Position numbers and translations under genes: made by a program. The notes under the pieces were generated by a model. The model saw only the letters and a list, made by a program, of their open reading frames with translations. It was not told the DNA's origin and ran no database searches. A DNA stretch of 64,000 nucleotides from Gemmatimonadota bacterium (GTDB taxonomy: Bacteria; Gemmatimonadota; Gemmatimonadetes; Gemmatimonadales; GWC2-71-9). Positions 1 to 64,000 of this stretch are shown one piece after another. Where the stretch lies: positions 1,524,296-1,588,295 of the forward strand of contig PNAE01000007.1 in assembly GCA_003169895.1 (NCBI GenBank), given 5' to 3'. Every line of letters begins with the position of its first letter. The stretch's first letter is position 1.

Positions 1-1238
1 GCGTTGCGCCAAGTGAAGAGACGGGCGAAGCCGGGCGTTGCCGCACCGCCGCGGCGGCGGGATTCCAGTCGTCCCGTCAGGGTCAGGACAACAGCGCCGA
101 TGGCGAGCAATGCGACGGCGAGGTACAGCACCCACGTCGGCAGCCCCCAGCGACTCACCAGTCCGTAGAAGACGCCAAGGGTAATGAGCGAAGCGAAGCC
201 GAAGAGCCCCCACACCCGCGCCGGTGACGGTCCGCCAGTCAGCGCCGTGGAGGTAGTGCGGTCACCACTCTGGATGGAATCCGCGGAGCGGCCCAGCGCA
301 TCGGCGAACTGTTGCGCTGTCTGCCACCGGTCGGCGGGATTCTTGGCCAAGGCCTTGGAAACGATTGTGTCGAGAGCCGGAGACAGGCCCTCACGCGTCG
401 TGGCGAGGGCGCGGGGTTTCTCGGTCATGCTCCGCATGATGATGGCCTGCGGCGTCGGCCCGTTGAAGGGCGGCTCGCCGGCAATCGTTTCATAGAGCAC
501 GCAGCCCAACGCGAAAATGTCGGTGCGCGCATCCACGTTGGGCGAACCGCTCGCTTGCTCGGGACTCATGTACTGCGGCGTACCCACCGCCATTCCGGTC
601 CGGGTGATCGCCGTCGCGTGGACGCCTGCCACCCGGGCGATGCCGAAGTCGGCCACGAGCGCGTGACCAGCGCTCAGCATGATGTTCGCCGGCTTGATGT
701 CGCGGTGGACGATGTTCCTGCCATGCGCATAGGCCAGCGCCTCGGCCACTTCACGCGCGATTCGGACTGCATCCTCGACCGGCAGCTCATTTTCCCGCTG
801 GAGACGGTCCTGAAGAGACTCACCCTCCACGTACGGCATCACGTAATAGAGAATGCCGCCGGCGGCACCGGAGTCGTAGACCGGCAGGATGTGCGGATGG
901 GACAGCTGTGCCGCAATCTCGACCTCTCTCAGGAACCGCTCGGCGCCGAGCGTTGCGGCCATCTCGGGGCGCATCACTTTGACCGCGACCTTGCGGTGGT
1001 GCTTGGGATCCTCGGCCAGGTAGACGGTGGCCATGCCACCTTCACCCAGCACCCGCTCGATCTGATACGTGGCGGCGAGCGCCCTGCGAACTCGCGCCAC
1101 CTCACCCACGTCGGTGGCGCTCGTGTGCGGCCCGGTCCCCGCTTCAGGGGGTGTGGCCGTTCCGCAACGCAAGCAGAACAGCGCCCCCTCCGGCAGCGGC
1201 GTGCTACAACTGGTGCAGGAGCGCACCGGCGCGGTCAT
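1..1238 (-). CDS. Serine/threonine protein kinase with N-terminal zinc-ribbon-like CxxC...CxxC segment and C-terminal TM segments (C-terminus beyond window)
   Basis: Manual minus-strand translation from ATG at 1238: MTAPVRSCTSCSTPLPEGALFCLRCG...YQIERVLGEGGMATVYLAEDPKHHRKVAVKVMRPEM...IVHRDIKPANIML...VADFGIAR...GTPQYMSPEQASG; open to window edge. Confidence 0.93.
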   Translation of the reverse strand, partial: MTAPVRSCTSCSTPLPEGALFCLRCGTATPPEAGTGPHTSATDVGEVARVRRALAATYQIERVLGEGGMATVYLAEDPKHHRKVAVKVMRPEMAATLGAERFLREVEIAAQLSHPHILPVYDSGAAGGILYYVMPYVEGESLQDRLQRENELPVEDAVRIAREVAEALAYAHGRNIVHRDIKPANIMLSAGHALVADFGIARVAGVHATAITRTGMAVGTPQYMSPEQASGSPNVDARTDIFALGCVLYETIAGEPPFNGPTPQAIIMRSMTEKPRALATTREGLSPALDTIVSKALAKNPADRWQTAQQFADALGRSADSIQSGDRTTSTALTGGPSPARVWGLFGFASLITLGVFYGLVSRWGLPTWVLYLAVALLAIGAVVLTLTGRLESRRRGGAATPGFARLFTWRN

Positions 1239-1389
1239 TCAGGTGCCCTTCGGACGGGAGGGATTTGTTCATTTGATCGTGAGGATGGCTCTAAGATGCG
1301 CTTCTTGCCGGGAGGACACAAGACGAATGCGTCACGAGAACGGATCCTCCACGCCCAGCGATTCGCGGGCGCCGAGACCGACGAGGTGG

Positions 1390-3777
1390 CTATCGCCCGC
1401 TGAGGTAATTCCGGATCGCCGCGAACTGGCTGGAGCCGTCCAGACCTGCCTCGGCGATTACCGCCGCGCCCTGCCCGCTGCCCAGGAAATGCCCGTCCCG
1501 GAACGGATATAGGGTGTGCGATCGGCCACGTTCAGACCGGACCCACCGGTCCATCGTCGGCAGTGTGAAGTCCGTGATGCCGATCGCCACGCGCGCGTGT
1601 TCCTCGGGAAAGATCGCCGCTCGCTCGGCCGCCGGCAGGAGATCGAAGAGTTCGGCTGACGCGACATAGTAGATGTCGAGATCCATTCCTGCGCGGTCGA
1701 TCAGCGGCAACGCTTCGTTCACGAAGGCGTACGTCACGGCGCTCCCCTGCAACACCACCACGCCATCGCCCTTGCCACGCGCTGCGCGCAGCCGGTATAC
1801 GCCGTTTGCTGCCGCCGATGCGGGCGCCAGGCCGAGCACCGCGCGGTTCAGCACTGTCTCGGCCGGCCGGGTGACGAACGGCGCGATCACCGCCGGCCGC
1901 TTGGCCAGCGCGGTCGATACCAGGAACCACAACTCCTGCGGATCCCACGGTGTCAGCGTGATCATCGTGCCCAGCGGGAAGTTGCCCTGCAACAGCTGAA
2001 GCGGCTGCGGATCGGCGTGGGTCGGACCGTCCTCGCCGGTCTTGAGACCGGCATGGGCGCACACCATGAAGAACGGACGAAAGGGCCCGCCATCGACCGC
2101 CTGGCGTGCCTGGTTGCCGATCGCGTGCAGCCGCGCCGCGATGTGACCGAGTGGCGCCATGAAAGCGCCGTACGACGATCCGACGCCGCAATGAGTCCCG
2201 AAGGTCGCGATGCCCGACAGCACGGCAGCCATGGCGTCCTCGCAGATGCCGCCAATCGCCAGCGTCCGTGACTCGGTGTTGCTGCGCTGGTTGTAGAATC
2301 CCGGCGCGAAGCCCTCGGCGATCTTGTTTACGCTGGTCGAGCCGAGCAGGTCGGCCGCCGCCACCACAAAGGCTCCACCGCTCACCTTGTTGTAGTAGTT
2401 GAGCGTCATGGCTAGCGCATCGCGCAGCGTCGTCTTGCTGCCGGGCTTGAGTGCGACCGGCGCGGGGGGCTCACCGGCGGCGGCCGCCGCCGCAAAGGCG
2501 AGGTCGAGTCGGGGTGCATCGCTCCGCGGCGCGCGCCTGCGCTCGACGAGTCGCTGGTGAGCCTCGCGGAGCCGTGATGCCAGCGCGTCAACCGTCGGGC
2601 GCCGCCGCTCCAGTGCCTGCCGCACCACGTCCAGTGCGTCCCAGTAACACGCCTCGACGATTTCCGGATTGGCGCCGGCGCCGCAGCGCTGGGGACCGTG
2701 GTCGCAATGCGGCATGCGCACCGGCAGCCCGCTCACCAGCGGCGCCACGGCTTCATAAAAACCCTCGGAGCAGAGCGCGTGTCCGGCGCCGTGCGACGCG
2801 CGGCCTTCGATGCCGTAGCGCCAACCCTTTACCGTCCGGTACACGATGGCGGTGGGTTGGCCATTGTCCATTTCCGCCGCGGCCCGGTGCGCGGCGGCAA
2901 TCTGCTGGAAATCGAAACCGTCGGGCACGGCGATCACGTTCCAGTCATGCAGGTAAGCCAGCTCCGCTGGCGTCCACTGCACGTAATCGCCGGGCGTGCC
3001 GCCGTCCCTGCAGACATGATTGGAATCAATCGATGCCTGGTTCCAGTCGACGTGCAGCACGACGTTTCCCAGCGACATCGTTCCCGCCGCGGCGAGCGCT
3101 TCCGCCACGCGACCGGGCGTCATGCCGCCTTCGCCTTCAATGATGTGCACCCGCGGCGCGTTCGCGCCGAACAGGTCCGCGGCCGCCCACGCCAGGCCGA
3201 GCGATGCCGGCACGCCCACGCCCGACGCACCGGTGGACAGCTTCACGAACGGCGTGGCGGGTGTGGGATGCCCGTCCAGCGGCCTGGCGCGATGCGCCAG
3301 GTAGAGCGGTGTGTCGGTCACCGGATTGCGGCGGAATCCCAGCAGATCCTCCAGCCGCAGCTGCTTGCGCTCGCTCGCCGGCAGCAGCTCGGGCGCCGCG
3401 ATCCGGGCGACCTCGTTCCGCAACGCCCACATGGCGTAGAGACCCATCGCCTTGTGGCCGGCGGCGAAGGAGATGATGTCGGCGTCGGCGCGATCGGGGT
3501 CGGACAGGTCGTAGTCCATGGCTCCGAACAGCAGCAGCTGCACGAACCGGCCCGACGAGATGGAGCCACCCGGGTGACCGGATAGCGGCACGTAGTTGTA
3601 CATCGCGCTGCACAACGATCGGTACACCAGGTCGAACGACTCGAGGTGCTCCACGGTGGTGGCGTCGAGTGGTGCGCCGCGTTCCTGCAGCCACTCGGCA
3701 ATATCGATGTACCGGGCGCGCCGGGTCCCGAATTCGAGGCGTGATATCGCGGGTATCGACAGCTCCGTCGTCATCAT
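1390..3777 (-). CDS. Transketolase
   Basis: 795 aa ORF with GHPGGSISSGR, GEGGMTPGRVAEAL, DWNQASID, HAGLKTGEDGPTHADPQPLQLL; TPP-enzyme architecture. Confidence 0.88.
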   Translation of the reverse strand: MMTTELSIPAISRLEFGTRRARYIDIAEWLQERGAPLDATTVEHLESFDLVYRSLCSAMYNYVPLSGHPGGSISSGRFVQLLLFGAMDYDLSDPDRADADIISFAAGHKAMGLYAMWALRNEVARIAAPELLPASERKQLRLEDLLGFRRNPVTDTPLYLAHRARPLDGHPTPATPFVKLSTGASGVGVPASLGLAWAAADLFGANAPRVHIIEGEGGMTPGRVAEALAAAGTMSLGNVVLHVDWNQASIDSNHVCRDGGTPGDYVQWTPAELAYLHDWNVIAVPDGFDFQQIAAAHRAAAEMDNGQPTAIVYRTVKGWRYGIEGRASHGAGHALCSEGFYEAVAPLVSGLPVRMPHCDHGPQRCGAGANPEIVEACYWDALDVVRQALERRRPTVDALASRLREAHQRLVERRRAPRSDAPRLDLAFAAAAAAGEPPAPVALKPGSKTTLRDALAMTLNYYNKVSGGAFVVAAADLLGSTSVNKIAEGFAPGFYNQRSNTESRTLAIGGICEDAMAAVLSGIATFGTHCGVGSSYGAFMAPLGHIAARLHAIGNQARQAVDGGPFRPFFMVCAHAGLKTGEDGPTHADPQPLQLLQGNFPLGTMITLTPWDPQELWFLVSTALAKRPAVIAPFVTRPAETVLNRAVLGLAPASAAANGVYRLRAARGKGDGVVVLQGSAVTYAFVNEALPLIDRAGMDLDIYYVASAELFDLLPAAERAAIFPEEHARVAIGITDFTLPTMDRWVRSERGRSHTLYPFRDGHFLGSGQGAAVIAEAGLDGSSQFAAIRNYLSGR

Positions 3778-3921
3778 GAGTACTTGCCTCTCCTTGCGAA
3801 GCTGTCCCTACGACGCTACTGGCTCGGCTCGAACTCGCGCTCGCCGACATGGATCTCAATGATTGTGACGGGTACACGGGAACGGAAGCAGGATTATGAA
3901 ATGTTCATCTATTCTTCATGT

Positions 3922-6162
3922 TCATTGAGGCTCACCGGAACCCCGATACTTCGCCACCAGCCGCTTCGCGACCGCGAGCTCATCTCCCCGCGGCTCGGTC
4001 GCGAACCTGTCAGTCCGCTTCGACCACGCCTGCTCCCACTCGCACATCGCTGTAGCGAACGGCTTCCGATCGAACGCCGTCCCGGTTTCCAGTGAGCGAT
4101 TGAGCCGCCTGAAGAATTCCTCCCAGCGCGGCAGGAAGTACGCCGCGAACATCCCCTGCCATTCCTTGAAGGCGTAGAGGTTGAGGTCGTCGTTCTGCCC
4201 TTCGGTGCAGTTGCTTCCCCACAATGTGATGATGTTTCGCGCGTTCCACTCATACAGCCGGCGCTCGGCATCCGTCGTTCCCCACCGCTTCGCGTCGGCG
4301 ATCCATCGACCCAGCAGGAATTCTTCGCGTGTCCCTGCCAGTTCGTCGAGGTCGCGGAGCAGACCGGTTACGCGCTGCTCGGCGGCCAGAAGCGCCGGCC
4401 GGTCCTGGCGTGTGAACGCATCCTCCACCCGCTTGACCAGCGGCACTCCTAGTTGTCCCAGCACTTGGCGGGTGAGGTTCACCACGTCGTAGCGGTAGGC
4501 GTCGTTGGCGCCAAGCACCGGCGCTGCGCTCAATAGCGTGTCGAGCGCTCGAGCCAGAATCTCGCCGTCGTACGGCGGGATTGGCTCGCTGCGGTACGCC
4601 GATCCCTTCACGTAGAATCCCGGCCGCTCGGCGAGAAAATCCCCGGTCTGCGCGGCGGACCTGAAGGCAGTGCCGAGGAGCATCTTCCACGCATTCCACG
4701 CGACGGCATTGGGCGCACCGTACCGCCGCGCGACGTATTCCTGCGTCCACTCCCCGACGGGCGCAACGCTGGTTCGCCACGTCTGGTCCATCACGTAGTC
4801 GGGGACGATCGGGTTGGTGCCCAACCCTTCCATCATCATGCCGAGACCAGAAAGGCGGCCCTTGGCGGGACTCTGGAGGGCACTGTCGAGGTTGGCGGCG
4901 ATCTTCGGCAGGTCGCCGTTCACACTCACCTTGCCACCGAAGTTGTACAACACGTTCCAGATCCAAGGCTTGCCATAGAAGGCTTGGCGCGCCTGCCACA
5001 CCGGGTGGCGGTCGCCCCAGAGGTCGAGCACCAGCATCCGATCGTCGGGAACTGCGCCGAGCAGCGCGCGTGCCTGCGGCTCCTGCCAGAACTTCGCCTG
5101 GTAATAGAGAAACCATCCCTGCAGCACCCACGTGGCGTCGGGGTCGGCCGACCGCATCGATTGAAAGACCGCGCGCCCCATCCCGGCAAGGAACGTCGAA
5201 TCGTTCGACGGCGGATCGATCTCGTTGAACGGATCGGCCGCGTAGAGATGGTCGGTGCCGAAGAGTTCCGTTTGCCGCTCGATGAACCGGCGCCCGACGC
5301 GCTGGAAGAGCGGGTCGAGTGGATCGAGGAACCAGGTGCCATGAAAGCCAGCCGACCAGTCGCCGGTCTGATGGATAATGGCGGTGGGGAACACCTGTTT
5401 GATCGACTCGGGCACGTGCCCGGTAAAGCCCTGCAGCACCGGGGTCATTCCCAGCGATCGCTCGCGCGCGAGAATCTCGCGCTCGAGCGCGATGTGACTG
5501 TCGATCCACGTGTCGGGCAGCGGCCCACCGAGCCCGTCGATGTTCCCCATCCAGCCCCAAGGGAGGTAGGCGGGCCCGACGAGAAAGTCGGCGATCTGCT
5601 TGTCGCTGAAGCCGATGTCGTGAAGCACGAGTCGCCAGGTACCTTCTTGTCCCGTGACGGCGAGTGGGGTGTTGATCCCCTTGAGCGCCATCCAGTCGAT
5701 CATGCGTTGCCATGCTTCCCAGTCCCACCACGCCATCGAGTAGGAGAAGGTGCAATAATTGAAGAAGTAGCGGATGCGATACGGAGTCGTGACGCGGACC
5801 TTGCTCGGCACCGCGGGAAGCGGCCTGCTGAGTTGAACAGGCTTGAGCGGCAGCGAGACATTCACGCCGGCAACATGTTCGAGATACCAATTGAGCGCGG
5901 AGGCGATCGCGACGCCCGTCGTTCCGCGCAGCACGATCTTCCCATCGCGGTTTTCCACCTCGAAGACATCCAGGCCGTTGCTGTCAGGAAGAGCGCCGAC
6001 TTCGAAGTCCCGGGAATGTCCCGGCACGACTCGTTCGATCAGGGCCATGGCCGATCGCAGGTCGGCGGGGCGCGGCATCTGCACCACCGCGAGGAGCGGC
6101 GGAACGTGCGCCAGCATCAACGCAATCGCAGCGAGCATGACGCGAGGGAGACGCGTGATCAC
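3922..6162 (-). CDS. Alpha-N-acetylglucosaminidase family protein (GH89, NAGLU-like)
   Basis: FFNYCTFSYSMAWWDWEAWQRMIDWMALKGINTPLAVTGQEGTWR signature; GTG start overlaps the DUF885 stop (GTGA). Confidence 0.9.
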   Translation of the reverse strand: MITRLPRVMLAAIALMLAHVPPLLAVVQMPRPADLRSAMALIERVVPGHSRDFEVGALPDSNGLDVFEVENRDGKIVLRGTTGVAIASALNWYLEHVAGVNVSLPLKPVQLSRPLPAVPSKVRVTTPYRIRYFFNYCTFSYSMAWWDWEAWQRMIDWMALKGINTPLAVTGQEGTWRLVLHDIGFSDKQIADFLVGPAYLPWGWMGNIDGLGGPLPDTWIDSHIALEREILARERSLGMTPVLQGFTGHVPESIKQVFPTAIIHQTGDWSAGFHGTWFLDPLDPLFQRVGRRFIERQTELFGTDHLYAADPFNEIDPPSNDSTFLAGMGRAVFQSMRSADPDATWVLQGWFLYYQAKFWQEPQARALLGAVPDDRMLVLDLWGDRHPVWQARQAFYGKPWIWNVLYNFGGKVSVNGDLPKIAANLDSALQSPAKGRLSGLGMMMEGLGTNPIVPDYVMDQTWRTSVAPVGEWTQEYVARRYGAPNAVAWNAWKMLLGTAFRSAAQTGDFLAERPGFYVKGSAYRSEPIPPYDGEILARALDTLLSAAPVLGANDAYRYDVVNLTRQVLGQLGVPLVKRVEDAFTRQDRPALLAAEQRVTGLLRDLDELAGTREEFLLGRWIADAKRWGTTDAERRLYEWNARNIITLWGSNCTEGQNDDLNLYAFKEWQGMFAAYFLPRWEEFFRRLNRSLETGTAFDRKPFATAMCEWEQAWSKRTDRFATEPRGDELAVAKRLVAKYRGSGEPQ

Positions 6163-7898
6163 TTGCCCAACGCCTTCTTGATTGATGCTTCATCGTCGAA
6201 CATCAGCCACTCGATGACCGAAACCGGCAGGCTGCCGTAGCTGATCAGCTGATCGTGGAACGCGCCGAGCCTGAAGCTGGCACCTTGCGCGTCGCGATAG
6301 CGGCCCAGCAGCCGCATGATCTGCCACTTGCCGACCATGTAGCCGATCTTCTGCGATGGACTCGCCGCTGCGCCGGCGGCTTCACCCGTCGCCGCTTCCC
6401 GGTCGAGACCACCCCCGTCGATGAAGTAGTCCACCGCCTGCGGAAAGGTCCATCGCCCCGTCTGCAGGTTGACGTCGACGCCGATGCGCGCGGCGCGATA
6501 CCGTGCGAGTCGCAGTACCTGTCCCTGCGAAGGTGATTGGTCGGGATACAGTCCCTCGCGCATCAGCATTTCTTCACCGTACAGCGCCCATCCCTCGACG
6601 AACGTGTTGTCGCCGTGTTGCCGGCGAATCTCGTCCTGCAGATGATTCGCGATCGAGAGTTGCAGGAAATGCCCGGGAATGGCTTCGTGCCCCAGGATCG
6701 GGCGGGGATCTTCGATCGCCGCGCGAATATAGAAGTTCCCGCTCTTGGGATCGTACGTCGGAATGAAATAGAAACCCGTCGGATCGTCGTCGTAGATCCC
6801 CGGGGGATTCATGAATCCCCCGGGGTTGGTCGGTTTGAACGCTTCGGGGAGCTGCCGGATCTGGAATTGGCCGATGTACGACGGGATTGTGATCAGGTTG
6901 TTCGCCCGCAAGAAGTCAGTGATCTCCTTGAGTCGCGCTTCGTACGCCTTGAGAAATTCCGCTTGGTCGGCCGGGATGCGCGCGGCACGCGCCGGGTCGG
7001 GTGACGCGTAGTTCGGATTCTTCAGCATCGCCTCGAGTGCTCGATAGCGCGCCAGCTCCACCTCACCGAGCGTCGCGACGTGCGTCGCGTCGAACGGCAG
7101 CAGCAACACGCGATGCAGGAGGTAGTTGTACTCCGTCTCGCCCATCGGCGTCCAGTCGGGCATGCTGCGTAACCGCGCGTCGAGCCAGTCGGCAAACGAA
7201 TGCAACGCCTTGACCGCGTCGTCGCGCGCCTTCACCAGCCGGGCGCGTTCCTGGTCGCCGAGACTGTCGGCGAGGACCATGAGACTCTTGGTATACAAAT
7301 CGTCGCCGGAGCGAACCGCATCGATCGCCAGTTGCGCGTAGAGTCTGACCGGATGGACGAGATTCGCCCGCGCGTGCTGCAGCATTCCGGGCACCGTCTC
7401 GAGCCGAGCCGCCGCCGCCATCGCTCGCATGCGATGCGGCGCGTACTCTTTCTGGATCAGGCTGAAGACTCCATTCGACGCCTCGTTCACATACGTCTGC
7501 GGATCGCTCTCCTCGGGCTGCATGACCCGGGGGAAGAACGCTGCGCCCTCGAGCTGCGCCTGGAACAGCACCTTGTCGATCCGGTCGTCCTTGCCCCATC
7601 CGTCGGTATCAATCGCACGCACGTGCGTGAGCAACGCTGCCACGTGCTGTCGGCGCTGCGTCACCGCCGGCATGCGGTAGTCCGCGAGCCTGTCGTCCCA
7701 GCGATGCTTCCCCTGAGAGCTCGAGTTCACCGGATAGACCGAGTCCCGCCACTCGTAATACGAATGCGCGAGCGTACGCATGGCGGCGGGCGTGACGACG
7801 GCGCTCGGACGTTGCGCCGTCATGCCTGCGGGGAAGGCAAGCAAGAGTGCGACGCCGACCTTGGCTGTCATCGTGCTGCCGTGCAACTCCTTGGTCAT
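6159..7898 (-). CDS. DUF885 family protein (predicted metallo-hydrolase)
   Basis: HEAIPGHFLQLSIAN, FVEGWALYGEEM motifs typical of DUF885; N-terminal signal-like segment. Confidence 0.85.
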   Translation of the reverse strand: MTKELHGSTMTAKVGVALLLAFPAGMTAQRPSAVVTPAAMRTLAHSYYEWRDSVYPVNSSSQGKHRWDDRLADYRMPAVTQRRQHVAALLTHVRAIDTDGWGKDDRIDKVLFQAQLEGAAFFPRVMQPEESDPQTYVNEASNGVFSLIQKEYAPHRMRAMAAAARLETVPGMLQHARANLVHPVRLYAQLAIDAVRSGDDLYTKSLMVLADSLGDQERARLVKARDDAVKALHSFADWLDARLRSMPDWTPMGETEYNYLLHRVLLLPFDATHVATLGEVELARYRALEAMLKNPNYASPDPARAARIPADQAEFLKAYEARLKEITDFLRANNLITIPSYIGQFQIRQLPEAFKPTNPGGFMNPPGIYDDDPTGFYFIPTYDPKSGNFYIRAAIEDPRPILGHEAIPGHFLQLSIANHLQDEIRRQHGDNTFVEGWALYGEEMLMREGLYPDQSPSQGQVLRLARYRAARIGVDVNLQTGRWTFPQAVDYFIDGGGLDREAATGEAAGAAASPSQKIGYMVGKWQIMRLLGRYRDAQGASFRLGAFHDQLISYGSLPVSVIEWLMFDDEASIKKALGK

Positions 7899-8056
7899 TC
7901 ACGGGCCCCGTAGTGGCTAGGAACATCGCGGGCGTCCTTCGTTCTTTGTCCGCCGCAACGGTGCAATGTCACGCTCGCGCCGCCACCCCGCAACTCGGCC
8001 AACGCGGCGACGGCGGCGACCCTTCGGAGACTCCTGCCCACGGCGGCGACAGGCTG

Positions 8057-10702
8057 TTACTGCCAGTACCCCAAGTCCCACGAACACGGCGGCGGCACCA
8101 GTCGGAGCCACTCCATTGCCGGCTCACCGATCGGAGCACCTGGTGGAATGTCCACTGACACGGCACGGGTCACCGGTATCGCGGGACGCGTGAGGAAGCG
8201 CCGGATATCGCTCGAAAGCAGTACCGTGCTGGCCTGGGTGGCCAGGTCACCCACAAACACTTGTTGCGCGAGTATCGCGGCGCGACGCTGCAGGGCCCAG
8301 GTGGCGAGGGCCCGCACCTCGGGCATCGCGGCGTTGCCCGCGAGGTCCATCAGCTGATCGATCACGACGCGCTCGATTGCGCGCTTGATTTCCCCCTGGT
8401 ACGGCGTGCGCGCCGAGGCGTTGAACGCGGTACCGATGAGCGTATCGATCACCTCGTCGAGCCCGGGGAGCCCAGGATCAAGCGCGTGCTGCTCCACCAT
8501 CCGCGCCGCGCGCTCCGGCGCGAGGATGTTTCCCGCCACGTGCTGTGCTGCCACCACCGCCGGAGTCACCGCGTCGAATGCCAGCCCGGTATTACGGGGA
8601 AAGAGTTCCCGGGTCATGCCGTATCCATACAGGCGCGGCGGAATCAGCTTGAGGAGCGTGTCGGATAGCGCGAGGGCTGACGGCGCCAGCGTGCGCATCA
8701 GCGCGGCGAGGGCAGCGCGCTGTTCCGGTCCCGACGCTCGGCGGAACGCCTGGCGTCCGTCGCCGCGGATGGTGTAGGTATAGTGAATTCCGCCGAGCAC
8801 GCTCGCAGCGGCTTCGACTTGGTACCGGTGGTGCAGGTAGAGCGGCACCAGCGTCTCCTCGATCTGCGCCATCGGCGTGCCGAGCGTGATGGCGTTGGCG
8901 CCGAAGGTGGCGAGCGCCACGCGACGCACCGCCATCATCCGATCGAGTTCTGTCGCGGCGTTCGTCCCATTGGACCACTGGTCGGCGCGCGGATTGACGT
9001 CGGTGTCCTGGTTGGTGAGAAAGCGGAGATCGTGGTCCCAGGCGCGATCGAGGATGTTGCGGAGTGCCTGCGCTTCATTGGTACCCCGCGGGAAGTCCTG
9101 GTAGCCGTAGGCGATCGCGACCTTGTCCCAGGCACCAATCCCGTCAGCGTATACCTGCGACGCGTCGAGGGTCCCATCCGCCTTGAGAGTGACCAGTGGT
9201 GATGGGTAGTCCATCACGCTGATGCGACCCGAGTCGCTGTCGTAGTAGTTGTGATCGAACCCAAGGCTGTGACCCACCTCGTGCGCCGCGAGCTGGCGCA
9301 GGCGCTGCAGCGACCAGGCCTGGATTTCCGGGACCTGCTCGTCTCCGTTCTTGTACGGTTGCAGCAGCCCCTCAGCGATCATCCAGTCCTGTTGCAGGCG
9401 CAGTGAACCCAAGGTGACCACACCCTTGAGTATCTCTCCGGTGCGCGGGTCGACCACGCCCCCGCCGTAACTCCAGCCACGAGTGGAACGGTGCACCCAG
9501 TTGATCATGTTGTAGCGGATGTCAAGCGGCGACGCTCCCGTCGGGAGCAGCTCCACGCGGAACGCATTGCGGTAACCTGCGGCTTCGAACGCCTGGTTCC
9601 ACCAGCGCGCACCGTCGAACAGCGCCGAGCGGATCGGCTCGGGGGTCCCGGGGTCGAGATAGTAGACGATCGGCTTGACCGGGTCACTCATCGATGCGGT
9701 GGGATCGACCTTCTTCAGCCGGTGACGGGGGATATAGCGAATCGTCATCGGCTGGCCCAGTGGAGCAGAGTAGTCGCGATACGCGAACTCGCCGAAGCCG
9801 GAACGCGGATCGAACGCACGCGGCGTGAATCCGGCGGTGTCGGGGAGTTCCACGAACGACTGGTGAATCCGGAGTGACGCCGCCTGCGCGGTCGCGGCCA
9901 CGTCACCCACGCCCTCGAAGTACCCGCCACCACCGCTACGCCCCCCAACTCCCGGTTGGAGCACGAAAGTGAGCTCGGCTTCCATTTCGGTGTTCTTGGG
10001 AAAATTCTGCGTCATCGCCATCGCGATGGTGCTGCGCGTCGGGTCGAGCTTGTAGCTCCCAGGTGTGAGGCGCTGCCCGAGGTTGTCGGAGTCGTGGAGG
10101 AGGAAGTCGTTCATCTCCACCAGCACCCGTCTGCCACTATCGCTTGCTGCAACTAGCGGGAAGCCCCAGAGCACGGAGCGGGCGAAGGCGTCGCGCACGC
10201 CGGCGATTTCGGCCGGGTTGTTGCTTGAGGAGCGGTAGCCGTAATTGGGCTGCACCATCAACACCTTCTGTCCCACCCGTTCGAAGCGCACGATGCGGGA
10301 TGCCGTGACCGTGGCCCGATCGAGGCCGATGTCGTTGGAACCGAGGCCGCTGGCGAGGCCCGCCATGTGGAGCACCTCGGTGTCCAGGCGCGGGATCTCC
10401 AGGTAGAGAGTGCCGGCGTCGGCGTCCCAGTAGAGCGGGAAGTAGCCGGGGAGCTTCTGCATCCCGGCAGTCTTCGCCTCGATGGTGGGCGTCGGGTACT
10501 TCCTGCCAATGGTGGAGTCCTGCGCTCGGCCCGGCGTGGTGACTGCGGCGAGGGCAACGAGTGCGGCTGACGCGGTGCACGCGAGCGGGACCACGCGTTG
10601 GGTCGCGGGGGACATGGGAACCTCGTGGTGCGGACAGGCCGCGATTGGGCGCGGCCGAAGGGGGTGCGGCGGAAAGGTGCGGCGCGGGTGGGGAAGGCGC
10701 AA
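8057..10702 (-). CDS. Zinc-dependent metalloprotease (DUF5117/DUF4953-type)
   Basis: HEVGHSLGFDHNYYDSDSGRISVMDYPSP zinc site; start probably an internal M (MSPATQRVVPLACTASAALVALAAV signal peptide, ~10615). Confidence 0.87.
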   Translation of the reverse strand: MRLPHPRRTFPPHPLRPRPIAACPHHEVPMSPATQRVVPLACTASAALVALAAVTTPGRAQDSTIGRKYPTPTIEAKTAGMQKLPGYFPLYWDADAGTLYLEIPRLDTEVLHMAGLASGLGSNDIGLDRATVTASRIVRFERVGQKVLMVQPNYGYRSSSNNPAEIAGVRDAFARSVLWGFPLVAASDSGRRVLVEMNDFLLHDSDNLGQRLTPGSYKLDPTRSTIAMAMTQNFPKNTEMEAELTFVLQPGVGGRSGGGGYFEGVGDVAATAQAASLRIHQSFVELPDTAGFTPRAFDPRSGFGEFAYRDYSAPLGQPMTIRYIPRHRLKKVDPTASMSDPVKPIVYYLDPGTPEPIRSALFDGARWWNQAFEAAGYRNAFRVELLPTGASPLDIRYNMINWVHRSTRGWSYGGGVVDPRTGEILKGVVTLGSLRLQQDWMIAEGLLQPYKNGDEQVPEIQAWSLQRLRQLAAHEVGHSLGFDHNYYDSDSGRISVMDYPSPLVTLKADGTLDASQVYADGIGAWDKVAIAYGYQDFPRGTNEAQALRNILDRAWDHDLRFLTNQDTDVNPRADQWSNGTNAATELDRMMAVRRVALATFGANAITLGTPMAQIEETLVPLYLHHRYQVEAAASVLGGIHYTYTIRGDGRQAFRRASGPEQRAALAALMRTLAPSALALSDTLLKLIPPRLYGYGMTRELFPRNTGLAFDAVTPAVVAAQHVAGNILAPERAARMVEQHALDPGLPGLDEVIDTLIGTAFNASARTPYQGEIKRAIERVVIDQLMDLAGNAAMPEVRALATWALQRRAAILAQQVFVGDLATQASTVLLSSDIRRFLTRPAIPVTRAVSVDIPPGAPIGEPAMEWLRLVPPPCSWDLGYWQ

Positions 10703-10873
10703 TTGTCGGCGGGGCTTCTCATCGCTCGCCAGTTAGTGGCCCCCCACACCCACCCCGGTCGAGGGCGAACCGGGACAGGTGGGCACGCTGTGGGTGGACG
10801 AGAACCGCGCCGCGTAGACTGGCCGTCCCACACGCTACTGCCCACCGTTCATCCCGGGGAACTGGGATTTCAC

Positions 10874-10911
10874 CTAGGTTTCACCCCCTAGGGTTTTCCC
10901 TAGTTCCCTAG
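10874..10911. promoter_or_regulatory. Cluster of four CTAG-centred motifs upstream of the 10976 operon
   Basis: cacCTAGgtttcacccccCTAGggttttccCTAGttcCCTAGtc; CTAG at 10874, 10888, 10900, 10908. Confidence 0.45.
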
Positions 10912-10975
10912 TCATCGTCCAGTTCGTAACGTGCGGTAGTCCACAACCCCTCACACCGCGAACAGGAGCTTCCGC

Positions 10976-11344
10976 ATGAGCACCGATCCGCACGCCATCC
11001 CGGTCCAGGACGCCGCCGCGCTGACCATGCGCTGGCGCAGGAACCGCCCCCTGAGCAGCATCAACGGCGGCCGTTTCGACCGCGTCGCCCTCGACAACCT
11101 GCTGTCGCAGCCCGGTTGCGAGGGCATCCGCATCTACCTCGGCCTCCACGATCCGAGCGATCCGGCGCACGCGAAGGACGGCAGCCTGTGGACCTTCGTG
11201 CTCGTGGGCACCGACGCCGACGGCAACGACATGATTCCGCCGCAATCGGCCAGGACTGGCGACTCCGGCGGCGGCACTTCACAGAATCCCGTGATGTGCC
11301 CGCCGTCATGCGGGAACCCCGGCCCCCTCAACACGCCTCCTTGA
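10976..11344 (+). CDS. Small conserved-looking hypothetical protein ending in CPPSCGNPGPLN
   Basis: 122 aa ORF, first gene of a 4-nt-overlap operon; ...FDRVALDNLLSQPGCEGIRIYLGL...LWTFVLVGTDADGNDM...MCPPSCGNPGPLN. Confidence 0.75.
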   Translation: MSTDPHAIPVQDAAALTMRWRRNRPLSSINGGRFDRVALDNLLSQPGCEGIRIYLGLHDPSDPAHAKDGSLWTFVLVGTDADGNDMIPPQSARTGDSGGGTSQNPVMCPPSCGNPGPLNTPP

Positions 11345-12006
11345 CACTGCCGGCGTGGGACTGGCTGGCGGGATACGGCGACCTGGCAGTCGAGCTGGGC
11401 GGCCTTGGTGTCGGCATCGCCCGTTGGCCCCGGCTCGCCCGGGGCCAACGCGTCATTGCCACCTGGCTCGGCGCCAGCGCCGTGTTCGACATCGCGGCAC
11501 TCATCGCCTCGCGCCGTTGGCACAACGCCCAGCCCGTTGCCCGATTGTGGTTCGTCACCTGTGTCGTGCTCGCGGTCGAAGCGTTGGCCGCGTACCAACA
11601 CAGCCGCCAACGCGCCGTGGTTCTCCGATGGCTAATGGCGGGGTACGTGATTGCCTGGCTCATCCTGGTCGCAACGATCGAACCCATCGACCAGTACTCC
11701 ACTTACTCGGCGCCGCTGCATGCACTCGTGGTGCTTGGCGCCGCGGTGATGACGGTGTTCCGACGAGTATCGTTGGGCCGGCGCGATCTACTCGGCGATC
11801 CGGGGTTCCTGATCGGCGTCGGCTTGAGTGCTTACGCCGTACCTGAAGCCTTCCGAACGCTCGTCGCGCAGCTGTGGAGCAACGACCTCCCCCAGCGCGG
11901 CATACTCTACTATGCCATGTCCAACGGCGTCAGCGCCCTTGCGTCACTGGTATTGATCAGCGCGTTGCTCGTTCGCGTTGCTCCTTCACTGGAGCACTCC
12001 ACGTGA
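11341..12006 (+). CDS. Predicted multi-pass membrane protein
   Basis: ~221 aa, several hydrophobic stretches; TTG at 11341 overlaps previous TGA (alternative ATG at 11308). Confidence 0.75.
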   Translation: MTLPAWDWLAGYGDLAVELGGLGVGIARWPRLARGQRVIATWLGASAVFDIAALIASRRWHNAQPVARLWFVTCVVLAVEALAAYQHSRQRAVVLRWLMAGYVIAWLILVATIEPIDQYSTYSAPLHALVVLGAAVMTVFRRVSLGRRDLLGDPGFLIGVGLSAYAVPEAFRTLVAQLWSNDLPQRGILYYAMSNGVSALASLVLISALLVRVAPSLEHST

Positions 12007-12755
12007 TATCGACCGTCGACAAACAGCTCGCGATCACGCTCATCGTCGTCACATTCGTCGTCATTGCGGCGCTGCTTCTGGTCGTGCTGGTGGGATCCAC
12101 GATTCGACAGCAGCGGCGCTACCTCCGCACCCGCCAACACCTCGGTGGACGTCTCCTGACCGCGCAGGATGAGGAACGCGCCGCGATCGCGCGGGAACTC
12201 CACGATGACAGTGTACAGAGACTCATCGCCTGCGCTACGCGACTGCGTGCGAGTGATGCCGCAGTCGCGCTGCCCGTCGCTGACGAGCTGGATCGGTTGG
12301 TGAACGACTTGCGCGGCCTGGCCCGCGGCATCCATCCGTCGATCGTCGACCATGTCGGGCTCGGTCCAGCACTCGCCGAGCTGAGTGCATCTTTCGCTCA
12401 GCGGGAGAGTATGTTCGTGCAATACGCCGGTCCGGCGGTGCCTGATCAGTTGTCGCCGGGCGAGCGACTCGCGTTCTACCGTGTGGCGCAGGAGGCCCTT
12501 GGCAACGTTGCTCGGCACGCCGGCATTGACCGCGCGCGGATGCAGTTGAGCTGCGAGCCGCGCCACACGCGTTTGGTCATCGAAGATGACGGGAAGGGCT
12601 TCGATCGCCGCCACGTCGACACGGGTCCCGGGATCGGCATTAGTTCGATGCGTGAACGCCTGGCCATCCTCGGTGGCGTGTTGGAGGTGGAAGGTTCGCC
12701 CGGGTCCGGTACCCGCGTCATCGCGACCCTGCCTCGCTTGAAGGCCCCACCCTGA
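12003..12755 (+). CDS. Sensor histidine kinase, NarL-partner (HisKA_3) type
   Basis: GTG start at 12003 (GTGA overlap); DEERAAIARELHDDSVQRLIA; ATPase GKGFDRRHVDTGPGIGISSMRERLAILGG. Confidence 0.92.
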   Translation: MISTVDKQLAITLIVVTFVVIAALLLVVLVGSTIRQQRRYLRTRQHLGGRLLTAQDEERAAIARELHDDSVQRLIACATRLRASDAAVALPVADELDRLVNDLRGLARGIHPSIVDHVGLGPALAELSASFAQRESMFVQYAGPAVPDQLSPGERLAFYRVAQEALGNVARHAGIDRARMQLSCEPRHTRLVIEDDGKGFDRRHVDTGPGIGISSMRERLAILGGVLEVEGSPGSGTRVIATLPRLKAPP

Positions 12756-13387
12756 GGCGCCGCGCGGCAGTCCTGGTTGCGGATGATCACGCTGTGGTGG
12801 CCGAGGCGCTCGCCGCCTCGCTCGCCCGGTGGTTCCAGGTCGTCGGCACCGTCACGAACCTCGCTCGCCTGGACGGGGAGATCGCCGTCAAGTCCCCGGA
12901 TGTGGTGCTGCTCGACCTTGAATTCGGGAAGACCAGTGCGCTGACCATACTGGCGGGTCTCGTGGACCGCTATCCCGCCACGAAGTTCGTGATTCTCACG
13001 GCATTTTTGGAGCCGGTGCTGGCGGACGCCGCGTTACGCGCAGGTGCGGTGGCCTATGTGGTCAAGGAATCGGCGGCGTCCGAGCTGCGGGTCGCAATCG
13101 ACGAGGCGGTCGCCGGGCGCACCTATCTCACGCCACTCATGCAAGTGCGTGGTGCGGGCGGCGCTGCTGCGCTTCCCGGGGCGACCGGCGTGACGCTATC
13201 GGACCGTCAACGCAGCATTCTCGGATTGCTCAGGCAGGGGCTGACGTATCGCAACATCGCCGGACGCTTGCGGATATCCACCAAGACGGTTGAGTATCAT
13301 ATCGACATGCTCGGGCGACGCTTGGGCGTCAGCGGAAAGGCCCAGCTCATTCGTTGGTCGGAACAGTTCTTTCGAGACGAGCCTTAG
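12752..13387 (+). CDS. LuxR/NarL-family response regulator, apparent CTG start
   Basis: AVLVADDHAVVAEAL...VVLLDLEF...YVVKESA + HTH LSDRQRSILGLLRQGLTYRNIAGRLRISTKTVEYHIDML; no ATG/GTG/TTG in frame between TGA at 12653 and the DD motif. Confidence 0.88.
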   Translation: MRRRAAVLVADDHAVVAEALAASLARWFQVVGTVTNLARLDGEIAVKSPDVVLLDLEFGKTSALTILAGLVDRYPATKFVILTAFLEPVLADAALRAGAVAYVVKESAASELRVAIDEAVAGRTYLTPLMQVRGAGGAAALPGATGVTLSDRQRSILGLLRQGLTYRNIAGRLRISTKTVEYHIDMLGRRLGVSGKAQLIRWSEQFFRDEP

Positions 13388-13432
13388 CACAATTACCTCA
13401 ACGACGCCGCCTTTGGCAGAAATGGGTGGGGG

Positions 13433-16189
13433 ATGCGCATGAACACGCTTCGTGGCGTCGGTCTCGCGGCTTGCCTTGCGACACCGCTGACCGCTCAGGC
13501 CCAGACCAGGACTCCGCTCACCGCGACCGGCCTGCGCGTCGAGTACCGCGTCAATCCCGTCGGCACCGACGCCGTCCACCCGCGCCTCAGCTGGCGACTC
13601 GAGAGCAGCGAGCGCAACACGGTCCAGGCGGCGTACCAGGTTCAGGTCACCACCGATTCGAACGACTTCCGCACCGGTCGCCACGTCTTCTGGGACTCCG
13701 GCAAGGTCCCCACGGACGCGTCGCTCTTTCAGCCATACGGCGGCCCGCAGCTTCGCTCGCGCATCCGTTACTACTGGCATGTGCGCGTCTGGGATGCTCG
13801 CGGACATACCTCGCCATGGAGCAACGCCGCCTTCTGGGAAACCGGGCTCCTCGACCGCAGCGACTGGACGTCGCAGTGGATTGGTCCACCGGCTTCCGCC
13901 CACGACTCGGCCGGCGCGCCCGCGCCGATGTTCCGTCGCGGCTTCGATGTGAAGGGAAGGGTTCTCTCTGCGCGGATTTACATCACGAGTCGCGGTCTGT
14001 ACGAACTGCATCTCAACGGCCACCGCATCGGCGACGACCTGTTCACCCCAGGCTGGACCAGCTATCACACGCGTCTGCAATACCAGACCTACGACGTCAC
14101 CAGCGATCTCGTCCCCGGCGGGAACGCCATCGGCGTCATCCTCGGCGACGGTTGGTATCGTGGCTATCTCGGCTTCGACGGTCGCAAGAACGACTACGGC
14201 ACTACCGTCGCATTGCTGATGCAGCTGGAGATCCACTACGCCGATGGTCGCACCGTGCGCGTCACGTCCGATGGTGCGTGGAAGACGGCCACCGGCCCGA
14301 TCCGCTTCGCCGATATCTATCGCGGCGAGACGTACGACGCGCGCCTGGAACGTGCCGGCTGGTCGACCGCTCCCTACAACGACCGCGACTGGCAACCGGT
14401 CGCGCTCGCCCAGGCCACGACGGCAGCACTCGTGGCTCCGGTATCGGAGCCGGTGCGTCGCACCCAGATCGTGAAGCCGGTGGCCATCCTCAAGTCCCCG
14501 TCGAGCGAGACCTTGTTCGACCTGGGCCAGAACATCACCGGCTGGGTGCGCCTGCGCGTACGAGGGCGCGCTGGTACCACCATCACCCTGCGTCACGGCG
14601 AAGTGCTCGACACGGCCGGTAACCTCTACACCGCAAACCTCCGTGCTGCGGACCAGACTGACCGCTACATCCTCAAGGGCGACGGCGACGAAGTGTACGA
14701 GCCGCATTTCACCTATCACGGCTTCCGCTACGTCTCCGTTGCGGGACTAAGCACTCCGCCAACGCTCGAAACGATCACCGGCATCGTAGTGCATACTGAC
14801 TTGGCCGAGACGGGGGCGTTCGAGACGTCGGACACGATGATCAACCGGTTGCAGCAGAACATCGTCTGGGGCCAGCGCGGCAACTTCCTCGATGTCCCCA
14901 CCGACTGTCCGCAGCGCGACGAACGCCTCGGCTGGACCGGCGACGCGCAGGTCTTTGCGCGCACCGCCAGCTTCAACATGAATGTGTCGGGCTTCTTCGC
15001 GAAGTGGCTCGCCGATCTCGCCGCCGATCAGTATCCCGGCGGCAGCGTCCCCTGGGTGATTCCCAATCCGCTGGGCGGCGATTCCATGCGCCTTGCGTCG
15101 ACGGCCGGCTGGTCTGACGCGTCGACGGTGGTGCCGTGGACGATGTACCTCATGTATGGCGATCGCGGTGCGCTCGAGCGCCAATTCGAGAGCATGCGGC
15201 GGTGGGTGGACTACGCCCGGCGCCGCGCGGGCCCCACACTGATCTGGAGGACGGGGGGCTTTGGCGACTGGCTCGCCCTGCACAGCGACGACGCCTCGTA
15301 TCCGGGGGCGACGACCGGCAAGGATTTCATCGCGACGGCCTATATGGCGCACTCCGCCGACCTCGTGGCGCGCGCGGCGGCAGTGCTCGGGCGCCAGGAC
15401 GACGCGCGAGAGTACCGGACGCTCTTCAACCAGGTGCGCGACGCGTTCCAGCGCGAGTTCGTCTCGCCGAACGGGCGGGTGAGCGAGAACACCCAGACGG
15501 CCTATGCACTTGCGCTCAACTTCGGCCTTCTGACCGACGCCGAGATGGCTGGCGCTGCCCAACGGCTGGTTGATGACATCCGCGCGCACGACGGGCACCT
15601 CACCACCGGCTTTCTTGGCACGCCGGAGCTGACCCACGCGCTGTCGCGCAACGGGCACGTGGACGCCGCATACGCGCTGCTGATGCAGCGCACCTATCCG
15701 TCCTGGTTGTACCCGATCACGCGCGGCGCCACCACGATGTGGGAGCGCTGGGACGGTATCCGCCCGGATGGTTCGTTCGAGGATGTGTCGATGAACTCAT
15801 TCAATCACTACGCCTTCGGGGCGATAGGTGACTGGATGTATCGCGTCATCGGCGGGATCGACGTCGATCCGGAGGCACCCGGTTACAAGCACACGATCAT
15901 AGCACCCCGGCCGGGTGGCGGATTGACGAGGGCTCACACGGTGCTCGAAACCGGGTATGGCAAGCTCGCGACCGCGTGGTACCTCGACGGCACTGCGTTC
16001 GTCCTCGACGTTACGGTTCCCGCCAACACGTCGGCGTCGGTCACGCTCTGGAATGCGAACGCGGACAACGCAACCGAATCCGGCTTGCCGTTGCGCCAGG
16101 TGCCAGGCGTGCGATCGGTGCAGCAGCGCGGCAACGACGTGACGTTGGACGTGGGGTCGGGAACGTATTCGTTTCGGGTGCGCGGCTAG
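13433..16189 (+). CDS. Alpha-L-rhamnosidase (GH78)
   Basis: VEYRVNPVGTDAVHPRLSWRLES, FDLGQNITGWVRLRVRGRAGTTITLRHGEVLD, VPTDCPQRDERLGWTGDAQVFARTA, ATTMWERWDG. Confidence 0.94.
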   Translation: MRMNTLRGVGLAACLATPLTAQAQTRTPLTATGLRVEYRVNPVGTDAVHPRLSWRLESSERNTVQAAYQVQVTTDSNDFRTGRHVFWDSGKVPTDASLFQPYGGPQLRSRIRYYWHVRVWDARGHTSPWSNAAFWETGLLDRSDWTSQWIGPPASAHDSAGAPAPMFRRGFDVKGRVLSARIYITSRGLYELHLNGHRIGDDLFTPGWTSYHTRLQYQTYDVTSDLVPGGNAIGVILGDGWYRGYLGFDGRKNDYGTTVALLMQLEIHYADGRTVRVTSDGAWKTATGPIRFADIYRGETYDARLERAGWSTAPYNDRDWQPVALAQATTAALVAPVSEPVRRTQIVKPVAILKSPSSETLFDLGQNITGWVRLRVRGRAGTTITLRHGEVLDTAGNLYTANLRAADQTDRYILKGDGDEVYEPHFTYHGFRYVSVAGLSTPPTLETITGIVVHTDLAETGAFETSDTMINRLQQNIVWGQRGNFLDVPTDCPQRDERLGWTGDAQVFARTASFNMNVSGFFAKWLADLAADQYPGGSVPWVIPNPLGGDSMRLASTAGWSDASTVVPWTMYLMYGDRGALERQFESMRRWVDYARRRAGPTLIWRTGGFGDWLALHSDDASYPGATTGKDFIATAYMAHSADLVARAAAVLGRQDDAREYRTLFNQVRDAFQREFVSPNGRVSENTQTAYALALNFGLLTDAEMAGAAQRLVDDIRAHDGHLTTGFLGTPELTHALSRNGHVDAAYALLMQRTYPSWLYPITRGATTMWERWDGIRPDGSFEDVSMNSFNHYAFGAIGDWMYRVIGGIDVDPEAPGYKHTIIAPRPGGGLTRAHTVLETGYGKLATAWYLDGTAFVLDVTVPANTSASVTLWNANADNATESGLPLRQVPGVRSVQQRGNDVTLDVGSGTYSFRVRG

Positions 16190-16323
16190 CGTCGGTCGGC
16201 TTAGGAGTCAGACCCCCCCGCCGGCACCTGGATCACGAGCGAGGAACGCACGCCGGATCACCGCGCAACCTTTTCCGCGCCCGCTCCATCCAATAGTTCG
16301 ATGCCTGCCAGACCCAGGAACAG

Positions 16324-18924
16324 ATGAGCCGCGGCACGCGGTTCACCGGCCCTGTCTTCTTTCTTGGCGTGGGACTCGTGCTGACGCCACCCGCCGCCAT
16401 CGCCCAGGGGCCCCGCTCGGCACGCCCGGCGACGACTGGCACCGGTGGGCACGCGGTGAGTCCGCCGACTGTCACCGCGACGCGCGCCGCACGGCCTCCG
16501 GTCATCGACGGCCGCGACGACGATTCCGTCTGGCAAGCCGCACCAGCAATGACGCATTTCCGGGTGTACCGTCCGGTCGAAGACGGCGAGCCAAAGTTCC
16601 CAACCGATGCGAAGGTCGCCTTTGACGCCACCAATCTCTACGTCTTCGTTCGCGCGTTCGATCCGCACCCCGACAGCATCGTCGGACTCCTCGCTCGGCG
16701 TGACGTCCAGACGCCGTCCGACTTGATCACCGTATTCGTCGATTCGTATAACGATCGCAGGAACGGGTTCGAATTCAGCGTGAATCCCGTCGGGGTCAAG
16801 ATCGACTACGCCGTCTCGCAGGATGCCAACGAAGACATCGCGTGGGACGGCATCTGGGACGTGGCCACCAGGATCGACTCGCTCGGCTGGACGGCGGAAT
16901 TCCGGATTCCCCTCTCGCAGCTGCGCTACCGCACGTCGAAGAGCAACACATTCGGTTTCGCCGTCGCGCGGACGGTGGAACGGACAACGGAACAGTCGAG
17001 CTGGCCGCTCTATCGCGTCTCGCGCCCTGGGATCGCGTCGCAGCTTGGCGAACTCACCGGGCTCGACAACCTGGCCCCGCCGCAACGTACCGAGATCGCG
17101 CCGTATTTCGTCACCAAGAACATGTCGGTTCCCACCACCACCGGCTTCGAGCGCGGCCAGCGCGTCTCTGCCGGTGCGGACCTCAAGGTGGCCGTGGCAC
17201 CCAATCTCACGTTTACCGGGACGGTGAACCCCGACTTCGGTCAGGTCGAGGCCGATCCCGCAGTGGTCAACCTCACCGCGTTCGAGACGTTCTTCCCGGA
17301 ACACCGCCCGTTCTTTCTGGAAGGAAACGGCCTCTTCCAGTTCGCCGTCGACTGCAGCGCCGTCAACTGCAACAACGAGCAACTCTTCTATTCGCGCCGC
17401 ATCGGCCGCGCGCCGCAGCTCGGCGGCCAGTACGGTGACGACAATTCGCCCACCACGACCACGATTATCGGGGCAGGCAAACTCACCGGTCGTCTCACCG
17501 GCGGACTCGCCATCGGCGTCATCGACGCGGTCACGCAGCGCGAGGTCGGCGCTCCCAACGCGACGATCGAGCCCGCCACCAATTACGCCGTGCTGCGCGC
17601 GACCCAGGATTTCGCCGCCGGCGCAAGCGGTGTCGGACTGATGTTCACCAGCGTCAACCGCGACCTCGATTCGTGGACCGCTCCGGTGCTGCCAAGCCAG
17701 GCATACGTCGGTGCGGTCGAATTCCGGCACCAGCTCCTCGGACGCCGCTACCAGATCTCGGGCTCACTCGACCTGTCGCGCGTGGTGGGGAGCGCTTCCG
17801 CCATTGCCGCGACGCAACGTGATCCCGTCCATCTCTACCAGCGGCCCGACGGTCCACTCACCTTCGATTCGACACGCACTTCGCTTAGCGGCGACGCAGA
17901 AGAGATCAAGTTCGGCAAGATCGGCGGCGTCCACACCCAGTTCGAGACGAGTTACCTCCGTCGTTCCCCCGGGTTCGAGATCAACGACCTGGGCTACCTG
18001 CGCCAAGCCGACCAGCAGAGCTGGAACAACTGGTTCGGCCTCTCGTTCAATCACCCGAACGCCGTGTTCCAGTCACTCCGCTGGAACTTCAACTGGTGGC
18101 AATACTGGTCTGCCGCGGGGCTGCCGACCGAACGTGCCGCGAACACCAACCTCCATACCCAGTTCCACAACCGATGGTGGTTGCACGCGGGCAGCACGAT
18201 CGGACAGCTCGGAACCACCTGGTGCGATCGCTGCGCTCGCGGCGGTCCGGCGCTCCGACAGGATCCCTACATCTCGCCGTGGGCCGGAATTCAGGGCGAC
18301 GACCGGCACCGGATCATTCCGGCGGTGTGGGTCAACTACTTTGCCGGAAGCGGTGGCCGAAGCACGTCGTTGAACGTCAATCCGCAGCTCACCATCAACG
18401 CCTCGACGCGACTTGCGGCCACGCTGGGCATCAATGCCACGACCTATCACACCGACGATCAGTGGTTTGGCGCCTTCACCGATCAGGCCGGTGCCGCGCA
18501 CTACACGTTTGCGCACCTGAACCAGCAAACGGTGTCGCTCACGGCCGACCTGGCCTACACCGTCACGCCAGCGCTGTCGGTGCAATGGCACCTGCAGCCG
18601 TTCGTCAGCCGGGGGACGTACTCGAATCTGCGCGAGTTGAACGACCCGGGCGCCGCGCAGTACTCTGATCGGTACCGAGCTTACGCCGACACCGGCGTCA
18701 GCAACCATATCGGCGGCCTGGACTCAAGGCAATTCAACTCCAACCTGGTGGTCCGCTGGGAGTACCGCCGTGGCTCGACGCTCTTCGTCGTCTGGACGCA
18801 GGGGCGCAACGATTTCCAGCCGGTCATCGGGCCGACCGGCCTCGGCGGCGACTTCCGTGGCCTGTTCGACCTGCGCGCCGATAACACGTTTCTGATCAAG
18901 GTGTCGTACTGGATGGCGAGGTAG
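16324..18924 (+). CDS. DUF5916 / CBM9-like domain outer-membrane protein
   Basis: PPVIDGRDDDSVWQAAP...FVDSYNDRRNGFEFSVNPVGVKIDY...NPDFGQVEADPAVVNLTAFETFFPEHRPFFLEG. Confidence 0.88.
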   Translation: MSRGTRFTGPVFFLGVGLVLTPPAAIAQGPRSARPATTGTGGHAVSPPTVTATRAARPPVIDGRDDDSVWQAAPAMTHFRVYRPVEDGEPKFPTDAKVAFDATNLYVFVRAFDPHPDSIVGLLARRDVQTPSDLITVFVDSYNDRRNGFEFSVNPVGVKIDYAVSQDANEDIAWDGIWDVATRIDSLGWTAEFRIPLSQLRYRTSKSNTFGFAVARTVERTTEQSSWPLYRVSRPGIASQLGELTGLDNLAPPQRTEIAPYFVTKNMSVPTTTGFERGQRVSAGADLKVAVAPNLTFTGTVNPDFGQVEADPAVVNLTAFETFFPEHRPFFLEGNGLFQFAVDCSAVNCNNEQLFYSRRIGRAPQLGGQYGDDNSPTTTTIIGAGKLTGRLTGGLAIGVIDAVTQREVGAPNATIEPATNYAVLRATQDFAAGASGVGLMFTSVNRDLDSWTAPVLPSQAYVGAVEFRHQLLGRRYQISGSLDLSRVVGSASAIAATQRDPVHLYQRPDGPLTFDSTRTSLSGDAEEIKFGKIGGVHTQFETSYLRRSPGFEINDLGYLRQADQQSWNNWFGLSFNHPNAVFQSLRWNFNWWQYWSAAGLPTERAANTNLHTQFHNRWWLHAGSTIGQLGTTWCDRCARGGPALRQDPYISPWAGIQGDDRHRIIPAVWVNYFAGSGGRSTSLNVNPQLTINASTRLAATLGINATTYHTDDQWFGAFTDQAGAAHYTFAHLNQQTVSLTADLAYTVTPALSVQWHLQPFVSRGTYSNLRELNDPGAAQYSDRYRAYADTGVSNHIGGLDSRQFNSNLVVRWEYRRGSTLFVVWTQGRNDFQPVIGPTGLGGDFRGLFDLRADNTFLIKVSYWMAR

Positions 18925-18994
18925 CGGTTCGCGCCGGTATCCACGGCGGCCGCCTGGGGCTAGAATAGTGGTCGATCCCCGCAACGGAGAATCG

Positions 18995-20407
18995 ATGCAC
19001 ACCACCACCCGCCGCCTGTTCCTGACCGGCATCGCTCTGCTCGCGGTCGCCGCCCGCACGCCCTGCGCCGGCGCCCAGACTACGCTCCCCGACGCGATGC
19101 AGGCGCGGATCGACACCGCCGCCCGCGACGTTCTCGCGCGCACCGGCGCGCCGAGTGCCTCCGTTGCCATCGTGCGCGACGGCAAGATCGTCTTCGCACA
19201 CGCCTATGGATCGGCGCGGCTCGACCCAGCGATGCCGGCAACGCCGTCGATGCGCTACAGCATCGGGTCGGTCAGCAAGCAGTTCACCGCCACGGCGATT
19301 CTGCTGCTGGCCCAGCGCGGCAAGCTGTCGCTCGACGACAAGATCGCCCGGTGGCTCCCCGACCTCACCCGCGCGAACGAAGTCACCGTGCGTCAGATCC
19401 TGTCGATGACCTCCGGTTATCAGGATTACTGGCCGCAGGACTACGTCATGCCGCCGATGCTCAAGCCCACTACCTCAAGGGCGATCATCGACGAATGGGC
19501 CAGGAAGCCACTCGACTTCGATCCTGGCACCAGGTGGCAGTACAGCAACACCAACTATGTCATTGCCGGCCTGATCGTCGAAAAGGCGAGCGGGATGTCG
19601 CTGGTGGAATTCCTGCGCAAGGAAGTGTTCGCACCATTGCACATGGAATCGGTGATGATCACCGACGAGGCCGCCCTCGGGCCAACCGATCCGGAGCGCT
19701 ACCTGCGCTATGCGCTCGGACCGTTGCGCGTCGCCCCCAAGGAGGGCCGCGGCTGGCTATTCGCCGCGGGCGAGCTGGCGATGACCGCCAGCGACCTGGC
19801 GCGGTGGGACATTGCCGTGATCGACCAGGCGATACTCAAACCGGCGTCCTATCAGGCGCAACAGACCGAGATGGTCCTCAGGAACGGCACCGGCACCGGC
19901 TACGGCCTCGGCGTCGATGTCAGCATGTCCAACGGCCACCGATTGATTTCGCATGGCGGAGAGGTTTCCGGGTTCACCACGCAGAACAGCATCTACCCGG
20001 ACGATCACACGGCCGTGGTCGTGTTCACTAATCTCGATGCCACTGGCGCCTCGGGCCAGATCGCCGGCCGGATCGCCGACGCGCTGTTCAGCGCCACTGA
20101 CCGCGACACCGAAAAGGCCGTGGCCCAGGCGCGGAGCATTTTCGAAGGATTGCAGCACGGGACCATCGATCGATCGCTGTTCACCGGCAACGCCAATGCG
20201 TACTTTGGCGACCAGGCGCTCGCCGACTTCGCATCGAGCCTGGGGCCGCTTGGCCCGCCGGCCGACGTTGTGCAGACGCGGCAGTCACTGCGCGGTGGCA
20301 TGACATTCCGCGCGTTCCGCATCCGGGCCGGCCTGAAGACGGTATCGCTCTCGACGTTCACGCTGCCCGACGGCAAGCTCGAGCAGTACCAGATCGCGAG
20401 TCAGTAG
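18995..20407 (+). CDS. Serine hydrolase, beta-lactamase family class C-like
   Basis: RYSIGSVSKQFTATAILLL (SxxK), YSNTNYVIAG (YxN); signal peptide. Confidence 0.9.
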   Translation: MHTTTRRLFLTGIALLAVAARTPCAGAQTTLPDAMQARIDTAARDVLARTGAPSASVAIVRDGKIVFAHAYGSARLDPAMPATPSMRYSIGSVSKQFTATAILLLAQRGKLSLDDKIARWLPDLTRANEVTVRQILSMTSGYQDYWPQDYVMPPMLKPTTSRAIIDEWARKPLDFDPGTRWQYSNTNYVIAGLIVEKASGMSLVEFLRKEVFAPLHMESVMITDEAALGPTDPERYLRYALGPLRVAPKEGRGWLFAAGELAMTASDLARWDIAVIDQAILKPASYQAQQTEMVLRNGTGTGYGLGVDVSMSNGHRLISHGGEVSGFTTQNSIYPDDHTAVVVFTNLDATGASGQIAGRIADALFSATDRDTEKAVAQARSIFEGLQHGTIDRSLFTGNANAYFGDQALADFASSLGPLGPPADVVQTRQSLRGGMTFRAFRIRAGLKTVSLSTFTLPDGKLEQYQIASQ

Positions 20408-20409
20408 CG

Positions 20410-21261
20410 ATGATCGCCTTTCTCGGAACCGGTCTCCTCGGCGCCGGCTTTGTCCGCGCCTTCCGCCGTCGCGGCGAAGAGGTTCACGTCTGGAACCGCT
20501 CGCCCGACAAGGCGCGCGCGCTCTCCGAGGTCGGCGCCACGCCGTTCGAGACGGCGAGCGAAGCGGTGCGCGGAGCTGCCCGCGTTCACCTGGCGCTGGT
20601 CGACGACGCGATCGTGGATAGCGTGCTGGCCCAGGCCCAGGCCGGACTCTCGCCCGGCACCACCATCGTCGACCATACCACGACCGCGCCCGCGCCGACG
20701 GCGGAACGGGTCCGGCGCTGGATTGACCGCGGCTTTGTGTTCCAGCACGCGCCCGTGTTCATGGGCCCGCAGAATGCGCTCGCCGGCACCGGTACCATGC
20801 TCGCCTCCGGGGACCGGGCGCAGTTCGACACCGTGGCACCGGCCTTGGAGAAGATGACGGGTACGCTCGTCTACCTGGGGGACGATCCGGCGCGCGCGGC
20901 GTCGGTCAAGCTGCTGGGGAATCTTTTCCTCATCGCCACGACCGCCGGCGTTGCCGACATGTTCATGCTGGCCAAGTCGCTCGGCGTGCCGCCGGCACAG
21001 GTGTCACGGGTCTTCGAGTGGTTCAATCCAGGCACCATGGTTCCCGCGCGCGCCGCGCGCATGCGCGAAGCGCAGTTCGCCGAGCCATCGTGGACGCTCG
21101 CGATGGCGCGCAAGGACACCAGGCTGATGATCGAGTCGGCTGCGTCGAACGGCGCGACGCTGGCGGTGATGCCCGCGATCGCGGCGGCGATGGATCGCTG
21201 GATCGCCGCCGGACACGGCGCGGAGGATTGGATGGTGATCGGAAAGGACGCGGTGGGATAG
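20410..21261 (+). CDS. NAD(P)-dependent oxidoreductase, 3-hydroxyisobutyrate dehydrogenase-like
   Basis: IAFLGTGLLGAGFVRAFRRRGEEVHVWNRSPDKA; VKLLGNLFLIATTAGVADMFMLAKSLG. Confidence 0.9.
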   Translation: MIAFLGTGLLGAGFVRAFRRRGEEVHVWNRSPDKARALSEVGATPFETASEAVRGAARVHLALVDDAIVDSVLAQAQAGLSPGTTIVDHTTTAPAPTAERVRRWIDRGFVFQHAPVFMGPQNALAGTGTMLASGDRAQFDTVAPALEKMTGTLVYLGDDPARAASVKLLGNLFLIATTAGVADMFMLAKSLGVPPAQVSRVFEWFNPGTMVPARAARMREAQFAEPSWTLAMARKDTRLMIESAASNGATLAVMPAIAAAMDRWIAAGHGAEDWMVIGKDAVG

Positions 21262-21265
21262 CTCC

Positions 21266-21298
21266 CGCGTCCCAACTCCCAGCTACGCGGGTGGACCT
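21266..21298. terminator. Hairpin between convergent genes
   Basis: CCCGCGT...ACGCGGG inverted repeat between the 20410 gene (+) and 21283 gene (-), overlapping the latter's 3' end. Confidence 0.4.
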
Positions 21299-21825
21299 CC
21301 GCCCCGCCGACCCGCCGGAGCGCCCGTCGGCGTCGTCCCGGAGCTTGCCGCCATCATCGCCTTGACGACGTCCTGCGAGACCTTGTTCTGGTTCAGACTG
21401 ATGATGCCATTGGTGGTGAGATCGTAATCAGGCTTCGACATCTGGATCTTCGTTACAATGATGTCCTTCGGAAGCTGGCCGTTGACCATCTTGATGACGG
21501 CGTCATTGTTGAGCGTTTCCCTGCTCCCCGAACCCACGCTGCTTCCCACCGATGACATCATCATCTTGATGATATCGGTGGGCACCTTGTTGACATTCAG
21601 GCTGATGAGGCCGGATGGCGTGATGTCGAAGGTCGACTTGGTGGTGCGCACTTTCGTCACGATCAGGTCCTTCGGCACCTTGCCCGCAACCATCTGCACG
21701 ATGGATTCGTTGGTGAGCACTTCAGCACCCCCGCCCTGGGCCGCAGCGCGCGACGCCAACGCCGGTACGAACAGGATCGAGGCCAGGAGCGATGTCAGGA
21801 TTGGTGTGGGCACGGCGTATCGCAT
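21283..21825 (-). CDS. Secreted hypothetical protein with two tandem ~50-aa repeats
   Basis: MRYAVPTPILTSLLASILFVPALASRAAA signal; ESIVQMVAGKVPKDLIVTKVRTTKSTFDITPSGLISLNVNKVPTDIIKMMM / DAVIKMVNGQLPKDIIVTKIQMSKPDYDLTTNGIISLNQNKVSQDVVKAMM. Confidence 0.8.
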   Translation of the reverse strand: MRYAVPTPILTSLLASILFVPALASRAAAQGGGAEVLTNESIVQMVAGKVPKDLIVTKVRTTKSTFDITPSGLISLNVNKVPTDIIKMMMSSVGSSVGSGSRETLNNDAVIKMVNGQLPKDIIVTKIQMSKPDYDLTTNGIISLNQNKVSQDVVKAMMAASSGTTPTGAPAGRRGGGPPA

Positions 21826-22007
21826 GATCCCCTCACGGTGATGAGCTGTGCGGCGCCGGCAGGAAGATCCCTTCCGCCCCAGCGCTGCGAGCAGTGGTCC
21901 GGGCTTGGTACCGGTGCAGTCCGGCGAAGCTACGACCCGCGCGCAGCGGGCGCAAGGCGGGGGTGTCAAATCGCTCGGCATCACAACCACGGCGTTATGC
22001 TTGCAGA

Positions 22008-22463
22008 ATGACCACCGCCTACCTCGACGACCTGCACGTCGGCCAGCAATTCGTCTCCGGCTCGCACACCGTGACCGAGGCCGAAATCATCCGTTTCGCC
22101 CGCGAATTCGATCCGCAACCGTTTCACGTCGACGTCCGGGCGGCGGCAGACTCGTTCTTTCAGGGTCTCGTGGCGAGCGGCTGGCACACGGGCGCCATCA
22201 CCATGCGGCTGCTCGTGCAAGGCGAGTTGCAGCTCGCCGGCGGCATGATTGGCGGCGGCGGCGAGCTCACGTGGCCGCTGGCGACGCGCCCCGGCGACAC
22301 GCTGCAGGTGTACAGCGAGATCACCGACATTCGCCTTTCCAGGTCGCCTCCGGACCGCGGGACCGTCACACTCCGAAGCGAAACCCGGAACCAACACGGC
22401 GAGGCGGTGCAGATTCTCAGCGCCCGCCTGGTCGTGCCACGTCGCTCCGGTGTCAGCTCGTGA
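22008..22463 (+). CDS. MaoC-family (hot-dog) dehydratase
   Basis: YLDDLHVGQQFVSGSHTVTEAEIIRFAREFDPQPFHVD...FFQGLVASGWHTGAITMRL. Confidence 0.93.
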   Translation: MTTAYLDDLHVGQQFVSGSHTVTEAEIIRFAREFDPQPFHVDVRAAADSFFQGLVASGWHTGAITMRLLVQGELQLAGGMIGGGGELTWPLATRPGDTLQVYSEITDIRLSRSPPDRGTVTLRSETRNQHGEAVQILSARLVVPRRSGVSS

Positions 22464-22598
22464 ACGAGAAGTCGTAGCGCGGTCCGCGGCGAGCGCCCTG
22501 ACTACGCCAGGTATTTCGTCAGCGGCTCCCAGTAGTTCGCCTGCCACCGATCAGCGTGATCCGTCGGGCTGAACATCGAACGGGTACGTCGATCACCA

Positions 22599-23624
22599 TT
22601 ATGGCGAATGCGCTTTCGCCCAGGTAGTCAGCGTCGTCCATTCGTCGTGATTGGTCGGACTGCAGCTCGCAATCTCGCAGACGTAGAACGCCGTGATCGG
22701 GTGGATTTCCCAGAGCGACATCCGCTTCGGCGCGGTTCTGTTGGGATCTGCCGCGTCATCGTTGATGAAATGTTCGTTGTCGTAAGTGAGGCCACCGACG
22801 ACGAGAACCTGCAGCTGCTGCGCCTCGATCGCCGTGAGCGTAACGATGTCCCATCCGACTGGTCTCGCGAGCTGGGGGATCATTTCGACGACGATGCCTT
22901 GCCACTCCGTCGAGTGCTTCACGCCGATGTTGAGATGAAAGTCGGTCCCGTCGCCACCGGCGCAGTTGACCGACTCCGCTCCTTCCTGCCGCACCGCGGT
23001 CAGGTATGCCGCGATCTGGACCAGATCACCCTCGCTCACTGTTCCGCCGCTCATTGGCCGATTCAGCAGGGCATCGCGGGTCGGCTGAAATGCGGTCTTG
23101 GTATGGTGCGCGTCGGCAAATCTCGAGCTGATGTCCTCTTGTAAGGCGTGCAGGGTGGCAAGATCGAGCGTAACCGGAGTCACGCCAGCGGGAATGTGCC
23201 GCTTGGCCATGTTCCGCAGGCCGACGTCGCTGTTGGCCGGGTAGGGAGTCATCGCGCCGTTGACGGTGTGGCTGCCGACCGCCGGACACGACGGGTGCTC
23301 GACCGCGAACGTCCCCGGCGCTGGCAGTGGCGGGCCCGCAGAATCGGGGGCGGCCGTCTTGCTCGTGTCCGGAGCCGCGATCGCGATGTTCCGGCCCCAC
23401 ACCCAACCGTCCTCGTGCTGTTGCGTGCGGACGTGGTAGTAGCCGGCGGTTGGGTCGGGGGCGAGGAGGGTCAGTGGCTCCGGCGGCTGCAGCAGGAGTT
23501 TGGACATCCCTGCGGCTGACGGAGTTGGGCGGAGATTGACGTTTCGCGTGACCGTGGCCTGCTGCGCCGCGAGCGACAGGCACGTCGCGAACGTGATGAC
23601 GAGCAGGGTGGCCACGCGCTTCAT
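22599..23624 (-). CDS. Secreted hypothetical protein with SH3b-like N-terminal domain
   Basis: Signal MKRVATLLVITFATCLSLAAQ; VTRNVNLRPTPSAAGMSKLLLQPPEPLTLLAPDPTAGYYHVRTQQHEDGWVWGRNI. Confidence 0.75.
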   Translation of the reverse strand: MKRVATLLVITFATCLSLAAQQATVTRNVNLRPTPSAAGMSKLLLQPPEPLTLLAPDPTAGYYHVRTQQHEDGWVWGRNIAIAAPDTSKTAAPDSAGPPLPAPGTFAVEHPSCPAVGSHTVNGAMTPYPANSDVGLRNMAKRHIPAGVTPVTLDLATLHALQEDISSRFADAHHTKTAFQPTRDALLNRPMSGGTVSEGDLVQIAAYLTAVRQEGAESVNCAGGDGTDFHLNIGVKHSTEWQGIVVEMIPQLARPVGWDIVTLTAIEAQQLQVLVVGGLTYDNEHFINDDAADPNRTAPKRMSLWEIHPITAFYVCEIASCSPTNHDEWTTLTTWAKAHSP

Positions 23625-23884
23625 GGGGACCTCAACTGGCGGAGAACTGCGGGTAGTCCGCGCACGATCTTGACGTCGGTACATCGGGGATGACGCTGCC
23701 AGCGCGGGAGCCGACGCTCATTCGGTGCCACAAGAATAGCAGCGATCGGGATGACACGACCGGTGTGCCCCTGAGCGGAGGCAGAGTGCAACCGAGTCGC
23801 TTTTCGCCGCACTGGGCGTCATACTCACAGCTGTCAGGATTTGTCCCCATCACCGTCGTGACGTTGAACGCGTGGGAGTCCATC

Positions 23885-26053
23885 ATGAAAAGGCTCGGGT
23901 TCTTTCTTGCGATGGTGTGCAGTGCCGGCGCGTCCGGCCAGGCCGTGCGCAGCGATGTCGCGCGCTGGCAGCAACAGGCCCGGAATATCACCATCATCCG
24001 TGACGACTGGGGCATCGCGCACGTGTACGGCAGGACCGATGCCGATGCGGTGTTTGGCGCCGTGTACGCGCAGGCCGAGGACGATTTCAATCGCGTGGAG
24101 ATGAACTACATTAACGCGCTGGGTCGCCTGGCGGAGGCGGAGGGCGAGTCCGCGATTTACCGCGACCTGCGGATGAAGCTCTTCATCAACCCGGATTCGC
24201 TGAGGGCGCAGTACGCGGCGAGTCCGGCGTGGTTGAAGCAGCTGATGAATGCGTTCGCCGATGGCCTGAACTACTACCTCCTCAAGCACCCCGCGGTGAC
24301 GCCGCGGGTGATCAGGCATTTCGAACCGTGGATGGCGCTCTCATTTACGGAGGGGAGCATTGGCGGTGACATCGAGCGGGTCAACCTCACCCAGCTGCAG
24401 GCCTTTTATGGCGGCGGTCACGCGACCGCGGCGCCAGAGCCGGCCGGCGGGGACGGCTTCCCGCCGGAGCCCGGCGGCTCGAACGGCATGGCGGTGGCGC
24501 CGTCTAACACCGTCGGGCACCACGCGCTGCTGCTGATCAATCCGCACACGTCGTTCTTTTTCCGGTCCGAGTTGCAAATGGTAAGCGACGAGGGGCTGGA
24601 TGCTTACGGCGCCGCGACCTGGGGCCAGTTTTTCATCTACCAGGGGTTCAACGACCGTGCCGGATGGATGCACACATCGAGCGGCGTTGATGCGGTCGAC
24701 CAGTATCTCGAGACTGTGGAGAAGAAGGGCGATCACTTCGACTACAAGCACGGGAGTGAGCAGCGGCCAGTGACGGAGGCGGTGATCACCGTGCCGTACA
24801 CGACCGGTTCGACGATGGCCACGAAGCGGTTCACCGTCTATTACACGCAGCACGGGCCGATCGTTCGCAAGGTCGGCGACAAATGGGTCAGTGTCGCGCT
24901 GATGAACGAGCCGGTGAAGGCGCTGACGCAGTCGTATACTCGAACCAAGGCACGGGACTACAAGGCATTTCGGCAGACGATGGAGTTGCACACCAATTCG
25001 TCGAACAACACCATATTCGCCGACGCCGACGGCGACATCGCATACTTTCACGGCAACTTCATTCCCCAGCGCGATACCTCGCTGGACTGGACCAGGCCGG
25101 TGGATGGCAGCAATCCCGCCACCGACTGGCACGGCGTGCTCTCCGTCGAGGAGACGCCGCACCTGCTGAATCCCGCCAGCGGATGGCTGTACAACAGCAA
25201 CAACTGGCCGTGGTCAGCGGCCGGGCCGAGCAGCCCGAAGCGCGAAGACTACCCCCGGTACGTCGAAACCGGCGGCGAATCCGCCCGCGGGCTGCACGCC
25301 ATCCGGGTCCTCCAAGACAGGAAAGACTTCACGCTCGACGGCCTGCGTGCAGCTGCATACGACAGCTACCAGACCTGGTTCGAGAAGCCGATCCCCGCAC
25401 TGATCAAGGCGTGGGACGCGCTGCCTGCAACCGATCCGATGAAGGCGAAACTGTCCGACCAGGTCGCTATGCTTCGCGCGTGGGACTTGCGCTGGTCGGC
25501 GACGTCGATCCCGACCTCGCTGGCCGTGTACTGGGGATCGAATGTCCAGCGGCGCACCGGGCGCGCTGGCGGCGAGTCGGCCGAGGATCCCCTGGGCAAC
25601 AGGGTCTCGCCCGATCAGATGCTGCAGTCGCTTGCGGCGGCGTCCGACAAGCTCACGGCTGACTTCGGCACATGGCGGACGCCATGGGGCGACATCAACC
25701 GCTTCCAGCGGCTCACCGACGACATCGACCACCCATTCACCGATGCGGGCCCGAGCATTCCGGTGGCATTCACCACCGCCGCGTGGGGCTCGCTCGCCTC
25801 GTTCGCGGCGCGCAGCTACAACGGGTCGAAGAAGATCTATGGCACGAGCGGCAACAGCTTTGTCGCGGTCGTCGAGTTTGGCGACAGCGTTCGCGCAAAG
25901 GCGGTCACAGCCGGCGGCGAGAGCGGTGACCCCAGGTCGCCACACTTCAACGATCAGGCTCGACGTTACAGCACGGGCGACCTGAGGGACGTGTACTTCT
26001 ACCGGTCGCAGCTAAAGGGGCATACGGAGCGCGAGTACCACCCGGGCGGCTGA
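23885..26053 (+). CDS. Penicillin acylase-family (Ntn-hydrolase) protein
   Basis: DDWGIAHVYGRTDADAVFGAVYAQAEDDFNRVEMNYINALGRLAE; GGSNGMAVAPSNTVGHHALLLINPHTSFF nucleophile region. Confidence 0.9.
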   Translation: MKRLGFFLAMVCSAGASGQAVRSDVARWQQQARNITIIRDDWGIAHVYGRTDADAVFGAVYAQAEDDFNRVEMNYINALGRLAEAEGESAIYRDLRMKLFINPDSLRAQYAASPAWLKQLMNAFADGLNYYLLKHPAVTPRVIRHFEPWMALSFTEGSIGGDIERVNLTQLQAFYGGGHATAAPEPAGGDGFPPEPGGSNGMAVAPSNTVGHHALLLINPHTSFFFRSELQMVSDEGLDAYGAATWGQFFIYQGFNDRAGWMHTSSGVDAVDQYLETVEKKGDHFDYKHGSEQRPVTEAVITVPYTTGSTMATKRFTVYYTQHGPIVRKVGDKWVSVALMNEPVKALTQSYTRTKARDYKAFRQTMELHTNSSNNTIFADADGDIAYFHGNFIPQRDTSLDWTRPVDGSNPATDWHGVLSVEETPHLLNPASGWLYNSNNWPWSAAGPSSPKREDYPRYVETGGESARGLHAIRVLQDRKDFTLDGLRAAAYDSYQTWFEKPIPALIKAWDALPATDPMKAKLSDQVAMLRAWDLRWSATSIPTSLAVYWGSNVQRRTGRAGGESAEDPLGNRVSPDQMLQSLAAASDKLTADFGTWRTPWGDINRFQRLTDDIDHPFTDAGPSIPVAFTTAAWGSLASFAARSYNGSKKIYGTSGNSFVAVVEFGDSVRAKAVTAGGESGDPRSPHFNDQARRYSTGDLRDVYFYRSQLKGHTEREYHPGG

Positions 26054-26159
26054 CGCCGCGTCCCGCCCGCGGCCCAACCTCACCGCTGGCGTCGGCGCGG
26101 TCATCATCGTATCGTCCGGCAAGGCATTTCCGCCCAATGCCTCCCACTTCGGAGCACCC

Positions 26160-27452
26160 ATGTCCTCGCGACGCAACTTCATGCATTCGCTCGTCGGCGC
26201 CGGTGCCGCCCTCCCCATGTTCCGTTCGACCGCCATCCGCCAGGTGGTCCGGGCCACTGACCGGTTGCGCAGCGCGGACCCGGCCGCCGCCGCCGACGAC
26301 GAGACATACTGGGGCGAAATCCAGCGGGCCTTCGACACCGATCGCACGATGATCAACCTCAACAATGGTGGCGTCTGTCCTTCGCCGACCCACGTGCTCG
26401 AGGCGATGATCCGCGACCTGCGCTTCACCAACGAGCTGCCCGCGCTCCACATGTGGTCGGTGCTGGAGCCGCGCATCGAGAGCGTGCGGCGCGACCTCGC
26501 CCGTGAGTTCGGCTGTGACACCGAGGAGATCGCGATCACCCGCAACGCATCCGAGGGGCTTGAGACGCTGATCCTGGGGCTGGACCTGCAGCCGGGCGAT
26601 GAGGTACTGGCGACCAACCAGAACTACGGCCGCATGCTGACCACGTGGGATCAGCGGGTCCGCCGGCACGGCATCGTCCTCAAGCAGGTCAGCTTCAAGG
26701 TGCCGCCGCCATCGCCTGACTATCTGGTCGACATCTTCCGCCAGGCGATCACGCCCAGGACCCGGGTCATCGAGGTCACCCACATCACCAACCTCACCGG
26801 GCAGATCTTCCCGGTGCGCGAGATCGTGCAGATGGCGCGCGAGCGGAACATCGAGGTGTTCGTGGATGGGGCGCACGCTTTCGCACACTTTCCCTTCAAG
26901 CGCGATGACCTTGGTGCCGACTACTACGGCAGCAGCCTGCACAAGTGGTTGCTGGCACCGATCGGTACCGGACTGCTGTACGTGCGCAAGTCGAAGATCA
27001 AGGGAATGTGGCCGCTGATGGCGGCACCGACATCGATGGATGAGAACATCCGGAAATACGAGGAGATCGGCACGCACCCGGCCGCCAACCACAATGCGAT
27101 TTCAGCGGCACTCGCGTTCCATCGCGCCATCGGCTCGGACCGCAAGATCGCCCGGCTGCGCTACCTCCGCGATCGCTGGGCCAAGCGGCTGCTGGCCGAG
27201 AGTGACCGCGTACGCGTGCCGACGCAAATCGATACGCCATATGCCGGCGCGATTGCCCTGGTGTCCATCGAAGGGCTCGACTGTGGCAAGCTCGGCAGTT
27301 GGCTCCTCGATCAGCATCACGTGGTGACGACGCCGATTGTCCACCCGGAGTTTTCCGGCCTCCGGATCACGCCGAACGTCTACACCACTCCCGACGAGAT
27401 CGACACGTTCGCCGATCTCGTCCTCAAGGCAATCAAGCGGGGCATCGCATAG
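26160..27452 (+). CDS. Class V aminotransferase family PLP enzyme (isopenicillin-N-epimerase-like), Tat-like N-terminus
   Basis: MSSRRNFMHSLVGAGAALPMF; INLNNGGVCPSPTHVLEAM; VFVDGAHAFAHFPFKRDDLGADYYGSSLHKWLLAPIGTG. Confidence 0.9.
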   Translation: MSSRRNFMHSLVGAGAALPMFRSTAIRQVVRATDRLRSADPAAAADDETYWGEIQRAFDTDRTMINLNNGGVCPSPTHVLEAMIRDLRFTNELPALHMWSVLEPRIESVRRDLAREFGCDTEEIAITRNASEGLETLILGLDLQPGDEVLATNQNYGRMLTTWDQRVRRHGIVLKQVSFKVPPPSPDYLVDIFRQAITPRTRVIEVTHITNLTGQIFPVREIVQMARERNIEVFVDGAHAFAHFPFKRDDLGADYYGSSLHKWLLAPIGTGLLYVRKSKIKGMWPLMAAPTSMDENIRKYEEIGTHPAANHNAISAALAFHRAIGSDRKIARLRYLRDRWAKRLLAESDRVRVPTQIDTPYAGAIALVSIEGLDCGKLGSWLLDQHHVVTTPIVHPEFSGLRITPNVYTTPDEIDTFADLVLKAIKRGIA

Positions 27453-27477
27453 TCGATCGCCTGCGAATGCTTGCTTC

Positions 27478-28680
27478 ATGAACCGGCCAAGAAGAGTCGG
27501 CATCCTCACGGCAGGCGGCTTGGCCCCGTGCCTGTCGTCGGCCATCGGCGGGCTGATCGAGCGCTACACCGAGGTCGCCCCCGACATCGACATCCAGTGC
27601 TATCCGGACGGCTACCGCGGGCTGCTCACCGGCGACAGCCTGCCGGTGACGCCAGCGGTGCGGGCGCGCGCCCACATCCTGCACCGCTTCGGTGGTAGTC
27701 CCATCGGCAACAGCCGTATCAAGCTCACCAACGTCGCCGACTGTCTCAAGCGCGGCCTGATCCAGCCAGGCCAGCAACCCCAGCAGGTTGCCGCCGACCG
27801 CCTGGTGAAGGATGGCATCGGCGTGCTGCACACGATCGGCGGGGACGATACCAACATCGCGGCCGCGGCACTCGCCGGGTTTCTCGCCAAACACGGCTAC
27901 CACCTCACGGTCATCGGCCTCCCGAAGACCGTTGACAATGACGTTCACCCGATCCGGCAGAGCCTCGGCGCGTCGACGGCTGCGGATCACGGGGCGACGT
28001 TCTTCGAACATGTCGTCGCCGAACATGGCGCGAATCCACGCATGCTCATCGTGCACGAGGTTATGGGGCGGGGATGCGGCTGGCTCACCGCCGCAACGGC
28101 CCGTGAATACCGACAGCGCCTCGCCCAGAAGGACTTCGTGCCCGAACTCGGGCTGGCTCGCACGAAGCACGAAATCCACGGCGTGTATCTGCCTGAAATG
28201 ACCATCGATCTCCAGGCCGAGGCGGTTCGGTTGCGCCACGTCATGGATCGGTTGGGTTGCGTCAACGTGTTCGTCTCCGAGGGCGCTGGTGTGGCCAGCA
28301 TCGTCCGCGAAATGGAGGCCTCGGGCGAGACCATTCCGCGCGACGCCTTCGGCCACGTCAAGCTCGATCTGGTGAACCCCGGGGCATGGTTCGGAAAGCA
28401 GTTTGCCGCGATGATCGGCGCGGAGAAGACGCTCGTGCAGAAGAGCGGCTACTACGCCCGGTCGGCGCCCGCCAACGACGACGACCTGCGACTGATTCGC
28501 CGTTGCACCGACCTGGCGGTGCAATGCGCCCTCGATGGCACGCCGGGCGTGATCGGTGAAGACGAGGAGCGGGGCGGGGTGCTGCGCGCCATCGAGTTCG
28601 AACGCATCAAGGGGGGCAAGGCGTTCGACGTCGGCACGCCGTGGTTCAGGCAGCAGCTCGCCGAGATCGGCCAGGCTTGA
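27478..28680 (+). CDS. 6-phosphofructokinase, pyrophosphate-dependent type
   Basis: RRVGILTAGGLAPCLSSAIGG; IGGDDTNIAAAALA; VIGLPKTVDNDV; EVMGRGCGWLTAATA. Confidence 0.88.
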   Translation: MNRPRRVGILTAGGLAPCLSSAIGGLIERYTEVAPDIDIQCYPDGYRGLLTGDSLPVTPAVRARAHILHRFGGSPIGNSRIKLTNVADCLKRGLIQPGQQPQQVAADRLVKDGIGVLHTIGGDDTNIAAAALAGFLAKHGYHLTVIGLPKTVDNDVHPIRQSLGASTAADHGATFFEHVVAEHGANPRMLIVHEVMGRGCGWLTAATAREYRQRLAQKDFVPELGLARTKHEIHGVYLPEMTIDLQAEAVRLRHVMDRLGCVNVFVSEGAGVASIVREMEASGETIPRDAFGHVKLDLVNPGAWFGKQFAAMIGAEKTLVQKSGYYARSAPANDDDLRLIRRCTDLAVQCALDGTPGVIGEDEERGGVLRAIEFERIKGGKAFDVGTPWFRQQLAEIGQA

Positions 28681-28725
28681 GTCGCGCTACCTCCACCGAC
28701 GCGTGCATCGCTATTGGCTTTTGGC

Positions 28726-28746
28726 TCAGGTCTCAGGTCTCAGGCG
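28726..28746. repeat. 7-bp tandem repeat (TCAGGTC, ~3 units) between convergent genes
   Basis: ggcTCAGGTCTCAGGTCTCAGGCG. Confidence 0.6.
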
Positions 28747-28753
28747 TCGCACC

Positions 28754-30145
28754 TTACCAAAGATGCTTCCCCTCCCGCACGAAGCTTTGAAATCCATCCC
28801 GATCCCCCGCCGCTTTGCGAATGAGCTCGACTGCCCGTTTCAGATCCTCCAACCCGGTCGCGATCGAGATACGCAGGTAGTGCTGTCCGGCGGAGCCAAT
28901 CCGGCCGAATGAGCCGCGATCCAGTGTCGCCACGTGGTACTGCCACAGCAAGAACATCTGGAACAGCGTGGAGGGACTGGTCCGATCATGGTCTGCCACC
29001 GGGAGTTTGGCATGCGCCTCGACCGCGTCGAGCGATTCGCACACGCCGGCGATGCTGGGGAACAGGTAGAACGCGCCACCCGGCGTCCCACAGTGGATCC
29101 CAGGGATGGCATTGAGGCCCGCCACCATCATGTCGCGCCGCTCCTGGAACGCCGCGACCATTGTCGCGATCGAGATTTCGCTCTCGGGCGACTCGAGCGC
29201 AACCTTCGCGCCCATCTGGTTGTATGCCGGGATGCAGGAGAAGTAGTTGATGTTGAGGTTCTTGAAGATCACCGCCTCTGCCACCGTCGGAAACACCGCC
29301 CAACCGACGCGCCCACCCGTCCAGGCATAGGACTTGGACGCACCACTCGCGATGATGGTGCGCTCGGCCATTCCCGGGAGCGACGCGATCGACAGGTGCC
29401 GGTGATGGTCGAAGAGGATGTTCTCGTAGATCTCATCGGAATAAACCCGCGTGTTCACGGGCGCCTTGCGCTGGATCACTGCGGCGATGCTCTCGAGCTG
29501 CTCGCGGGTGGCCACGCCGCCGGTGGGATTCGAGGGAAAATTGAGTACAATCAGACGGGTACGCGGCGTGATCAGCGGCTCGATATCGGTGCCGGTAAAC
29601 GAGAAATTCGCTTCCTCGCGCAGTTGCAACGGCACCGGCTTCGCGTCGAGATACGTCGTGAATGACTCGTAGATCGGGAACCCGGGAGACGGATAGATGA
29701 CCTCGTCGCCCGGATTGCAGTAGGTCTGCTGGGACAGGCCGATCGACGGCTTGCCGCCCGGGAAGACCACGACGCGATCCGGCGTCACCGCGATGCCGCG
29801 CGTCCGGCTCACCTGGACTGCAATCGCCTCACGCAGCGGCAGGATTCCCTGCGGGTCGACATAGTGGGTCATGTCGAGGTCAATGCACCGCTTCACCTCC
29901 GCGACGATATGCGGTGCCAGGTGAAAATCCGGCTCGCCGAGGTTGCACTTGATCACGCGGTGGCCGGCATCCTCGATGGCACGGATGTACGGGCCGACCT
30001 TGAAGGCGTTCTCGGTCCCGATGCGGTTGGTGCGGTCGGAGAAGAAACCCGCGGGCAGGCTTGCTGGCGCGGCCGCAGGGCCGTCGGATGCGGCGTGCTT
30101 CGCGGGCACGGTCATGGCGCGGAACTCCCGGCCGGGGGTGACCAT
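28754..30145 (-). CDS. Pyridoxal-phosphate-dependent class I/II aminotransferase
   Basis: KCNLGEPDFHLAPHIV; VVFPGGKPSIGLSQQTYCNPGDEVIYPSPGFPIYES; NFPSNPTGG; IIASGASKSYAWTGGRVGW. Confidence 0.92.
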   Translation of the reverse strand: MVTPGREFRAMTVPAKHAASDGPAAAPASLPAGFFSDRTNRIGTENAFKVGPYIRAIEDAGHRVIKCNLGEPDFHLAPHIVAEVKRCIDLDMTHYVDPQGILPLREAIAVQVSRTRGIAVTPDRVVVFPGGKPSIGLSQQTYCNPGDEVIYPSPGFPIYESFTTYLDAKPVPLQLREEANFSFTGTDIEPLITPRTRLIVLNFPSNPTGGVATREQLESIAAVIQRKAPVNTRVYSDEIYENILFDHHRHLSIASLPGMAERTIIASGASKSYAWTGGRVGWAVFPTVAEAVIFKNLNINYFSCIPAYNQMGAKVALESPESEISIATMVAAFQERRDMMVAGLNAIPGIHCGTPGGAFYLFPSIAGVCESLDAVEAHAKLPVADHDRTSPSTLFQMFLLWQYHVATLDRGSFGRIGSAGQHYLRISIATGLEDLKRAVELIRKAAGDRDGFQSFVREGKHLW

Positions 30146-30234
30146 CTTAATCCAAAGCTAACCGAGCCTTGCCACTCCCGCGCTTCGTCGACTAACATCG
30201 GAGGCTGGGTTAACGACCGACGCGGGATGTCCTT

Positions 30235-31392
30235 CTGGATTTCAGCCTGACCGAGGAACAAGAGCTCCTCAAGCAGACCGTCCGTGATTTCGCGGAGCGC
30301 GAGATCGGGCCGCATGCGCGCGAATGGGATGAGCGGCAGGAATTCCCGCGCGACGTCTTCACCAAGGCCGGTGAGTTGGGCCTGATGGGTGCGGTATGGC
30401 CGCCGGAGTATGGCGGCGCCGGCCTCTCGACGCTTGACTACGCGATCGTGATCGAGGAGCTCGCTCGCGTGGATGCGGGAGTCGCGCTCTCCATCGCGGC
30501 GCACAATAGCCTCTGCTCGGGGCACATCTACCTCGCCGGCACCGAGGAACAGAAGCAGAAATACCTGGTGCCGCTTGCCCGGGGCGAAAAGGTCGGCGCG
30601 TGGGGCCTGACGGAGAACAGCGCGGGATCCGACGCCGGCGGCACCCGGACGACGGCCGTCCGCGACGGCGACCATTGGGTGCTGAACGGGTCCAAGCAGT
30701 TCATTACGAACGGCCGCACCGGCGACGTCGCCGTGATCATGGCGGTGACCGACCGGTCGAAGGCCAAGCGCGGCATCTCCGCCTTCATCGTCGAGAAGGG
30801 CACACCGGGATTCCGGGCCGGAAAGAAGGAAGACAAACTCGGCGTGCGCTCGTCAGAAACCGTCGAGCTGGTGTTCGAGAACTGTCGCGTGCCGGCCGAG
30901 AACCTGCTTGGCGATGAGGGCAACGGCTTCATCGATACGCTGCGGATCCTCGACCGGGGTCGCATCGGCATCGCGTCGTTCTCCCTCGGCATCGCCCAGG
31001 CGTCGTTGGAAGCTTCGATCAGGTACGCGAAGGACCGGCGCCAGTTCGGGCACGCCATTGGCGAGTTCCAGGCCATCCAGTTCAAAATCGCGGACATGGC
31101 CACCCAGGTGGCCGCTGCGCGGCTGCTCACGTGGCGGGCAGCGACCCTGCGCGACACTGGCAAGCCCCACACGCTCGAGTCCTCCATGGCCAAGCTGTTC
31201 GCCAGTGAAGTCGGTGTCGCCGCGTCGATCGATGCCGTGCAGATCCATGGTGGTTACGGCTTCCTCAAGGAGTTTACGGTGGAGCGCTACCTGCGCGATT
31301 CCAAGCTTGGCACGATCGGCGAGGGTACCAGCGAGGTCCAACGCCTGGTGATTGCGCGCGAACTGCTCGGCGTTCGCGCGATGCTCCGCTGA
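30235..31392 (+). CDS. Acyl-CoA dehydrogenase, apparent CTG start
   Basis: (C)[34 protein letters not shown]...[19 protein letters not shown]...[42 protein letters not shown]; first conventional start (TTG 30376) would delete 47 conserved residues. Confidence 0.9.
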
Positions 31393-31400
31393 CGCCCGGC

Positions 31401-33980
31401 ATGCCTGACCCCGCCGGTCCCGGCGGCGAACGTCCGCTCAGCGAGGCGATGCGCCACCGGCAGCAGTACGCCGGATTGATTGGTGTCGCGTCCAAGATGC
31501 GCATCACCGATGCCAGCGTGCTCAGCACGATCTACACGCCCGGTGTCGCCCAGCCGTGTCTCGACATCCAGAAATCCCCGGTGGAGTCATTCGCGCAGAC
31601 GATGCGCGGCAACACCGTCGCGATCGTCTCCGACGGCTCCGCCGCCTTCGGACTCGGCATGGTCGGCCCGGAGGCGATTCTTCCCGTCATGGAAGGGAAG
31701 AGCGTCGTGTTCAAGACCTTCGCCGGAGTCGACGCCCTTCCGATCTGCCTCAGCACGCATGACATCAGCGAAATCGTCGAGACCGTGATCGGCCTCGCCC
31801 CGACGTTCGGCGGCATCTGCCTGGAGGACATCGTCGCGCCGGCGTGCCTTACGATCGGCGAGGAATTGCAGCGCGCGATGAACATTCCGGTGATCAACAA
31901 TCACCGGGAAGCGGTGGCCGTCGGCGTACTCGCCGGCGTGCTCAACGCGCTCAAGATCGTGGACAAGAAGGCGGAGGCGGTCAAGGTCGTCATCAACGGC
32001 AGCGGTGCCGCCGGGATCGGGACCGCCGAGATGCTGCTCAGGATCGGGGTCCGCAACATCATCGTCTGCGACCGCCATGGCGCGCTGTCGCCATATCGAC
32101 CGCAGACGATGCACTGGGCCAAGTGGGAACTCGCCAAGAAGACCAATCCCGACCGGATGCGTGGCGATCTCGCGACCGTCATCACGGGCGCGGATCTGTT
32201 CATCGGGTTTTCCGTCGGTGACGTCGTCACGCCGGAGATGATCCGCAGTATGGCGATCCGGCCGATCGTCTTCGCGTTCGCGGGACCGGTGCCCGAAATC
32301 GAGCCGGCCGCGGCCTACGCCGCCGGTGCAGCGGTCGTGGCCACTGCGCAGTCGCAGTACGCCAACCAGATGGACATCGCGTCGGTGTTCCCGGGCCTCT
32401 TCCGCGGTTTGCTCGATGTTCGCGCCCGTCGGGTGAACGACCAGATGCTCCTCGCCGCCGCCGAGGCCTTGGCAGCCCTTGTGTCCGAAGATGAACTCTC
32501 CCACAACTATATCGTGCCCAAGGTGCTCGACTTCCGGGCGGCGCCGGCGATCGCGCAGGCCGTCGCCGCGGCGGCCATCGGCACGGGCGTCGCCAAGGTC
32601 GCGACGGATCCCGAATGGATCGCGGAACGCACCCGCCATTTCATTCGCGAGGGCCGCTTCCCGGTTCCGGAGCCGTCGGTTGACGACACCGCCTCCTACG
32701 CCGAGCAATCGGTGGACCTGCACCGGCGATACCAGGGCGTGCTCGAGATCAAGAGCAAGGTGCCGATCACCGACGACCACATCCTGAGCCTGTTCTACCT
32801 GCCGCCGGGCGCAGTTGAGCCGGCGGAGCGAATCGCGCAACACCCTGACTGGGTGTACGACTACACGATCAAGCGCAATCTCGTCGCCATTGTCTCGGAC
32901 GGCTCCGCGGTACTGGGCCTCGGCAACATCGGTGCCCGCGCCGCGATGCCGGTCATGGAAGGCAAGTCGGTCCTGTTCCATACCTTTGCCGGTGTCGAGG
33001 CATTCCCGATCTGCATCGCGACGCAGGATCCGGATGAAATTGTCGCGATCGTCAAGCGCCTGGAACCGACGTTCGGCGGCGTGAATCTGGAGGACATTTC
33101 CGCGCCGCGGTGTTTCCATATCGAGGAGCGCCTGAAGCGGGAGACGAGCATCCCGATCTTCCACGACGACCAGCATGGTACTGCGGTGGTGGTACTCGCC
33201 GGCGTGATGAACGCGTGCCGGGTCACTGGTCGGGCGTTGCGCGATCTCGCCATCGTGGTCAACGGCGCGGGCGCCAGCGCCATCGCGGTGAGCAAGTTGT
33301 TGATCAGCGTCGGCGTCGGCGACGTGGTTCTTTGCGACACCACGGGCACGATCTACCGGGGCCGCGCCAAGGGAATGAACCCGATCAAGGAAGAGATGGC
33401 GGCGATCACCAACCGGGGCGACGTGCGCGGCACGCTGGCCGACGCCATGCGCGGGCGCGACCTGTTCATCGGCCTGTCGGCGGCGGGTGCCGCCACGGCG
33501 GACATGGTGCGGAACATGAACCCGCACCCGATGGTGTTCGCGCTGGCCAATCCGACGCCGGAGATCTTTCCCGACGAGGCCAAGGGCGCCGGTGCTGCCA
33601 TCTGTGCCACAGGGCGCAGCGACCTGCCCAATCAGGTCAACAACTCGCTCGCATTTCCGGGCATCTTCCGGGGCGCGCTCGACACGCGTGCCCGGCAAAT
33701 CACCGATCCGATGAAGATCGCCGCGGCGCACGCGATCGCGGCGAGTGTCACCGAGGCCCAGCTGGGCCCGGATTTCATCATTCCCGGGGCGATGGATTTT
33801 TCGGTCGCACCACGCGTGGCGATGGCCGTCGCGCGCGTGGCAATGGAGAGCGGGGAGGCGCGGCAGACGGTGGAGCTCGCGGTCGTCGCGGCGCGCTGCC
33901 ACGGCTTTGCATACGAGGGCGGACGCCGGGCAGCCGAAGGCGGCGACACGCCCGACGCGCCCGGACCGGGGGTGCGCTAA
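31401..33980 (+). CDS. Tandem (two-module) malic enzyme; first module active-site degenerate, second canonical
   Basis: Module 1 ~31401-32690: YTPGVAQPCL...PVMEGKSVVFKTFAGVDALP...CLEDIVAP...IPVINNHREAVAVGVLAGVLNA...INGSGAAGIGTAEMLL. Module 2 ~32691-33980: PVMEGKSVLFHTFAGVEAFP...NLEDISAP...IPIFHDDQHGTAVVVLAGVMNA...NGAGASAIAVSKLL. Confidence 0.92.
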   Translation: MPDPAGPGGERPLSEAMRHRQQYAGLIGVASKMRITDASVLSTIYTPGVAQPCLDIQKSPVESFAQTMRGNTVAIVSDGSAAFGLGMVGPEAILPVMEGKSVVFKTFAGVDALPICLSTHDISEIVETVIGLAPTFGGICLEDIVAPACLTIGEELQRAMNIPVINNHREAVAVGVLAGVLNALKIVDKKAEAVKVVINGSGAAGIGTAEMLLRIGVRNIIVCDRHGALSPYRPQTMHWAKWELAKKTNPDRMRGDLATVITGADLFIGFSVGDVVTPEMIRSMAIRPIVFAFAGPVPEIEPAAAYAAGAAVVATAQSQYANQMDIASVFPGLFRGLLDVRARRVNDQMLLAAAEALAALVSEDELSHNYIVPKVLDFRAAPAIAQAVAAAAIGTGVAKVATDPEWIAERTRHFIREGRFPVPEPSVDDTASYAEQSVDLHRRYQGVLEIKSKVPITDDHILSLFYLPPGAVEPAERIAQHPDWVYDYTIKRNLVAIVSDGSAVLGLGNIGARAAMPVMEGKSVLFHTFAGVEAFPICIATQDPDEIVAIVKRLEPTFGGVNLEDISAPRCFHIEERLKRETSIPIFHDDQHGTAVVVLAGVMNACRVTGRALRDLAIVVNGAGASAIAVSKLLISVGVGDVVLCDTTGTIYRGRAKGMNPIKEEMAAITNRGDVRGTLADAMRGRDLFIGLSAAGAATADMVRNMNPHPMVFALANPTPEIFPDEAKGAGAAICATGRSDLPNQVNNSLAFPGIFRGALDTRARQITDPMKIAAAHAIAASVTEAQLGPDFIIPGAMDFSVAPRVAMAVARVAMESGEARQTVELAVVAARCHGFAYEGGRRAAEGGDTPDAPGPGVR

Positions 33981-33982
33981 CC
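33975..33982 (+). repeat. 8-bp target site duplication, left copy (CGCTAACC)
   Basis: Identical to 37990-37997; contains the malic enzyme TAA stop. Confidence 0.9.
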
Positions 33983-34010
33983 GGTGGTGGGTCACTTTGA
34001 GCCGTGACAA
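33983..34010 (+). repeat. Left terminal inverted repeat, 28 bp
   Basis: GGTGGTGGGTCACTTTGAGCCGTGACAA. Confidence 0.95.
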
Positions 34011-34147
34011 AGGGGGGCGTGGCGCGGTCCGTGAGACTGGGCTTCGGCGCGACGATATGCGCGTTCGGGGTCCTTTGATGGTCATTAATGGGAGGTACCG
34101 CCCTTGACGGGGAGCGCCTCTTGGTCGAAGCTACTGGTGTGGATAGA

Positions 34148-34165
34148 TTGTGAAAACGTTCACAA
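34148..34165. promoter_or_regulatory. Palindromic operator-like site upstream of passenger operon
   Basis: TTGTGAA-AACG-TTCACAA, immediately 5' of the RBS/GTG start at 34177. Confidence 0.5.
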
Positions 34166-34176
34166 AGGGAACACCA

Positions 34177-34458
34177 GTGGCTGATTCAGACGTACCCGAA
34201 CTTTACTGCGATGGTGCGCAGGTCGGGCTCACCCCTTTTACCGCCATACTCTCGCTGACGATGCAACCTTCGGGTCAGACGGGGCAGATGCCACCGACCA
34301 GGGTGGCGAATATCCGCATGAGCTTGGAGCACGCGAAGGTGATGGCAATCGTGCTTAAGAAGCAGATCAAGGCTTACGAAGCGCAAACTGGCGTCGATAT
34401 CCAGCTTCCCGCGCAGTTGTATCAGCAGCTCGGAATCAGCAAACAGGAGGACTGGTAA
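34177..34458 (+). CDS. DUF3467-like small protein
   Basis: MADSDVPELYCDGAQ...PPTRVANIRMSLEHAKVMAIVLKKQIKAYEAQTG resembles the MSPEHAKxLxxxLxxNIxxYE pattern of DUF3467. Confidence 0.6.
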   Translation: MADSDVPELYCDGAQVGLTPFTAILSLTMQPSGQTGQMPPTRVANIRMSLEHAKVMAIVLKKQIKAYEAQTGVDIQLPAQLYQQLGISKQEDW

Positions 34459-34459
34459 A

Positions 34460-34669
34460 ATGACACAGCTACAGAAAAACATTGAGGCGCCGGTGGAGTG
34501 GTCTCAGCCGCTCACGAATATGCCGTCGCGACACGCCAACCTAACAGAAACACTCGATGCTGTGATGCATGGGATCGCTCAGGCAGCGAGAGGCGAAGGT
34601 ACGCACATCGATCCTGATACGCTGCCGACCGATGACGACCGGAGGAATACTGACCGTCGCCGCAGCTAG
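34460..34669 (+). CDS. Small hypothetical protein, possible antitoxin position
   Basis: 69 aa ORF 1 nt after the previous stop; overlaps the next gene's GTG by one base. Confidence 0.55.
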   Translation: MTQLQKNIEAPVEWSQPLTNMPSRHANLTETLDAVMHGIAQAARGEGTHIDPDTLPTDDDRRNTDRRRS

Positions 34670-34983
34670 TGCCCGTCCCCGGCGCTCCGTTTCGCCTAAA
34701 GCTGACCCCTGACGCCGAGACGAGTTGGAATGCGTTGGCAACGAGCGATCAGGGAAAGTGGAAAAAGGTCAATAAGGCTCTAAAATACCTCAAGAACGAT
34801 CCAGGTCATCGGAGCCTAGCCGCACATAAATGGGATACACTTCGAGGCCGCGCACCGGATGGCGGAGATATTTGGACCGCCTACGCCGAAAACAATACAC
34901 CATCGGCGTGGCGCATCTTCTTCTTCTACGACAGCCGTGACCCCGGACTCATCTATGTCACCACGATAGAGCCGCATAGTTAG
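34669..34983 (+). CDS. RelE/ParE-superfamily-like protein (putative toxin)
   Basis: FRLKLTPDAETSWNALATSDQGKWKKVNKALKYLKNDPGHRSLAAHKW...IWTAYAENNTPSAWRIFFFYDSRDPGLIYVTTIEPH. Confidence 0.6.
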   Translation: MPVPGAPFRLKLTPDAETSWNALATSDQGKWKKVNKALKYLKNDPGHRSLAAHKWDTLRGRAPDGGDIWTAYAENNTPSAWRIFFFYDSRDPGLIYVTTIEPHS

Positions 34984-35840
34984 TTACCCACCAACACGCT
35001 CCCATCCATCATCGCAATCAGATCATCCGCCGTCCACAACCGATCCGCCAACTTTGACGCCATCGCTGGCGACGTGTGGACGCCGTTCGCGGCCTTGGTC
35101 AATGTCCGCTGCACCTTGCAGTAATTGTATGAGAAGAACGTCAATGCCAGCGCCGCCGCGTGGTTCTCGTGCTTACGGCTGAATCCATTGGACAGCCGGG
35201 TCATGCGACGGCAATTCATCCGGGTATTGAGGTTCACCCGCTCAACGAAGCTGGTGCTGACCTTCGCCATGTTCGGGCGGCCGATCATGCGGACCTTCTT
35301 GGCCCCGGTGCAAATCGGCGGGGAGTAGCGCCGTGACGTGACGTTCTCCTGTGCCTGGCCGTAGCTCTCTTGCAGGACCGCGAAGTCACACTTCGCAAAC
35401 GCGAAGGCCGCACGCACGGCGTGAGGATATGGCTGCCATCCATCGCTCGTGAGCTGGACGCGAGTCGAGACGCGCTCGGCAATGTCCTTGACGAAAGCAA
35501 AGGTGTTCTCAGGCGTCCGTGCACCGACGAGCCAGCTAAAGAGCAGCTTGGTCTCGGCGTCGATTCCCGCGAACACCCAAACGTCCCCTTGTCCCGGCAG
35601 CTTCGCGTTGCGCTGCTTGCTGCCGATGTAGCCCCACTGCTCATCGACCTGCGCCTCTTTCACCGGCAGGTTCCGAAACCGATAGTCCGAGAACACTTCG
35701 CAGAACGTCCCAGCCTCAACTAGCAGGTTCAGGACGGTGCGCTTGGCCGCGCCCGTGACGCGGCAGGTGGCCCGGACGCCCATGCCATCCATCAGGCACC
35801 GGACGATCATGGAGCGGGTGGTAGCGGGTAGCTTGTTCAT
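34980..35840 (-). CDS. IS1-like DDE transposase
   Basis: MNKLPATTRSMIVRCLMDGMGVRATCRVTGAAKRTVLNLL; QVDEQWGYI; FAGIDAETKLLFSWLVGART; LTSDGWQPY; SFVERVNLNTRMNCRRMTRLSNGFSRKHENHAAALALTFFSYNYC. Confidence 0.85.
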   Translation of the reverse strand: MNKLPATTRSMIVRCLMDGMGVRATCRVTGAAKRTVLNLLVEAGTFCEVFSDYRFRNLPVKEAQVDEQWGYIGSKQRNAKLPGQGDVWVFAGIDAETKLLFSWLVGARTPENTFAFVKDIAERVSTRVQLTSDGWQPYPHAVRAAFAFAKCDFAVLQESYGQAQENVTSRRYSPPICTGAKKVRMIGRPNMAKVSTSFVERVNLNTRMNCRRMTRLSNGFSRKHENHAAALALTFFSYNYCKVQRTLTKAANGVHTSPAMASKLADRLWTADDLIAMMDGSVLVGN

Positions 35841-35851
35841 GGAATAAATAT

Positions 35852-35922
35852 ACCTACCCCCTAGGCATATTGTCAATACCTACCCCATAGGTATTGACAG
35901 CGAAGTGCCTACCCCCTAAGTT
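35852..35922. promoter_or_regulatory. Divergent promoter pair with central 29-bp palindrome and three CCTACCCCnTA operator-like copies
   Basis: Palindrome TGTCAATACCTA-CCCCA-TAGGTATTGACA (35871-35899); leftward TTGACA-18-TATATT; rightward TTGACA-17-TAAGTT; extra copies at 35851-35867 and 35908-35922. Confidence 0.75.
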
Positions 35923-35947
35923 CTGGCATCACCCAAGCGGAGGGCTC

Positions 35948-37033
35948 ATGGCGAAAGACAAGTCCAGCGGAGAATACGGGGCGGAGGGGGGACGCAAGCG
36001 GGCCGAGCGGCTCTCCAAAGATCAGCTCACGGAAATTGGCCGGAAGGGGGCACTCGCCCGTTGGGCCAAGGAGGGCAAGGAGGTAAATGAGCCAATCCCG
36101 GCCGTCTACGGATCTCCGGATAGCCCGTTGCGGCTGAACGGAGTGGAAATCCCCTGCTACGTGTTGGCTGACGGGCGCAGAGTGATCACACAGCGCGGGT
36201 TGCAGCAGGCTTTGGGGCTGTCCACTGGCGGCGGAAGTCGCGGCGCGCGGCGGATACCGGCTCTAATCGCCAACTTGCGGCGCAAAGGATTAGATGTCAA
36301 AGACTTAGCCGCGCGCAGCGACAACGACATTCGATTCTTGCCACCGAAGAAAGGCGGCAATCCGGCGCTTGCCTATGAGGCGGACATCCTCGAAGGACTT
36401 TGCACTGCGCTGATTGATGCGGACAAGGGCGGAAAGCTGGCGTCCAATCAGAAGGGCCTCGGGGAGCGCGCGCGCATCCTTCACCGTGGTTTCGCCAAGG
36501 TCGGCGTCATCGCACTGGTTGATGAGGCTACAGGCTATCAGAAGGATAGACCGAATCACGCGCTGGCTGAGATCCTCGACGCATTCATTGCGAAGGAATT
36601 GCGCCCGTGGGTGCGCCGATTCCCCTTCGAGTTCTATCAGGAAATCTTCCGACTCAAGCAGTGGGATACTTCTGACCTTACACCCAACTCACCCAAGCCT
36701 ATCGAGGTCGGAAAGATCACCGTTGACCTCATCTACAGGCGGCTCGCGCCGGGTGTTCGGAACGGACTTACCAAGCTCACCCCCCGAAGCGAAAAGGGAT
36801 ACCTAACGACAAAGCTTCATCGGTGGCTCTCCTCTGACGTGGGAGACCCGAAGATGGAGGCGCTTATCGGCAAAGTGGTGACTGTGATGAAGCTTTCCGA
36901 CGACTGGCCGGACTTCATGCGGAAGATGGAGAAGGCTGGAATACAGCGGGTCAGCGATAACCTGGAGTTGCAGTTTCCCGAGCCGCGCCGCTTATTCCCC
37001 GGCGCGACTACTGCCGCTGATCTAGCGTCCTAG
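35948..37033 (+). CDS. P63C domain-containing protein
   Basis: MAKDKSSGEYGAEGGRKRAERLSKDQLTEIGRKGALARWAKEG; VGVIALVDEATGYQKDRPNHALAEILDAFIAKELRPWVRRFPFEFYQEIFRLKQW. Confidence 0.85.
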   Translation: MAKDKSSGEYGAEGGRKRAERLSKDQLTEIGRKGALARWAKEGKEVNEPIPAVYGSPDSPLRLNGVEIPCYVLADGRRVITQRGLQQALGLSTGGGSRGARRIPALIANLRRKGLDVKDLAARSDNDIRFLPPKKGGNPALAYEADILEGLCTALIDADKGGKLASNQKGLGERARILHRGFAKVGVIALVDEATGYQKDRPNHALAEILDAFIAKELRPWVRRFPFEFYQEIFRLKQWDTSDLTPNSPKPIEVGKITVDLIYRRLAPGVRNGLTKLTPRSEKGYLTTKLHRWLSSDVGDPKMEALIGKVVTVMKLSDDWPDFMRKMEKAGIQRVSDNLELQFPEPRRLFPGATTAADLAS

Positions 37034-37038
37034 AAACC

Positions 37039-37182
37039 CTAGCGGCGCTTGCTGGCCTTCTTAGCGCCCTTCGGCTTGGCCGGTGGGCGCTTGGGCTTCT
37101 CCCCGGTCAACCGGGCCAGCACGTCATGGGCAGCGAGGTTGGGGTCAGTGTGGCGCTTGGGCTTCGTAGGCTTTTGGGGCAT
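37039..37182 (-). CDS. 47-aa very basic peptide
   Basis: Manual minus-strand translation: MPQKPTKPKRHTDPNLAAHDVLARLTGEKPKRPPAKPKGAKKASKRR*. Confidence 0.55.
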   Translation of the reverse strand: MPQKPTKPKRHTDPNLAAHDVLARLTGEKPKRPPAKPKGAKKASKRR

Positions 37183-37232
37183 CAGCGGAGGGAATCCTTG
37201 TAGGTCTGGATCTGAGTGGCGAGCAACGAGGA

Positions 37233-37871
37233 CTAGGGCTTCTCGTAGAGCATACTGTCGGGAAAGATGGTCGCTAGGAAGAGTCGGAGCGAGGCCAGAT
37301 TCTTGAGGTTGACCTTGCCCTCTTTGTAGCCCCGGCTCCCGTAGAGGCGCCAGACGAGCGAGTCAGCCCTGGCGATCGCAAACATCTGTTGCGGCGTAAC
37401 CGCAAAGAGCGCCGATTCGCTTACGCTGCTATGTCCCGACGCGCTGGCCGTCGCATAGCATCCACTGGCGTCCGTTTGCGGCGGCGCCAGAGGCGAAAAG
37501 GTCGTCGGCTCGCCATTGATCAAGAGGCCGAACGCGTCGCCATCGCGCGGCATGAACATCCAAGCGGTTCCGCAATATTCGAGGTCGAAGGCAAACGTCG
37601 TGTCGCCCTGCCGACTGATGGATCGCCGCCAGGCTAGCGAAATGACGTCGGTGCACACGCCAAGCGCCGCGCCCAATCCGTTGCAATTGATCCGGGCGAG
37701 ATCTCTGGGGTGGGTCACCAGCTTCGCCGTCCCGGTGAATCGGTCGACCTCGCTGACTTCGAAATCCTGCTTGGAGTGGACGTCGAGCGGGGCGAGCCGG
37801 CGTGGGGCAGCCTTTTGCGCCGAAAGCGGAACGCAGGCAAGCGCGAGGAGGATTAGGCTCCATCGCTTCAA
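37233..37871 (-). CDS. Secreted hypothetical protein (transposon passenger)
   Basis: Signal peptide MKRWSLILLALACVPLSAQ; 212 aa. Confidence 0.7.
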   Translation of the reverse strand: MKRWSLILLALACVPLSAQKAAPRRLAPLDVHSKQDFEVSEVDRFTGTAKLVTHPRDLARINCNGLGAALGVCTDVISLAWRRSISRQGDTTFAFDLEYCGTAWMFMPRDGDAFGLLINGEPTTFSPLAPPQTDASGCYATASASGHSSVSESALFAVTPQQMFAIARADSLVWRLYGSRGYKEGKVNLKNLASLRLFLATIFPDSMLYEKP

Positions 37872-37961
37872 TTGATTCTCCGTTGACGGGGTCGCGCGAT
37901 CATGGAATCAGCCGATTGAGCATCCGTCAAAACTAGCGCCCCCATAGCTAGGGGGGGCGGA

Positions 37962-37989
37962 TTGTCACGGCTCAAAGTGACCCACCACC
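37962..37989 (-). repeat. Right terminal inverted repeat, 28 bp
   Basis: TTGTCACGGCTCAAAGTGACCCACCACC, exact reverse complement of 33983-34010. Confidence 0.95.
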
Positions 37990-37997
37990 CGCTAACC
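37990..37997 (+). repeat. 8-bp target site duplication, right copy (CGCTAACC)
   Basis: Identical to 33975-33982. Confidence 0.9.
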
Positions 37998-38020
37998 GGA
38001 AAGGCTGGCGAACGTTATGC

Positions 38021-40789
38021 TTGTCGGTTCGCCCTACTTCACATGCCGCGGGTGGTCCCGTGCCGGGCACACCGACCGTTCTTGTCTCGGAGCTGGCTGA
38101 CCGGTATACGATCGAGCGCGAACTCGGCCGCGGCGCCACCGCCGTCGTGTACCTTGCTCGTGATCGCACGGCAGATCGGCTGGTGGCGCTGAAGGTGCTC
38201 CGGCCCGAACTGGCCGAGTCGCTGAGCGCTGACCGGTTCGTGCGCGAGATTCGCGTCACCCAGCAACTGTCACATCCGCATATCGCCCCGGTGCTCGACT
38301 CTGGCGTCGCCGGCGGCCTGTTCTTCTGCGTCCTCCGATACATGGACGGCGGCACACTGCGCGCGCGCCTCGACCGCGACCGCCAGCTCCCGCTGGCGCA
38401 GGTCTCGGCGATTGCGCGGGCGGTTGGCGCGGCGCTGGATTGCGCGCACGCGCAGAAGATCATTCATCGTGACGTGAAACCCGAGAACATCCTCTTCGGC
38501 GATGGTCAGGCGTGCCTCGCGGACTTCGGCATCGCCCGGGCGCTCGAGAGTGCGGGGGACACCACCACGTCCACCGGCGTGGTTCGTGGCACCCCGGCCT
38601 ACATGAGCCCCGAACAGGCGAGCGGCGAGCGGGACTACGACGGCCGCTCCGATATCTACAGCCTGGCGTGCGTGCTGTACGAGGCAATCGCGGGAATGCC
38701 CGCGTTCGTGGGGCCAAACGCGCAGGCAGTGCTGGCGCAGCGGCTCATCCACGTTCCGCGTCCGCTCGGCGTCTATCGCCCGACGGTCACGGCCGAGCTC
38801 GAAACGGTGATGGCGCGCGCACTCGCCATGGCGCCGGCGGACCGGTTTCAGACCGCGGAGGAGTTCACCAACGCGTTGTGTTCAGCGATCGAAGCACCGG
38901 TTTCCGGAGATGCCGCGTCGGCGGGACGCCTCGCGGCAGGCACTTGGGACAAGCCGGTCCGGTGGCGGCAGTGGATCTGGGGTGCGGGACTCGTGGCGAC
39001 GGCCCTGGTCGCTTTGATGCTCGGACCATTTCGCGGTCGGGGGCCGTGGGTGTCGGACGCATCGCGCGCCCGGCGGGAATGGACCCGCGGGCAGCACGCT
39101 CTGGATTCCTGGCAGTTCGTTGACGCGGACACTGCCTTCACCCGCGCCATGGCGCTTGACACGGCATTCCCGCAGCCGGCCCTCGCGTTGGCATTGGTGC
39201 GGTCGTGGTCCGGCGAGCCCGTCAGTCGCTGGCGGGTGCCGCTCGATCGCGCCAGCGCGCACGCCGCACGGCTCGCGCCGCGCGACGTGGTCATCGCCGG
39301 CGCACTGGATGCACAAGGAGACAAGGCGTGGGATCGCGCGTGTCCGGCGTGGCGCACGCTGGCCACCGCGGACCATACCGACTTCACCGCATGGTACGGT
39401 CTGGCCCGTTGCCTGGGCGCGGACGACGTGGTTCTGCGCGACCCGGACTCGCCATCCGGTTGGCGGTTTCGGGCCAGCGGCCAGGAGATGGTTCAGGCGT
39501 ATCGGAGAGCGTTCGAGCTGCACGCCACGATTCCGACTGCGAGTCGGATCGGCGGTTTCGAACAAGTTCGAGATCTGTTCTATACCCGCAGCGACCAGCG
39601 GCGTCGCGGCGTCTCCTCGCCAGGGGGTGCCTTGATGTTGGCTGATCCGGACTGGGTCGGTGACACACTGGCCTTCATCCCCTTTGAATATGAAGCAGCG
39701 GTGACTGGCGCGGAGGGATTCCGGTCCGCGACGATCCGCGAAGCACTCATTCAGCAACGGCGTCTGCTCCAGGAAATCGCCGCGTCGTGGGTAAGTGCTG
39801 CTCCGACGAGTCCGGGAGCGCTCGAGTCTCTCGCCTTTGCGATGAAGCTTGTCGGCGAGCCATCGGCGTTGGACACCCTTCGGCGGGCCCGGTCACTCGC
39901 GGTGACCGCTGCGGACCGAGTCCGTCTCGCTGCGGCGGAAGTCTGGTTCAAGCTCACCCTCGCGGTGCCGGATGACTCGGCGGGGCTTCGCCGCGTGCGG
40001 GTGTTGGCCGATTCGATCCTCGCCGACACCAGGGACGGTGACCCGGCGGTACTGGAAGGCGTCGCGGCTTTGCTTGGGCGGGCGGCACTTGCGGCGCAAT
40101 TGAGCCGAGCTGCCAGCGCCGGCCTGCCGCCGCCCGTTCCGGTCGATGCCGCTCCATTGCTGGCCTACGCGGCGCTCGGTGGTCCGGTCGATAGCATTCG
40201 ACGGCTGGAGCCAGCGGTTGCTGCGGCGATCGATGCCACGGTCCTCAAGCGGGAGCAACCGCGAGTGCGCCAGCAGTGGCTCCAGCACGCCGCGGAGATC
40301 TCGTATCCCGACGTTGAGCTCGCCGAACTCGAACGACCCAACCACGAAGGTGATCCCCTGCTTGCCGCGCAGGCGGCGTTCGCGGGTGGTCGTGCCGACG
40401 TCGCACGCCGATATTTGGCGCGGAGACCTTCCGAGGTCAGCTTCATCGCACCGGAAAACCTTTCGCTCGATGGCCTCTATCCAGAGGCCCGCCTGTTCGT
40501 GCTCCTCGGCGATAGCATCGGCGCCGCCAACTGGCTCGACCCAACACTGCACGCCATTGCCCGCATGGATCCACAGGTACTCGCGCGCCTCACGAACGCC
40601 GCCGCACTGGTACGCGCCGCAGCGCTTCGCGCCGATCTCGCCGCCGCTGCGCACGACCAGCTTACCGCCGCGCGATGGGCGCGCGTCGTCACAATCCTCT
40701 GGTCAGGCGCCGACCCGTTCCTGCAACCGCTGGTCCACCGCATGGGGCAACTCGCCCAAGCATCGAATCCCGATCCGGGGAGGCAATGA
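38021..40789 (+). CDS. Serine/threonine protein kinase with large C-terminal region
   Basis: YTIERELGRGATAVVYLARDRTADRLVALKVLRPEL; IIHRDVKPENILF; LADFGIARA; RGTPAYMSPEQASG; start codon uncertain (TTG 38021). Confidence 0.92.
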   Translation: MSVRPTSHAAGGPVPGTPTVLVSELADRYTIERELGRGATAVVYLARDRTADRLVALKVLRPELAESLSADRFVREIRVTQQLSHPHIAPVLDSGVAGGLFFCVLRYMDGGTLRARLDRDRQLPLAQVSAIARAVGAALDCAHAQKIIHRDVKPENILFGDGQACLADFGIARALESAGDTTTSTGVVRGTPAYMSPEQASGERDYDGRSDIYSLACVLYEAIAGMPAFVGPNAQAVLAQRLIHVPRPLGVYRPTVTAELETVMARALAMAPADRFQTAEEFTNALCSAIEAPVSGDAASAGRLAAGTWDKPVRWRQWIWGAGLVATALVALMLGPFRGRGPWVSDASRARREWTRGQHALDSWQFVDADTAFTRAMALDTAFPQPALALALVRSWSGEPVSRWRVPLDRASAHAARLAPRDVVIAGALDAQGDKAWDRACPAWRTLATADHTDFTAWYGLARCLGADDVVLRDPDSPSGWRFRASGQEMVQAYRRAFELHATIPTASRIGGFEQVRDLFYTRSDQRRRGVSSPGGALMLADPDWVGDTLAFIPFEYEAAVTGAEGFRSATIREALIQQRRLLQEIAASWVSAAPTSPGALESLAFAMKLVGEPSALDTLRRARSLAVTAADRVRLAAAEVWFKLTLAVPDDSAGLRRVRVLADSILADTRDGDPAVLEGVAALLGRAALAAQLSRAASAGLPPPVPVDAAPLLAYAALGGPVDSIRRLEPAVAAAIDATVLKREQPRVRQQWLQHAAEISYPDVELAELERPNHEGDPLLAAQAAFAGGRADVARRYLARRPSEVSFIAPENLSLDGLYPEARLFVLLGDSIGAANWLDPTLHAIARMDPQVLARLTNAAALVRAAALRADLAAAAHDQLTAARWARVVTILWSGADPFLQPLVHRMGQLAQASNPDPGRQ

Positions 40790-42078
40790 TGGCGCCCGTT
40801 ACGCAGTTTCGTTGGTTTTTCGCTGTTGTCGCCGGTCTTCTTGCGGTCCTGCTGATCGTGAAGCGCTGGCCCGTAGACCACGTCGTGAACTACCGCCCGG
40901 AATGTCCGGTGGACAGTGTCGTAGTGCAGGACACGGAGACTCGGGCAGTCACCTCGTTCAAGCAACTGTCAACCTCTGGCCACCAGACGCTGGTGCCGGA
41001 GTTCAATGATTGCCAGCGGTTTTCCGACTCGGCAGGCACAAGTTACGGGCCACTGGTCGGCATCTTTGCCCGGCAATCGCTCAATGAGCAGATCGCCCGG
41101 ATGTATCAGTTGGCCTACAAGAACGAGGAAAAGCGGGCCGTCTCCGTCGCCGAGATTGTTGATTTCGATGGGCCCGGCTATTCCCAGCTTGGCATCAGCC
41201 GTCAGGGTTACGGCTTCAACTGCCTCTACATGTGGATATCGATCGAAGGTAGCGACACGACGCGCAATGCTTACATGCAGCCGGTGAGGGCCGAGGGCGC
41301 TTGCAACGTCGACCGGTCGCCGAACAGGCTTCCGGCAAACGCCCATCCTCTCAAGGTCTACCCGCGCACGCCCGATGCGGCATTGACTGGCAACGACTAC
41401 CCTGAGGTTGCCCGGTGGGATTGGGATCGGGCGGCAGGTGTGGAATACATCAGCATTGGTTGCCTGAGTGCATGGTGCGAAATCGGAGCCGCTCCACTGA
41501 CGGAGTCGCCGCGCTACACCGCCGACCCAGCGCTGCCAAAGGCCGAGCGTCGAGTGCTTGCGGTAAAGGGCTGGTACGACGAGGAAGTTCTGGCAATTGA
41601 CAACGGTGGCGGAACTCTCGTCCCAAGTCACGTGACCGGAACGCTGATCCCGGACGCGAAACTCGGTGACCTGCACATCAACAACGGGGATTTCCACGCA
41701 AAGTGGCCCACGGTTGCCAGGGCTGTTCTGAGCGCATCGTTGACGAAGTACGTACACAAGCTCAATCTTCAGCCAGGTGTGGTTGCCGGAGGGCCCTATA
41801 ACGTCATCGCGCTCTGTGAGGGAGATGCCGTGGCGTGCAGCGTTCCGAAAATCGACGAAACTGCCTGCACCGCGAAATCCAGCGACCCTTGGTTTGGTCA
41901 CCCGTGGTACGCACGGATTATTTCCGCGACCGGTGACACCGCCTACCGCTGCGTCATCCGGCGACCGCACGACCACGTCAATATTCCTGGCATGGTTCGG
42001 TGGCGCTGGAATAACAAGGACCAGATAGGATGGATCAAGTGTGATGCGGGCTGCTGCGAGGTGACGGGATTGCATTGA
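40786..42078 (+). CDS. Hypothetical membrane-anchored protein
   Basis: 430 aa, N-terminal TM (FRWFFAVVAGLLAVLLIV); ATGA overlap with the kinase. Confidence 0.8.
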   Translation: MMAPVTQFRWFFAVVAGLLAVLLIVKRWPVDHVVNYRPECPVDSVVVQDTETRAVTSFKQLSTSGHQTLVPEFNDCQRFSDSAGTSYGPLVGIFARQSLNEQIARMYQLAYKNEEKRAVSVAEIVDFDGPGYSQLGISRQGYGFNCLYMWISIEGSDTTRNAYMQPVRAEGACNVDRSPNRLPANAHPLKVYPRTPDAALTGNDYPEVARWDWDRAAGVEYISIGCLSAWCEIGAAPLTESPRYTADPALPKAERRVLAVKGWYDEEVLAIDNGGGTLVPSHVTGTLIPDAKLGDLHINNGDFHAKWPTVARAVLSASLTKYVHKLNLQPGVVAGGPYNVIALCEGDAVACSVPKIDETACTAKSSDPWFGHPWYARIISATGDTAYRCVIRRPHDHVNIPGMVRWRWNNKDQIGWIKCDAGCCEVTGLH

Positions 42079-42114
42079 GCGAGCGCGCTCCATGCAGATG
42101 CGAGTTGCGAATGT

Positions 42115-42148
42115 CCACGCGCCAGGGACCACACCCCCTGGCGCGTGG
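42115..42148. terminator. Strong hairpin between convergent genes
   Basis: Perfect 13-bp stem CCACGCGCCAGGG-ACCACACC-CCCTGGCGCGTGG. Confidence 0.75.
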
Positions 42149-42255
42149 TGCAGCTATTTCAGCACCACCCGGTTCGGCGGCTCACAGAAATCGTAGTACC
42201 GATGTGAAACTCCGCTGTCGGACACCGTGACGATGCGGATCCCGGAATGCACGCA

Positions 42256-45153
42256 TCACCGGTCCCTGACCCTCGGATCCGCCTTCATGGTGAAGGTCTG
42301 GGTATAGCTCTGTCCGTTGACGGTGAGCTTTGCCGCGAAATTGCCAGTCAACTGCGGCGGCGCCGTTGGAGCTCCGCCACCGCGGCCGCCGCGGCCGCCG
42401 CCACCCCGCCCGCCGGGCCCGCCACCGCTCGGGCTCCACACCACGCGGTGCATCCCGGCACTGGCCGAGAGCGGCTCCGTCGTGGTGCGCCAGAGCGGCG
42501 AAGTGTTGGGAATGCCGCCACCGCGCCGGCCACCGGGGACCGCCGCCTCCGCGGCCGGTCCTGAGGTGAAGGTGTGGACAGCGGTGCCAGTGGCATCGAG
42601 GATCTCGAGCGTCACCGGTCCGGTCGTGGCACTCTTCAGGTAATAATCGATCGCCGCACCGGCTGGCGCGTTCTGCGCCTGGGGCTCGTCCTTCTGGAGC
42701 GGAGTGCCGTTGTCGTCACCCTGAATCACGTTGATGCCGTCGGCGGGTTTGAACAGGTATGCGTCCGCGCGGAGCACGGCGTCGGTGATCTGGCGGAGCG
42801 GGCTGATGTCGTCGATGACCCAGAAGCCACGCCCGTGCGTGGCCACGATCAGGTCATTGCCATAGATCTCGAAGTCGCGCACCGAGGTCACGGGCAGATT
42901 GGCCTGCAGCGGCTGCCAGGTATCGCCGTCGTCGAACGACAGGAAGGCGCTGCGCTCGGTGCCGGCAAACAGCAGACCCCGCCGCATCGGGTCCTCCTTC
43001 ACGGTATGCACGTACGCGCCCGCCGGCAGGCCCGTTGTAATCGGCAGCCAGGTCTGGCCCAGGTCACGGGTGCGGTAGATGTACGGTTCAAAATCCTGGA
43101 GCTGATGCCGGTCCACACTCGCATAAGCGACGTTTGGGTCGAAGTGTGATGCCTCGATCGTCGTCACTCGGCTCCAGGCGATGATCGCGGATGGCGTGAC
43201 GTTCTGCCAGCTCTTGCCGTCATCGGTCGTGACCTGGATAGAGCCGTCGTCAGTGCCGATCCACACCATCGGCGCGCGGAGCGGCGACGGCGCGATCGTG
43301 TAGATGACGCCGCGCTTGCCGTTGTGATCGGTATCATTTGCCGCCGCTGCATCGAGCGTGGCGGGAGCGCCCGGGTCAGCGCGCGTGAGATCGGGAGAGA
43401 TCTGCGCCCACGACGCCGCCGTGTCGATGCTCTTGTACAGCGACTCACCGGCGTAGTACAAGGCCCGTGGATCGGCTTTCGACAGCACCAGCGGCTGAGT
43501 CCAGTCGCTGCGCCCCGCTGGCGCCTCGGTGCCCGGGGCATTGGCGTTGAGTTCGAGGTCGAACCGGCCGCCGCGGCCACCATAGATGATGCCGGGATGC
43601 AGCGGGTCCCCGGCGGTCATGCCGCTTTCGCCGCCACTGCCGATTGGCTCCCAATCGTGCATCGAGATTTCGCCGAACTTCCCGCGCGAGCAGACCGCGA
43701 CACTGCCGCTATCCTGCTGCGCTCCGGTCACCCAGTACGGAAAGCGGTAATCCACCGACACATGGTAGATCTGCGCCGTCGGCTGGTTGAGCCACGAGCT
43801 CCATGTCACCTGGGTCGGATCATCCGCCGTGGCGTTGCGCGTGATGATCGCGCCCTGGTCGCTCGCAACGATCATGGTGTTCGAATCGTCCGGCGAAACC
43901 CAGGCCTGATGGTAGTCGTCGCCGCCCGGCGAACCCCTGAGTGCCACCCACGTCCGGCCGCCGTCCATCGTCCGGCTGACTGCGACGTTCGGTACATAGA
44001 CGATGTCGGCATCCTTCGGATCGACGACGACATGCTCGAAGTACCAGCCGCGCCCCGAAAGCGCGGTGTCGGACGACACTCGTGTCCATGTGGCACCGCC
44101 GTCGTCGGAGCGGAAGAATCCCCCCTGAACCGGCACCGGTGCCCCGCCGCCCCGGCCGCCGCCGCGACCGCCGCGGCCACCGGCCGAATCCGCCGCCACG
44201 CCACGCCCGGCCGGCGGCGGGCCCGCGACCTCCGGCACCAGGCAGTCGACCACCGCATAGACTCGCCGCGGGTTGCTCGGCGCGACGGCGATGCCGGTCT
44301 TGCCGATGCCCCCCGTTGGCAGCCCCACCGTGAGTTGCCGCCACGTGCTGCCACCATCGATCGACTTGAAGATCCCACCGCCGGGACCATTCGTCGGTGC
44401 GTAGGTGAACCACGGCGGCCGCCGCGTATTCCACAGGCCGGCGTAAATGACGTGCGAATTGGTCGGATCGATCACCACCTCGGCCGCGCCAACATCTGCA
44501 TTCTTGTAGAGCACCTTCTGCCACGTCGTCCCGCCATCGATCGACCGGAACACGCCGCGCTCCGCGCTCGGCGCATACAAATGGCCGATGGCGGCGACGA
44601 AAACCACATTGGGATTCCTCGGGTCGACCGCGATCTTGCCGATGTGGTGGGTGTCGGCGAGGCCGATGTGCGTCCAGCTCTTGCCCGCGTCCGTCGACTT
44701 GTACATGCCATTGCCGTAGCCAACGGAGTCCCGCAGCGTCGACTCCCCGCTGCCGACGTAGACCACGTCCGGGGCCGATGGCGCCACAGCAATCGCGCCG
44801 ATCGAGGCCACCGGTTGCGAATCAAAGACCGGCGTCCAGACCCGCCCGGCGTCGATCGACTTCCACACGCCACCATTGACCGCACCGAAGTAGAACTCAT
44901 TCGGCCGGCCGGAAACCCCGGACACGGCGTCGACCCGCCCGCCACGGAACGGCCCCAGCATGCGCCAACGGAGCCCGGAGTACGGCGAGGCCGGTTGCTG
45001 TGGGTTGGCAGCGCGCAGCCGGTCGTCGTCGATACTGGCCGGCGTCGCGTCCGCCATCAACGCGCGGCTGACGAACGGCCCGGCGATGGACAATGCGCCG
45101 ACCTGGCCGGCGAGAATCAGAAAATCACGTCGGGTTTCGTATCCAGGCGCCAT
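42256..45153 (-). CDS. BNR/YVTN (sortilin-like) beta-propeller protein, Tat-like signal
   Basis: ETRRDFLILAGQVGALSIAG; repeated GGVWKSIDAGRVWTPVF / MYKSTDAGKSWTHIGL / GVFRSIDGGTTWQKV / FFRSDDGGATWTRV blades; Gly/Arg-rich linkers. Confidence 0.9.
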   Translation of the reverse strand: MAPGYETRRDFLILAGQVGALSIAGPFVSRALMADATPASIDDDRLRAANPQQPASPYSGLRWRMLGPFRGGRVDAVSGVSGRPNEFYFGAVNGGVWKSIDAGRVWTPVFDSQPVASIGAIAVAPSAPDVVYVGSGESTLRDSVGYGNGMYKSTDAGKSWTHIGLADTHHIGKIAVDPRNPNVVFVAAIGHLYAPSAERGVFRSIDGGTTWQKVLYKNADVGAAEVVIDPTNSHVIYAGLWNTRRPPWFTYAPTNGPGGGIFKSIDGGSTWRQLTVGLPTGGIGKTGIAVAPSNPRRVYAVVDCLVPEVAGPPPAGRGVAADSAGGRGGRGGGRGGGAPVPVQGGFFRSDDGGATWTRVSSDTALSGRGWYFEHVVVDPKDADIVYVPNVAVSRTMDGGRTWVALRGSPGGDDYHQAWVSPDDSNTMIVASDQGAIITRNATADDPTQVTWSSWLNQPTAQIYHVSVDYRFPYWVTGAQQDSGSVAVCSRGKFGEISMHDWEPIGSGGESGMTAGDPLHPGIIYGGRGGRFDLELNANAPGTEAPAGRSDWTQPLVLSKADPRALYYAGESLYKSIDTAASWAQISPDLTRADPGAPATLDAAAANDTDHNGKRGVIYTIAPSPLRAPMVWIGTDDGSIQVTTDDGKSWQNVTPSAIIAWSRVTTIEASHFDPNVAYASVDRHQLQDFEPYIYRTRDLGQTWLPITTGLPAGAYVHTVKEDPMRRGLLFAGTERSAFLSFDDGDTWQPLQANLPVTSVRDFEIYGNDLIVATHGRGFWVIDDISPLRQITDAVLRADAYLFKPADGINVIQGDDNGTPLQKDEPQAQNAPAGAAIDYYLKSATTGPVTLEILDATGTAVHTFTSGPAAEAAVPGGRRGGGIPNTSPLWRTTTEPLSASAGMHRVVWSPSGGGPGGRGGGGRGGRGGGAPTAPPQLTGNFAAKLTVNGQSYTQTFTMKADPRVRDR

Positions 45154-45254
45154 AGAAGACTCCGGGTGTGCCAGCGGGGCGTTGCGGGGGAAACCTGTGC
45201 CTCAGGCGCGAGATGCACGCGGCGGCATGCAAGTAAGCGCCACCACGAGGGCTG

Positions 45255-45569
45255 TCAACCTTCGTCGACCTTTCGCCGGCGCTGCGCCCGGTATTCGCGA
45301 TCCATACGCCGCGCATGACGGCCCAGGAAGTAACTCGCCGCCCCGGCGATCAGCGCCGCCGGCACGGAAATTCGCGCGGTTGTGGCAACCTCCCCGACGA
45401 TCAGCGTCGCGGCCAGCAGGCAGAAGAACAACCCGCTCAGTGCGTCGGCGATCCGCCGGATCGGCGAGCGGACGCGCGCGGTCGACGAGAACGCGGCGAT
45501 CGCCATGATGCCCGCACCCCACGCAAAGATCAACCAGCCGAACATTCGCAACGCCGAATCGGTCGCCAT
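45255..45569 (-). CDS. Small membrane hypothetical protein
   Basis: MATDSALRMFGWLIFAWGAGIMAIAAF...SGLFFCLLAATLIVGEVATTARISVPAALIAGAASYFLGRHARRM. Confidence 0.6.
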   Translation of the reverse strand: MATDSALRMFGWLIFAWGAGIMAIAAFSSTARVRSPIRRIADALSGLFFCLLAATLIVGEVATTARISVPAALIAGAASYFLGRHARRMDREYRAQRRRKVDEG

Positions 45570-45603
45570 GCAAACCCTCCCCGGTGAAATGAACCGCCCT
45601 GGG

Positions 45604-47805
45604 CTACTTCTTGAGCAACAACAGCAGCGGATCGCGCAGTTGAAACCAGATGAACTGCGGCAGCGTCTCGATCTTGACCCATTGATGCGTGATGCTGGCG
45701 TCCCGCGGCCGGTGCCCGCCGGTGGAGTCGTTGTCACCGTGGATGCCGAAGGTGTTCGCCGCAATCTTCGCCACGCCGCGCATCAGCCCGCCCACGACGC
45801 TCGAATCGTTGCGCGCGATGCCCGGCAACTCGACGTGGAGGTTCCGCCACCGCGGTGTCAGCTTCCCCTTCGCGAGCCCGTTGCTCACCATCGCATCCCA
45901 CTGCGCGCCCAGGAACGTGCCGCCGGTAAACCGCATTCCAACCGCGTTCGAGAGGAATGCGTTCATTGCCCTGGGATCCATGGTGCCCAGCGAGCCCTGC
46001 CAGTGCATGGCAAAGCCTCGCGCCAGGAGGGGTACGCTCCACTCCACGTGCATCGCACCGGCGCCCATCAGCAGCGCATCGCCGATCAGCCGGAACGGGG
46101 TGGCGTTCGTCATTCGCGCCGGGTCGGTGCTGAAGTTGTAACCGCGAAGCCGCATCGCGCCGAAGGTGAGAATACCGGCGGTCGACGCCGTCGAGTCGCG
46201 TTCACGATAGCTCACCATCCCGGCTGCGGTCACGGTGTCGATCTGGATCTCGATGCCCGCGTCGCGCAGCACAACTTGCGGAGTGCGCCGGATGATGTTG
46301 GGCGCGGGATCTTCCGGCTTGGACTTGTCCTTCATGACGTCGAGCATCAATCCTCGCACACCCAGCGTCCGGGCGCGCAACGCGTCCCGTCGGAGGTACG
46401 CCGGCAGGTCGATGCCGTTCACTTCAATGTGTCCCATGGCGACGCTCAGCCGCGACTTGCGATAGGGATTGCGGCGTTCGAATGCCGAGTCGTTGCCTTC
46501 GGGGGCCGCTCGCAACGAATCGGCGACGAGGCGCTGCGCGCTCGCATCCAACGTGAGATGTGCCAAGGCGATGTTCATCTTCCGGGTTCGCCGCAGGAGT
46601 CCATCGACGGTGAGCGTGATCCGACCGACGGGAAACGCCGTGCTCCAGCTGGCATCATCCGGGCCGAAGGCCAGGTGCCCAAGGTCCACGCGACGGATCG
46701 TCGTGATGATGCTGTCGGTGCGGAGCGCGGGCGCTTCAACCACCGTCACCGCGGTCAGGGCCAGCGAGTCCAGGCGGACTGGGCGGCCGATGGCGCGGAT
46801 GGCCGTCTCCAGGTGCTGCGATGGTGTCACGGTTCGCAGCAGGCGCGCCGTCACGTGCGTTGGCGCCACTACGCGCAATCGCAAAGTGTCGACATTCAGT
46901 CGCGCTACAGCGACGTCGCCCGTCAACAGGAACGTCCGCCAGTCCACGCCGGCGAGCGCGACATGCTCGGCACGCAACGCGTCGAAGCCCATCGAGTCGG
47001 CCCGCCGCCCTGGCGACGGCTCGTAGACCAGGGCGTCGAGCCGACAGGAGCCGTCCTCAAGATTGGCGCGCAAGTGCTGGAGCGCGATGTGGGCCGCCTG
47101 CTTCGTACTCCCTTCGAACCGGTCGAGCCGCACGGTAATGTCCCGCGAGAACAGCGGCCGCCGCTTGGCCACCGGCTCGCGTGGGTCGATGCGCAGCGAA
47201 TCAAGCTCCACTGCCAAGCTGTCGACCGCGAGTGACGTGCGCCTGCCATCGGAGCCGAGCAGGTCGAACGCGACGTGAACGTGCGGGAACGCCACAGCGT
47301 CGACGCCAACAAACGGCAGCACGCCCGGCAGGTCGAGCTTCCCCTGAAAGCGGAGAAAGTTGTTGCTGTCGGCACCTTGTGGCGCCATGGCGGGGCGGTT
47401 GATCGGCACCGCCAGCGTCCGTTCGGCGAGCGACACGCTGTCGCACCCGCCATGCGCGGCGTGCAGGCCGCGCCCGGCGGTCAATCCCGCGAGATCAATA
47501 CCGGTGAGGGCACATCGGCTGAATCGCACGGTCACTGCCGGATGCGGGTGCGGCAACCGGGCGTTCGCCGCGGCATCCGTCGTGATCGTGATCGTGTCGA
47601 TCACGATCCGCCGGTTGGCTTCCTCGACGCGGATTGTGCTCGATGTGAGGTGATACACACTGTCGCTCGATTCGAGCACCTGTCGCGCGGCCCATGCGCG
47701 GACGAGCGGGTCGGCGATCGTGACCGCGGTGTGGCCGAGATGCCAGCGATTCAGCCACAACACCGCTGCGACGACGATGACCACGGCAGTTGCGATCGTC
47801 GCCAA
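45604..47805 (-). CDS. AsmA/DUF748-like large hypothetical protein with N-terminal TM
   Basis: 733 aa; MATIATAVVIVVAAVLWLNRW; AsmA-like layout only, no diagnostic motif seen. Confidence 0.7.
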   Translation of the reverse strand: MATIATAVVIVVAAVLWLNRWHLGHTAVTIADPLVRAWAARQVLESSDSVYHLTSSTIRVEEANRRIVIDTITITTDAAANARLPHPHPAVTVRFSRCALTGIDLAGLTAGRGLHAAHGGCDSVSLAERTLAVPINRPAMAPQGADSNNFLRFQGKLDLPGVLPFVGVDAVAFPHVHVAFDLLGSDGRRTSLAVDSLAVELDSLRIDPREPVAKRRPLFSRDITVRLDRFEGSTKQAAHIALQHLRANLEDGSCRLDALVYEPSPGRRADSMGFDALRAEHVALAGVDWRTFLLTGDVAVARLNVDTLRLRVVAPTHVTARLLRTVTPSQHLETAIRAIGRPVRLDSLALTAVTVVEAPALRTDSIITTIRRVDLGHLAFGPDDASWSTAFPVGRITLTVDGLLRRTRKMNIALAHLTLDASAQRLVADSLRAAPEGNDSAFERRNPYRKSRLSVAMGHIEVNGIDLPAYLRRDALRARTLGVRGLMLDVMKDKSKPEDPAPNIIRRTPQVVLRDAGIEIQIDTVTAAGMVSYRERDSTASTAGILTFGAMRLRGYNFSTDPARMTNATPFRLIGDALLMGAGAMHVEWSVPLLARGFAMHWQGSLGTMDPRAMNAFLSNAVGMRFTGGTFLGAQWDAMVSNGLAKGKLTPRWRNLHVELPGIARNDSSVVGGLMRGVAKIAANTFGIHGDNDSTGGHRPRDASITHQWVKIETLPQFIWFQLRDPLLLLLKK

Positions 47806-48122
47806 TCGCCTGCGGTGCGGCAGGATGGGTTTCAGAACGCGGATCTCCCCGGGCTCAGCGCAAGTTCATCGGATGGCAATTTCGTCAGCCGGAGCGTAAC
47901 CGGACCATCAACTGTGGCGCCAGCCCATCGCAACCGTTTCAGATTTTCCTGGCACTTCCTGCGACATTCCTAGAGACGATTATACAAGTCATTATTGCAC
48001 AAAGACTTACAGTGGCGAATTCGGGCTGCCCCGTCCGGCCCGACGCTTGCACTTTGCCGGCTCGTCCGATCCGGGGTCGCAACGGACACCGGTGGCACAC
48101 TACGGCAGACGAGGCGGCGCAC

Positions 48123-49220
48123 GTGAGTTCTACCAGGTTAACAGCCACGGCCACCACCGACGCGCTCGCGTCGGGCATCGGTGAGTTGTTGCAGGCCGCC
48201 GGCGTCGCGGTGCGCGAGCTGCTGGAAAGCTGCCCGGTGGACGATCCGATGCACGTGAGGCTCGAGCAGGTCCATGGCACGATGGAGCGTGTTGCCGCGT
48301 TGACGGACGAGTTCAACGCCCCCGGACGGCGCAGGCCCATGCGGGCCACGTCGCTCGATCTCAATACGGTGGTTCGCCAGATGCTGCCATCGCTGCAACG
48401 ATTGCTCGGCCCCTTCATTTCGCTCGAAACCGAATTGCAATCGCCCGGCCTCTGGGCCGCGGGTGATCGCGGCCAGGTCGAACAGGTTGCCCTCGGCTTG
48501 GTCATAAACGCGCGCGAGGCACTCCCGCTCGGTGGCACCATCCGCGTGCGAACCCGGCATTGGGTACTGGACCAACCCCGTAACTACCGGGTTGGCAGTG
48601 TCTCCCCCGGCGAGTGGGCGATGCTTGAAGTGACCGACAACGGGACCGGCCTCGACGAGCGGACCGTGCAACAGCTCCTGGAACCGTCACTGCGCGGACT
48701 GCCATTCGATTCGGGTCTCAGTCTGGCTGCCGTTTCCGCCATCGTGCGCAACGCCGGGGGCCACGTGGTTCTCGACACCATGCCGGGCGGCGGGACAATG
48801 CTCGCGGCATGTTTCCCCGCTGCCCAACCGCGCCGATCCCGCCGTCCAGCGACCGGGACCGCGCACGCCGTGCTCATCGTGGATGAAGACGAATGGACCC
48901 GCCTCTCGGCGGCGCGTACGCTGCGCCGCGCCGGGTACGGTGTGCTCGAGGCAGACCACGCCGACGCCGCGCTCGAGTTGCTCGACGACGTCGCAGGCTC
49001 ATGCGTCAGCCTGATCCTGGTTGATGCCGGGCTGGCGTCTGCCGGCGCACGGTCACTGGGCGACCGGATTCGGCAGGAACGCCCTGACGTGGACCTGCTC
49101 ATGACCGCAAGTTCGCTGGCATCACTGAGCGCGCTGGATCAAGCGCCGATTCTCGAAAAGCCCTTCACGCCCGATGCACTGCTCCGGGCGGTCCGCGCGC
49201 TCTTGCCGGCTCCTCGCTGA
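48123..49220 (+). CDS. Hybrid HATPase + receiver domain protein
   Basis: DRGQVEQVALGLVINAREALPLGGTIRVRT, LEVTDNGTGLD, GLSLAAVSAIVRNAGGHV; REC AVLIVDEDEWTRLSAARTL...LILVDAGL...ILEKPFTP. Confidence 0.83.
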   Translation: MSSTRLTATATTDALASGIGELLQAAGVAVRELLESCPVDDPMHVRLEQVHGTMERVAALTDEFNAPGRRRPMRATSLDLNTVVRQMLPSLQRLLGPFISLETELQSPGLWAAGDRGQVEQVALGLVINAREALPLGGTIRVRTRHWVLDQPRNYRVGSVSPGEWAMLEVTDNGTGLDERTVQQLLEPSLRGLPFDSGLSLAAVSAIVRNAGGHVVLDTMPGGGTMLAACFPAAQPRRSRRPATGTAHAVLIVDEDEWTRLSAARTLRRAGYGVLEADHADAALELLDDVAGSCVSLILVDAGLASAGARSLGDRIRQERPDVDLLMTASSLASLSALDQAPILEKPFTPDALLRAVRALLPAPR

Positions 49221-49313
49221 ACGGACGCCTTGCCCTGGACGTCGCCGCGGTCGATTTTTTGGCGCGGCGATGCCAGGCTGGTCCGGCCGCTTCACGCTGC
49301 AGAGAAAGAGCCA

Positions 49314-49871
49314 ATGAAAGCCAACGACATTCGCAAGGGTGCGGTCATCTATTACGAGGGGAAGCCGCACCTGGTGATGGACTTCACTCACCGGACTCCG
49401 GGCAACCTCAGGGCCTTCGTGCAGGTGCGCCTGCGCAACCTGAAGTCAGGCATGTCGCTCGATCACCGCTTCAGCGCGACCGAGAACGTCGAGGAGGCCC
49501 GGCTCGACAGTCGGACCATGCAGATTCTCTATGCCGACGGCAACGGTGTCCACGTGATGGACGCGAACACTTACGAGCAGTTCACCCTCGACCCCGATGT
49601 GGTGGGCGAGGACGCTCCCTGGATGCAGGCGGAAATGCGCATCGACACCACCTGGCTGGAGGGCCGTGCGATCTCCGTCCAGCTGCCCAGCTCCGTGGAG
49701 CTCGAGGTGGTCGAGACCTCGCCAGTCATGAAGACCGCGACCAAGAGTGCCAGCAGCAAGCCGGCGAAGCTCAGCAACGGTGTGACGATCCAAGTGCCGG
49801 ACTTTGTCGCGCAAGGCGAACGGGTTCGTGTCAATCCGAGGGAGAGGGCCTACATCGAGCGGGTCAAGTAA
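49314..49871 (+). CDS. efp: Translation elongation factor P
   Basis: MKANDIRKGAVIYYEGKPHLVMDFTHRTPGNLRAFVQVRLRNLKSG...VELEVVETSP...KPAKLSNGVTIQVPDFVAQGERVRVNPRERAYIERVK. Confidence 0.92.
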   Translation: MKANDIRKGAVIYYEGKPHLVMDFTHRTPGNLRAFVQVRLRNLKSGMSLDHRFSATENVEEARLDSRTMQILYADGNGVHVMDANTYEQFTLDPDVVGEDAPWMQAEMRIDTTWLEGRAISVQLPSSVELEVVETSPVMKTATKSASSKPAKLSNGVTIQVPDFVAQGERVRVNPRERAYIERVK

Positions 49872-49927
49872 CGAGAGACGAGAGCAGTAAACTGGTTCGC
49901 CTCGTCTCTCGTCTCTCGTCTCTCGTT
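49871..49927. terminator. Bidirectional hairpin with CTCGTCT tandem repeats between convergent genes
   Basis: ACGAGAGACGAG (49871-49882) exactly complementary to CTCGTCTCTCGT (49901-49912); repeated GTCTCTC units follow. Confidence 0.65.
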
Positions 49928-52900
49928 TCAGCCGCCGGGCCCGCGTCCGCCGCCACGGCCGCCGCCGCCCGGCCCATTCCCGCCGCCCGGTCCACCCCGT
50001 CCACCGCCGAACAAGTTGTTGGTGGGGTTCTTGACCGAGTCCGGCAGCACCGCCCATTGCACGTCGGTCAGGACTGCATGCACGGCGTCGCGTACTTTGA
50101 TCTGCTCCTGGAACAGCGACCGCGTGAACGGCCCGAGCTTCTGCATCAGCGGCTGAATGTCGGCGGCCGAGCCGGCCAGGTTGATCTTCTGGACCTCCGG
50201 GCGGATGCTGTCCACGATGAACGTGACCCGGGCATTGCTGGAATCAACCAGCGCCTGCAGCGCGGTGACCTGTGCCTTACTGAGCACCAGCGAATCCTTG
50301 CGAGCCAATGCGGCGATGGCGACGTTCTGGCGCCGGAAGCGCGCCATCGCGCTGTCGAGCATCTGCGGACCCGTGGTGGCGCCACCGCCGATGCCGCGCG
50401 CCAACTGCTGGATCTGCAGCGTACGTGGGTCGTACCCGATGGCGTACCGCAGGTTGATCAGCACCTGAAAAGGATTGCGGATTGCCGTCGCACTGCCGCT
50501 GGTGTTGCCGAAGCGCGAGTTGACCGAATAGGTGAACTGGTTGGTGGTCGGATTGAATCCGTTCACCGTGAGCAGCGTATTGTCCGGGCGCGCGAACCCG
50601 CCCCACCCCTTGATGTTGTTGTCACCGTTGATCCATTCGTCCAGCCCTCCGAGCAGGTTCTGGGTCTGGATCTGCACCATCAGCCGGCGATCGAACAGCG
50701 CCGGGCGCCAGTTGAGCGAGAAGGCCACCGTGGGCTGCCAGGGGCCGTAGCAGGTGTTGCGGCCGGCGATCTGTCCCAACTGAGCCTGCAGGCACTTCTT
50801 GGCGTTGCCGGACGTGGAATTGAGCAGCCGCGACATGCCGGTGGCAAGCGCGGTATCCGTCGTGGTCGCCGGATTGTAAATGAATGCCCGGTCGTTGCGG
50901 CTCGAGCCGTCGCCATTGATGTCGCCCGCCACGATCGGCGTATACGGCGCACCCGATATCATGCCGAGGTTGCTGGCGAGCTCGAACGCCGGCGTGATCG
51001 GCCAGGAGATCTGTGCCTGAAAGTTGTGGCGGTGCTGGTTGCTCGATGTCGCCCACTCATAGTCGTTCGGATCACCGGCGGTCTGGTTGCCGCCGCCGAA
51101 GCCGCCACCGAAGCCGCCGCCCGAGCCGCCCTGGTCGCGCGCGAACATCAGGGTATAGGACAGGTTCAGCTGCATCTGCTTGGTCGTCGTTCCGGCGAGG
51201 TTGAAGGTGATCTGGCGGGTGTCGTTCTGCAGCGTGCTGAAGACCTCGCTCACCGCGCCGTAATTGATGTCCTTGCGTGATGCCGACAGCGGGATCGCAC
51301 CCGTGGTCGGGAAGATCTGCGCCGGATCGGCGTATACTGGGCGATTGACTTCGTTGCCGAGCCGGAACGCCGGTGCCGCGTCGTTGAGATTCAGGTCCCT
51401 CGATGCGCTCTGGCCCACCCCGCGCACGTAGGACGCATCGATGTTGAATGTGATGCGTTGAGTCACGCGCCGGGTCAGGCCCAGCGACGCCCGCTTGGTC
51501 TTCGCCGCACCATAGTTCGGATCATACGCCGTGACGGACGGGGTCGCGGTGATTACCCCCGGTGTCGTCGCGTTGTTGAGGCATTCGGCCGGAATGTCCT
51601 CAGGGTGGCTGACATAGTCCGCCCAGTCGGGGATCGGCACCGCCGAACCGGTGCAGTACAACTGGGTCTGCGCCCCGATCAGGCCCGACTGCGCCTGCGC
51701 CGTGCCCGGAAGTGTGGACGGCATGGTGCCGCGGAAGATGCCCGCGCCACCACGGATCGTCAGCAGCGGCGGTGCGAACCCGCGTTGCGCTTGGCCCTGC
51801 TGCTCGGGTGCGGCGATCGAATAGCTGAATCCGGCGCGCGGTGACACGTACGTTTCGGTCGGCAGGACGCTCGTATGCACGCCAAACTCGTTGAACACCG
51901 CCGTGTTCTCCTCGGGCGCGCCCGTGTACGACGTGTGCTCGACGCGCAGGCCGTAGGTCAGCTGCAGATTGCCGCCGCCGTTGCTGCCGGGACCGCCGAA
52001 CCCGCCGCGGCCGCCAAACCCGCCACCACCGCGCCCACCCATGCCACCACCACCACCAGCACCACCACCAGTGGCGCCGGCGCCAGCGTTGCCACCGCTG
52101 GTGGCGCCGCCGATGCGGGGCCGCCAGGCATCGCTCAGGTAGACCGCTTCGTTCTGCACGCTGCCGCTGCTCGTGCTCGGCACGAGCGTGCGGGTGAACG
52201 ACGCCGGGGTGTTGTTCTCGAAGTCCCCGAGCGTGTTGTAGAGGAACGTTCCGAACTGGTTGGTGGTGGCGTCCTGGGTGAAATCCTGCTTGTTGCCATA
52301 GAAACCAAGCGCCCAGCGATGGGCACCGGCCGGCGAGATCAGCGACAGTTCGTTCGTGAACTCGAGGGTCTTCGTGTTGCTCGTGCGCGGCATGCCGGCA
52401 TTGCCACCGAAGCCGAACGTCGTCGGAATCACGCCGCCGGTGCTATCCGGCGAGTAGTTGGTCACCCGGCCGACCGGCACGAGCAGGAACGGCGTCGACG
52501 TCGAGTTGCTGGCCGTGTACCCGCCGCGAAACGCGTTGATCATCCCGTTGTTGAAGCGCGACGTGACCTGCAGGCCGCCGCTGCCGCTATTGCCGGTGTT
52601 GTTGCCGCCAACCTGCGGCAGGTTGGTCGAGCCGACGCTCTGCGGGTCCCGCCCGTTCAAGTTGAGTTGGCCGGTGAACGTGATCACGTGAACCTGGCCG
52701 GCATCCCAGTCGAACCTGAGTACGCTCGTCAGCTGATCATTGGTGCTCGTCGCGCTGATGGCGCCGGCCTGGTCGGTCAGTCCGGTGCCGTTGACCAGGC
52801 GGATGAATTTCGCCACTGAATCGGGCGACGCGCCAAGACGGCCCAGTGTCGTGGCATCAGCGATGTCGAGCGACGGGCTCGGTTGGAGTCGGCGGTGAAC

Positions 52901-53824
52901 CTGGAACCCACCGAACAGCGCCGTCACGTTGTGCTTGAGCGGGCCGCCAAATCCGGCGCCGAAGTTTTCCGCCGTGTTGCCGGCCTGGAAAGCGCTGCTG
53001 GTATTGCCTCCCCAGGCCAGGCTCGGGCTCTGCAAGCCGCTGCTGAGCGATCCGGTCACCCGATTGCCGCCCCCCTTGGTCGTGACCGACACCATGCCGC
53101 CCGAAAAGTTGCCGCGTGCCACGTCGTAGCTATTGGTGATCACCCGGGTGCTGCGCACCGCGTCCTGTGGCACGGTGGTGCTCGACGTCGTCTGGCCGTT
53201 CACCACGTAGGTGTTCGATGCTGCGCTCTGGCCGGCGACCGAGAATGTGGCGGCCGTGGAATCGGTGCCGGTGGTGAGGATGACGCCCGGGGCCAGCGCC
53301 GCCAGGGCCGCCAAGTCCGACGCATCGATCGGCAGGCGCATCGCCTGCTCACCGGAAATCGAGCGCGACGACTCGCCGGCGGTGACGCGGTTCTCGTTCT
53401 GGTCGGGGTTCGGGCGCCGCGCGGCGTTCGCGACCAGGTCCTGCAGCTTGGCCGGAGTCTCGCCCAGCTTCACGTTCAGTATGATGCGATCGTCGTCACT
53501 CTGCCGCGCCACGTTGTAGATCACCGGGTTCTTGCCGATCGCCTTGACGCTGACGCGGTACTGGGACTGCCCACCACCCGCGTCGATGATGATCCGGTAC
53601 TGGCCCTTGTCGTTCGTCGTTCCCTTTCGCGTGACTTCAGTCTCGATGCTGAACGCTTCGACCACCGCGCCGGCGACCGGCTTGCCGGTGGCATCCGTCA
53701 CCGTACCGACGATGATGTCAACGCTGTTGCCACCCTGCGCGCGGACAGGCCGGACCGCGATCGCGGCGAGTGCCAGCAGCAGAACAAGTGCACTCGCAAC
53801 GCGAGCGGAAAAGCGAACCAGCAT
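49928..53824 (-). CDS. TonB-dependent receptor-like protein with carboxypeptidase-regulatory-like N-terminal domain and LTxxQ/Spy-like C-terminal tail
   Basis: Signal MLVRFSARVASALVLLLALAAIAVRPVRAQ; VDIIVGTVTDATGKPVAGAVVEA; plug SRSISGEQAMRLPIDASDLAALAALAPGV; tail LSKAQVTALQAL...VLTDVQWAVLPDSVKNP. Confidence 0.88.
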   Translation of the reverse strand: MLVRFSARVASALVLLLALAAIAVRPVRAQGGNSVDIIVGTVTDATGKPVAGAVVEAFSIETEVTRKGTTNDKGQYRIIIDAGGGQSQYRVSVKAIGKNPVIYNVARQSDDDRIILNVKLGETPAKLQDLVANAARRPNPDQNENRVTAGESSRSISGEQAMRLPIDASDLAALAALAPGVILTTGTDSTAATFSVAGQSAASNTYVVNGQTTSSTTVPQDAVRSTRVITNSYDVARGNFSGGMVSVTTKGGGNRVTGSLSSGLQSPSLAWGGNTSSAFQAGNTAENFGAGFGGPLKHNVTALFGGFQVHRRLQPSPSLDIADATTLGRLGASPDSVAKFIRLVNGTGLTDQAGAISATSTNDQLTSVLRFDWDAGQVHVITFTGQLNLNGRDPQSVGSTNLPQVGGNNTGNSGSGGLQVTSRFNNGMINAFRGGYTASNSTSTPFLLVPVGRVTNYSPDSTGGVIPTTFGFGGNAGMPRTSNTKTLEFTNELSLISPAGAHRWALGFYGNKQDFTQDATTNQFGTFLYNTLGDFENNTPASFTRTLVPSTSSGSVQNEAVYLSDAWRPRIGGATSGGNAGAGATGGGAGGGGGMGGRGGGGFGGRGGFGGPGSNGGGNLQLTYGLRVEHTSYTGAPEENTAVFNEFGVHTSVLPTETYVSPRAGFSYSIAAPEQQGQAQRGFAPPLLTIRGGAGIFRGTMPSTLPGTAQAQSGLIGAQTQLYCTGSAVPIPDWADYVSHPEDIPAECLNNATTPGVITATPSVTAYDPNYGAAKTKRASLGLTRRVTQRITFNIDASYVRGVGQSASRDLNLNDAAPAFRLGNEVNRPVYADPAQIFPTTGAIPLSASRKDINYGAVSEVFSTLQNDTRQITFNLAGTTTKQMQLNLSYTLMFARDQGGSGGGFGGGFGGGNQTAGDPNDYEWATSSNQHRHNFQAQISWPITPAFELASNLGMISGAPYTPIVAGDINGDGSSRNDRAFIYNPATTTDTALATGMSRLLNSTSGNAKKCLQAQLGQIAGRNTCYGPWQPTVAFSLNWRPALFDRRLMVQIQTQNLLGGLDEWINGDNNIKGWGGFARPDNTLLTVNGFNPTTNQFTYSVNSRFGNTSGSATAIRNPFQVLINLRYAIGYDPRTLQIQQLARGIGGGATTGPQMLDSAMARFRRQNVAIAALARKDSLVLSKAQVTALQALVDSSNARVTFIVDSIRPEVQKINLAGSAADIQPLMQKLGPFTRSLFQEQIKVRDAVHAVLTDVQWAVLPDSVKNPTNNLFGGGRGGPGGGNGPGGGGRGGGRGPGG

Positions 53825-54009
53825 GTCGGGTCCCGGTCTCTGGGGCTGTCGTATGTGTTTCGGCGGAGTCGCCCAGTCACACCTCGGCCTTGGTACGTCG
53901 GGTCGGGGGCAAAAGTTGAGGCGGCGGACCGGCTGGAACACATCGAGATTCAGCCGCCCGGTCAGGTTGAAGTCCGGGAACGTAACTTCACGACTCGTAG
54001 CAGCTTGAG

Positions 54010-56478
54010 GACTCGATCGCTGCCGCTCACCCGCCGCCGCGCCACCGCCCCTGCGGCCGCCACCGCCACGACCGCTGCCGGCGCCCTGACCCGGCCCACC
54101 CATGAGGTTGTTCGAGGGGTTGCGGACGTCGTCCGGCAGCAACGCCCATTGAACGTCCGTCAGGATCTGGCGAACACGCGCGGCGACCGACCGCTGCTCC
54201 CTGGCCGCCACGGTGTTGAAGCTACGGATCCGCGTCAACAGCGGTACGACATCAGCGCTGGTCTTGGCCTTCTGCACGTTGTCCACTTCGGCGGTGAGGG
54301 AGTCGATGTGCGGCTTCATGGACGTCGCGCTCGAATCCGCCGCCACCCTGAGCCGAAGGACCTGTGTCGGCGTGAGCGCCAACGAATCGGCGCCATTCCC
54401 GCGCCGCCGCGAATGGTCAGCAGTGGGGGGGCGAAGCCGCGCTGGCTGGCGCCTTGCTGCTCGGGTCGCGGAATGCTATACGAGAACCCGATCCGCGGCG
54501 ACACATAGACCTCGCTGGGCAACTGATCGGTGCGAACGCCGAATTCGTGGAACACCGAATCGTTCAGCGCCGGCGCGCCGGTGAACGATGAATGCTCCAG
54601 GCGCACACCGTAGATCAGCTGGAAGTTGGTGTTGCCGCCGCCGGTCGTGCCAAAACCGCCACCGCCGCCGCGTCCGCCTCGCCCACCGCGGCCACCACCA
54701 CCACCACCGCCGCCACGACTCCCGCCGCTGCCATCGCGACCGGCTGCACCGGCGGAATCCGCGCCGCGACCGCGCCGCGTCGATCGTGGCCGCCAGGCGT
54801 CGCTGAGATACACGGCCTCATTCCACGCACCGCCAGCACGGATGGTCGGCTGGAGAGTGCGCGTGAACTGCGACGGAACGTTGTTCTCGAAGTCGGCGAG
54901 CGAGTTGTACGTGTAGGTGCCGTAGCGATTGTTGGTGACGTCCTGGTTGAAGTGCGACCCGAACGCATACAAGCCCATGGCAAAGCGGTGCGTCGCGTTG
55001 CCCGGGAGCACCGACAGCTCGCTCGTGAACTCGACGTTGCCCGCGTTGTTGTGTTGCGGCAGCCCGGCGTTGCCGCCGAAACCGAACGTGGTAACCGCGA
55101 TCTGGCCCGAATCCAGCGTCGACTGATTGGTAACCCGGCCAACCGGCGCGACGAGGAATGGGTCGGAATGACTGTCGTTGATCGACCCGCCACCACGGAA
55201 TTGATTCACCCAGCGGCCTACGCGCGACGCAACCTGCACGCTGAGTGACCCGTTTGTCGCGTTGGTGTTGCCGCCTACCTGCTGCAACTGCGTCGCTCCG
55301 ATGCGCGTCGGATCCTGCGCGTTCACGCCGAAACTGGCGCTGACCGTGATGATGTGGGACTGCCCCATGTTCCAGTCGAAGCGGTTGAGACTGTGCAACT
55401 GATCGTTGGTGCGGTTGGGGTCGATGTTGCCCGCCAGCCCGGTGAGGCCGAGTTCGCCGACCTTCGAAGTAAACTGGCTGACCGAGTCGGGCGATGCACC
55501 CAGCCTGAGCAGTGTGGCATCGTCGGCGAGATTGAGCGACGCGAGCGGCGACAGCCGGCGATTGACCTGCAACGAGCCGAAGAGGAACGTCTTGTTCCGC
55601 TTGAGCGGCCCACCGAACCCGACGCCCACCTGCTCGTTGGTGCTGCCCGACTGAAACACGTTGCTGGTGCTCCCGCCCCAGGACAGGTCCTGATTCTGGA
55701 ACCGGCTGCTCATCGAGCCGGACACCCGGTTGCTGCCGCCCTTGGAGGTGACCGACACCTGGCCTCCGGCGAATCCGCCTCGCGCCACATCGTACGTGTT
55801 GGTGATCACCCGCGCGGTCCGCACGGCGTCCTGCGGGACGGTGGTGCTCGAGGTCGTCATGCCGTTGATCTGATAGCTGTTGGCGTCAGCGCCCTGTCCC
55901 AGGACGGAAAAGGTGGCCGCCGTCGAATCGGTGCCCGCCGTGAAAATGACGCCGGGTGCCAGCGCTGCGAGTGACGCGAGATCCGATGCATCGATCGGCA
56001 AGCGCATCGCCTGGTCGCCGGTGATGAACATCGATGTCTCACCGGCGGTCGGCCGATCGTTTCCCGACAAGTCCGGGCGCCGATTGGCGTTGGCGACGAG
56101 GTCCTGCAAGCGAACTGCTTGAGCGCCCAGACTGATGTCGAGTGTAATCCGGTCATCGTCGGGCTGGCGGCTGACATTCTGGATGAATGGGCTGTGCCCG
56201 ATCGCGCGGGCCGTCACGCGGTACTGACCCCCGCCATCGTTGAAGAACAGGATGTAATGACCCTTGGCGTCGGTCATCGTCTTGCGGGTCACGTCGGTCT
56301 CAATGCTGAGCGCTTCGACGGTGGCGTTCGGTACCGGCTTGCCGGCCTGATCGGTCACCGCTCCCGAGATGATGTCGACGTTGCCGCCCTGCGCCGCCGC
56401 CGGCCGCGAGGCCAATGTTGCAACGAAACACATGACGCAGACAGTGCACGCGGCTCGAACGATGCATCGCAGGAGCAT
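54010..56478 (-). pseudogene. Paralogous TonB-dependent receptor with internal out-of-frame deletion
   Basis: ORF 54316-56478 runs like the downstream paralogue to RGFAPPLLTIRGGAG, then shifts frame; the tail (GADSLALTPTQVLRLRVAADSS...LTDVQWALLPDDVRNPSNNL) continues in another frame; C-terminal half of the barrel missing. Confidence 0.75.
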
Positions 56479-56575
56479 GTGATCGTCCGGTGGTCGGAGT
56501 CTGATTTGCTACGGCGGGGCATGACAGAACGTTGTGGGACCGTGCACCCCTCCATCCTCACCTTATCTTCCGGGC

Positions 56576-58423
56576 ATGACCACCCCGGCCAAGCCGAAAA
56601 TCAGCCGCGACGTAGTCTGGCGCGAGGCGCGCGAGCTCATCTGGCTCCATCGCGGCCGTCTCGGGCTGGGATTCGGGCTGATGCTTGTCAACCGCGCCGC
56701 CGGTTTCGTCCTGCCGGGGTCCACGAAATACCTGCTCGACAAGGTCCTGCCCCCGCGACTGGTGCACCTGACGTCCGCCGAGTTGGCCCTTGCGGGGCAT
56801 CGGCTGGGGTTGGTCGCGATGGCGGTGGGCGCGGCGGCACTGGTGCAAGCCGCAACCTCGTTCGGGCTATCACAGATCCTCGGTGTCGCTGCGCAACGCG
56901 CTATCACCGACATGCGCCGCGCGGTGCAATCGCACCTCATCCGATTGCCAATCCGGACGTTCGACGCGACCCAGACCGGCCAGCTCGTATCGCGCGTCAT
57001 GAACGACGCCGAGGGGATTCGCAACCTGATTGGCACCGGTCTGGTGCAACTGGTCGGTGGTCTCGTCACCGCCGCCGTCGCCATGTGTGTACTGGTTTCA
57101 CTCAACTGGCGGTTGACGGCGATGACCATGGTGTTGCTGATCCTGTTCGCGGGCGGTATGGCGTACGCGTTTACGAAGCTGCGCCCGATCTTCCGGGTTC
57201 GCGGGCAATTGAACGCGGAAGTCACGGGACGGCTCGTCGAGAGCATCTCCGGCATTCGCGTGGTCAAGGCCTACGCGGCGGAGCGCCGGGAAAGACTGGC
57301 GTTTGCGAAGGGCGCCAACAAGCTGTTTCGCAACGTGGCCGCGTCGATGACGGGCATTTCGGCGACCACGGCGTTGTCGGCGGTCGTCGTCGGCGTCATC
57401 GGCACGTTGTTGATTGTGGTCGGCGGTCACGACGTTCTTGCCGGCCGGATGACGGTCGGCGGACTGATGACGTATGTGGTCTTCACCGGCATGGTCGCCG
57501 CACCGCTCATCCAGATCGCGGCGATCGGGACGCAGATTACGGAGGCGTTCGCGGGGCTCGACCGGATCCGCGAGTTGAGGTCATGGGTGCCGGAGGATGC
57601 GGATGATGCCAATCGGGAGGTGGCCGGCGTGATTGTCGGTCATGTCAAGTTCGACGATGTGACCTTCAGTTACCAACCGGGAGTTCCGGTCCTGCGGCAC
57701 ATTTCGTTCGATGCACCCGCCGGCTCGACGACGGCGCTGGTGGGATCGAGCGGATCGGGCAAGAGCACGCTCGTATCGCTGGTGATGGCGTTCAATCATC
57801 CCGACAGCGGGCGCATCCTGATCGACGGACGCGACCTCGAGGGGCTTCGCCTCCGGAACTATCGCAGCCGGCTGGGTATCGTGCTGCAGGACAATTTCCT
57901 GTTCGATGGGACGGTGCTCGAGAACATCCGTTTCGCGCAGCCCGGCGCAAGCGATGCCGAAGTGCTGGAGGCCGCCCGGGTGGCACATTGCGACGAGTTC
58001 GCGTTGCGATTCGAACTTGGATATCAGACCATCGTTGGGGAGCGCGGTGTCAAGCTCAGCGGCGGGCAGCGGCAACGAGTCGCGATTGCCCGGGCCATTC
58101 TCGCGGATCCAGCCATCCTGATCCTCGACGAGGCGACGTCGTCGCTCGATTCCGAAAGTGAAGCGTTGATCCAGGAGGGGCTGGCTCGGTTACGCGCCGG
58201 CCGGACCACGTTTGTCATCGCGCACCGGCTGTCGACGATCACCTCGGCCGACCAGATCCTGGTGCTTGAGGCTGGGGAGATTGTCGAACGGGGGAACCAC
58301 GAGCAGCTGCTGGGCCTGGATGGGCGCTATCGGAAGTTGTACGAACGGCAGTACCGGCAGGCGCTGGATCGCTACGTCAACCCGGGTGAGGAGCTGACCG
58401 GCGCGGCGCACCTGCGTCCGTGA
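56576..58423 (+). CDS. ABC transporter, fused permease/ATP-binding (exporter type)
   Basis: ALVGSSGSGKSTLVSLV (Walker A), VKLSGGQRQRVAIARAIL, LILDEATSSLDSESE, TFVIAHRLSTI. Confidence 0.95.
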   Translation: MTTPAKPKISRDVVWREARELIWLHRGRLGLGFGLMLVNRAAGFVLPGSTKYLLDKVLPPRLVHLTSAELALAGHRLGLVAMAVGAAALVQAATSFGLSQILGVAAQRAITDMRRAVQSHLIRLPIRTFDATQTGQLVSRVMNDAEGIRNLIGTGLVQLVGGLVTAAVAMCVLVSLNWRLTAMTMVLLILFAGGMAYAFTKLRPIFRVRGQLNAEVTGRLVESISGIRVVKAYAAERRERLAFAKGANKLFRNVAASMTGISATTALSAVVVGVIGTLLIVVGGHDVLAGRMTVGGLMTYVVFTGMVAAPLIQIAAIGTQITEAFAGLDRIRELRSWVPEDADDANREVAGVIVGHVKFDDVTFSYQPGVPVLRHISFDAPAGSTTALVGSSGSGKSTLVSLVMAFNHPDSGRILIDGRDLEGLRLRNYRSRLGIVLQDNFLFDGTVLENIRFAQPGASDAEVLEAARVAHCDEFALRFELGYQTIVGERGVKLSGGQRQRVAIARAILADPAILILDEATSSLDSESEALIQEGLARLRAGRTTFVIAHRLSTITSADQILVLEAGEIVERGNHEQLLGLDGRYRKLYERQYRQALDRYVNPGEELTGAAHLRP

Positions 58424-58433
58424 ACGCAGGTGC

Positions 58434-58604
58434 TCAGCAGCCGCCGACTTCGCGAAGGAGCTGGGCGACAGCCTGGCGACGCTGCAGCTTGTCGTCCAAA
58501 CCGCCGGCCGCCGTCACGTCCTCCACCTCTTCGTCGGCCGCGGTGAACTCGTCGTCCTCGCGCCCCTCTTCGGCCCGGCGGAGCCGGTCCTCCTCGTCGA
58601 ACAT
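58434..58604 (-). CDS. Small acidic hypothetical protein
   Basis: MFDEEDRLRRAEEGREDDEFTAADEEVEDVTAAGGLDDKLQRRQAVAQLLREVGGC. Confidence 0.4.
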   Translation of the reverse strand: MFDEEDRLRRAEEGREDDEFTAADEEVEDVTAAGGLDDKLQRRQAVAQLLREVGGC

Positions 58605-58883
58605 CGAATCGCCAAACACGGCATGACCTCCGGTCGCTATCGCGTCGTTCCGCCACGCGTCCCGCTGACACACACCGTCGGCCAGACCAGCCTGGTTGCC
58701 AGACGGTCGACGCGGCACAGCTATTACATCATACTTCGTGCCACACTCTGCTTGGACGAATGATGGTTCACGGCCGACACGCGCGCGTCGTGCGAAGGTC
58801 ACTGTCTGGCAACGAGTTGGCGGCATTGGGGGGAGCGGGATGGGTCGCGTGGCTAGCGGAGTGGGCGGATACAAATGCAACAG

Positions 58884-59303
58884 CTACGTCCCCCGTGCGG
58901 CCGCCACCGCCCGCTTTATCCGGCCAAGGATGGCTGTCAGGCCCTGGGTCCGGGTCATCCCAAGCGTCTCAGTGAGTCGCAGCCGGTCGAGCAGGTCGTC
59001 GGGGATCTCGGCCACCTCGGCCGCTGTTGCGCCAGTGATGCGCTGTTGCAGGAGCGACACAAATCCGCGCACCGTCGGCGATTCGCGCGGGACGTCGGCA
59101 TGCAGGGTCAGGCCGCCGCGCTCCAGCCCGATCCACAGGAACACTGGAGTCTGGCATTCGGTGACGCGATGCTCTTCCCGGTCGCGGGCCGCTTGCAGCT
59201 CAGGGGGCAGGTCCCGAAGTTTCCTCGCGTAGTCGAGGAGCGTCTCCAGCCGGGTATTGCGGTCAGCAGCGCGAAACCGTGCAATCAGAGGATCGAAGAG
59301 CAT
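58884..59303 (-). CDS. SufE-family Fe-S assembly/sulfur acceptor protein
   Basis: RNTRLETLLDYARKLRDLPPELQ...HRVTECQTPVFLWIGLE...ESPTVRGFVSLLQQRITGATAAEVAEIPDDLLDRLRLTETLGMTRTQGLTAILGRIK. Confidence 0.92.
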   Translation of the reverse strand: MLFDPLIARFRAADRNTRLETLLDYARKLRDLPPELQAARDREEHRVTECQTPVFLWIGLERGGLTLHADVPRESPTVRGFVSLLQQRITGATAAEVAEIPDDLLDRLRLTETLGMTRTQGLTAILGRIKRAVAAARGT

Positions 59304-59307
59304 CTCA

Positions 59308-60186
59308 TTGGAATCTACCGCTCCGCCGGCGCAGCCTTCGCTGGTATCACCCGCCTGGGTGGCAGCGCACTTGAGCGATGCCGACCTGGTGGTGCTGGAC
59401 TGTTCGTGGTATCTGCCGCCCTCGGGCCGGAACGCCGATGCGGAATACGAGGCTGCGCACATCCCCGGCGCGGTGCGCTTCGACCTCGACGCGGCCAGCG
59501 CCACTGACACCGACCTCCCGCATATGCTCCCCAGCGCCGAGCACTTTTCGGTCACGCTGGAGCGCCTGGGAATCCGTCCGACCGATCGAGTGATCTGTTA
59601 CGACAGCAGCGGCGTCAACCTGAGTGCCGCACGCGTGTGGTGGATGTTCCGGGTCTTCGGTCACCGGAGCGTTGCCGTGCTGGACGGAGGCTTCCTGGCA
59701 TGGTCGGCGGTGACTCGGCCAGTGCAGCGAGGTATTGTGCGCCGTCAATCGGCCGGTTATCCCAAGCCCGAGGTTGATCCGGCGTTGGTGCGCGACCGCG
59801 CGCAAGTCGAGCGTCTGGTCGCTGGCGACGGCATCGCCCAGATCGCCGACTGCCGCCCGGCGCCCCGGTTTCGCGGCGAAGTTGACGAGCCGCGGCCTGG
59901 TGTGCGCCGGGGCCATGTTCCGGGTAGCCGGAACGTGCCGTATGCGGACCTGACCGACCCGGCGACCGGGATGATGCGCTCTCCCGCGGCGTTGCATGCA
60001 CTGCTGGTGGAACAGGGGTTCGACGTTGCCCAGCCGATTGTTGCACTGTGCGGGTCGGGTACCAGTGCGTGTGCGCTGGCGCTTGCTGTCGAAGTGATCC
60101 GCGAATCGGGTGCGCGGGCGGTCGGCCCCCCGGTTGCTGTTTACGATGGGAGCTGGTCCGAGTGGGGGAGTGCCGGAAACGCGTAA
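59308..60186 (+). CDS. Sulfurtransferase (tandem rhodanese, mercaptopyruvate-type)
   Basis: LVSPAWVAAHLSDADLVVLDCSW; AHIPGAVRFDLDAASATDTDLPHMLP; VALCGSGTSACALAL; VYDGSWSEWG. Confidence 0.9.
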   Translation: MESTAPPAQPSLVSPAWVAAHLSDADLVVLDCSWYLPPSGRNADAEYEAAHIPGAVRFDLDAASATDTDLPHMLPSAEHFSVTLERLGIRPTDRVICYDSSGVNLSAARVWWMFRVFGHRSVAVLDGGFLAWSAVTRPVQRGIVRRQSAGYPKPEVDPALVRDRAQVERLVAGDGIAQIADCRPAPRFRGEVDEPRPGVRRGHVPGSRNVPYADLTDPATGMMRSPAALHALLVEQGFDVAQPIVALCGSGTSACALALAVEVIRESGARAVGPPVAVYDGSWSEWGSAGNA

Positions 60187-60269
60187 GACGTGAAACGTAA
60201 GACGTGGGGTCTCCCCTATCGACGGAGGCCCCGTTTCATCTTTGACGTCTCACGCCTTCAGCCGCCCGG

Positions 60270-61901
60270 CTACCGTCCCAGACGCACTCCGCACCGTCGG
60301 GCCGCGGCGATCGACGCGGGCCAGCGGGGTGCCATCCGTGCCGCCGCAACGATATCGGGGCGGGCGTCAGTGCAGTTCAATCGCTGCGCCAGCGCGATGC
60401 GAATCGGATAGCTTCCGGGGTCGATCCGCGCCGCCCAGGCCAGGCGCCCGATCGATCGGCCCGTCCCGGCGACAGCGTACGCGGTCGTCTGCAATCCACT
60501 GCGCAGGGTCACCATTCCGAGTAGCACCGGTAGTACCACCGCCCATCGCGACGTCCGGCGGGGCGCCTCCGTGTCCTCCGTGAATGCACCGTCGCTTCGC
60601 TGCAGCAGCGCACCGACGCTCAATGCCACAAAGAGCAGCGGCGCTGGCAGCAACAGCACGGCATCGAAGTTTCCCTCGACAAATGCGACGGTGAGTAACG
60701 CGAGCAGCGTCGCGCCGGCCAGGACCCGGTCGCCACTGGCGCGCCCAGCGACAATGGCGCGCCAGGCGATCGCCGCGCCGAGCAGCATCGCGGCGAGGAC
60801 GCCGGCGCCACCGAGCTCGCTGAAGAGCGCCATCCAGTCGCTACTCGGCCAGGGATTGATCGGCACGACATCACCGAACGCCCACGAGGGGTCAGTGGGC
60901 GGTGCGACGTCCGCATACCGGACTGGCCAGTTGCCTGGGCCGATGCCGACCAGTGGATGGCGGAGCGCGAGGTGCACGGTATTGCGATACTGCAGGACGC
61001 GCCCGTGACCGGATCCCTCATCGTGATTGGCGATGCCGATCAGGGTATCGCTGTACGGTGATGCAGAGCGCCAGGCGAGCCGGTTCGGCAGCAGGATCAC
61101 GGCGGCGACCGCTGCCACGATCACCACGCCGAGCATTGTGCCGCGGCCTCGAACCAACGCCAGCGCATGCCGGCGTCTGGCGGCGACGCAAACCAGGACG
61201 AGTGCCGCGATCCCGGCGCCCGATCCGATCCATGCCGCCCGCGAGCGAGAGAGGATGATCGCGGCGACCAGCAGGCCGGAGCCCAGCATAGCAACCACCG
61301 CAACGAGCCGACGCCGAGCGCTCAGCGTCACAAGCACGAGTACCGGTAGCGCCAACCCTGAAAAGTGTGCCATGAAGTTGCGATTGCCGAATGTGCCGCC
61401 CGGTACCCGGTTGGTCGCGAACAGAGGGCTGTCGAGCCCGTACGCCTGAGCGAGGCCGGTTCCCGCGCCGACGACCCCCGCCACCCCGCACCACCCGATC
61501 AGTACCTGACCCGAGCCGGAGGCAGCGATGTGCCGGGCGGTGACCAGCGCGGCGGCGCCAGTCAGTATCAGGGACCCGGCGCGCAGTGCCAGCCAGCCAT
61601 TGCTCGCCAGCAGGCTGCTCCCGATCACGACGAGAATAAGGAGCGAAAGCGCCCAGATGGCGGCGGGTCGCAGCCCGCGGGGCGTCGGACGAGCCAGCAG
61701 CACGGCGAGCCACGTTACGAGATGGACGACCGTCTCCTTGGGAAGCTGATGCCGATCGAGGTCCGTAGGTGCCGCAGGGAGCGCAACGAGGACCGCCAGC
61801 ACGAGGCCCGCGCCAAGCAGGTGGGCGGCCGCCTGCGTTGGCCATCGGGTAGCGGCGGCGAAATCGAGGGCGGGCGGCGTGGGGACCGGTGGCAGTGTCA
61901 C
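60270..61901 (-). CDS. O-antigen ligase (Wzy/WaaL)-like membrane protein
   Basis: Many TM segments; GNRNFMAHFSGLALPVLVLV; LRHPLVGIGPGNWPVRYADV loop. Confidence 0.82.
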   Translation of the reverse strand: MTLPPVPTPPALDFAAATRWPTQAAAHLLGAGLVLAVLVALPAAPTDLDRHQLPKETVVHLVTWLAVLLARPTPRGLRPAAIWALSLLILVVIGSSLLASNGWLALRAGSLILTGAAALVTARHIAASGSGQVLIGWCGVAGVVGAGTGLAQAYGLDSPLFATNRVPGGTFGNRNFMAHFSGLALPVLVLVTLSARRRLVAVVAMLGSGLLVAAIILSRSRAAWIGSGAGIAALVLVCVAARRRHALALVRGRGTMLGVVIVAAVAAVILLPNRLAWRSASPYSDTLIGIANHDEGSGHGRVLQYRNTVHLALRHPLVGIGPGNWPVRYADVAPPTDPSWAFGDVVPINPWPSSDWMALFSELGGAGVLAAMLLGAAIAWRAIVAGRASGDRVLAGATLLALLTVAFVEGNFDAVLLLPAPLLFVALSVGALLQRSDGAFTEDTEAPRRTSRWAVVLPVLLGMVTLRSGLQTTAYAVAGTGRSIGRLAWAARIDPGSYPIRIALAQRLNCTDARPDIVAAARMAPRWPASIAAARRCGVRLGR

Positions 61902-61931
61902 GGCAGGTCAAACATATCGACTAGTTTGCAG

Positions 61932-62585
61932 ATGGGACGGGCAGCAGGAGTGGTATCCGGCAAGATCACACGCTTTCGAGGGGCAATGACCGCGGACGAC
62001 GACACGTTCGAACCGTTCGACGACTCAGGCGACGGCGATCGTCCGGCTGCCGTTCTTGCCGCGACCGATCGGCCGGTGCCGATCGAAGTGCGCGAGATCG
62101 CCGACGACCGAGTTCCCGACGGAATGAGTTGCCTCGGCACCTTTCTCGATTCGAAGCTTGTCGCGCGATGCGTCGTTCCGCCGGGAGCGGCAGCCTACTT
62201 CGATAAGCACGCGGTGTTCGGCCAGCCCCGGCAGTTGGTGCTCGCAGCCCGCGAGGAGGACCCTGGCCTGCAATGCGAGTTGTACGCCATCGTGCCGCTG
62301 CCGCCCGAGCCCATGAGCGAAGACGAGGACAGCGAGCCGGAGCCGTGGGCCGCATCGGTGCCGTCGTCGCAGTACGAGCGAGTGGTGGCCAACGACCGCC
62401 AGCTGGACGAACGTGGCGACCGGCCGATGGCCGCGGTGCTGCTCGGCTCGATCGTGCGGTTCCAGAAGGATCGCAAGCACCCGGAAAGCCTGCCGCTCGA
62501 GACCATGGACGTGCTGGCGAAGATCGTGTCGGGCCGGGTGGTGGAAGCCGTTGACAAGGTGTTGGAGGATTTGCTGGGACCGTAA
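61932..62585 (+). CDS. Hypothetical protein
   Basis: 217 aa, acidic; no recognised motif. Confidence 0.65.
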   Translation: MGRAAGVVSGKITRFRGAMTADDDTFEPFDDSGDGDRPAAVLAATDRPVPIEVREIADDRVPDGMSCLGTFLDSKLVARCVVPPGAAAYFDKHAVFGQPRQLVLAAREEDPGLQCELYAIVPLPPEPMSEDEDSEPEPWAASVPSSQYERVVANDRQLDERGDRPMAAVLLGSIVRFQKDRKHPESLPLETMDVLAKIVSGRVVEAVDKVLEDLLGP

Positions 62586-62621
62586 CGCCCCGTGTCTGTA
62601 GCGCTCCTGGGAGATGCTGTC

Positions 62622-63503
62622 ATGCCACCAGTACCCGTGTCACCGATCAACTCTCGCGGCTATGCGCGTCCCGACGTCCTTGTGGATTGCGACTGGGTGG
62701 CCACGCGCCTCATCGATCCCAAGGTCCGGTTGCTGGAATCGAACGAGGACCTGCTGCTGTACGACACCGGACACATCCCGGGTGCGGTGAAGATCGACTG
62801 GGTCAACGACCTCAACGACACGGTGGTGCGCGACTACATCGACCACGACCGGTTTCAGGCGCTGTTGCGTGAGTGCGGGATCGACGACGACACGACCATC
62901 GTTTTCTATGGGGACAAGAACAACTGGTGGGCCTGCTACGCGTTCTGGGTCTTCCAGCTCTTCGGCGTCCGCCGCTGCAAGCTGCTGGATGGCGGCCGGG
63001 CGCGCTGGGTCGACGAAGGCCGTGGGCTGACCACCGACGCGGCGCGGCGCCGGCGAGGGAACATCAGCGTGGGTCCGCGCGACGATGGGCCCATCCGGGC
63101 GTTCAAGGAAGATGTCCTCGCACACGTCAACGCCAAGCGGCCCCTGGTGGACGTTCGCTCACCGGAGGAATATCGCGGCGAACGCCTGCACATGCCCGAT
63201 TATCCCAACGAAGGCGCGATGCGGGGCGGGCACATTCCCGGCGCGCGCAGCGTACCCTGGGCCCGCGCGGTCGATCCGGCGGCGCACACGTTCCGCACGG
63301 CGGAGGAATTGCGCCAGATTTACCAGGCGGAGCAGGGACTCGTGCCCGGCGATGATGTCGTGGTGTATTGCCGGATCGGCGAACGCTCGTCGCATACCTG
63401 GTTTGCCCTGACCTATCTGCTCGGTTGGCCGAACGTTCGCAACTACGACGGATCATGGACCGAGTGGGGGAACGCCGTCAGGGCGCCGATCGAACGGCCG
63501 TGA
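62622..63503 (+). CDS. Thiosulfate/3-mercaptopyruvate sulfurtransferase (tandem rhodanese)
   Basis: [75 protein letters not shown]. Confidence 0.93.
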
Positions 63504-63520
63504 CCCGCTATTATTGATCA

Positions 63521-64000
63521 TGCCCACGACAGTACCCGGTGTCCCCACATTCCAGCAGCTCGAGCCTCCAGCCGACGGCGACGCGATCACCTTCGACGGC
63601 AGCACACTCACTGTCCCCGATGCGCCGATCATTCCATTCATTGAAGGCGATGGCACCGGGCCCGATATCTGGCGCGCCTCGCGGCAGGTACTCGACGGTG
63701 CGGTGCGGATCGCCTACGGCGGGGCGCGGCGGCTCGCGTGGTTCGAGGTGTATGCCGGCGAGAAATCCAAAGCCCGGTTCGATTCATGGCTGCCCGACGA
63801 TACGCTGGCCGCGATCCGTCATTATCTCGTCGCCATCAAGGGGCCGCTGACGACGCCGGTGGGCGGGGGGTTCCGCTCCCTCAACGTGGCACTGCGCCAG
63901 CAACTCGATCTCTATGCCTGTGTCCGGCCGGTGCGGTGGTTCCCCGGTGTTCCCTCTCCGGTCAAGGATCCCGCCGCGGTGGACATGGTGATCTTCCGCG
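63521..64000 (+). CDS. icd: NADP-dependent isocitrate dehydrogenase, N-terminal part (truncated by window)
   Basis: [77 protein letters not shown]. Confidence 0.93.

Follow-up and report, generated by a model that had tools for sequence, protein, structure and literature searches.

The window, i.e. the whole stretch of 64,000 nucleotides analysed here, carries a complete DDE transposon. It belongs to a group of IS1-related elements whose transposase is a single ORF and, as we conclude with good confidence, behaves as a transporter IS. The unit corresponds to the definition of such elements, being bounded by terminal inverted repeats (TIRs) and containing a single transposase together with passengers unrelated to transposition. 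Its boundaries and target duplication, the shell shared across a family of related units and the replacement of cargo within this family can all be read from sequence. A previous sequence-only reading had proposed one mobile unit with passengers and with a sole transposase of IS1 type, and this was borne out by the borders and by Pfam and NCBIfam matches. The features of the unit are the following:

33975..33982, no strand: target-site duplication, left copy CGCTAACC (direct reading)
33983..34010, plus strand: TIR, downstream end relative to the transposase (aligns with the family consensus GGTAGTGGGTCAGTTTGAA)
34150..34458, plus strand: cargo, DUF3467-like protein, 102 aa, first of a three-gene set (Pfam DUF3467, E 3e-5)
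34460..34669, plus strand: cargo, 69-aa ORF, putative antitoxin (directly upstream of the RelE-like gene, with a 1-base overlap)
34669..34983, plus strand: cargo, RelE/ParE-like protein, 104 aa, putative toxin (gene-pair context of homologues)
34980..35840, minus strand: transposase, 286 aa, HTH and IS1-type DDE domain in a single ORF (Pfam and NCBIfam profiles)
35948..37033, plus strand: cargo, P63C-domain protein, 361 aa (Pfam P63C, E 1.1e-24; PHROG 2384, E 2.5e-87)
37039..37182, minus strand: shell, small basic accessory protein, truncated, 47 aa (accessory HMM, E 1e-9; alignment A5)
37233..37871, minus strand: cargo, 212-aa protein with a signal-peptide-like N-terminus, orphan (no family match)
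37962..37989, minus strand: TIR, upstream end relative to the transposase (direct reading)
37990..37997, no strand: target-site duplication, right copy CGCTAACC (direct reading)

Boundaries and insertion site

The perfect 28-bp inverted repeats and the perfect 8-bp duplication CGCTAACC of the 4,007-bp unit, as first reported, were confirmed by reading the sequence directly. In detail, the repeat GGTGGTGGGTCACTTTGAGCCGTGACAA at 33983-34010 returns as its exact reverse complement at 37962-37989. It occurs 2 times in the window (0 expected from shuffles), and the remainder of the 3.42-Mb genome contains no further one, so that the element is present as a single copy. The proposed search for other copies of the exact repeat returned none in its own genome or in the 398 further ones searched from the phylum, and allowing up to 3 mismatches added none in these 399 genomes. 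The G+C content of the unit is 59.7%, compared to 65.3% for the window.

The upstream malic-enzyme gene ends inside the left duplication copy, which supplies its last codon and stop; thus, this gene is intact and the insertion lies directly behind it. An empty site was sought, as had been suggested, at the malic-enzyme orthologues in three genomes of the same genus (76-81% identity), where no clean one was found because the downstream kinase does not adjoin these orthologues. The earlier view that perfect TIRs and duplication imply recent movement found no support, as the closest transposase found is only 53% identical to that of the window, and neither a second copy in the genome nor an empty site at these orthologues was seen.

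Transposase and IS1 membership

The intact ORF at 34980-35840 encodes the sole transposase of the unit. It passes the Pfam cutoff for DDE_Tnp_IS1 (E 1.8e-9, 38.5 bits, cutoff 24.1) and matches the NCBIfam profile transpos_IS1 with an E-value of 3.5e-17, although over profile positions 43-169 only and with 63 bits, below the equivalog cutoff of 100 bits. Relatives of the protein, with 71 and 54 bits, stay below this cutoff as well. Profile positions 1-42 were unmatched, and the N-terminal zinc-finger region is absent from the transposase. Also the classical two-ORF InsA/InsB' frameshift layout was not seen in the window element, which has a single ORF instead. In the alignment of 17 transposases including that of the window (alignment A1), D66, D133 and E200 are invariant and are likely the catalytic residues. 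The classification by HMM that had been left to settle between IS1 and IS1595 came out in favor of IS1, as the IS1595-type domain DDE_Tnp_ISXO2 gave no Pfam match in the window transposase at E<=1.

Members of the IS1 family have ends of the form GGnnnTG and target duplications of 8-9 bp. Both features fit the window element, whose ends begin with GGTGGTG and whose duplication has 8 bp, and on annotated plasmids the relatives of its transposase carry the name 'IS1 family transposase'.

A family of related units

Relatives of the transposase were detected in 38 of the 399 genomes of the phylum, and their surroundings yielded 15 additional complete units of 2.1-3.7 kb. Units were counted as complete when the loci around transposase relatives had paired ends and a target duplication. 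With each species represented by one genome, a further scan gave at least 545 transposase relatives, and the best 80 of these contained 62 complete units, 59 of them new. Altogether, the proposed check for elements with related borders led to 74 further complete units, or 75 including that of the window, spread over Gemmatimonadota and no fewer than ten other phyla. Loci entered this sample through a similar transposase and an exact duplication of 7-10 bp, and its proportions should therefore not be read as a census. When both GGnnnTG ends and a duplication of at least 8 bp were required, 61 of the 80 real loci were positive compared to 0 of 80 in the reversed-sequence control.

The 75 units have a median size of 3.2 kb (range 1.5-6.7 kb) and nearly all of them contain passenger genes. 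Their common terminal consensus is GGTAGTGGGTCAGTTTGAA, with G1, G2 and T6 present in 150 of 150 ends and G7 in 149 of 150. Within the selection window of 7-10 bp, the duplication measures 8 bp in 72 units and 9 bp in 3. The hosts belong to Pseudomonadota, Acidobacteriota, Verrucomicrobiota, Planctomycetota, Actinomycetota, Chloroflexota, Nitrospirota, Gemmatimonadota, Bdellovibrionota, Rhodothermota and Myxococcota, and complete units also reside on three annotated plasmids.

Two single observations concern the pairing of ends: those of L118 (6.7 kb) may be wrongly paired, and L129 consists of two units in tandem. In viral contigs no transposase was confirmed. One distant, unannotated homologue, which had neither recognisable ends nor an accessory gene, was noticed in a Brevundimonas jumbo phage.

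The small basic accessory protein

Besides the ends and the transposase, one further element returns throughout the family. This is a small basic protein with the HMM motif KRPRDxNQLAxxIVxxATGE ... GGxKGGKARAxxLTPExRxEIAxKAAxARW, found in 71 of the 75 units by HMM and in two more in read-through frames, i.e. in 73 of 75. The same HMM gave 0 matches in 5,366 flanking ORFs (676 kb of flanks). The gene shares the strand of the transposase in 68 of 71 cases and lies at a median distance of 75 bp from the upstream end. In the window, the N-terminal half of the protein is left as the 47-aa peptide, and the C-terminal half with GGKxRA...ARW is missing. Thus, the six passengers that were originally counted have to be reduced by one: the other ORFs stood as cargo, whereas the 47-aa peptide turned out to be a truncated conserved shell gene.

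No Pfam or NCBIfam family was found that covers the accessory protein. Its predicted structure consists of three helices (pLDDT 81, pTM 0.39), for which the PDB gave no match. The small ORF of L114 (1,504 bp) looks XRE-like by eye.

A different explanation of the protein is that it represents cargo, i.e. a nucleoid- or RNA-binding protein that confers a selective advantage and is inherited together with the transposase without being a transposition factor. Its label 'histone H1' in one record would fit this, as would its absence from L114 and L120, its truncation in the window, L054, L082, L095, L110 and L118, and its C-terminal motif, which also begins the P63C proteins. Nevertheless, the gene is nearly universal, adjoins the end, follows the transposase strand and is kept while everything else is exchanged, and we consider this explanation unlikely, though not negligible. 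Judged from its distribution, the accessory gene is part of the conserved shell and not cargo, and its truncation in the window and absence from L114 and L120 indicate that it may not be strictly needed.

Cargo of the window unit

The first three genes of the unit form a set. For the DUF3467-like assignment of the 102-aa protein, the Pfam match has 24.3 bits, just under the cutoff of 25. In the case of the RelE/ParE-like 104-aa protein, the family name drew no support from Pfam, where no RelE/ParE profile matched, nor from the PDB, where nothing credible was found, whereas the gene-pair context does support a toxin-antitoxin type. Homologues exist in 14 more genomes from the phylum, and the best of these proteins are encoded by the second of two genes, directly behind an ORF of about 90-130 aa. 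These partner ORFs usually end similarly to MERALxQAxxGEFxDLGSFAQF, and the context of the 69-aa ORF resembles theirs. In L149-L154, too, a gene of toxin size immediately follows a small partner, and the pair is kept. This arrangement supports the view that the RelE/ParE-like protein is likely a toxin and the 69-aa ORF likely its antitoxin.

The set recurs in L149, a unit of 1,582 bp that comes from the same family and another genus and is bounded by ends and a duplication TTACCAAG of its own. Its gene order is that of the window: a 97-aa ORF, an antitoxin-like ORF, a RelE-like gene and a transposase remnant. The 97-aa ORF in the DUF3467-like position had no Pfam match.

The P63C protein clearly passes the Pfam cutoff (87.3 bits, cutoff 26.1). 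Relatives are present in 8 other complete units, and 351 were found in viral contigs. Its predicted fold (pLDDT 81, pTM 0.52) had no significant match in the PDB and, with a pTM of only 0.52, does not allow a function to be assigned. No relative of the 212-aa secreted-like protein turned up when 398 further genomes of the phylum were searched, and its gene has an unusual place, with the upstream end on one side and the accessory gene on the other.

Cargo across the family

To describe the cargo of the family, 138 cargo ORFs, picked by a simple rule and not by a gene finder, were classified with Pfam. The most frequent families were XRE-type HTH (15), ImmA/IrrE peptidase (11) and P63C (9), followed by ClpP-like protease (4), N6-methylase (3) and, with 2 each, Fic, PemK, PIN, AbiEii-type AAA, Abi_2, nSTAND1 and GNAT. 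PADLOC added 9 matches to PD-Lambda-2_B among the cargo. A flank control with an equal number of ORFs returned housekeeping families; its top 25 of 174 families included GNAT but no other toxin-antitoxin or defence family named above for the cargo. Families of toxin-antitoxin or defence-like type are consequently commoner in cargo than in flanking genes.

Pairs of units with 85-89% identical transposases have mainly the ends, the accessory gene and the transposase in common. L083 and L126, as well as L097 and L100, carry unrelated cargo despite this similarity. On the transposase tree, the 9 carriers of P63C require 9 changes and the 9 carriers of ImmA require 8. From the unrelated cargo of close pairs and from these counts it follows that cargo has been replaced often between the shell genes. 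P63C would then have been gained independently about nine times, and recombination between the shell genes of different units would be the simplest way of exchange.

The toxin and defence roles of the cargo are suggested by family names and gene order. Alternatively, the cargo genes could be neutral hitchhikers or leftovers of past recombination with no function as addiction or defence modules. Many cargo ORFs have no family and the secreted protein is an orphan, which is in line with neutrality, while the strong skew relative to the flanking genes and the roughly nine independent gains of P63C speak against it, and we regard neutrality as rather improbable. That an ordinary IS1-type IS captured neighbouring chromosomal genes only once in this lineage, and resembles the other units through its transposase only, might be read from the distant nearest transposase and the orphan secreted gene, but is very hard to reconcile with cargo units of the same ends and accessory gene across the sampled lineages, with the three-gene cargo of L149, and with ends common to 75 units and a shell gene common to 73. 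We thus continue with a transporter IS whose shell is conserved and whose cargo is exchanged.

Relation to known systems

The window element resembles IS1 (InsA/InsB') by its DDE domain, GGnnnTG ends and duplication length. It differs from IS1 by the single 286-aa ORF without zinc-finger region and without frameshift, and the elements of its family have 2-4 kb with cargo and a separate small basic protein. ISMhu11 is an IS1 subgroup in ISfinder whose elements can exceed 4 kb; therefore, part of the cargo-unit family may already be registered there.

Transporter ISs are already a known class. The best-documented ones are tISCpe8 and MTnSag1/tISSag10 of the IS1595 family, which likewise combine one DDE transposase, inverted repeats of about 25 bp, a target duplication and passengers (PMC5704250). 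In contrast to these, the window unit has an IS1-type transposase with no DDE_Tnp_ISXO2 match and no resistance gene, and a conserved accessory gene accompanies variable cargo. Tn3-family transposons have a target duplication of 5 bp and a different transposase, whereas the window unit has an 8-bp duplication and no resolution system was seen in it. The likeness to the Tn3 family consists in a unit transposon with passengers of toxin-antitoxin type (PMC9330008). In the open literature, no description was found of IS1-type units that combine such an accessory gene with this pattern of cargo.

Proposed mechanism and implications

We propose that matching ends of about 20 bp, the transposase and the small basic accessory protein would move together as a shell. 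The transposase would recognise both ends and insert the unit with little specificity for the 8-bp target, which is thereby duplicated. In IS1, InsA helps or limits transposition, and the accessory protein probably has an analogous part, for which it would bind DNA close to the ends. Two intervals serve as slots for exchangeable cargo, one from the accessory gene to the transposase and the other from the transposase to the downstream end. In the window copy, these slots hold the P63C gene and the DUF3467-like/antitoxin-like/RelE-like set, with the orphan secreted protein at the upstream end. The cargo may provide addiction or phage protection, so that the unit would be kept in its host, and would be swapped through recombination between the shell genes of different elements. 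In its broadest form, this describes phylum-spanning IS1-type cargo transposons with a two-gene shell of transposase and dedicated small DNA-binding protein, whose fixed slots exchange toxin-antitoxin and anti-phage cassettes between elements and hosts; for this we see the chances as evenly balanced.

If true, short units with a single transposase would be an overlooked and very widespread route by which toxin-antitoxin and defence-like genes pass between bacteria. With the ends and shell genes defined, further members could be found by machine, and what the accessory protein does becomes directly testable. By their context, P63C, the XRE-ImmA pair and the DUF3467/RelE-like set would become candidates for defence or addiction.

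Genes flanking the window transposon

The window transposon lies between two long genes, listed here with the start of its P63C cargo protein:

31401-33980, + strand: malic-enzyme gene, upstream of the transposon; 859 aa, Pfam malic and Malic_M in two stretches each
35948-36090: start of the P63C protein, an example of the motif described below
38021-40789, + strand: Ser/Thr kinase-domain gene, downstream of the transposon; 922 aa, kinase domain N-terminal

The upstream gene is a tandem fusion of two malic-enzyme units, and two other genomes compared at this gene (G142 and G029) hold comparable open frames of 856-859 aa with two matching halves. In the case of the kinase-domain protein, the Pfam search returned no family for the long C-terminal part.

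Shared motif and related units

The motif GGxxRAxxLTxExRxEIAxxAAxARW forms the N-terminal start of P63C proteins and also the C-terminal end of the small basic accessory protein.

The genome of the jumbo Brevundimonas phage Gurke contains a homologue of the transposase that is missing from its annotation (L254, 3501-4376; 33% to the query from Mesorhizobium), and neither recognisable ends nor the accessory protein were found at this locus.

At locus L129 (4115-9712), two units of ~2.8 kb with identical ORF layout stand head to tail, with a single 8-bp duplication at the outer borders; the arrangement looks like a tandem insertion or a dimer. At locus L149, a 1,582-bp unit (4808-6389) with both ends and its own duplication keeps the toxin-antitoxin-like cargo, while its transposase is reduced to a remnant. 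This unit is a deletion derivative, possibly a non-autonomous element.

Follow-up and report, generated by a model that had tools for sequence, protein, structure and literature searches.

A candidate operator-reading domain at the N terminus of the P63C protein of an IS1-like transposon

Comparison of the control region of an IS1-like transposon with those of its relatives points, through the co-variation of protein and operator, to an unannotated DNA-binding domain, termed here ARW, as the likely reader of the operators. In the window (the whole stretch of 64,000 nucleotides that was analysed) this domain is located at the N terminus of the P63C protein, which in our judgement is likely to bind three operators through it and to repress both the transposase gene and its own. 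We strongly infer the recognition of the operators by the ARW domain from the compared sequences, whereas the position of the sites suggests repression.

Promoters and operators between the two divergent genes

The region 35841–35947, situated between the divergent transposase and P63C genes, is best explained as the control region of the IS1-like transposon, with putative operators that overlap or adjoin both divergent promoters. Its elements are as follows.

35847–35852, minus strand: transposase −10 box, TATATT
35850–35868, plus strand: operator 1, ATACCTACCCCCTAGGCAT, in the transposase spacer and −10 box
35871–35876, minus strand: transposase −35 box, TTGACA
35876–35894, plus strand: operator 2, ATACCTACCCCATAGGTAT, between both −35 boxes; a perfect dyad and the core of the 29-bp palindrome
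35894–35899, plus strand: P63C −35 box, TTGACA
35905–35923, plus strand: operator 3, GTGCCTACCCCCTAAGTTC, in the P63C spacer and −10 box; imperfect
35917–35922, plus strand: P63C −10 box, TAAGTT, weak (3/6)

The 29-bp palindrome described in the first-pass annotation, TGTCAATACCTA-CCCCA-TAGGTATTGACA, is present at 35871–35899, between the two genes, and its arms match perfectly (12/12). The leftward promoter is also as described, with TTGACA (35876–35871), an 18-bp spacer and TATATT (35852–35847) giving 11 of 12 consensus matches. The rightward one is in place as well, TTGACA (35894–35899) being followed after 17 bp by TAAGTT (35917–35922), but this −10 box agrees with the consensus in only three of six positions; judged by consensus, the P63C promoter is weak, and it is absent from the list of the promoter scan. 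Of the two motifs assigned to the spacers, CCTACCCCCTAGG is found at 35853–35865, exactly where it had been placed, and CCTACCCCCTAAG is present at 35908–35920, one base to the left of its claimed position.

Repeat analysis identified three 19-bp sites in the same orientation, spaced by 26 and 29 bp, the middle one of which (operator 2) touches both −35 boxes. Three copies of a 19-bp dyad operator describe the region better than one 29-bp palindrome, which reaches that length because the TTGACA boxes, placed back to back, themselves form an inverted repeat. In the window the 19-bp operator pattern occurs three times, compared with none in 100 shuffles. In the 3.42-Mb genome, its sole copies with no mismatch are two of the three sites, the third being a copy with three mismatches; the few other genome matches carry two or three mismatches, and no convincing copy was found elsewhere in the genome. 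The operators are thus private to the element, which makes a host regulon unlikely.

The start codon of the transposase lies only 6 nt beyond its −10 box. The transposase mRNA is probably leaderless, since the −35 box begins 36 nt before the start codon, as in the relatives, where this distance is 35–36 nt in 120 of the 177 that have TTGAC (among the matches listed). A reading of the dyads as RNA hairpins was rejected, as they should fall outside a leaderless transposase transcript, and the single-strand DNA fold is only mildly better than that of shuffles (z −2.2).

The element, its relatives and their control regions

The transposon and its genes are arranged in the window as follows.

33975–33982: target site duplication CGCTAACC, left copy
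33983–37989: IS1-like transposon with passenger genes, 4007 bp, with 28-bp perfect terminal inverted repeats and an 8-bp target duplication
33983–34010, plus strand: left terminal inverted repeat, GGTGGTGGGTCACTTTGAGCCGTGACAA
34177–34983, plus strand: passenger ORFs of 93, 69 and 104 aa; the 93-aa ORF (34177–34458) has a weak DUF3467 match
34980–35840, minus strand: transposase, 286 aa, IS1-family DDE
35948–37033, plus strand: P63C protein, 361 aa; Pfam P63C (PF10546) 1.1e-24, PHROG 2384 2.5e-87
35960–36070, plus strand: ARW domain of P63C, KSSGEYGAEGGRKRAERLSKDQLTEIGRKGALARWAK, matching the C-terminal half of small ARW proteins (model positions 43–80)
36035–36037, plus strand: putative specificity residue I30 of P63C
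37039–37182, minus strand: basic peptide, 47 aa, matching ARW model positions 1–45 (E 2e-6)
37233–37871, minus strand: passenger ORF, 212 aa, with a hydrophobic start and no family match
37962–37989, minus strand: right terminal inverted repeat
37990–37997: target site duplication CGCTAACC, right copy

Judged by its sequence, the transposase is a divergent member of the IS1 family, with a match to Pfam DDE_Tnp_IS1 (1.8e-9, 38.5 bits, cut-off 24.1) and one to NCBIfam transpos_IS1 (3.5e-17, 63 bits) that stays under the cut-off of 100. The ends are those of the family as well, with repeats that start with GG and a target duplication in the range of 8–9 bp. The traits of a classical IS1, a short element without passengers and with an InsA/InsB frameshift, are absent, and on account of its passengers (about six ORFs), its length of 4007 bp and its single-frame transposase the element is called IS1-like rather than a classical IS1. 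Its insertion point coincides exactly with the stop codon of a malic-enzyme-like gene (31401–33980), and the duplication CGCTAACC includes this TAA. The P63C domain scores above its curated cut-off (87.3 versus 26.1 bits), and the searches with the P63C protein returned no recombinase match, only P63C itself, a LEA_5 match under the threshold and two PHROGs to which no function is assigned. No second repressor gene is evident within the element. The tandem ORFs of 69 and 104 aa (34460–34983) resemble a small antitoxin/toxin-type pair, with no family match above threshold.

The relatives compared here come from 395 genomes of the phylum, from GTDB genomes (the matches listed), from viral contigs and from about 1180 genomes of three further phyla. 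IS1-like elements of this family are present in Gemmatimonadota, Acidobacteriota, Proteobacteria, Verrucomicrobia, Planctomycetes and others. Seven of them (L045, L048, L054, L058, L059, L062 and L063) have boundaries of the same kind, with GGT/GGC-type ends and duplications of 8–9 bp, and most relatives with located ends have ends and duplications of the same kind and carry passengers. The divergent pair of transposase and P63C genes recurs in L016/L056, L024/L064, L073, L087, L115, L128, L199, L204 and others.

Across many phyla, the relatives have a dyad at the equivalent place, different in sequence and usually with AAGCAT arms. Conservation of the palindrome in related elements, on which the first-pass annotation had made its reading depend, thus extends to the place of the dyad and not to the sequence found in the window; as the sequences stand, taking a lack of conservation as refutation would have misled, the operator sequence apparently varying from one element to the next as a result of joint change in the protein and its operator. 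A typical transposase promoter of a relative reads TTGACA-ATGCTTGACCGCTCAAG-CATAATggtcagt-ATG. In the 100 bp directly before the transposase genes of the relatives CAAGCAT is enriched about 50-fold, and exact 7-bp inverted repeats are present in 41 of 170 transposase upstream regions, compared with 5.8 in shuffles. Both arms of the dyad vary jointly (ATGCTT/AAGCAT, ATGCGT/ACGCAT, ATGCGC/GCGCAT and ATACCTA/TAGGTAT).

The ARW proteins and their co-variation with the operators

Nearly all elements encode a small basic protein, ARW (DxNxxAxxIVxxATGE...KGGKARAxxLSPExRSEIAxKAAxARW), that ends in the helix LSPExRSEIAxKAAxARW and has no Pfam or NCBIfam family entry. It was found in 178 of 206 elements, and the dyad accompanies it in 175 of 201 elements, compared with 7 of 35 elements that lack ARW (p 3e-15; background rate 10%), both counts being among the matches listed and the latter restricted to elements for which 2.3 kb or more of upstream sequence was available. 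Independent support for an ARW domain in P63C comes from the small ARW proteins, which match the N terminus of PHROG 2384 at 1e-3 to 1e-7. The 47-aa peptide of the window corresponds to the small ARW proteins over their N-terminal half and has no ARW helix, and P63C is the only protein of the element in which this helix was found. The peptide, one of three ligands suggested by the first-pass annotation, is disfavoured, as the half that carries ARW in its homologues is missing. Small proteins cut in a similar manner to the N-terminal half plus a basic tail are encoded by L066, L075, L103, L194 and L217, the transposase promoters of which are without the usual AAGCAT dyad.

AlphaFold gives a plausible helix pair for ARW (pLDDT 83, pTM 0.41) and three helices for the small ARW protein, the last of which contains the putative specificity residue; in the P63C model, the ARW region is of low confidence. 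The ARW and P63C models had no significant structural match in the PDB, and a plasmid search with an ARW protein of L187 found no match. L138 encodes a second ARW protein, with an identical score, just downstream of the transposase, and perhaps consists of two tandem elements.

The co-variation of the helix with the operator arms was first noticed by eye and counted afterwards. With AAGCAT arms, the fourth residue of RSEIA is I, L, V or M in 111 elements and another residue in four, whereas with ACGCAT, ACGTAT or GCGCAT arms it is S or A in 13 and of the I type in three (among the matches listed; Fisher p 4e-12), the ACGCAT class being small (about 16) and the operator classifier crude. The remaining exceptions include L100 and L452; L121 and L199 are classification errors. 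The transposase tree has 13 changes of operator class and 11 of the helix residue, and 13 independent pairs comprise ten that are concordant, none that is discordant and three unchanged (p 0.002); supported branches alone leave six independent pairs, four concordant and none discordant, too few for p<0.05. A further 54 elements were fetched after the rule had been written down, and among these I is found in 20 of the 21 with AAGCAT promoters, while the sole element with a GCGTAT arm (L439) has A.

The first-pass annotation also named the transposase as a possible ligand, and the corresponding alternative is a transposase that occupies the operators and thereby shuts its own promoter, comparable to InsA of IS1, which acts at the terminal repeats. 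The transposase is present in every element and its N-terminal region is helix-turn-helix-like, but the co-variation test went against it: the helix column ranks best among 80 ARW and 231 transposase columns, and no transposase column equals the ARW residue, the best one having an MI of 0.19 versus 0.36 and at most 6 independent pairs versus 10. Elements without ARW retain the transposase and yet mostly lack the dyad, and the operator is unlike the terminal repeats, so that we regard this alternative as improbable. In many relatives (for instance L084 and L182), a sequence resembling the terminal repeats, GGTCAGT, is found at the transposase start codon, sometimes with an inverted upstream copy; there it is possibly a second, transposase-based autoregulation, and this sequence is absent from the transposase start in the window.

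The ARW reading, to return to it, extends to other helix types. In a second switch, TTGACATGCTAAA-type operators pair with a GGxRR[LM]xTM helix. Most P63C genes of IS1-like elements of this kind are preceded by one to five GCAAGCA-type sites and encode a helix with I, and in L056, where P63C is the only ARW protein, the residue is A and two ACGCAT operators are found. The two ARW proteins of L414 differ in helix type, and each fits the operators of its own promoter: the small protein has I, with AAGCAT at the transposase gene, and P63C has S, with CGCACGCAT..ATGCGTGCG at the P63C gene.

The helix of the P63C protein of the window, QLTEIGRKGALARW, is rare. Before the scan described here only L181 also had QLxxIGxxGA, and it likewise has CCT/AGG arms. 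A blind scan of 2.9 million viral contigs for the window type of operator promoter gave 11 matches, of which chance would account for a few. At one of them, L496, a stand-alone ARW protein of 61 aa is encoded next to the site; it has QLREIGLRGAAARW, the same variant as in the window and L181, and a second similar site lies before its gene. CCT/AGG operators thus accompany all three known carriers of QLxxIGxxGA and 6 of 212 other elements (p 5e-5, partly post hoc), the class of the window (CCTA..TAGG with QLxxIGxxGA) comprising three cases, two of which were seen before the motif was defined. Blind scans for CAGGCAT-type operators gave four matches, none near an ARW protein, and those for the ACGCAT type a single match, in an already known contig (the L187 record). 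In the phage contig L496 (9720–9960) the ARW protein lies between two CCT/AGG-type sites, with a separate P63C gene. ARW regulators would accordingly occur outside transposons as well.

Proposed regulation and comparison with known systems

P63C had been one of the three guessed ligands, and the co-variation now names it, through its ARW domain, as the probable regulator. The notion of a symmetric switch would survive in that one element-encoded regulator has matching operators in both promoters, with the palindrome given up as the unit, and P63C would be a regulator rather than cargo if it reads the operators. Beyond recognition, we infer direct binding, repression rather than activation, autoregulation and a leaderless transposase mRNA. 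P63C would bind the three 19-bp operators through a two-helix ARW domain, with the recognition residues in the second helix. Repression is the likely sign because the sites cover the spacer and −10 boxes, where the bound protein would block RNA polymerase at both promoters, and the arrangement of three sites over two divergent promoters makes autoregulation together with control of the transposase likely. Repression by P63C would keep transposition rare, and a burst of transposition would follow entry of the element into a P63C-free cell or the loss or inactivation of P63C.

The sign of P63C action could differ, since the phage Mx8 protein p63, after which the family is named, is annotated as the anti-repressor Ant. 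P63C might accordingly bind the sites and activate, for which the 18-bp spacer of the transposase promoter would leave room, or act as an anti-repressor of another regulator; the coverage of spacers and −10 boxes, a transposase promoter near consensus and the lack of an evident second repressor gene in the element make this improbable. Control of both promoters by a host repressor such as a CsoR/RcnR-type metal sensor is very improbable: the genome has three CsoR-family genes, the operators of such proteins can have C/G-rich centres within A/T-rich dyads and TACC..CCCC..GGTA presumably resembles them superficially, but this candidate was dropped as the operator has no other good copy in the genome, none being shared with host promoters, and the unrelated dyads at the equivalent place in relatives track an element-encoded protein.

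Returning to P63C as the reader and repressor, a broader reading appears somewhat more probable than its opposite, namely that ARW is a very small and hitherto undescribed domain that binds DNA sequence-specifically and serves as the private repressor of a large IS1-like transposon family and of phages, with a readable code and perhaps immunity groups. As part of this reading, I would specify AAGCAT, S or A would specify ACGCAT, GGxRRLxTM CTAAAG-type and QLxxIGxxGA CCTA-type arms. If true, elements may form mutually exclusive immunity groups, as temperate phages do. A likely function would be given to a widespread family that has no Pfam or NCBIfam entry and to the P63C N terminus, and it would be seen how passenger-carrying IS1-like transposons, a broad group, may silence their transposase. 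If confirmed, it would also provide small orthogonal repressors and predict which transposons repress each other. Our literature search found no paper on passenger-carrying IS1 elements with such a repressor, and little on P63C.

In the tnpA/tnpR system of the Tn3 family, transposase and regulator genes are divergent, three binding sites lie between them and the regulator shuts both promoters. The element of the window has the same arrangement, with three putative operators (starting at 35850, 35876 and 35905) between divergent genes. However, TnpR is a serine recombinase whose sites double as a recombination site, whereas P63C has no recombinase match and its sites are 19-bp operators in promoter spacers; judged from these features the switch can work like tnpA/tnpR but is not one. 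InsA of IS1 is element-encoded, represses the transposase promoter, shares the frame of the transposase and binds the terminal repeats. The element of the window shares with IS1 the transposase family and the proposed element-encoded repression of the transposase promoter, but its regulator is a separate gene and its sites are internal and unlike the element ends.

BstA, a prophage protein, has a region that putatively binds DNA and, at the start of its own gene, a short DNA element, aba, as its cognate partner, and its variants have their own partner DNA elements (PMC8585504). BstA–aba is similar to the switch proposed for the window in combining a DNA-binding-type protein with its own cognate site, and differs in that aba is not described as a promoter operator (PMC8585504). 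The start of BstA as read from aba (MVNQIRSISPR) has no ARW motif, and P63C had no match in PADLOC, the presence of a BstA model in that library being unconfirmed.

A further likeness is to phage regulators of the P63C/KilA-N type (Mx8 p63; DC1, Lodos, SEN34, Pkon1), which share the P63C family, the ARW N terminus and ATGCTTGC-type dyads directly upstream. Unlike in the window, the phage P63C genes are not beside a transposase, and most are without functional annotation. The P63C proteins of phages DC1, Lodos, SEN34, Pkon1, Kuwabara and Petra have an ARW N terminus, with AAGCA or AAGTAT sites just upstream of their genes; the helix residue is I in nearly all of them and V in SEN34. In phage Barco, both types of site are present.
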